DNA of 21,245 nucleotides from a virus. Positions 1-21,245 of this stretch are shown piece by piece (within the stretch, counting starts at the first letter, position 1; each line of letters starts with the position of its first letter). A model generated the notes under the pieces. The model was not told where the DNA came from, ran no database searches, and saw only the letters and a program-made list of their open reading frames with translations. The stretch spans positions 1 to 21,245 of the IMG/VR virus record IMGVR_UViG_3300037847_000173; one strand, 5' to 3'. Both the position numbers and the translations under genes were made by a program.

Positions 1-1
1 G

Positions 2-1480
2 GTTAGCGATAGAGCCATAGGTATGGCAAACGCCTTTAGCACTGCGGGAGTTTCTTTCAGTGCGCCTACAGCCTCTTCAGCAGGTATGACAGGCTTTGCA
101 GACCCTAGTGATCAGAGTAATGTAACTGCGGTTGATTTGGATTTTTCAGAAGTACCCGGCGCTATTGGCAGTCTGCAGTTTGATATGAATGCGTTAGCTG
201 ATCAAGTTGCGGGTAAAGGAGTGACAACAAATAACATAAGCATTGAAGATATAAATCAAGCTGCAGTTGTTCAAGCCTATCTTGACTTTGAAGATATAGA
301 CATTGCCAATGCAGCAATACAGTCTGCACTTAATAACTATGCAAGTAGCAGAGGTTTGGATACTGATGATCTAGGCCAGATTGCTGAAGCTATGAATCAA
401 GAGGCTATGACTGCAAGTTTAGGTTTTGTAGATGCTTACAATAGCGTAGCTGAGCAAGCTGGAGTGCAAGGTATTGATATAGGTTTTAGTAATCTTGCAG
501 ACCGAGGAATGACCGGACTAGAGGTTAGCACAGCACCCGCAACTCTATCTGCTGTTGTTGCAAGTCAAATGCAAGACTTATCAACTATGGGAGTAGATGA
601 ATTATCAGCAATGGGTCTTTCTAGAGCAGGCATGGCTGCTTATGCGGCCAGTGATATCGAATTAGCCGGTCTTAAAGATGAACCTTTAACTGATATAGCG
701 TTTGCGACGACCGATTTAGAGCGTGCAAGAGGCTTTACTACATTTACTACAGATCAACAGCAACAAGCGTTATCAGATGCAGCGTCCGCTGCGGCAACGA
801 ACTCCTTTAGTTATGGTGCAGGAGGTTACAATAGCCAAAACCCGTCTAACTTGAGCATAGATATTGCTGAACAAACTATGTCAATAACGGGTAAGAATAC
901 GATGGACCCTAATGATCCAGAACAGAAAAGGGTGGCTGACCTAGTTGCAAAGAGCATAGCTGGTGTTTCTTTTTCTGGCGGAACTGAAGAAGATTTCGGA
1001 TATGGTGACAAGGCTGGCAGTATAGGCACAGGCGGCACGGATGCGCCGGGATACGAGGCTGCGGGTGCAGAGGCAGCGATGGATGCACCAGACATTGATT
1101 TTGGTGAGGGTGAAACAGATGAAAGCGACACGGGTGCTGGTCCTGATAGCGACAACGGCCCCTGTGTAATAGCGACACATGCAGTTGCAGCTAAAAGCTT
1201 CTCAGCGCGAGACAAAGCAAAAGCAGAAGTTTGGTGCGCTCGTAAATATCACGGTAAATGGTACGGTGAATTGTTTAGAAAAGGCTACAGACACGCTGGT
1301 AAAAAGGCGATTAAACGGGGCGAGGCAGAAAACCATTACCAAGAGTTTAAAGACTTTGTGTCCTATGGTCGCGGCCTAAAAAGCGGTTGGCGATACTCTG
1401 TCAACTACTATAGAAGGACGGCTCAGTTTTTCTTAACAGGATTGATGCTAACCGTTTGTGAAAAATTTAAGGCTAAATAA
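2..1480 (+). CDS. Large phage protein with C-terminal CVIATHA Cys/His domain (probably 5'-partial)
   Basis: The reading frame is open to the left edge of the window. The first ATG is at 23, giving 485 residues, but no convincing ribosome binding site precedes it, so the gene probably starts upstream. Numbering from that ATG, residues 1-320 are Ala/Ser/Asp-rich and probably helical (an unrecognised structural or virion-type region). Residues 320-380 are a Gly/Asp/Glu-rich linker. The C-terminal 105 residues are different: basic, aromatic and Cys/His-bearing, opening with CVIATHA (Cys381, His386), followed by Cys405, His410 and the motif HGKWYGELFRKGYRH. The CxIATxA opening resembles the CFI-box seen at the C-termini of assorted bacterial and phage proteins; function is unknown. 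It lies 2 bases upstream of the SleB-like hydrolase gene and is presumably cotranscribed. I am confident it is a real gene but cannot assign a role. Confidence 0.75.
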   Translation, partial: VSDRAIGMANAFSTAGVSFSAPTASSAGMTGFADPSDQSNVTAVDLDFSEVPGAIGSLQFDMNALADQVAGKGVTTNNISIEDINQAAVVQAYLDFEDIDIANAAIQSALNNYASSRGLDTDDLGQIAEAMNQEAMTASLGFVDAYNSVAEQAGVQGIDIGFSNLADRGMTGLEVSTAPATLSAVVASQMQDLSTMGVDELSAMGLSRAGMAAYAASDIELAGLKDEPLTDIAFATTDLERARGFTTFTTDQQQQALSDAASAAATNSFSYGAGGYNSQNPSNLSIDIAEQTMSITGKNTMDPNDPEQKRVADLVAKSIAGVSFSGGTEEDFGYGDKAGSIGTGGTDAPGYEAAGAEAAMDAPDIDFGEGETDESDTGAGPDSDNGPCVIATHAVAAKSFSARDKAKAEVWCARKYHGKWYGELFRKGYRHAGKKAIKRGEAENHYQEFKDFVSYGRGLKSGWRYSVNYYRRTAQFFLTGLMLTVCEKFKAK

Positions 1481-1482
1481 TT

Positions 1483-2790
1483 ATGGAAATAACACAAGAT
1501 CAGTTTACAGCTAATCTGCAACAGATGCCGCAAGAGGCGCAGGTACAGGTTGTACAGATTATTGAAAACAACGAGCCTCCTGCGCTGCAGGCGTTTGCCA
1601 TGAGCTTAGGTGTTACTCTGTCAATGGGTGAAGAACCAGCGCCACAAGAACCTGCACCAGAGCCAATGCCAGAGCCGATGCCTGAAACGCCCCCTATGCA
1701 AGATCAGATGCAACAGCTAGCGATGGGTGATCAGGTAGCTGGTATGATTGATCAGCCGGGTGCAGAAGATGAAACAGGTGTAGCTGATGATGTACCCATG
1801 AATGTAAGAGAAGGCGCGTTTATCATAAATGCAGCCGCTCTTGCAAAGGTTGGTAGAAAGGACTTTGAGGAGCGTATCATTGAACCTGCTATCGAATACC
1901 TGAAAGAAAAAGACGGTATAGAGATAGATAAGGCTGCTATCACTAAACCCTCCCAACAGGTAAACGGAGATCAGAAGATACTTGCTTCAAACAAAGAGTA
2001 TCACATACCGCCAGAGCTAGCCGAAGTTATAGGCACAGACCTGCTTGAGAAGATAAATAATAGGGGTAAACCAGATACAGAGAAGAAGTTAGAAGAGCAA
2101 GAGCAACAGCCTCAGCAGAAGGAGGAAGTTCCTGTAAGGGCTGCAAATGGATTACAAGTGGGTAAAAAAAAAGTAAAAAATAGAGATGAAGAAATAGCTA
2201 GAACTTTAGTTGCTGAAGCAGGAGTTTTTAAAAGCAAAGAGGCTCTGCAAAAAGTATTGAACGTAATGTTTAATAGAACTGTTGATCCTAATTTTAGAGA
2301 TGACAAAGGAAAAAAGGTTACAAAGCTAGAAGATAATCTAAATCCCGTACAATTTAATGGTTTTAAATCTCAAAAAAATAAAAAATTAGATGAAAAACAG
2401 TTAAAGATTGCTAGAGATTTAGTTAAATCTGCAAGGGAAGGTAAACTAAAAGATTTAACAGATGGCTCTACCTATTTCTGGAATCCTCAAACTTCAACTA
2501 GTTCATGGTTTAGAGATAATATTGCTAATAGCGACCAGTATGAGCAAACGACATTTGATAAAGTTCCAAAGACTAAGTTTGAACATATATTTTACAAACT
2601 TCGACCAAGGCTCCCTAACAGCCCACCCGAAGGAAGAACACCTCTTGCGTTAGAGAAAACCCCTCCAGCGCAGGAAACACAAACAGATAATATTAGAGTT
2701 TCGCCAGAAAGCGTTAATAGAAGCTTTATGGCAGAAAGTCCCGATCAAGACCCAAGATTGCGGACACAGATGCAGCCACCCGCTAACTAG
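1483..2790 (+). CDS. Virion-type protein fused to a SleB-like cell-wall hydrolase domain
   Basis: 435 residues. Residues 1-50 are a helical Gln-rich head, 50-75 a Pro/Glu/Met repeat (MPEP units), and 100-145 a conserved-looking phage segment (VPMNVREGAFIINAAAL). Residues 236-372 match the layout of the SleB/Hydrolase_2 fold: ARTLVAEAG with the likely catalytic Glu245, VMFNR at 261-265, VQF at 289-291, TYFWNP at 330-335 and HIFY at 368-371. Members of this family cleave peptidoglycan glycan strands. The position just upstream of the scaffold, rather than in a lysis cassette, suggests a structural protein carrying muralytic activity for entry, though a lysis role is not excluded. The first half has more mixed codons; the hydrolase part is A-rich, with an A9 run at 2164-2172 exactly at the junction. 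The gene ends in TAG, and the frame stays open beyond it. A weak AAGG precedes the ATG. Confidence 0.78.
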   Translation: MEITQDQFTANLQQMPQEAQVQVVQIIENNEPPALQAFAMSLGVTLSMGEEPAPQEPAPEPMPEPMPETPPMQDQMQQLAMGDQVAGMIDQPGAEDETGVADDVPMNVREGAFIINAAALAKVGRKDFEERIIEPAIEYLKEKDGIEIDKAAITKPSQQVNGDQKILASNKEYHIPPELAEVIGTDLLEKINNRGKPDTEKKLEEQEQQPQQKEEVPVRAANGLQVGKKKVKNRDEEIARTLVAEAGVFKSKEALQKVLNVMFNRTVDPNFRDDKGKKVTKLEDNLNPVQFNGFKSQKNKKLDEKQLKIARDLVKSAREGKLKDLTDGSTYFWNPQTSTSSWFRDNIANSDQYEQTTFDKVPKTKFEHIFYKLRPRLPNSPPEGRTPLALEKTPPAQETQTDNIRVSPESVNRSFMAESPDQDPRLRTQMQPPAN

Positions 2791-2849
2791 CGGCCCTGCT
2801 GGACTAACCCAACTGCGGCTACCCCACTGAGGCCCCGCAAGGAGGAAAA
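2791..2849 (+). other. GC-rich, C-rich leader before the scaffold gene
   Basis: Bases 2791-2838 contain 34 G/C of 48 (71 percent), 22 of them C, far above the neighbouring genes. I found no inverted repeat of five or more bases within it, so it does not look like a hairpin terminator. It ends in a strong Shine-Dalgarno sequence (AAGGAGG, 2839-2845) for the gene starting at 2850. It is also an uninterrupted in-frame continuation of the upstream gene after its amber codon. It could be an unstructured translation or transcription signal, or a former coding extension. Confidence 0.45.
2839..2845 (+). promoter_or_regulatory. Strong ribosome binding site of the scaffold gene
   Basis: AAGGAGG is followed by four A residues and then ATG at 2850. 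This is a full anti-16S match and fixes the scaffold start. Confidence 0.8.
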
Positions 2850-3686
2850 ATGACTACCCAAGAACAGGAAACTCTAGGCCCTTATCGTGGCAGCTATCGT
2901 GCAGACGTTTACAAGGACGATATCCCAAACGAAGAGGCTACCCTAGAAGAAAGTGAAACTGAAGACGAGGTTGTGGATGATGAAACTATTTCCGTCTCTA
3001 CAGAGATAAAGACGGAAGAGCATGACTACAAGAAACGCTACGATGATCTCAAGAAGCACTACGACTCCAAACTCCATGAATGGAAGATGGAACGTGAGGC
3101 GCTTCTTACTCAGCCTCAACAGGAGGAAGAGTATGAGGACGATGCAGACATTGCATCTTTCAAAGAGAACTATCCTGACGTTTACAATGTAGTAGAAAGC
3201 CTAGCTTCTAAAAATGCTACAAAAGAAGTTCAAGAACTTAAACAAGAGATTGAGCGTCTTTCTAAAAAAGAAGAGCAGCTACAGGCTAAAAGTGCTTACC
3301 AAGAACTACTAGCCCTGCACCCAGACTTCTCTGATATCAAGAAGTCAGACCAGTTTAAAGAATGGTTGGGCAAGCAGCCACCTAGTATCGCGGATGGTAT
3401 TACCAAAAATAACAGCGATGTTCAGTACGCTTCTCGCGTTCTAGATTTGTACAAAGCAGACACTGCTAGTACAAAGAAACCCAGAGGGCGTCCCTCTAAA
3501 AAACAGTTAGCTGCTGCTGCAGAGGCTGTTACTAGGACTACCCCTGTTAACGTCTCTACTAATAGCGATGCTAATAAAAAAGTATGGACGACCTCAGAGA
3601 TACGTAAGCTCAAACCGCATGAGTTTGACAAGCTTGAAGCAGAGCTTGATCAGGCAAACGCGGAGGGACGTATCGTAAATGGCTAG
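2850..3686 (+). CDS. Capsid scaffolding / assembly protein
   Basis: 278 residues, highly charged and almost entirely predicted helical. Residues 25-58 are very acidic, 57-85 and 122-150 are coiled-coil-like (KKRYDDLKKHYDSKLHEWK and a Glu/Lys/Gln heptad region). Residues 150-200 carry an ALHPDFSDIKKSDQFKEWL stretch typical of phage scaffolds. Residues 209-219 are a basic patch containing RGRP, and the C-terminus (250-278) is an amphipathic helix (IRKLKPHEFDKLEAEL), the place where scaffolds usually contact coat protein. Location immediately before the major capsid gene, with 23 bases between them, supports the call. No protease domain is visible, so it is a scaffold rather than a scaffold-protease fusion. 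Translation is driven by a strong ribosome binding site. Assignment rests on context and composition more than on a unique motif. Confidence 0.8.
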   Translation: MTTQEQETLGPYRGSYRADVYKDDIPNEEATLEESETEDEVVDDETISVSTEIKTEEHDYKKRYDDLKKHYDSKLHEWKMEREALLTQPQQEEEYEDDADIASFKENYPDVYNVVESLASKNATKEVQELKQEIERLSKKEEQLQAKSAYQELLALHPDFSDIKKSDQFKEWLGKQPPSIADGITKNNSDVQYASRVLDLYKADTASTKKPRGRPSKKQLAAAAEAVTRTTPVNVSTNSDANKKVWTTSEIRKLKPHEFDKLEAELDQANAEGRIVNG

Positions 3687-3709
3687 ACTTATAGAGAAAG
3701 GTTAAGGAA

Positions 3710-4684
3710 ATGGCTATTGGTGTATCCGCCGGATACGGTAATCTACCGTCCGGTAATTTCCAAGCCGAAATCTATAGCCAGAAGGTTCTTAAATTTTTCC
3801 GCCGTGCGTCAGTTGTTGAAGACATCACGAACACTGACTACGCCGGGGAGATTGAGAATTATGGTGACACGGTTCGTATTATTAAGGAACCGACTGTTTC
3901 CATCTCAGCGTACACCCGTGGTGCTGTGGTTACTCCGCAGGACTTGGCTGACGACGAGATTACTCTGGAAGTAGATCAGGCTCAGGCGTTTGCGTTCAAA
4001 GTCGATGATATCGAAGAACGCCAATCGCATGTTAACTTTGAGGCGATGGCTACCTCTTCAGGTGCTTTCTCCTTGAAGCGTAACTACGACAAAAACGTGC
4101 TTCAGGCTATGCTTGATGGCGCGGGTATCAAAGGTGCTTCCGGTTCGATTGAAACGGACTCCAACCTTGGTACTTCTGGTACTCCTGTTACTGTTGCAGG
4201 TTCTGATGCTGGTGATGACGTTGTAAACCTTATGGCTCTTATGGCTCGTAAGCTCGATGAGCAAGACGTTCCTGAAGAGAACCGTTGGTTTGTAGCGCCC
4301 CCGCGTGTCTATGAGAACCTGTACAAAGCAGGTGCAAAGATCGTTGAAGTTCAGATTACGGGCGATGATGTTTCGCCGCTCCGTAATGGTCTGGTGACGA
4401 ACCAGAAAATTATGGGCTTCACGCTCTACAAATCCAATGCTCTGCGGCAGTCGGCTGATGCTACGACTACCACGGACATGGTTTCGGTTTCCGGCGTTGG
4501 TTCTGGGGAGAACGTGGTTCTCGCTGGTCATATCTCCGCTTGTGCAACCGCTAACTCAATTGCCAAGACCGAAGTGATTCGCGACCCCGATTCGTTTGCT
4601 GACGTTGTTCGTGGTCTTCATGTGTATGGACGTAAAGTCCTGCGCCCTGAGTCGCTTGTTCTCGGCATTGTAGACTACAGCTAA
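3710..4684 (+). CDS. Major capsid protein (HK97-fold type)
   Basis: 324 residues. The N-terminal third has the pattern of a short-tailed-phage coat protein: an N-terminal arm (residues 1-40), then VVEDITNTDYAGEIENYGDTVRI and KEPTVSISAYTRG leading to a beta-rich region with DLADDEITLEVDQAQAFAFKVDDIEERQ (about 80-105). Such a segment is common in coat proteins where strand pairs form the E-loop and P-domain. The middle contains a long helix (FSLKRNYDKNVLQAMLDGAG), and the C-terminus ends compactly at YGRKVLRPESLVLGIVDYS. It sits between scaffold and decoration-like genes. All 15 arginines use CGN codons and none AGA/AGG, unlike later genes, in line with very high expression. AAGGAA lies just before the ATG. 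No sign of a cleaved prohead protein is visible. Confidence 0.87.
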   Translation: MAIGVSAGYGNLPSGNFQAEIYSQKVLKFFRRASVVEDITNTDYAGEIENYGDTVRIIKEPTVSISAYTRGAVVTPQDLADDEITLEVDQAQAFAFKVDDIEERQSHVNFEAMATSSGAFSLKRNYDKNVLQAMLDGAGIKGASGSIETDSNLGTSGTPVTVAGSDAGDDVVNLMALMARKLDEQDVPEENRWFVAPPRVYENLYKAGAKIVEVQITGDDVSPLRNGLVTNQKIMGFTLYKSNALRQSADATTTTDMVSVSGVGSGENVVLAGHISACATANSIAKTEVIRDPDSFADVVRGLHVYGRKVLRPESLVLGIVDYS

Positions 4685-4698
4685 GGGAGGGATGAATC

Positions 4699-5178
4699 AT
4701 GGCTACTATTGATCGTACCATCAATGGCGGTGGAACCGTTGGTCATCCTTCACGGATGCCTACCCCTTATGTGATTACTTCGCAGGTCCACGATACTGCC
4801 GATGGCGGTACGGGTGGAGATGTCATCCAGTTGGTTGATGTTCCTGCGGATACCATGATTGTTGCTGGTGCGCTTGAAGTTCTTGAAGCGCGTGGTAATG
4901 GTCAGATCACGCTGGACGTTGGCTTTACTGGTGGTGACGTAGACTGTTTTGTTGACGGTTCTGCGCTTGCCGCTGGCTTTACGCCGTTCCTAGAAGCCGC
5001 CGTTGGCGCTTCTGGTTCCAACGCTCGTATTCTGACAAGTGCTGACACGATTGATGCCCTCATCCTTGATGGCGGCTCAACAGGTGAAAGTGCTGCTCGT
5101 TTCCGCATTCACGTTTGCATGGTTGACATTTCGCGCAACCCGCTAACGGAAGCGGCCACGGTGTCGTCGGGTACGTAA
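4699..5178 (+). CDS. Head decoration-like structural protein
   Basis: 159 residues with no signal peptide or membrane segment. Composition is rich in Gly, Ala, Asp and Thr with alternating hydrophobic residues (IQLVDVPADTMIVAGALEV, ITLDVGFTGGDVDCFVDG), as expected for an all-beta capsid accessory protein. It follows the major capsid gene by 14 bases with a good GGGAGG ribosome binding site and shares its codon preference: all 7 arginines are CGN. An intrinsic terminator follows. Together these suggest a protein made in amounts similar to the coat protein, hence decoration or head-stabilising. I cannot name a specific family; a head-completion or minor tail protein is the alternative. Confidence 0.65.
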   Translation: MATIDRTINGGGTVGHPSRMPTPYVITSQVHDTADGGTGGDVIQLVDVPADTMIVAGALEVLEARGNGQITLDVGFTGGDVDCFVDGSALAAGFTPFLEAAVGASGSNARILTSADTIDALILDGGSTGESAARFRIHVCMVDISRNPLTEAATVSSGT

Positions 5179-5195
5179 TCGTACTAAAGGTTTCT

Positions 5196-5228
5196 GTGGG
5201 GTTCCTTTCAAAAACCCCACCCTTCTTG
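5196..5228 (+). terminator. Intrinsic terminator after the capsid genes
   Basis: GTGGGGTT at 5196-5203 pairs perfectly with AACCCCAC at 5213-5220 around a 9-base loop, giving an 8-bp stem with five G-C pairs in a row bar the ends. It is followed by an imperfect T-rich tract (5223-5237, with TT, TT, TTT and TTT blocks). It lies 17 bases after the decoration-like gene stop and before the next ribosome binding site. The broken T tract suggests partial termination, which would lower expression of the downstream oxygenase and tail genes relative to capsid genes. Confidence 0.72.
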
Positions 5229-5255
5229 CTTTGATTTGAACTGACGGAGGTATAC

Positions 5256-5891
5256 ATGTTTATCAAGCTACTCAATGAAGATGAAGTAAATTTTTGTCTG
5301 GACAAGATTGACCAGAACACGTTTAAGAATGGGGAAGATACTGCTCCTGATCTAGAGGACATAAAAAGTAACAAAGAATCTAAGAGTGTCCCAGATGAGG
5401 TAAGGAAGCTAATTACAGATAAGCTGTACGATACGCACTACATAGACAGCGTGTATTGTCCTACCAGAGTATCAGTAAATTTTTATAACAAATACCTTGA
5501 AGGTGATTACTACGATTTGCACGTAGACGCTTTCAAAGCGCAGCCAAAATCAAACAATGTATTTTTTGACTACGGCTGGAGCATAAATCTAACGGATGAC
5601 TACGAAGGGGGAGAATTTACTTTAGCCACGCCGGTAGGGAGAATAGGTAAGAAACTAAATGCAGGTGAAGCTGTGATATTTCCTATCATCTACCCGCACG
5701 GTGTGGAGAAAGTTACTAAGGGATTTAGGCAGAACATAGTTGGATGGATGTCTTCTAATGTGTCGTATGAACAGTCGTTTATTCTTCAGAACGTGTATGA
5801 AGTAAATGCGTATCTGATGAAAGCTCAAAAAGACATGTTTACAAAATCAACACTGGTTCAGACATACTTAAAGAAGGCTTGGGGAATGTAG
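5256..5891 (+). CDS. 2-oxoglutarate/Fe(II)-dependent oxygenase (PKHD hydroxylase-like)
   Basis: 211 residues. The facial triad of the double-stranded beta-helix fold is visible: His89-x-Asp91 in YYDLHVDAF, the distal His148 in YPHGVEKV, and Arg158 (GFRQNIVGW), ten residues later, positioned to bind the 2-oxoglutarate carboxylate. Supporting core segments are RVSVNFYNKY (71-80), INLTDDYEGGEFTL (110-123) and the Gly-Glu-Ala-Val-Ile-Phe-Pro turn (137-143). The family uses iron, oxygen and 2-oxoglutarate to hydroxylate protein side chains, small molecules or bases; related genes are frequent in marine phages. The substrate cannot be read from the sequence. A clear GGAGG (5246-5250) fixes the start. 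It lies just after a terminator and its four arginines all use AGA/AGG, opposite to the capsid genes. The stop abuts the next ATG exactly. Confidence 0.85.
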   Translation: MFIKLLNEDEVNFCLDKIDQNTFKNGEDTAPDLEDIKSNKESKSVPDEVRKLITDKLYDTHYIDSVYCPTRVSVNFYNKYLEGDYYDLHVDAFKAQPKSNNVFFDYGWSINLTDDYEGGEFTLATPVGRIGKKLNAGEAVIFPIIYPHGVEKVTKGFRQNIVGWMSSNVSYEQSFILQNVYEVNAYLMKAQKDMFTKSTLVQTYLKKAWGM

Positions 5892-6197
5892 ATGAAGTCT
5901 CTTGTAGCAGCGGCAGTTTTGTTTCTAATACCAACTTTTAGTCAAGCACAGCAAATTAGCAACCTGTGCTTTCCAGTTGGCTCAATTTCAACTCAAGCTG
6001 TAAAACATGGAGAGTATCCTGCTTTTTCATTTAGAGATAGTCAATACAGGGTTACTTTTACTCTGTACATAAATCCAAAAACTGGGTCTTACACAATGAT
6101 GGGTGTAGCCGATATAAATCCAGAAGTAGAATGTGTAGCGTCCATGGGTACAGATTTTAAACCCATTATAAATAAACCTAAAGGAATTCCTCTGTGA
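5892..6197 (+). CDS. Small secreted (periplasmic) protein of unknown function
   Basis: 101 residues. The N-terminus is a classic signal peptide: Lys2, a hydrophobic core to residue 16, and an SQA cleavage site before Gln20. The mature part is about 82 residues, likely beta-rich (YRVTFTLYINPKTGSYTMMGVADI), with two cysteines (26 and 81) that could form one disulfide in the periplasm. The ATG immediately follows the stop of the oxygenase gene and the TGA overlaps the GTG of the next gene, so it is firmly part of the same transcript. I do not recognise the family. A secreted product inside a head-to-tail gene block is unexpected. Confidence 0.7.
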   Translation: MKSLVAAAVLFLIPTFSQAQQISNLCFPVGSISTQAVKHGEYPAFSFRDSQYRVTFTLYINPKTGSYTMMGVADINPEVECVASMGTDFKPIINKPKGIPL

Positions 6198-6550
6198 CTT
6201 CAACTCTATCAAGAGCCGTAAGACTTAGAAATGCTGCTGTTGCTCTTAGCAGCACAAGTCAGACGACCGTGTATACAGTGCCTGCAGGTCATGATGCTGT
6301 TCTAAAAACTATACAGATTTGTGAAACTTCAGGCAACGCTACACCTGTAACTTTAGAGTTTACAGATGCAAGTGCTAGTGCAACTTTTAAATTACTAGGC
6401 AGTAAAAGTATTGCAGCAAATGATCACCTGCTTTTGCTGTTGGAATTAAATCTCAACGAAGGGGATGCTATTAAGTTAACTGCAGGAACCGCTGATCGAC
6501 TAGAGGCGGTGTTAACAATTGACGAACTCTTCTTAGCAAATCAGGCGTAG
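6194..6550 (+). CDS. Small beta-sandwich virion protein
   Basis: 118 residues, starting with GTG at 6194 that overlaps the upstream TGA (GTGA). The body carries a pattern common in small phage head or tail accessory proteins: TTVYTVPAGHDAVLKTIQICETSG, a Ser/Ala turn with SATFKLL, then LNLNEGDAIKLTAGTADRLEAVLTI. The alternating hydrophobic strands and NEGDAI turn suggest a jelly-roll or Ig-like sandwich. It directly precedes the adaptor gene, so a head-tail joining, decoration or fibre-base role is plausible. The exact role is inferred from context only. Confidence 0.65.
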   Translation: MTSTLSRAVRLRNAAVALSSTSQTTVYTVPAGHDAVLKTIQICETSGNATPVTLEFTDASASATFKLLGSKSIAANDHLLLLLELNLNEGDAIKLTAGTADRLEAVLTIDELFLANQA

Positions 6551-6556
6551 ATAATC

Positions 6557-7927
6557 ATGAATTATGTAGAACTAATTAACGCTGTGCTTTTCGATCTTAA
6601 TGAAACCACGATTGCAGAGACTGCTGCTGGTCTGTCTGGAACACGAGGCGTGCAGACGACAGTTAAAAAGGACATAAACAGAGCTATACGAGACATTGAG
6701 GCTGAATACATGCAATGGCCTTGGAACTTTCTTAGCGCACGTTACACACTGTTTGGTGGCCGAGGTAAGTACACGTACCCCATAAAGGTAGAGGTGTCTA
6801 GCGTTGGTGGGGGCTTTACTCCTAATGAAATGATCACAGGTGGCACCTCATCTGCAAAGGGTATTCTGCGTAGGGTGCCACCTCACGGCGGTCACGCTGA
6901 TGAACAATTTATGCTCATTGAGCCGATTGAAGGCACGTTTCAATCTTCAGAAACTCTTACAGGTGTATCCTCCACGTTTACAGCTACGTCAGGAGACATA
7001 ACATTCTGCACTGATGTAGACTACGACACATTCTTTTTACGCCCACAGAACCTGATTAGGCAGGGCGACTTTGACAAGACGTTTACTCTAGGCTCGTACT
7101 GGGATAGCAGAAGCTCTGACCCTGCAGGAACAAGCACCTCTGGCACCCCCGCACTAAGTAACTCTGTGAGCGGCAGAACTTATGCGGCGGGTGTTTTGCG
7201 TTTGAACGCTGGTTGTGTAGATCAAGCACTGCCCACTGTTGAAAACAGAGTGTATAGAGTTACTGCAAGGATTGCATCTGGCACTATCTCATCAACGTCA
7301 GAAACACTGAACGTATTTGCAGGTTCTAGCAGTGACAAGGACTCTGACCTATCAACTACGTTTACCATAGACAATGTTGGTAATGGTGAAATTAAGACGG
7401 CTACATTTACTGCATCAACGCAGCAGACTTTTATTAGCCTTAGTAATACTGCATCAACAAACTTAGACATAGACTTCGTTGAGGTGTTTGAGGACGATGC
7501 GTCTGCAAAAACTCTAGAGTACAAATCAATTGATGAATACCATGAAGGTAGAGGTCGCTACCATACGTCATACAGAGAGAACGAGTTCTTAGCTCTTAAC
7601 TCACCCGATGATGGGTTCACCACTCCTCAATGCGTGTACCGTGTCAAAAACGACAATGCCTTTGGTATCACACCCATACCTGAAAATACACAATATGATG
7701 TTGAGTTTGACTTTTATGACTCGTCCCCAGAACTAAGTGTATTTACTGACACACCAAAGATACCAACACGTTATCATGACGTAATTGTAGCGCGTGTAAA
7801 ATACTTTGTTCACATACTGCGTGGTAACGACCAAGCTGCACAGTTTGCATTCCGCGACTATGAAAATGGTGTGCGGAGAATGCGTACTGAGCTAACGAAC
7901 CAAAAAGACTACATGAGAGCCGTTTAA
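6557..7927 (+). CDS. Head-tail adaptor / tail tubular protein A-like, with inserted beta domains
   Basis: 456 residues. The core is split. Residues 1-75 are helical then beta (INRAIRDIEAEYMQWPWNFLSARYTL) and 316-456 return to the same theme (KSIDEYHEGRGRYHTSYRENEFLALN, then a helical end RYHDVIVARVKYFVHILRG), the organisation of T7 gp11-like adaptors. Between them sit two apparent insertions. One at 80-155 holds two similar half-units (NEMITGGTSSAKG and SETLTGVSSTFTA, each after a Phe). The other at 166-313 begins NLIRQGDF and ends LDIDFVEVF, the frame of a carbohydrate-binding jelly-roll. The usual T7 adaptor is about 200 residues; removing both insertions leaves about 230. The next gene is the nozzle-like protein and overlaps by one base (TAATG). 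The adaptor call is moderately firm; the insertion folds are inference. Confidence 0.72.
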   Translation: MNYVELINAVLFDLNETTIAETAAGLSGTRGVQTTVKKDINRAIRDIEAEYMQWPWNFLSARYTLFGGRGKYTYPIKVEVSSVGGGFTPNEMITGGTSSAKGILRRVPPHGGHADEQFMLIEPIEGTFQSSETLTGVSSTFTATSGDITFCTDVDYDTFFLRPQNLIRQGDFDKTFTLGSYWDSRSSDPAGTSTSGTPALSNSVSGRTYAAGVLRLNAGCVDQALPTVENRVYRVTARIASGTISSTSETLNVFAGSSSDKDSDLSTTFTIDNVGNGEIKTATFTASTQQTFISLSNTASTNLDIDFVEVFEDDASAKTLEYKSIDEYHEGRGRYHTSYRENEFLALNSPDDGFTTPQCVYRVKNDNAFGITPIPENTQYDVEFDFYDSSPELSVFTDTPKIPTRYHDVIVARVKYFVHILRGNDQAAQFAFRDYENGVRRMRTELTNQKDYMRAV

Positions 7928-9456
7928 TGCCGACACAAGCGTTTCCTGTAAACTGCGATGGTGGACTAGTCCTCGACAAAAGTGTGTTTGTTGCAAAACC
8001 CGGAGAGGCTATCACTCTGCAAAACTATGAGCCATCTGTCACAGGGGGCTATTCTAAAATATTGGGCTTTACTAAGTTTGACAGCAATCAGGTGTCAGGG
8101 TCTGGTGGTATACTTGGTGTAGCTATATTTCAAGACAAGGTTGTTGCAGCGCGAGGTGCAAATGTTGCAACAAGCACAGGCTCTGGGTGGACAAACTTTG
8201 TAACTAACCGCACTAGCGCGGGGCGGTATACCTTTACAGTATATAACTGGACAGGCACCGAAAAGATTGCGATGGCCGATGGAGTCAACGATGCGGCCAT
8301 TTTTGATGGCAGCACATACACAGCATTAACTGGAGGTGCAGGTTCAGGTTCAGGCACAAAGCCCACAGCGCCTGAAGTTGTCATTGAGCATAAGAACCAC
8401 CTATTCTTTGCAGGAATGACAAACAACAGGCAGCTACTGCAGTTTAGTGCGCCATACGCTGAGAATGATTTTAGTGCCGCGTCAGGCGCAGGTCAGATAT
8501 CTATTGGTGACGAGATTGTTGGACTAGCTAGGTTTCGAGAAACTTTAGTTATATTTTGCAAAGACAGTATTTTTAGACTAGCAGGATCAAGTGTTTCCGA
8601 TTTTGTTCTCCAGCCTGTTACCAGAAATATCGGATGTCTGTCTAGATTTAGTATTCAAGAAATAGGCGGTGATCTTATTTATCTTGCGCCAGATGGACTA
8701 AGAACAGTTGCTGGTACTGAAAGAATTGGTGATACGGAACTAGGAACGATCTCTAAGCAAGTTCAGTCTAGATTAAATGAGCTTAGTGCTGCCCAGATAG
8801 CAAATATCTCTTCGCATGTTATTAGGAGAAAAAGCCAATATAGATTGTATTACCCTGCTAGCGGGGACTCAGAAGCAAATGCAGCAGGGCTTATGGCAGT
8901 TCTAAAACGAAGCACGGACACAGGTCAGATTGGGTGGGAGTACGCAGATTTAAAAGGTATAAAGCCTATGTCTGCCACGCATGGTGACATATCGGATGAA
9001 GAACTAGTTTTACACGGAGACTTTGATGGAGGTTATGTGTATCAACAAGAATCTGGTAGTACATTTGATAGCACTAACATTGCCTGTATTTACAGGACTA
9101 TCGATTACAACATGGGTGATGTAGGCATACGCAAGAACATGCAAAGAGTCGTTATAAACTACATCGGCACAGGCACAGTGTCCTCTGTAGATATGAACCT
9201 TGAATACGATTATGGAGACATACTATTACCAAGCCCTGCCCTGTATGACCTGCTAGACCCCTCTGGGTCAGCGTTTTATGGCAGTGCTATTATGGGCACA
9301 GCAGAGTACGATGCTGCAGTATATACGCCTCTTTACAGGCAATCTGTAGAGGGTTCAGGATTTGCAATAGCATTAAAATTTACAGATACAAGCACTAACC
9401 CTACGTATACGCTAAAAGGGTTTTCGCTAGAATTTACACCGGGAGGTAGAATGTAA
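7927..9456 (+). CDS. Tail nozzle / stabilisation protein (tail tubular protein B-like)
   Basis: 509 residues, beta-rich and propeller-like: repeated short blocks such as GGILGVAIFQDKVVAARG, NWTGTEKIAMADGVNDAAIFDG, HKNHLFFAG, EIVGLARFRETLVIFCKDSIFRLAG and IGGDLIYLAPDGLRTVAG, each an inner strand plus turn. This is the pattern of the nozzle or stabilisation proteins that follow the adaptor in T7- and P22-like tails. The C-terminal 150 residues (NMQRVVINYIGTGTVSSVDMNLEYDYGD) are a further beta domain. It overlaps the adaptor stop (TAATG) and its own TAA overlaps the fibre ATG, indicating translational coupling through the tail block. Length is somewhat below T7 gp12 (about 800 residues) but normal for the smaller marine and P22-type versions. 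Confidence 0.7.
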   Translation: MPTQAFPVNCDGGLVLDKSVFVAKPGEAITLQNYEPSVTGGYSKILGFTKFDSNQVSGSGGILGVAIFQDKVVAARGANVATSTGSGWTNFVTNRTSAGRYTFTVYNWTGTEKIAMADGVNDAAIFDGSTYTALTGGAGSGSGTKPTAPEVVIEHKNHLFFAGMTNNRQLLQFSAPYAENDFSAASGAGQISIGDEIVGLARFRETLVIFCKDSIFRLAGSSVSDFVLQPVTRNIGCLSRFSIQEIGGDLIYLAPDGLRTVAGTERIGDTELGTISKQVQSRLNELSAAQIANISSHVIRRKSQYRLYYPASGDSEANAAGLMAVLKRSTDTGQIGWEYADLKGIKPMSATHGDISDEELVLHGDFDGGYVYQQESGSTFDSTNIACIYRTIDYNMGDVGIRKNMQRVVINYIGTGTVSSVDMNLEYDYGDILLPSPALYDLLDPSGSAFYGSAIMGTAEYDAAVYTPLYRQSVEGSGFAIALKFTDTSTNPTYTLKGFSLEFTPGGRM

Positions 9457-11594
9457 TGGGTACAGGATACACAAAAACTGATCCCACTAACTTTGTAGAT
9501 GGAGAAACCATTCAGGCTTCCGATTTTACTACAGAGTTTAACGCGATTGACGCAGCTTTTGAGACAGGGGGCCATCAGCATGACGGCACTGACGGAGAAG
9601 GCGGGGCCATTGAGAAACTTCTCAGTAACACCATTACCTTTGGAACAGGTGCTGATACAGATGTAGCTGTTACTTTTGACGGTAACACTTCAGATGGTGT
9701 TTTAACTTGGATGGAGGATGAGGACTACTTCCAATTCTCCGATGACATTCTGCTAACCACTACAGAAAAGATACAGTTTGGAGATACTGCAAGCTTTATT
9801 CAGCAAAGCTCTGATGGCGTTCTGCGTATTGATGGCGAAGCAACAATTGATATGAACGCCTCTACTGCAGTCACAGTCAGCAACGATCTCAAGCTAGATA
9901 GTGATAGTGCAGTTCTTGGCTTTGGCTCTGATAACGATATCACTCTTACTCACGCTGCAGACACTAGCCTGACTCTTGGCGGTGCGGGAGGCACCACAGG
10001 GCTAATTATAAATAACACGGCCACTGATGGCGACCCGTTCTTATCGTTTGCACTGTCTGGCACACAGACATTTACGATGGGCATAGATGATGGAGACAGT
10101 GATAAGTTTAAGATTGGCACCAGTGCCATAGGAACTAGCACCGCCCTCACACTAGACTCTTCAGGCAACCTTGTCATTTCTGGTGATCTAACCGTCACTG
10201 GTGATGATATTACGATGGGAACAAACACTTCAGGTAATCTACTTATTGCAGACGGCACAAACTTTAATTCCGTTGCCGTAGGCTCTCTATCTGAAATATC
10301 CACCGTTGCAAACGATGACGTTTTCTTAGCTGTTGATACGTCAGGTGGCGGACTAAAGAAAATTCAGAGGTCTGCTATAGTTGCAGGGCTTGCTACTTCT
10401 AGTGCTATATCTAATGTTGTTGAAGATACGTCACCCCAGTTAGGCGGCGATCTAGACATGAATGGTCAAGACATTGTGACCACCTCAAACGCTGATCTAG
10501 AATTAGCCCCGAATGGCACAGGGCATGTGACAGTAAAGGGAAACACTAACCCCGGATCAATACAGTTTAACTGCGAAAGTAACAGTCACGGACAGATTGT
10601 TAAATCGCAGCCGCATAGTGCTAGTGTCACAAACGTTCTTACTTTGCCTCCGGGTGGAGATCAAGAAATTGTTGGAACGACCGCTACTCAAACGCTAACG
10701 AATAAAACATTAACGACCCCTGTGATCAACGCGGGTGCCGATCTTAAAAATGGCGCAACCAGTGCTGGCTTTGTAAAGTTTTTTGAAGACAGTGACAACG
10801 GTACAAATGCCGTTACTCTCATTGGCCCTGCATCTACGGCGGATGTGACAATAACTTTACCTGCAACTGCAGGAACAGTGGCTCTTACAGGAACTAGTGT
10901 TACTGTGCCTGATGACGGAACAGTGGGTTCTGCGTCTACAACTGATGCAATAACCATATCTTCTGCGGGTATTGTTACCTTTAAGGATGATATTGTTATT
11001 AAAGATGGCGGCACAATTGGTGTAGCTTCTGCGGCTGATGCAATGACTGTTTCTTCCGCCGGTATCGTTACTTTCAAAGATGACATACTTATAAAAGATG
11101 GTGGCACGATTGGTGTAGCATCCGCTGCAGATGCCATGACTGTATCTTCTGCAGGTATTGTCACATTTAAAGACGATATACTTATCAAAGATGGCGGCAC
11201 AATTGGTGTAGCGTCTGACGAAGATGTAATCACAATAGCATCAACAGGTGTAACCACGTTCTCAAAAGCAGTGGTTGGTAAATCAGATACGGATACTAGC
11301 AACTCAGGCAGTGTAACACTAGATTTTCAGGCCAATCAAAACTTTATTCTTACGCTCACAGGCAACGTGACCTTAGCTAATCCAAGCACAGAAGCTGTTG
11401 GACAAACAGGCGTTATTGTCTGCATACAAGATGGCACGGGATCACGCACGTTGAGCTTGGGAACAGACTATGAAACGGCAGGGGGTGCAGGTATTACTCT
11501 TAGCACCGCTGCAAGTGCTGTTGATGTTATACCTTATTTTGTAAAAGCGTCTGGTAGTATACAGCTTGGCGCACCACAATTGGCTTTCTCATAA
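9456..11594 (+). CDS. Tail fibre protein with 31-residue repeats
   Basis: 712 residues. The N-terminus carries a virion-anchoring pattern found in many short-tailed phage fibres: TNFVDGETIQASDFTTEFNAI, then GHQHDGT at residues 39-45. The shaft (60-480) is a long run of short beta repeats rich in Asp, Thr, Ser and Gly. It includes the fibre hallmark QTLTNKTLTTPVIN (about 410-423). Residues 489-612 hold four tandem 31-residue units, and 615-712 form a C-terminal beta domain (SVTLDFQANQNFILTLTGNV). A GGGAGG site (9441-9446) precedes the ATG, which overlaps the upstream stop. Its TAA overlaps the next ATG. Trimeric elongated fibre is the natural expectation. The C-terminal part is a plausible receptor-contact or trimerisation tip but shows no enzymatic motif. 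Confidence 0.82.
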   Translation: MGTGYTKTDPTNFVDGETIQASDFTTEFNAIDAAFETGGHQHDGTDGEGGAIEKLLSNTITFGTGADTDVAVTFDGNTSDGVLTWMEDEDYFQFSDDILLTTTEKIQFGDTASFIQQSSDGVLRIDGEATIDMNASTAVTVSNDLKLDSDSAVLGFGSDNDITLTHAADTSLTLGGAGGTTGLIINNTATDGDPFLSFALSGTQTFTMGIDDGDSDKFKIGTSAIGTSTALTLDSSGNLVISGDLTVTGDDITMGTNTSGNLLIADGTNFNSVAVGSLSEISTVANDDVFLAVDTSGGGLKKIQRSAIVAGLATSSAISNVVEDTSPQLGGDLDMNGQDIVTTSNADLELAPNGTGHVTVKGNTNPGSIQFNCESNSHGQIVKSQPHSASVTNVLTLPPGGDQEIVGTTATQTLTNKTLTTPVINAGADLKNGATSAGFVKFFEDSDNGTNAVTLIGPASTADVTITLPATAGTVALTGTSVTVPDDGTVGSASTTDAITISSAGIVTFKDDIVIKDGGTIGVASAADAMTVSSAGIVTFKDDILIKDGGTIGVASAADAMTVSSAGIVTFKDDILIKDGGTIGVASDEDVITIASTGVTTFSKAVVGKSDTDTSNSGSVTLDFQANQNFILTLTGNVTLANPSTEAVGQTGVIVCIQDGTGSRTLSLGTDYETAGGAGITLSTAASAVDVIPYFVKASGSIQLGAPQLAFS
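10920..11291 (+). repeat. Four tandem 93-bp (31-residue) repeats in the fibre gene
   Basis: Units run 10920-11012, 11013-11105, 11106-11198 and 11199-11291 (residues 489-519, 520-550, 551-581, 582-612). The consensus begins TIGVASAADAMTVSSAGIVT and continues FKDDILIKDGG. Units 2 and 3 are identical as protein but differ at 17 nucleotide positions, all synonymous. Units 1 and 4 are degenerate. The repeats build fibre shaft length. Confidence 0.9.
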
Positions 11595-13939
11595 TGGTTT
11601 TATCTAATTCACAATGGCTGGCTAACGCTGGCGCTGTCTTCGAGATAGATCAGTCAATTCGTTTTAACGAAGATGACTCGGCTCATTTAGACCGCACACC
11701 CAGCAGCGAAAGTAATCGGAACACCTTTACTTTTTCTGTGTGGATCAAACGAGGGCGGCTGACAAGTCACGGCAATATTTTATCTGCTGGGTCAGATTCA
11801 AATGATTTTACCTTTTTGTCGTTCGTCAACGATAAAATTGTTTTTGCTGATTGGAATGGTTCCTATAATTGGCAACTTGTTTCAACCGCTGTTTTTCGCG
11901 ACCCCGGTGCTTGGTACAATATCGTAGCCAAATATGACGACACACAATCTACTGCGTCAAACCGGGTGGAAATATATGTGAACGGGTCGAAAATTACTGA
12001 TTACGACACAGAAAGTTACCCAAGCCAAAACTATAACAACACTGAGATTAACAGTACAGATGAGCATACTATCGGGAAGCAAACGGCTGGGTCAGGAGCG
12101 AATGATTTATTTGACGGCTATATGGCAGAGATTGTGCTGGTGGATGGCACTGCACTAGATGCAAGCAGTTTTGGCGAGACTAATTCTGACACTGGTCAAT
12201 GGGTGCCGAAGGATGTTAGTGGCTTAACTTTTGGAACTAACGGCTTTCGCCTAAAAGGCCAAGACAGTTCTGCGTTGGGCGACGATACCTCTGGCAACGG
12301 CAACGACTTTACGTCATCAGGCTTGGCTGCGGCAGATCAGATGTCTGATAGCCCGACTAACAACCAAGCGACTCTTAACCCGTTGTTTACTGGAGCTGCT
12401 CTATCGGATGGCAACCTTGTAGCCACGGCTAGCGGTAACAGTTACCAACGAGCCTTCAGCACGTTTGCAATTGATGACGGTGGCAAACACGTCTGTGAGT
12501 TTCAAAAATCGTCAGGTACATTTGGCTTGATTGGCATAATGCAAAACGGAAACCATACGAACACCACGGGCAATTCCAATATGTATGGTTACAACTTAGG
12601 AACTGGCGAAGTCTTTAAAGGCAATCCTACAGCCAGCGTATTAACTGATCTTGGAACTGGCGCAGCCAACAGTTTGATGCGTATTGAATACGATGGCAGC
12701 AATGACACCATCAAAATCTTTGACGACGGCACAGAGATATTTCCAGCCTCGACAGGTGTTAGCAATACGGTTGGTTTAACTGGTCATAATTCGCTTCACT
12801 TTGGTTGTGCGCCCTATGCTTCCGGCACCATAATCACTGCTACTTTTTCGCCACTTAGCGGTACGCCAACAACAGGCTTTAAGGAATTAACTGCCCCTAA
12901 CCTACCTGACCCAACTATTGCCGATCCGAGCGACCACTTCAACACGGTTCTTTACACCGGCAACGGGGCGACCGGCCAAAGCATCACTGGCGTCGGGTTT
13001 CAGCCCGATTGGACTTGGACAAAAATCCGCAGTCCAAATGCGTACAGCCATCAACTTTTTGATGCTGTGCGGGGTGCAGGTAAAAACTTACAATCTAATA
13101 ACACTAATGCAGAAGGTGATCTCACGTCTGAATTTATTAGTTTTGACAGTGACGGGTTTAGCATTGACGATGTAAATCAGAACGTCAATGAAAATAGTAG
13201 CACATATGTTTCATGGAACTGGAAGGCTAACGGCTCTGGCTCATCTAACGAGGATGGCAGTATCAACACAACTGCTACATCTGCTAATACGACAGCGGGG
13301 TTTTCGATTTCGACCTTTACGGGCAACGGAACAAGCGGGGCTACTTTTGGGCATGGGCTAGGCGTAGCACCAAAGATGGTAATCGTCAAAGAGCGCAGCC
13401 CTGCCGGAAACAACTGGAAGGTCGGGCATGATGCTATGGGGTGGGGTAAATATATTGCGTGGGATACAAACGCAGCGCAAGTTACTGACTCCGCACATTG
13501 GAATGATACAGCACCCTCTAGTTCCGTTGTGACGTTGGGAGATGACACTGGCATCAATCAAAACACTGCAACTTATGTGGCGTACTGTTTCGCAGAAGTG
13601 GCAGGCTATAGTTCTATAGGCGGTTACGAAGGTAATGGTTCTACAAATGGTCCTTTTATTTACACTGGATTTAAACCAGCTTGGATTATGTTAAAGCGTT
13701 ATGATTCTAGTGCTGAATGGGAAGTGTCAGACCGTGTTCGTGATCCTGACAATCCGATAAGGTTAATTTTACAGCCAAACAGTAACGCGGTTGAGTGGGA
13801 CGCAACTACTAGAGATATAGACTGGCTTAGTAATGGCTTTAAGCACCGTAGTTCACACGCTGATTTTAATGCTTCTGGTGGTGATTATCTTTACTTAGCA
13901 TTTGCTGAGTCACCGTTCAAAACAGCAACCGCCCGATAG
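11594..13939 (+). CDS. Large LamG-domain adhesin / tail protein
   Basis: 781 residues in apparent modules. Residues 16-205 look like a LamG/concanavalin domain: IRFNEDDSAHLDRTPSS, FTFSVWIKRGRL, WYNIVAKYDDTQ, VEIYVNGSKI, IGKQTAG and LFDGYMAEIVLVDGTAL are the usual strands, including the FDGYMAEI signature. Residues 240-430 resemble a SPRY-like beta sandwich (NNQATLNPLFTGAALSDGNL, HVCEFQKSSGTFGLIGIMQ). Residues 447-545, 570-670 and 675-781 are three degenerate copies of a module with GNG, GFxPxW or its equivalent, a D/R/N-rich centre, a buried SDGF or SNGF and a final YV or YL aromatic strand. The family occurs widely in marine phages; its likely role is binding host surface glycans. It overlaps the fibre stop by one base and is followed by a chaperone-like gene, both consistent with a receptor-binding tail component. 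No lyase or sialidase residues are recognisable. Confidence 0.75.
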   Translation: MVLSNSQWLANAGAVFEIDQSIRFNEDDSAHLDRTPSSESNRNTFTFSVWIKRGRLTSHGNILSAGSDSNDFTFLSFVNDKIVFADWNGSYNWQLVSTAVFRDPGAWYNIVAKYDDTQSTASNRVEIYVNGSKITDYDTESYPSQNYNNTEINSTDEHTIGKQTAGSGANDLFDGYMAEIVLVDGTALDASSFGETNSDTGQWVPKDVSGLTFGTNGFRLKGQDSSALGDDTSGNGNDFTSSGLAAADQMSDSPTNNQATLNPLFTGAALSDGNLVATASGNSYQRAFSTFAIDDGGKHVCEFQKSSGTFGLIGIMQNGNHTNTTGNSNMYGYNLGTGEVFKGNPTASVLTDLGTGAANSLMRIEYDGSNDTIKIFDDGTEIFPASTGVSNTVGLTGHNSLHFGCAPYASGTIITATFSPLSGTPTTGFKELTAPNLPDPTIADPSDHFNTVLYTGNGATGQSITGVGFQPDWTWTKIRSPNAYSHQLFDAVRGAGKNLQSNNTNAEGDLTSEFISFDSDGFSIDDVNQNVNENSSTYVSWNWKANGSGSSNEDGSINTTATSANTTAGFSISTFTGNGTSGATFGHGLGVAPKMVIVKERSPAGNNWKVGHDAMGWGKYIAWDTNAAQVTDSAHWNDTAPSSSVVTLGDDTGINQNTATYVAYCFAEVAGYSSIGGYEGNGSTNGPFIYTGFKPAWIMLKRYDSSAEWEVSDRVRDPDNPIRLILQPNSNAVEWDATTRDIDWLSNGFKHRSSHADFNASGGDYLYLAFAESPFKTATAR

Positions 13940-13951
13940 GAGAATAAAATA

Positions 13952-14527
13952 ATGTGGAAATATAATAGCAGAACAATTAGAACAGGTAAATCATGGACCG
14001 ATGATAACGGTGTGCAGCATCCTGCTAATTGGCACATTTGGTCGCCATCAGATAAAGCTGCTGCTGGCCTTACTGAGGTTACACCAGAAACACCGCCAGA
14101 CTCGCGTCTCTATACTTGGGGCTACCAAGCTGACGGTGTAACAATCTCTAAAACAGCTAAAAATCTTAATGATGTAAATGAAGTAGACGGAGATGGTGAT
14201 CCTATTCTAGACGATGATGGCAATCAGCTTGTTACTCGCGGCGTTAAGTGGAATCTTAAACAAGAAGTAAAAACCCAGCAAGGTTCTTTGCTTGCTCAGA
14301 CTGATTGGGCGGTTGTCAGAAAAGCAGATAAAGGAACAGCGATACCATCAAATATCCAAACCTACCGAGATGCGATCCGCACCAAAGCTACAGAGATGGA
14401 AACAGCCATTGATAATGCAGCAAATACGGATGCAGTTGCAGCCCTGTTTGTAACATACACAACTAATGAAGATGGTAGTGTAACTAAGTCCGGTATTCTT
14501 TACGATTGGCCTGAATTAGAGGATTAG
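13952..14527 (+). CDS. Tail fibre assembly chaperone-like protein
   Basis: 191 residues. The N-terminal half (MWKYNSRTIRTGKSWTDDNG, then HPANWHIWS) is a small beta region. The C-terminal half carries the pattern seen in tail-fibre assembly and related proteins: LLAQTDWAVVRKADKGTAIP, then a helix NIQTYRDAIRTKATEMETAI that recalls the usual LL-TDW...YR-LR arrangement. An AGGAG site (13938-13942) precedes the ATG. It directly follows the adhesin, where such chaperones are typically encoded. In many phages the TDW segment is part of a fibre tip or chaperone, so it may remain on the particle. Confidence is moderate because only the short TDW/YR motif is diagnostic. Confidence 0.65.
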   Translation: MWKYNSRTIRTGKSWTDDNGVQHPANWHIWSPSDKAAAGLTEVTPETPPDSRLYTWGYQADGVTISKTAKNLNDVNEVDGDGDPILDDDGNQLVTRGVKWNLKQEVKTQQGSLLAQTDWAVVRKADKGTAIPSNIQTYRDAIRTKATEMETAIDNAANTDAVAALFVTYTTNEDGSVTKSGILYDWPELED

Positions 14528-14529
14528 AC

Positions 14530-15045
14530 GTGATCATTAGAGGTTTACTATTATTATTTGCTTTGTCTGTACTTATTCCTACCACAGTTTTAGCAGAGAC
14601 TAATACGGTATCTTCTACAGTAGTTACAGACAAAACTCCTCCTACAGCCTCTGCACCGTCTGTAGTAATTAATAATACAGACGTATGTAAAAGCGCCAAG
14701 AGTGCGGCGGTGCAGACACAGATATTTGGTTTTGCGGGTGGCGTTACAGTTACAGATGAAACCTGTGAGCTACTTAAATTAAGCCGCTCTCTGTACGGCA
14801 TGGGCATGAAGGTAGCAGGGGTTAGCTTACTCTGTACAGACCATAGAGTATTTGATGCTATGTGGATGGCGGGTACGCCCTGCCCGTACAAAGGTAAGAT
14901 AGGAAATGAGGCAAGGGTAGCATGGGAGGCTAATCCAAAGGACGCACCAGAAGGGAACACTGTGCTGGTTGTGAAGGAGGAGCATAGCCACTCAGAACGA
15001 GACGAAAAGTACGAGTTCCCGGATGAGTATGAATTTTCTGACTAA
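14530..15045 (+). CDS. Secreted four-cysteine protein, unknown function
   Basis: 171 residues, starting at GTG (14530), two bases after the upstream stop, with GAGGA about 6 bases before it. Residues 1-22 are a signal peptide (Arg4, hydrophobic core, VLA cleavage before Glu23). Residues 23-50 are a Thr/Ser/Pro linker. The mature domain has four cysteines (53, 79, 102, 118) with GFAGGVTVTDETCELLKLSR and CTDHRVFDAMWMAGTPCPYKG; even cysteine number in a periplasmic protein suggests two disulfides. The tail is charged (Glu/Lys/Asp/His). It overlaps the next gene by 23 bases, so the pair is translationally linked. I associate the domain with marine phage genomes but know of no assigned activity. 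The start relies on the signal peptide fit. Confidence 0.7.
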   Translation: MIIRGLLLLFALSVLIPTTVLAETNTVSSTVVTDKTPPTASAPSVVINNTDVCKSAKSAAVQTQIFGFAGGVTVTDETCELLKLSRSLYGMGMKVAGVSLLCTDHRVFDAMWMAGTPCPYKGKIGNEARVAWEANPKDAPEGNTVLVVKEEHSHSERDEKYEFPDEYEFSD

Positions 15046-16285
15046 GTGGTTTGCTTTTGTCTGCGTCATTCTGCTTTCGTTTAGCTCTGTAGCAGAGGAA
15101 ACAGAGATTGTAACCGGGCAAGAGACTAGCCCAAACTACATACCTGAGATGAGTGAGTTTACCAGATCAGGCGGCACTAACACAGGTGGTGGCAGGGGAT
15201 GCGCTTCAGGAAACTTCTGCACTGCAGGCACACAGGGGCCGGGAGGGACGTATACAAGCACATTTGATTTAGAAGATAACATGACCCTAGATCAGATTAA
15301 TCGTGGTTTTGCTATGGACTACGGTGTAGACGTTGAGTCTCACCCAAGTAACTCTGTACTATCTTCATGTGTCGGCGGTAACGTCATGCAGAACAGGGAC
15401 TGTCGAGACATATTTAATCTTACAGTTACGCTACTAGATGTAAACAATGTAGTGCATAAATTTGAACATGAGGTTGAGTTAGACTTTACAGGGGAACGCT
15501 CTTTTGCTTTTTCTCAAACTATACCAGAAAACAACTTTACAGGACTAAAGGGGGAGTTTGAGTTATTCGGCATAGATGCCGGGTTTTCGAGTGGGTTTTT
15601 CGGCCCTCGATTTGACAACCCCTTCCTCACTACGACTTTCGATCTCGTTACGATTTTAGAGACAGAGGTGCTTAGTATCATTGATTTGCAGGAGCAAGTT
15701 GAGGTTGTAGATATACAGGAGATAAGTGTAGAGATTGAGCCTGCAGCACCGGAAGAAATAGAAGTAGCCACAGAGATAGTGGTTGAAGAGATTGAGACTG
15801 TAGAGTTGGAGATAGAGGTGCAGCAGCCTGTAGAACCAGAGGCTGCACAAGAGGAGATGGAAGTTAGCGCAGAGGTTGAAGAAGAAATACAAGAAGCGGA
15901 GGTAGCAGAGCCGGAACCCGCCACTGAAACTGCTAGCACTGATGAGCCAGAGGAACAACAGGAGGAGCAGTCTGAACCCGCCCAGAAGAAAGTCGTTGCT
16001 CAAAAGGTCAAAGAAAAAGTTGCCAAGAAGATCATGGGCAAGATGAATGACAAGAGCAAGTATGACTCGACTAATCAGGTGAGGACATTAGCCGTCATGG
16101 GCGTTCTTGGTAACAGCCGTAGCTTTTTTAGCGCACAGGCTACACTGCAGGACACTCCCGGCTTCTTTAGCGGGGCTACCATACCAGATGGCAGCATACC
16201 TACAAACAATACAGCGCAGTACCTGATGTTTGGTGGCAGCAATCAGGCACACTCTCAGATGATGGAGGACCAATGGCAGAGGTAG
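15023..16285 (+). CDS. Secreted acidic Val/Glu-rich protein with conserved C-terminal domain
   Basis: 420 residues, with a second ATG at 15029 that is an equally possible start. Residues 1-24 form a signal peptide (KWFAFVCVILLSFSSVA). Residues 25-200 contain four cysteines (about 60, 66, 116, 125) and a mixed beta region. Residues 210-315 are an extreme low-complexity stretch of Glu, Val, Ile, Ala and Pro. Residues 318-340 are basic (KKVVAQKVKEKVAKKIMGKM). The last 80 residues are a compact domain with VMGVLGNSRSFF, LQDTPGFFSG and NNTAQYLMFGGSNQAH. The order, secreted head, long acidic Pro/Glu linker and folded end, recalls periplasm-spanning proteins such as TonB, though there is no sequence match I can claim. 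It overlaps both neighbours, so it is cotranscribed with them. Confidence 0.72.
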   Translation: MSMNFLTKWFAFVCVILLSFSSVAEETEIVTGQETSPNYIPEMSEFTRSGGTNTGGGRGCASGNFCTAGTQGPGGTYTSTFDLEDNMTLDQINRGFAMDYGVDVESHPSNSVLSSCVGGNVMQNRDCRDIFNLTVTLLDVNNVVHKFEHEVELDFTGERSFAFSQTIPENNFTGLKGEFELFGIDAGFSSGFFGPRFDNPFLTTTFDLVTILETEVLSIIDLQEQVEVVDIQEISVEIEPAAPEEIEVATEIVVEEIETVELEIEVQQPVEPEAAQEEMEVSAEVEEEIQEAEVAEPEPATETASTDEPEEQQEEQSEPAQKKVVAQKVKEKVAKKIMGKMNDKSKYDSTNQVRTLAVMGVLGNSRSFFSAQATLQDTPGFFSGATIPDGSIPTNNTAQYLMFGGSNQAHSQMMEDQWQR

Positions 16286-16812
16286 AAGTTGGTGGAGTAA
16301 AGTTTAAGGGCGGCAAGATGATGGTTTTGCTTACTCTGCTGTCTACCACAGGTGGTGCTTTGTGGGCTGGTTTTGAGTTTTACAAAGACTACATGGACAT
16401 GCGCGAAAAGATACAGGAATACTCTGCACCAGATTTATCTGGCTTCGATAAGAAGTTAGCTGTGCTAAGACAAGACATGGATAATCTCAAAGAGCTAGAG
16501 AAGATTATAAAACAGTCAGCCTCAGATGCTAGAGATTATGCAAGGGACATAAAGAACGATTTAAAAGACGAGATTGTACGAACAGAAAAATTAGTCGAGG
16601 GGGTAGATCGTAGAACTAAGACTATACAAGATGAAGTTCGTAGCATGATAGATAAAGAGAATGATCGTAACAGTACCCTGCGAGATAGAATAAACTCTCG
16701 CATGGATAGTTTAGATGATTCTCTATCTAGTAAGATGAAAGCATTGCAGGAAGAAACAAACGCTAAAATTAAAAAAGCATTAGACAATCCTCTTTCTAAT
16801 ATGCGGAAATAA
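16273..16812 (+). CDS. Membrane-anchored coiled-coil protein
   Basis: 179 residues. Residues 15-36 (MMVLLTLLSTTGGALWAGFEFY) form one transmembrane helix near the N-terminus. Residues 38-175 are almost continuous charged helix (heptads of Leu/Ile/Met with Lys, Asp, Glu, Arg), a long coiled coil of perhaps 20 nm. GGAGG at 16264-16268 precedes the ATG, which lies inside the end of the previous gene (13-base overlap). The topology suits an inner-membrane protein reaching across the periplasm, for example an i-spanin-like role, or a membrane tether. The typical spanin pair (a lipoprotein in a shifted frame) was not found, so that is only a suggestion. A tail-associated coiled coil is less likely because of the membrane helix. 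Confidence 0.65.
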   Translation: MAEVEVGGVKFKGGKMMVLLTLLSTTGGALWAGFEFYKDYMDMREKIQEYSAPDLSGFDKKLAVLRQDMDNLKELEKIIKQSASDARDYARDIKNDLKDEIVRTEKLVEGVDRRTKTIQDEVRSMIDKENDRNSTLRDRINSRMDSLDDSLSSKMKALQEETNAKIKKALDNPLSNMRK

Positions 16813-16813
16813 C

Positions 16814-16842
16814 TTGACTTTTTCTTTCAAATAGGGTATAAT
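16814..16842 (+). promoter_or_regulatory. Near-consensus sigma70-type promoter
   Basis: TTGACT at 16814-16819 (5 of 6 with the consensus) and TATAAT at 16837-16842 (6 of 6) are separated by exactly 17 bases. It lies in the 33-base gap between the coiled-coil and holin-like genes. The predicted transcript start (about 16849) falls inside the coding sequence that starts at 16846, so RNA made from it would lack that start codon. It would then mainly serve the 55-aa and internal virion genes downstream. Confidence 0.72.
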
Positions 16843-16845
16843 ACT

Positions 16846-17043
16846 ATGGACCTAAAAACACCTGAACAATTAAAAAACGCTACAGATACTGTAATAGCTA
16901 CTAGCTTAGTATCTACGCCGCTTTGGTTGCAATGGGTGGAGCAGGGCCTTCAACTATTTATGTTAGTTGGTGGCTCTGTGCTTTTAGCCTTTAGGCTCTG
17001 GGCCATGATTAAAGAAAGGAAAAGCAAGCGAGATGGAACTTAA
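16846..17043 (+). CDS. Holin-like small membrane protein
   Basis: 65 residues. Residues 32-55 form a clear membrane helix (QGLQLFMLVGGSVLLAFRLWAMI), preceded by an aromatic, amphipathic stretch (STPLWLQWV) and followed by a strongly basic tail (KERKSKRDG). This is the shape of a small phage holin: short, one or two helices, positive C-terminus. ATG 16846 is the only plausible start in frame (a TAA lies at 16810). The AGGG at 16833-16836, nine bases before it, can serve as ribosome binding site but overlaps the promoter. The next gene overlaps it by 11 bases. Alternative: a small virion membrane-facing protein. No endolysin gene is adjacent; the only muralytic domain seen is far upstream at 1483-2790. 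Confidence 0.6.
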   Translation: MDLKTPEQLKNATDTVIATSLVSTPLWLQWVEQGLQLFMLVGGSVLLAFRLWAMIKERKSKRDGT

Positions 17044-17200
17044 TATTACAGAAAATCTAATGAAGGTGCTGGTACGTCAGCGTGACGTTGCAATGACTAA
17101 GTGTGCAGAGTTAGAAGCGAAACTGGTTGCTGTTAGTCAGAAGCTAGCTGAGTACGAAAATAAAGAACAGGCCGAGGATTTGTTCGCAAACAAGGAATAA
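17033..17200 (+). CDS. Small coiled-coil protein (55 aa)
   Basis: A short gene: MELNITENLM followed by a continuous charged helix ending AEDLFANKE, 55 codons plus TAA at 17198-17200. It has no membrane helix. Leu, Val and Ala positions repeat in heptad-like spacing with Cys24. It overlaps the holin-like gene end by 11 bases and ends 3 bases before the next ATG, so it fits the tight coding layout and fills the only gap. A purine-rich GAAAGGAAAA lies upstream. It might pair with the preceding membrane protein as a regulator, but that is only suggested by position. Being short, its reality depends on spacing and overlap. Confidence 0.6.
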   Translation: MELNITENLMKVLVRQRDVAMTKCAELEAKLVAVSQKLAEYENKEQAEDLFANKE

Positions 17201-17203
17201 AAC

Positions 17204-18598
17204 ATGGCAGAGGAAAATCAAACTGCTGACGAGCTACAGGCGGGTCAGTTCACTCCACCAGAAGCAACAGCTAACCTTTTAACTGAGGTTACAGAGCAAG
17301 CGGACCTTGATACAGCCGCGACTCCTGCGTTGCCTACAGGAACGGTTGTGCCTTTTCAGGAACAGCAAGTTCAGGAGAGTGAACTATTTACTCCTACACA
17401 GGTAGCTGCACCTGTAACAGAGCCTGTAAAAGAAGCCTCTGTAACTGGGCTGGAGTTACCCACACCTCCACGCACAGCGGCAGCTACTTATCAGTCGTTT
17501 GTATCCGAAGACACTCCAGAGTTTGCTGCAGCCCAAGGACAAGTATCTGCACAGTCTCTTATAGGTGACATTGAAGGTGCAGTATCTGAAGAGTCAATTG
17601 CACAGGGGGCAACTGCAGAGCTAGACGAGAGGGCTACGCTCAAGTTCCAGATGGGCGAACTCTTCAAGTCGTTTGAAGAAGGTAAACCACCCCCTGCATG
17701 GGCAGCACCTGCAGTCAGACAGGTAGGTGGCATGATGGCACAAAGAGGACTAGGGCGGTCCTCTATGGCCGCTGCAGCCATTAGCCAAGCAATCATGGAG
17801 TCAGGTATACCGATTGCACAGCAAGACGCAAACAAGTATGCCACCATTCAGCTACAGAACCTCAACAACCAACAGCAAGCTACTCTGCAGAATGCAGCTA
17901 CGTATGCTGCAATGGACAGGGCTAATCTTAGTGCAGCCATGCAAGGCGCTGTAAACAATGCCCGTGCTTTTCTACAGATGGACACGCAGAACCTAAGCAA
18001 TGAACAACAACTAAAAACGATTGATCTGCAGTCTAAGTTTCAGAAGCTGTTTACTGATCAGGCGCAGGAGAATGCAGCCAGACAGTTTAACGCAAAGTCT
18101 CAGCTACAGGTGGATCAGTTCTTCACTGAGCTAGAGACGCAGGTAGCCAACGCTAATGCTAGCCGTATGGCAGCTATGGAGCAGTTTAACGCTGACCAGA
18201 CTAACGCAGCCGCACGTTACTTTACAAAGATTAACGATGCACGGGAGCGGTTCAACATCTCCAATGAGAACTTGATACAGCAATCTAACGCGGTATGGCG
18301 TAGAAATATAAACACGGCTAACACAGCTGGTCAGAATGAAACTAACCGACTCAACGCAATGAACCTGCTAGGAGTTAATCAAGCGTCCTTGGATAAACTG
18401 TGGCAGAGATATAGAGACGAGGCTACGTGGATGGTTGAGATATCTGAGAACGCTGCACAGAGAGCGCACAATGCAGCTATTCTATCTCAGACACAGGACT
18501 TCAATGCAGAACAGTATGAAGTAGAACGTGAGAACCAGTTCTTTAGTGCGCTTGGTAGTACCGTGATCAACGGCGTGTTTGGTATATTGGGAGCGTAA
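17204..18598 (+). CDS. Internal virion / ejection protein-like
   Basis: 464 residues. Residues 1-100 are disordered-looking (Thr/Pro/Glu/Gln). Residues 140-450 are Ala/Gln/Asn-rich helix, starting LKFQMGELFKSFEEGKPPPAWAAPAVRQVGGMMAQRGLGRSSMA and continuing in long amphipathic helices (NNQQQATLQNAATYAAMDRANL, LQSKFQKLFTDQAQENAAR). The C-terminus ends in a short hydrophobic segment (FFSALGSTVINGVFGILGA) that could enter a membrane. This composition is typical of internal core proteins of T7-like phages that are ejected with the DNA and assemble a channel. AAGGAA precedes the ATG. The gene lies downstream of the strong promoter at 16814 and before other putative internal proteins. Family assignment is by composition and place rather than by a catalytic motif. 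Confidence 0.68.
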   Translation: MAEENQTADELQAGQFTPPEATANLLTEVTEQADLDTAATPALPTGTVVPFQEQQVQESELFTPTQVAAPVTEPVKEASVTGLELPTPPRTAAATYQSFVSEDTPEFAAAQGQVSAQSLIGDIEGAVSEESIAQGATAELDERATLKFQMGELFKSFEEGKPPPAWAAPAVRQVGGMMAQRGLGRSSMAAAAISQAIMESGIPIAQQDANKYATIQLQNLNNQQQATLQNAATYAAMDRANLSAAMQGAVNNARAFLQMDTQNLSNEQQLKTIDLQSKFQKLFTDQAQENAARQFNAKSQLQVDQFFTELETQVANANASRMAAMEQFNADQTNAAARYFTKINDARERFNISNENLIQQSNAVWRRNINTANTAGQNETNRLNAMNLLGVNQASLDKLWQRYRDEATWMVEISENAAQRAHNAAILSQTQDFNAEQYEVERENQFFSALGSTVINGVFGILGA

Positions 18599-18599
18599 A

Positions 18600-19289
18600 A
18601 TGAGTTTAGCAGATATTTTTGGTGATTACGATTTTTCAGACTATGGTAGCAATACTCTTCTTCCGGGAGAGTTTAGTTCTGACGCTCAGTTTCAAATTGA
18701 AGATGACTTTTTTCAAGATACTCCAGCTTTTATTTCTTACGATCCCGATCCTAATATAAGTTACGCTCAAGATTTTTATAGTGGAACAGAAGAAGCGTTA
18801 TCTAGTAGAGGATTTAGTGAAGGAGAAATCTATCCAGAGATAGAAGATGAGCGTTCTTTAGCCAAACAGGCGCAAGATTTTCTTTTTGATACTCTTGGCG
18901 TAGGCCCAGAAACGGCTAAAGCAATCAGCGCGTTTGCAAAGAGAGCGCAAAAGGGCGGCGGTAAAGAAAGACAGGCACAGGGCAGTGGTAGAACTGGCCC
19001 TGCACTTCCCACATCAGCCCGTGCGCCAACGACGCCAGCGGGTAGGACATCTAGGGCTAGACAGGCCACTAGCGGTGAACGTGCAATACAAGCAGCTATC
19101 TCTCAGTCTAACAGAGCGCAGTCTGCAGCTAGAGCCATTGCTAATCAGATGGCTAGAGCCGGAACTTATGCCACTAATAATGATATAGCTGATCTAATAT
19201 CCGGTTCTACTAGCCCCAAAGGAACTAAAACTAAGCTTCCCGGTACGCAACTGAGACAGCTAGCAATACCACGAACACAAATGGCATAG
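18600..19289 (+). CDS. Hypothetical virion-associated protein, acidic head and basic tail
   Basis: 229 residues from ATG 18600, preferred over a TTG at 18579 because GGGAG lies 8 bases upstream of the ATG and the TTG would extend into the previous gene. Residues 1-90 are strongly acidic and aromatic (DYDFSDYGSN, EDDFFQDTPAF, EGEIYPEIEDE). Residues 105-170 are basic with Arg/Lys/Gly/Pro/Thr, including AFAKRAQKGGGKERQAQ. Residues 160-200 are an Ala/Arg/Gln helix (RAIQAAISQSNRAQSAARAI). No family is recognised. The charge asymmetry could let the basic half contact DNA inside the head while the acidic half binds partner proteins. It sits between two putative internal proteins, so an internal virion role is most likely. 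Confidence 0.6.
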   Translation: MSLADIFGDYDFSDYGSNTLLPGEFSSDAQFQIEDDFFQDTPAFISYDPDPNISYAQDFYSGTEEALSSRGFSEGEIYPEIEDERSLAKQAQDFLFDTLGVGPETAKAISAFAKRAQKGGGKERQAQGSGRTGPALPTSARAPTTPAGRTSRARQATSGERAIQAAISQSNRAQSAARAIANQMARAGTYATNNDIADLISGSTSPKGTKTKLPGTQLRQLAIPRTQMA

Positions 19290-19299
19290 AGGAAATACG

Positions 19300-19926
19300 A
19301 TGGCATTCAATCCCGATCCATACTATAGCGATCCAGAAATAGAACAAGCACGACGCCCACAGGAGGGCAGCATTGATGCCATTGACAGGTTCAACGCGCC
19401 TCCTCCCGGCCACTCGCTAACCTCAGAGCCACAGAAATGGGCGTGGGAAAAACCTGCACAGTATACCGTGCCTGAAGAGGCTATGGCGTGGGTGGTTAGC
19501 CGTGTTGAACAGCCAGAGGTAGAAGAAAACTTCCTGCGGCTCATGCTTAGTGGTGTGCCTATTGAGGCTATTACAAATACAATTACCTTCACAGGTTTTA
19601 CAGAGGGCTATTGGAGTCCTGACATGTCAGAGCTACTGAAGATGCCGATTGCCATGCACTTCATGGGACTAGCCCTAGAGAATGGTATACCTGCAACTAT
19701 CTTCAACAAAGACCCTGAACTTGCAAAAGAAGAGGGCATGATACCTGAAGAGAAAGTCATGGCTATCATGGAAGAAAACAGGCCAGACATGTACGAGAAA
19801 ATTATGTACGCAACTGATCTTCTGTTGGAAGAGGATGAAGAGATGCCTGAAGAACAGGGTGCAGAGGTTCCTCCTATGGAGAAGGACGCTAGCTTTATGG
19901 AGATGGAAGAAGAGGAGATGGTTTAA
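19300..19926 (+). CDS. Conserved marine-phage-type structural protein (GHSLT family)
   Basis: 208 residues. The recognisable core runs from about residue 37 to 140: GHSLTSEPQKWAWEKPAQYT, a helix with PEEAMAWVVSRVEQPEVEENFLRLMLSG, VPIEAITNTITFTGFTEGYW, then SPDMSELLKMPIAMHFMGLALENGIP. The last 60 residues are very acidic (EEDEEMPEEQG, MEEEEM). I associate this layout with a protein found in many marine phages, including large myoviruses, and of no clearly defined function. AGGAAA precedes the ATG. Its TAA overlaps the next ATG by one base (TAATG). No membrane helix or catalytic residue pattern is visible. It is probably a minor structural or core component because it is enclosed by such genes. 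Confidence 0.65.
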   Translation: MAFNPDPYYSDPEIEQARRPQEGSIDAIDRFNAPPPGHSLTSEPQKWAWEKPAQYTVPEEAMAWVVSRVEQPEVEENFLRLMLSGVPIEAITNTITFTGFTEGYWSPDMSELLKMPIAMHFMGLALENGIPATIFNKDPELAKEEGMIPEEKVMAIMEENRPDMYEKIMYATDLLLEEDEEMPEEQGAEVPPMEKDASFMEMEEEEMV

Positions 19927-21245
19927 TGGTATCACCTTTTATGAGTATTGCAACAGGTGCGTTGAAAGCAGTCGATAAAAACATTGATAGATATCGTGCA
20001 GAGAAAGTTGCAGAGGGAGAGCGTGCAGACGCTTCAGCACAGCGTATGAAAGAACTTGCGTTTCAGAGACAAACTAAATTAGATGTGCAGGAATTAGCAG
20101 GAGAGCAAGCAAAAGAGGCTGCAAGAATAAAATACAAGGGAGAACAGCAAAAAAAAGAGAGATCAATAGGAGATTTTTCCTACCTACGAGATGATAAAAA
20201 TCCTGATTTAGAAGCTAGAAACTTTATCAACAAAGTTCAAGCTGATCCAGAGGGTTTTAGAAAAGTCTATGAAGATGCCAATACGAGAGGTTTAGCGGTT
20301 GCTGAGGCAATGAGACATTTCGGAACTATTAGGCGTGGTGTTGGAATTTACTCTCAGAAAGATAGATTTGGAAAAGCGTTTGAAGGTAATCTTCCGCTTA
20401 ATCATGTGCCGTCTCAACTTCGTCAGATCAGTGGGGTTACAGAACCTCTGCTTTTAAAATTAGCAGAACAATTTAACTCTAATCCTGCAGAGATGCGAGG
20501 CAACCCCGGAGAGGCTACGCCCCCTCCAGCAAATACAATATACAGTCAATTAGAGGGTGGCGCAGTAAAAGATTATAATCTTGATGGTATAACAGGTGTA
20601 GATTCGGCTTTAAAATCTTTTAGAGCCGTCAATCTTGGTTATGATAGAATGAGCGACGCCTCCTTAAAAAGAAAATTTATGGAAAGAGTTGTAGGTAATT
20701 TTGGCTCAAATAACTTAGACAAACAAAGAATACAAAGAATTGTAAGTGCTGCAGGTAACTCTGACGTTATGAATTATCTTTCAGGAGATGCCCAACCTAG
20801 CAGAGAGCAAGAAGATAGGGCCTTGGCATATTTTAAAGACCCTAAAAATGGTTTTATTGACGAGGAAACGGGTCTTATAGACACGGCTAACTTTGTTAAT
20901 TTTGTAAGTCTGTTCGGTATGCAAAATGCAGGATCAGCTTTTGCAGGAACAGAGCCACAACAAAAAAAGTTTAGTGCAATAAATACAGGAAGAGTTGCAA
21001 AAGAACTTAATGCTGTTAATGAAGTAGGATTAGCTGCGACGGCTGCAAACACTACAATTAAAGAAGTTCTTAGAATGATTGACGAGGGTGTCACTGTAGG
21101 CGGTCAAGTTGAGCAGCTATTGACTCGCGCCCCCTTTGAGGCAGGTGCTTTCGTTAGGTCGGTCGGTCAAATAACGCAAACTCTTACCCAAACTGACCGG
21201 GGTTACGGGGCTGGTAAAATTCGAGGGGCGGATGGCACCATTCAA
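19926..21245 (+). CDS. Internal virion-like protein, 3'-truncated by window end
   Basis: Starts at ATG 19926 in a TAATG overlap with the upstream stop. It stays open for 440 codons to the end of the window, so it is incomplete at the C-terminus. The N-terminal 90 residues are a charged Ala/Gln/Glu/Lys/Arg coiled coil (RYRAEKVAEGERADASAQRM, KELAFQRQTKLDVQELAGEQ). The rest alternates short helices with turns (ADPEGFRKVYEDANTRG, LLLKLAEQFNSNPAEM, FVNFVSLFGMQNAGSAFAG). No lytic transglycosylase motif appears in the visible part. It resembles large internal virion or ejection proteins in composition and place. Codons are AT-rich (arginine mostly AGA) until about 21120, where base composition changes sharply. 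Confidence 0.62.
   Translation, partial: MVSPFMSIATGALKAVDKNIDRYRAEKVAEGERADASAQRMKELAFQRQTKLDVQELAGEQAKEAARIKYKGEQQKKERSIGDFSYLRDDKNPDLEARNFINKVQADPEGFRKVYEDANTRGLAVAEAMRHFGTIRRGVGIYSQKDRFGKAFEGNLPLNHVPSQLRQISGVTEPLLLKLAEQFNSNPAEMRGNPGEATPPPANTIYSQLEGGAVKDYNLDGITGVDSALKSFRAVNLGYDRMSDASLKRKFMERVVGNFGSNNLDKQRIQRIVSAAGNSDVMNYLSGDAQPSREQEDRALAYFKDPKNGFIDEETGLIDTANFVNFVSLFGMQNAGSAFAGTEPQQKKFSAINTGRVAKELNAVNEVGLAATAANTTIKEVLRMIDEGVTVGGQVEQLLTRAPFEAGAFVRSVGQITQTLTQTDRGYGAGKIRGADGTIQ

Follow-up and report, generated by a model that had tools for sequence, protein, structure and literature searches.

An accessory, horizontally exchanged three-gene envelope cassette in marine phages, with a possible role in tuning lysis

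The window analysed here, a 21,245-base phage fragment from IMG/VR, encodes a major capsid protein that is 55% identical to its counterpart in pelagiphage HTVC033P and ~42% identical to that of HMO-2011. Downstream of a tail-fibre-assembly-like gene (13952-14527, plus strand; phrog_4912, 1.1e-5), five open reading frames follow one another, all on the plus strand. Gene A (14530-15045) starts with GTG and encodes 171 aa with a signal-peptide-like N-terminus and a core containing four invariant cysteines; gene B (15023-16285, 420 aa) combines a signal-peptide-like N-terminus with a predicted beta-sandwich, an acidic disordered linker and a helical C-terminus; gene C (16273-16812, 179 aa) has a hydrophobic stretch at residues 16-34, a charged, coiled-coil-like region and an NPL end; gene D (16846-17043, 65 aa) has a single hydrophobic stretch and a basic tail; and gene E (17033-17200) encodes a coiled-coil-like protein of 55 aa. 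The original prediction took the five as one envelope cluster, possibly a lysis or cell-surface system. Its coordinates are reproduced here, with overlaps of 23 (A/B), 13 (B/C) and 11 bases (D/E) and a sole gap of 33 bases between C and D, and dN/dS values against relatives of 0.05-0.14, a sign of purifying selection in all five, argue that A to E are protein genes. Inspection of the N-termini of A and B agrees with its two signal-peptide proteins, and its failure to recognise a named spanin, antiholin or endolysin was repeated in the libraries we searched: apart from weak coiled-coil similarities, A, B and C had no match there among known families of spanins, holins, endolysins, curli or defence proteins. 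A DNA search of the phage collection returned no match. Elsewhere in the window, a 101 aa signal-peptide-like protein (5892-6197) is encoded beside a 2OG-Fe(II) oxygenase gene.

The first three of these genes travel together. Among the 61 distinct loci in which A and C are both complete, every one has A, a long reading frame and C in a single order on one strand, and in 50 of them a profile identifies the intervening frame as B. Across 46 loci, the pairwise identities are correlated among A, B and C (Mantel r 0.78-0.87). The boundaries of the unit can be read from three phages with other tail fibres and other neighbours (L083, L087 and L088), with which the window has DNA identity of 77-79% across 14593-16815 (plus strand) only: the shared DNA begins 63 bases inside A and stops at C, with no DNA match at D, E, F or upstream, and in L087 and L088 there is an insertion near the B/C junction. 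The trio, a cassette that moves and is kept or lost as a unit, occurs in dozens of ocean phages, most of them uncultured. One lineage has a nuclease-like gene between B and C (L021:7595-7996, L026:7595-7999), and a different small reading frame lies there in L007.

D and E behave differently. Neither was detected outside the clade of the window, in which both belong to the backbone and stay in place when A-B-C leaves, so that the five-gene operon can be rejected as a functional unit: A-B-C and D-E are separate units, and the latter is present with or without the former. The co-conservation that would be expected of a five-gene cluster is therefore seen for A-B-C, which is not scattered in relatives, and not for D and E, which are. 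D is holin-like in its size and one hydrophobic segment, and it has no family match in the libraries. In sister phages whose D is 78-100% identical to that of the window, the A-B-C slot holds instead a single gene of 97-100 aa, here called X (L153:5670-5963 and its equivalents in L155, L156, L157, L158, L160, L166, L167 and L168). X consists of a hydrophobic, transmembrane-type N-terminus followed by a coiled coil, occurs in the window's clade only and reaches just 0.07-0.12 against PF10805. More distant relatives (L169-L172; D about 75% identical) have neither A-B-C nor X. The profile that detects A in 23 other records found none elsewhere in the seven X-type or neither-type records searched, several of which are fragments. 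As close relatives replace A-B-C with an unrelated gene, we consider it accessory rather than a basic lysis machine, and a slot with three states (A-B-C, X or none) is also how a superinfection-exclusion moron would be expected to behave.

On its upstream side the slot is bordered by the tail-fibre-assembly-like gene, outside the cassette, and on its 3' side by a near-consensus promoter-like element, TTGACT-17-TATAAT (16814-16842, plus strand), which is conserved in every one of the 17 listed loci, whether A-B-C or X lies upstream. Three bases separate the end of its -10 from the ATG of D, a spacing that suggests a promoter serving genes downstream rather than D itself. The neighbouring tail fibres come in two types. 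The pair formed by fib2 and its assembly gene accompanies A-B-C in the window and in L161/G001 and X in L153 and L156, while the pair formed by a glycine-rich and a PP-loop-like gene accompanies A-B-C in G002 and X in L157, L158, L160 and L166-L168. Tail-fibre type and cassette assort independently, and a role for A-B-C as a tail-fibre partner is rejected on these grounds.

The best-conserved feature of A is a set of four cysteines (C53, C79, C102 and C118) that are invariant in a 42-row alignment, which also shows motifs such as TPCP. The protein falls in phrog_20531 (2.6e-13), a PHROG with no assigned function. Its predicted model, with a mean pLDDT of 70, is confident for part of the chain only and finds no fold match in the PDB, nor does A match any solved chain, and for this reason we claim no fold for it. 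In a collection of 50,697 phage records only 11 carry A; six of these are phages of Pelagibacter, two are roseophages and the other three are uncultured. A single scan of genome collections recovered A exclusively from MAG or single-cell contigs of mixed, unrelated taxa, which we read as stray phage DNA, and a cellular origin is accordingly rejected.

B, for which 36 relatives were found in viral contigs, is largely confident in its predicted model over residues 28-211, which adopt a beta-sandwich of the CBM type. Over residues 28-206 the model aligns with the sugar-binding domain of Fbs1 (1umh) at Z 15.1 and with CBM16 at 11.4, and some homologues show weak, below-cut-off matches to CBM_4_9. 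The fold is thus like that of CBM16/CBM61-type modules and Fbs1, from which B differs in having only ~15% identity and in being fused to an acidic, low-confidence linker (about residues 213-327) and a helical end; a glycan-binding role is suggested by this fold resemblance. A diverged lineage has, in the place of B, a secreted-looking protein of 490-700 aa with CxxNPLYDPxCPGY-type repeats. The B counterparts of L078 (6003-7991), L046, L056, L069 and L071 have tandem CxxNPLYDPxCPGYAxAY-type repeats with two cysteines each. The BFVD fold matches of the sandwich include tail-fibre and receptor-binding proteins, and A-B-C lies beside tail fibres in the window, as might be expected if the three were virion parts (fibre-tip or neck proteins, for example) made next to the fibres. 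We regard this as very improbable given the signal-peptide-like N-termini of A and B, the hydrophobic anchor of C and the finding that elsewhere the trio adjoins endolysin, spanin or primase/RNR genes and not virion genes.

C has 512 relatives in viral contigs by the program's count. Its N-terminal segment is conserved and nearly all homologues end in NPL. The hydrophobic stretch is flanked by about 2.7 K/R residues before and 2.6 after, a charge distribution compatible with either topology. Matches of C in PADLOC to LeoB and ZorA reflect coiled-coil similarity to proteins that are large and unrelated, and a defence role drawn from them is rejected. Two C-like coiled-coil proteins are labelled 'lysozyme' in GenBank (CRP-207 gp73, L151:3292-3873; CRP-810 gp51, L112:7204-7626), and no lysozyme domain was found in either. 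As a small, one-TM protein encoded near lysis genes, C resembles the Mu releasin gp25 (DUF2730; PMC9239132). Releasin, however, has an N-out/C-in orientation, and no A- or B-like partners take part in its action on a SAR endolysin. The depositors of AP013540 annotated its C homologue as DUF2730, a match that was not reproduced here, and no C homologue matched PF10805 (DUF2730) at E up to 1.

The trio also has the general layout of the T4 holin T and antiholin RI (PMC11413866), in which a protein with an N-terminal TM and a possible periplasmic domain is paired with a small secreted partner. C could on this model be a T-type holin with a periplasmic domain, A an RI-like periplasmic antiholin and B a sensor. 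This seems unlikely, since C and A match no holin or antiholin family in Pfam or PHROGs (which would be compatible with a distant relation), A resembles no solved chain, B would be a third, glycan-binding-type protein absent from the T4 pair, and several records already have a 3-TM holin or an EF-hand/2-TM gene.

The latter gene, a separate holin candidate in the window's clade, forms part of a set that bears directly on whether A-B-C is needed for lysis. Each of five long clade records has the EF-hand/2-TM gene together with an i-spanin and an o-spanin (called with the phrog_739 and phrog_812 profiles) away from the slot, be it in the presence of A-B-C (G002, G003), of X (G016, G017) or of neither (G020). 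In G001 the set was not found, but that sequence ends soon after gene I. With a separate set in all five long records, A-B-C is not the outer-membrane disruption pair of this clade, and the existence of phages with neither A-B-C nor X indicates that lysis can proceed without it; the five-gene lysis machine of the original prediction does not survive these observations.

It is still worth asking whether A-B-C could be a spanin-like machine for disrupting the outer membrane, standing in for the two-component spanin or duplicating it. A chain from the inner membrane to an envelope glycan would be possible, and the two spanin profiles used found no clear match in any of the 11 named records that carry A. 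In the T7 order the holin and Rz/Rz1 lie between the tail fibre and TerL, and it is there that the trio sits in the T7-like AP013540. We nevertheless hold this reading to be improbable because the lipobox [LVI][ASTVI][GAS]C is absent from the N-termini of A and B, and because 7 of 23 records, one of the window's clade among them, also carry an i-spanin and o-spanin pair. Compared with two-component spanins of the lambda Rz/Rz1 type (PMC6139136), with which it shares the idea of spanning the envelope and to which it is often close on the genome, A-B-C has three proteins, a glycan-binding-type domain and no lipoprotein subunit, and genuine spanin pairs coexist with it in the same genomes; the likeness of C to an i-spanin, one TM followed by a coiled coil, is predicted from sequence.

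Proximity to lysis genes is seen in several unrelated lineages. An M15 endolysin lies directly upstream of A in G004 and G005, an i-spanin and o-spanin directly upstream of the trio in G006 and G007, and a 3-TM holin upstream of it in Mosig, while an Amidase_2 gene is near the trio in HTVC033P and an M15 gene in HTVC023P. Of 18 records in which a lysis gene was matched by profile, nine have such a gene no more than 3 kb from A, where random placement would give 2.9 (P 7e-4); the Fisher value over distances is 0.003. These estimates are generous, as they assume independent records and uniform gene placement. The linkage is statistical but incomplete: in HTVC115P (27 kb), CRP-810 (25 kb), HTVC202P, Baldr and AP013540, 10-27 kb lie between the trio and the closest lysis gene matched by profile, and in the window's clade the trio and the spanins are about 12.7 kb apart.

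Taken together, these observations describe A-B-C as an accessory set of envelope genes that marine phages exchange horizontally as a cassette, with D and E outside it. Envelope targeting is supported by the predicted export signals and membrane anchor, and for these three co-conserved genes, to judge by their sequence, the original prediction of an undescribed envelope-directed set holds. As to function, we lean, tentatively and at somewhat less than even confidence, towards an accessory periplasmic module that tunes lysis, a preference that follows from the location of A-B-C on the same strand as the window's late structural genes and from the linkage to lysis genes. A and B would be exported to the periplasm, where the sandwich of B might hold an envelope glycan, either peptidoglycan or an outer-membrane sugar, while its acidic linker and helical end would reach C, which would sit in the inner membrane and project its coiled coil into the periplasm; the third partner would be A, presumably stabilised by disulfides. 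Made late, along with the structural genes, such a complex would tie the inner membrane to the wall or the outer membrane and, acting in addition to holin, endolysin and spanins, would adjust the timing or the completeness of envelope failure.

The main rival, which we consider possible but doubtful, is a superinfection-exclusion or host-surface module whose periplasmic proteins occupy or alter the envelope and so block injection by other phages. Its appeal lies in the accessory behaviour of A-B-C, which is swapped between close relatives and common to unrelated backbones, and it would also suit envelope-directed proteins with a sugar-binding-type fold in B and a position bordering the tail-fibre region in the window. 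Yet the cassette is encoded with late structural genes, is linked to endolysin or spanin genes in several lineages and, like X, is independent of the neighbouring tail-fibre type; nor did the searched libraries yield an exclusion-protein match, the weak PADLOC hits of C being coiled-coil ones. It is tempting to speculate further that A-B-C represents a new three-component trans-envelope machine, composed of an inner-membrane coiled coil, a lectin-linker and a disulfide protein, that is passed as a unit between unrelated phages whose hosts are abundant marine bacteria, controls either envelope failure or co-infectors, and is interchangeable with a single small membrane coiled-coil protein of equal function. 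We rate this bolder proposal as rather unlikely.

Another envelope cluster shared across marine phage families is the CsgGF curli pore of pelagimyophages and Melnitz, for which a role in lysis timing has been proposed (PMC7029224, PMC9004378, PMC9599517). The A-B-C proteins are different, with searches of Pfam, PHROGs and NCBIfam detecting no CsgG or CsgF domain in any of the three, and in Mosig the trio adjoins primase/RNR; identity with the curli pore is rejected. The literature that we searched on pelagiphage lysis and curli systems covers other genes, although an earlier mention is possible as subscription journals were mostly outside the search, and the pelagiphage transcriptome was determined for HTVC027P (PMC12753301), a phage absent from the 11 records that carry A. 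SAR11 and roseobacter phages are among the ocean's commonest, and their lysis and exclusion genes are poorly known, holin and endolysin neighbours being mostly 'hypothetical'. The cassette recurs in dozens of contigs and in eight cultured phages (six of Pelagibacter, two of roseobacters), and the sister phages that have X in its slot offer a natural comparison. Were A-B-C to tune lysis, it would matter for burst size and latent period in the ocean, and were it to exclude other phages, for co-infection.

Two further genes of the window touch on cell-wall degradation. A 435 aa protein encoded near the capsid gene (1483-2790) contains a SleB-type cell wall hydrolase domain (PF07486, 8e-9) and is a candidate for a virion-associated enzyme or for the missing endolysin. 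The product of 7927-9456 has as its best PHROG phrog_5107, 'amidase', yet it matches virion structural and head-closure families too, and the 'amidase' label in HMO-2011 may be wrong.
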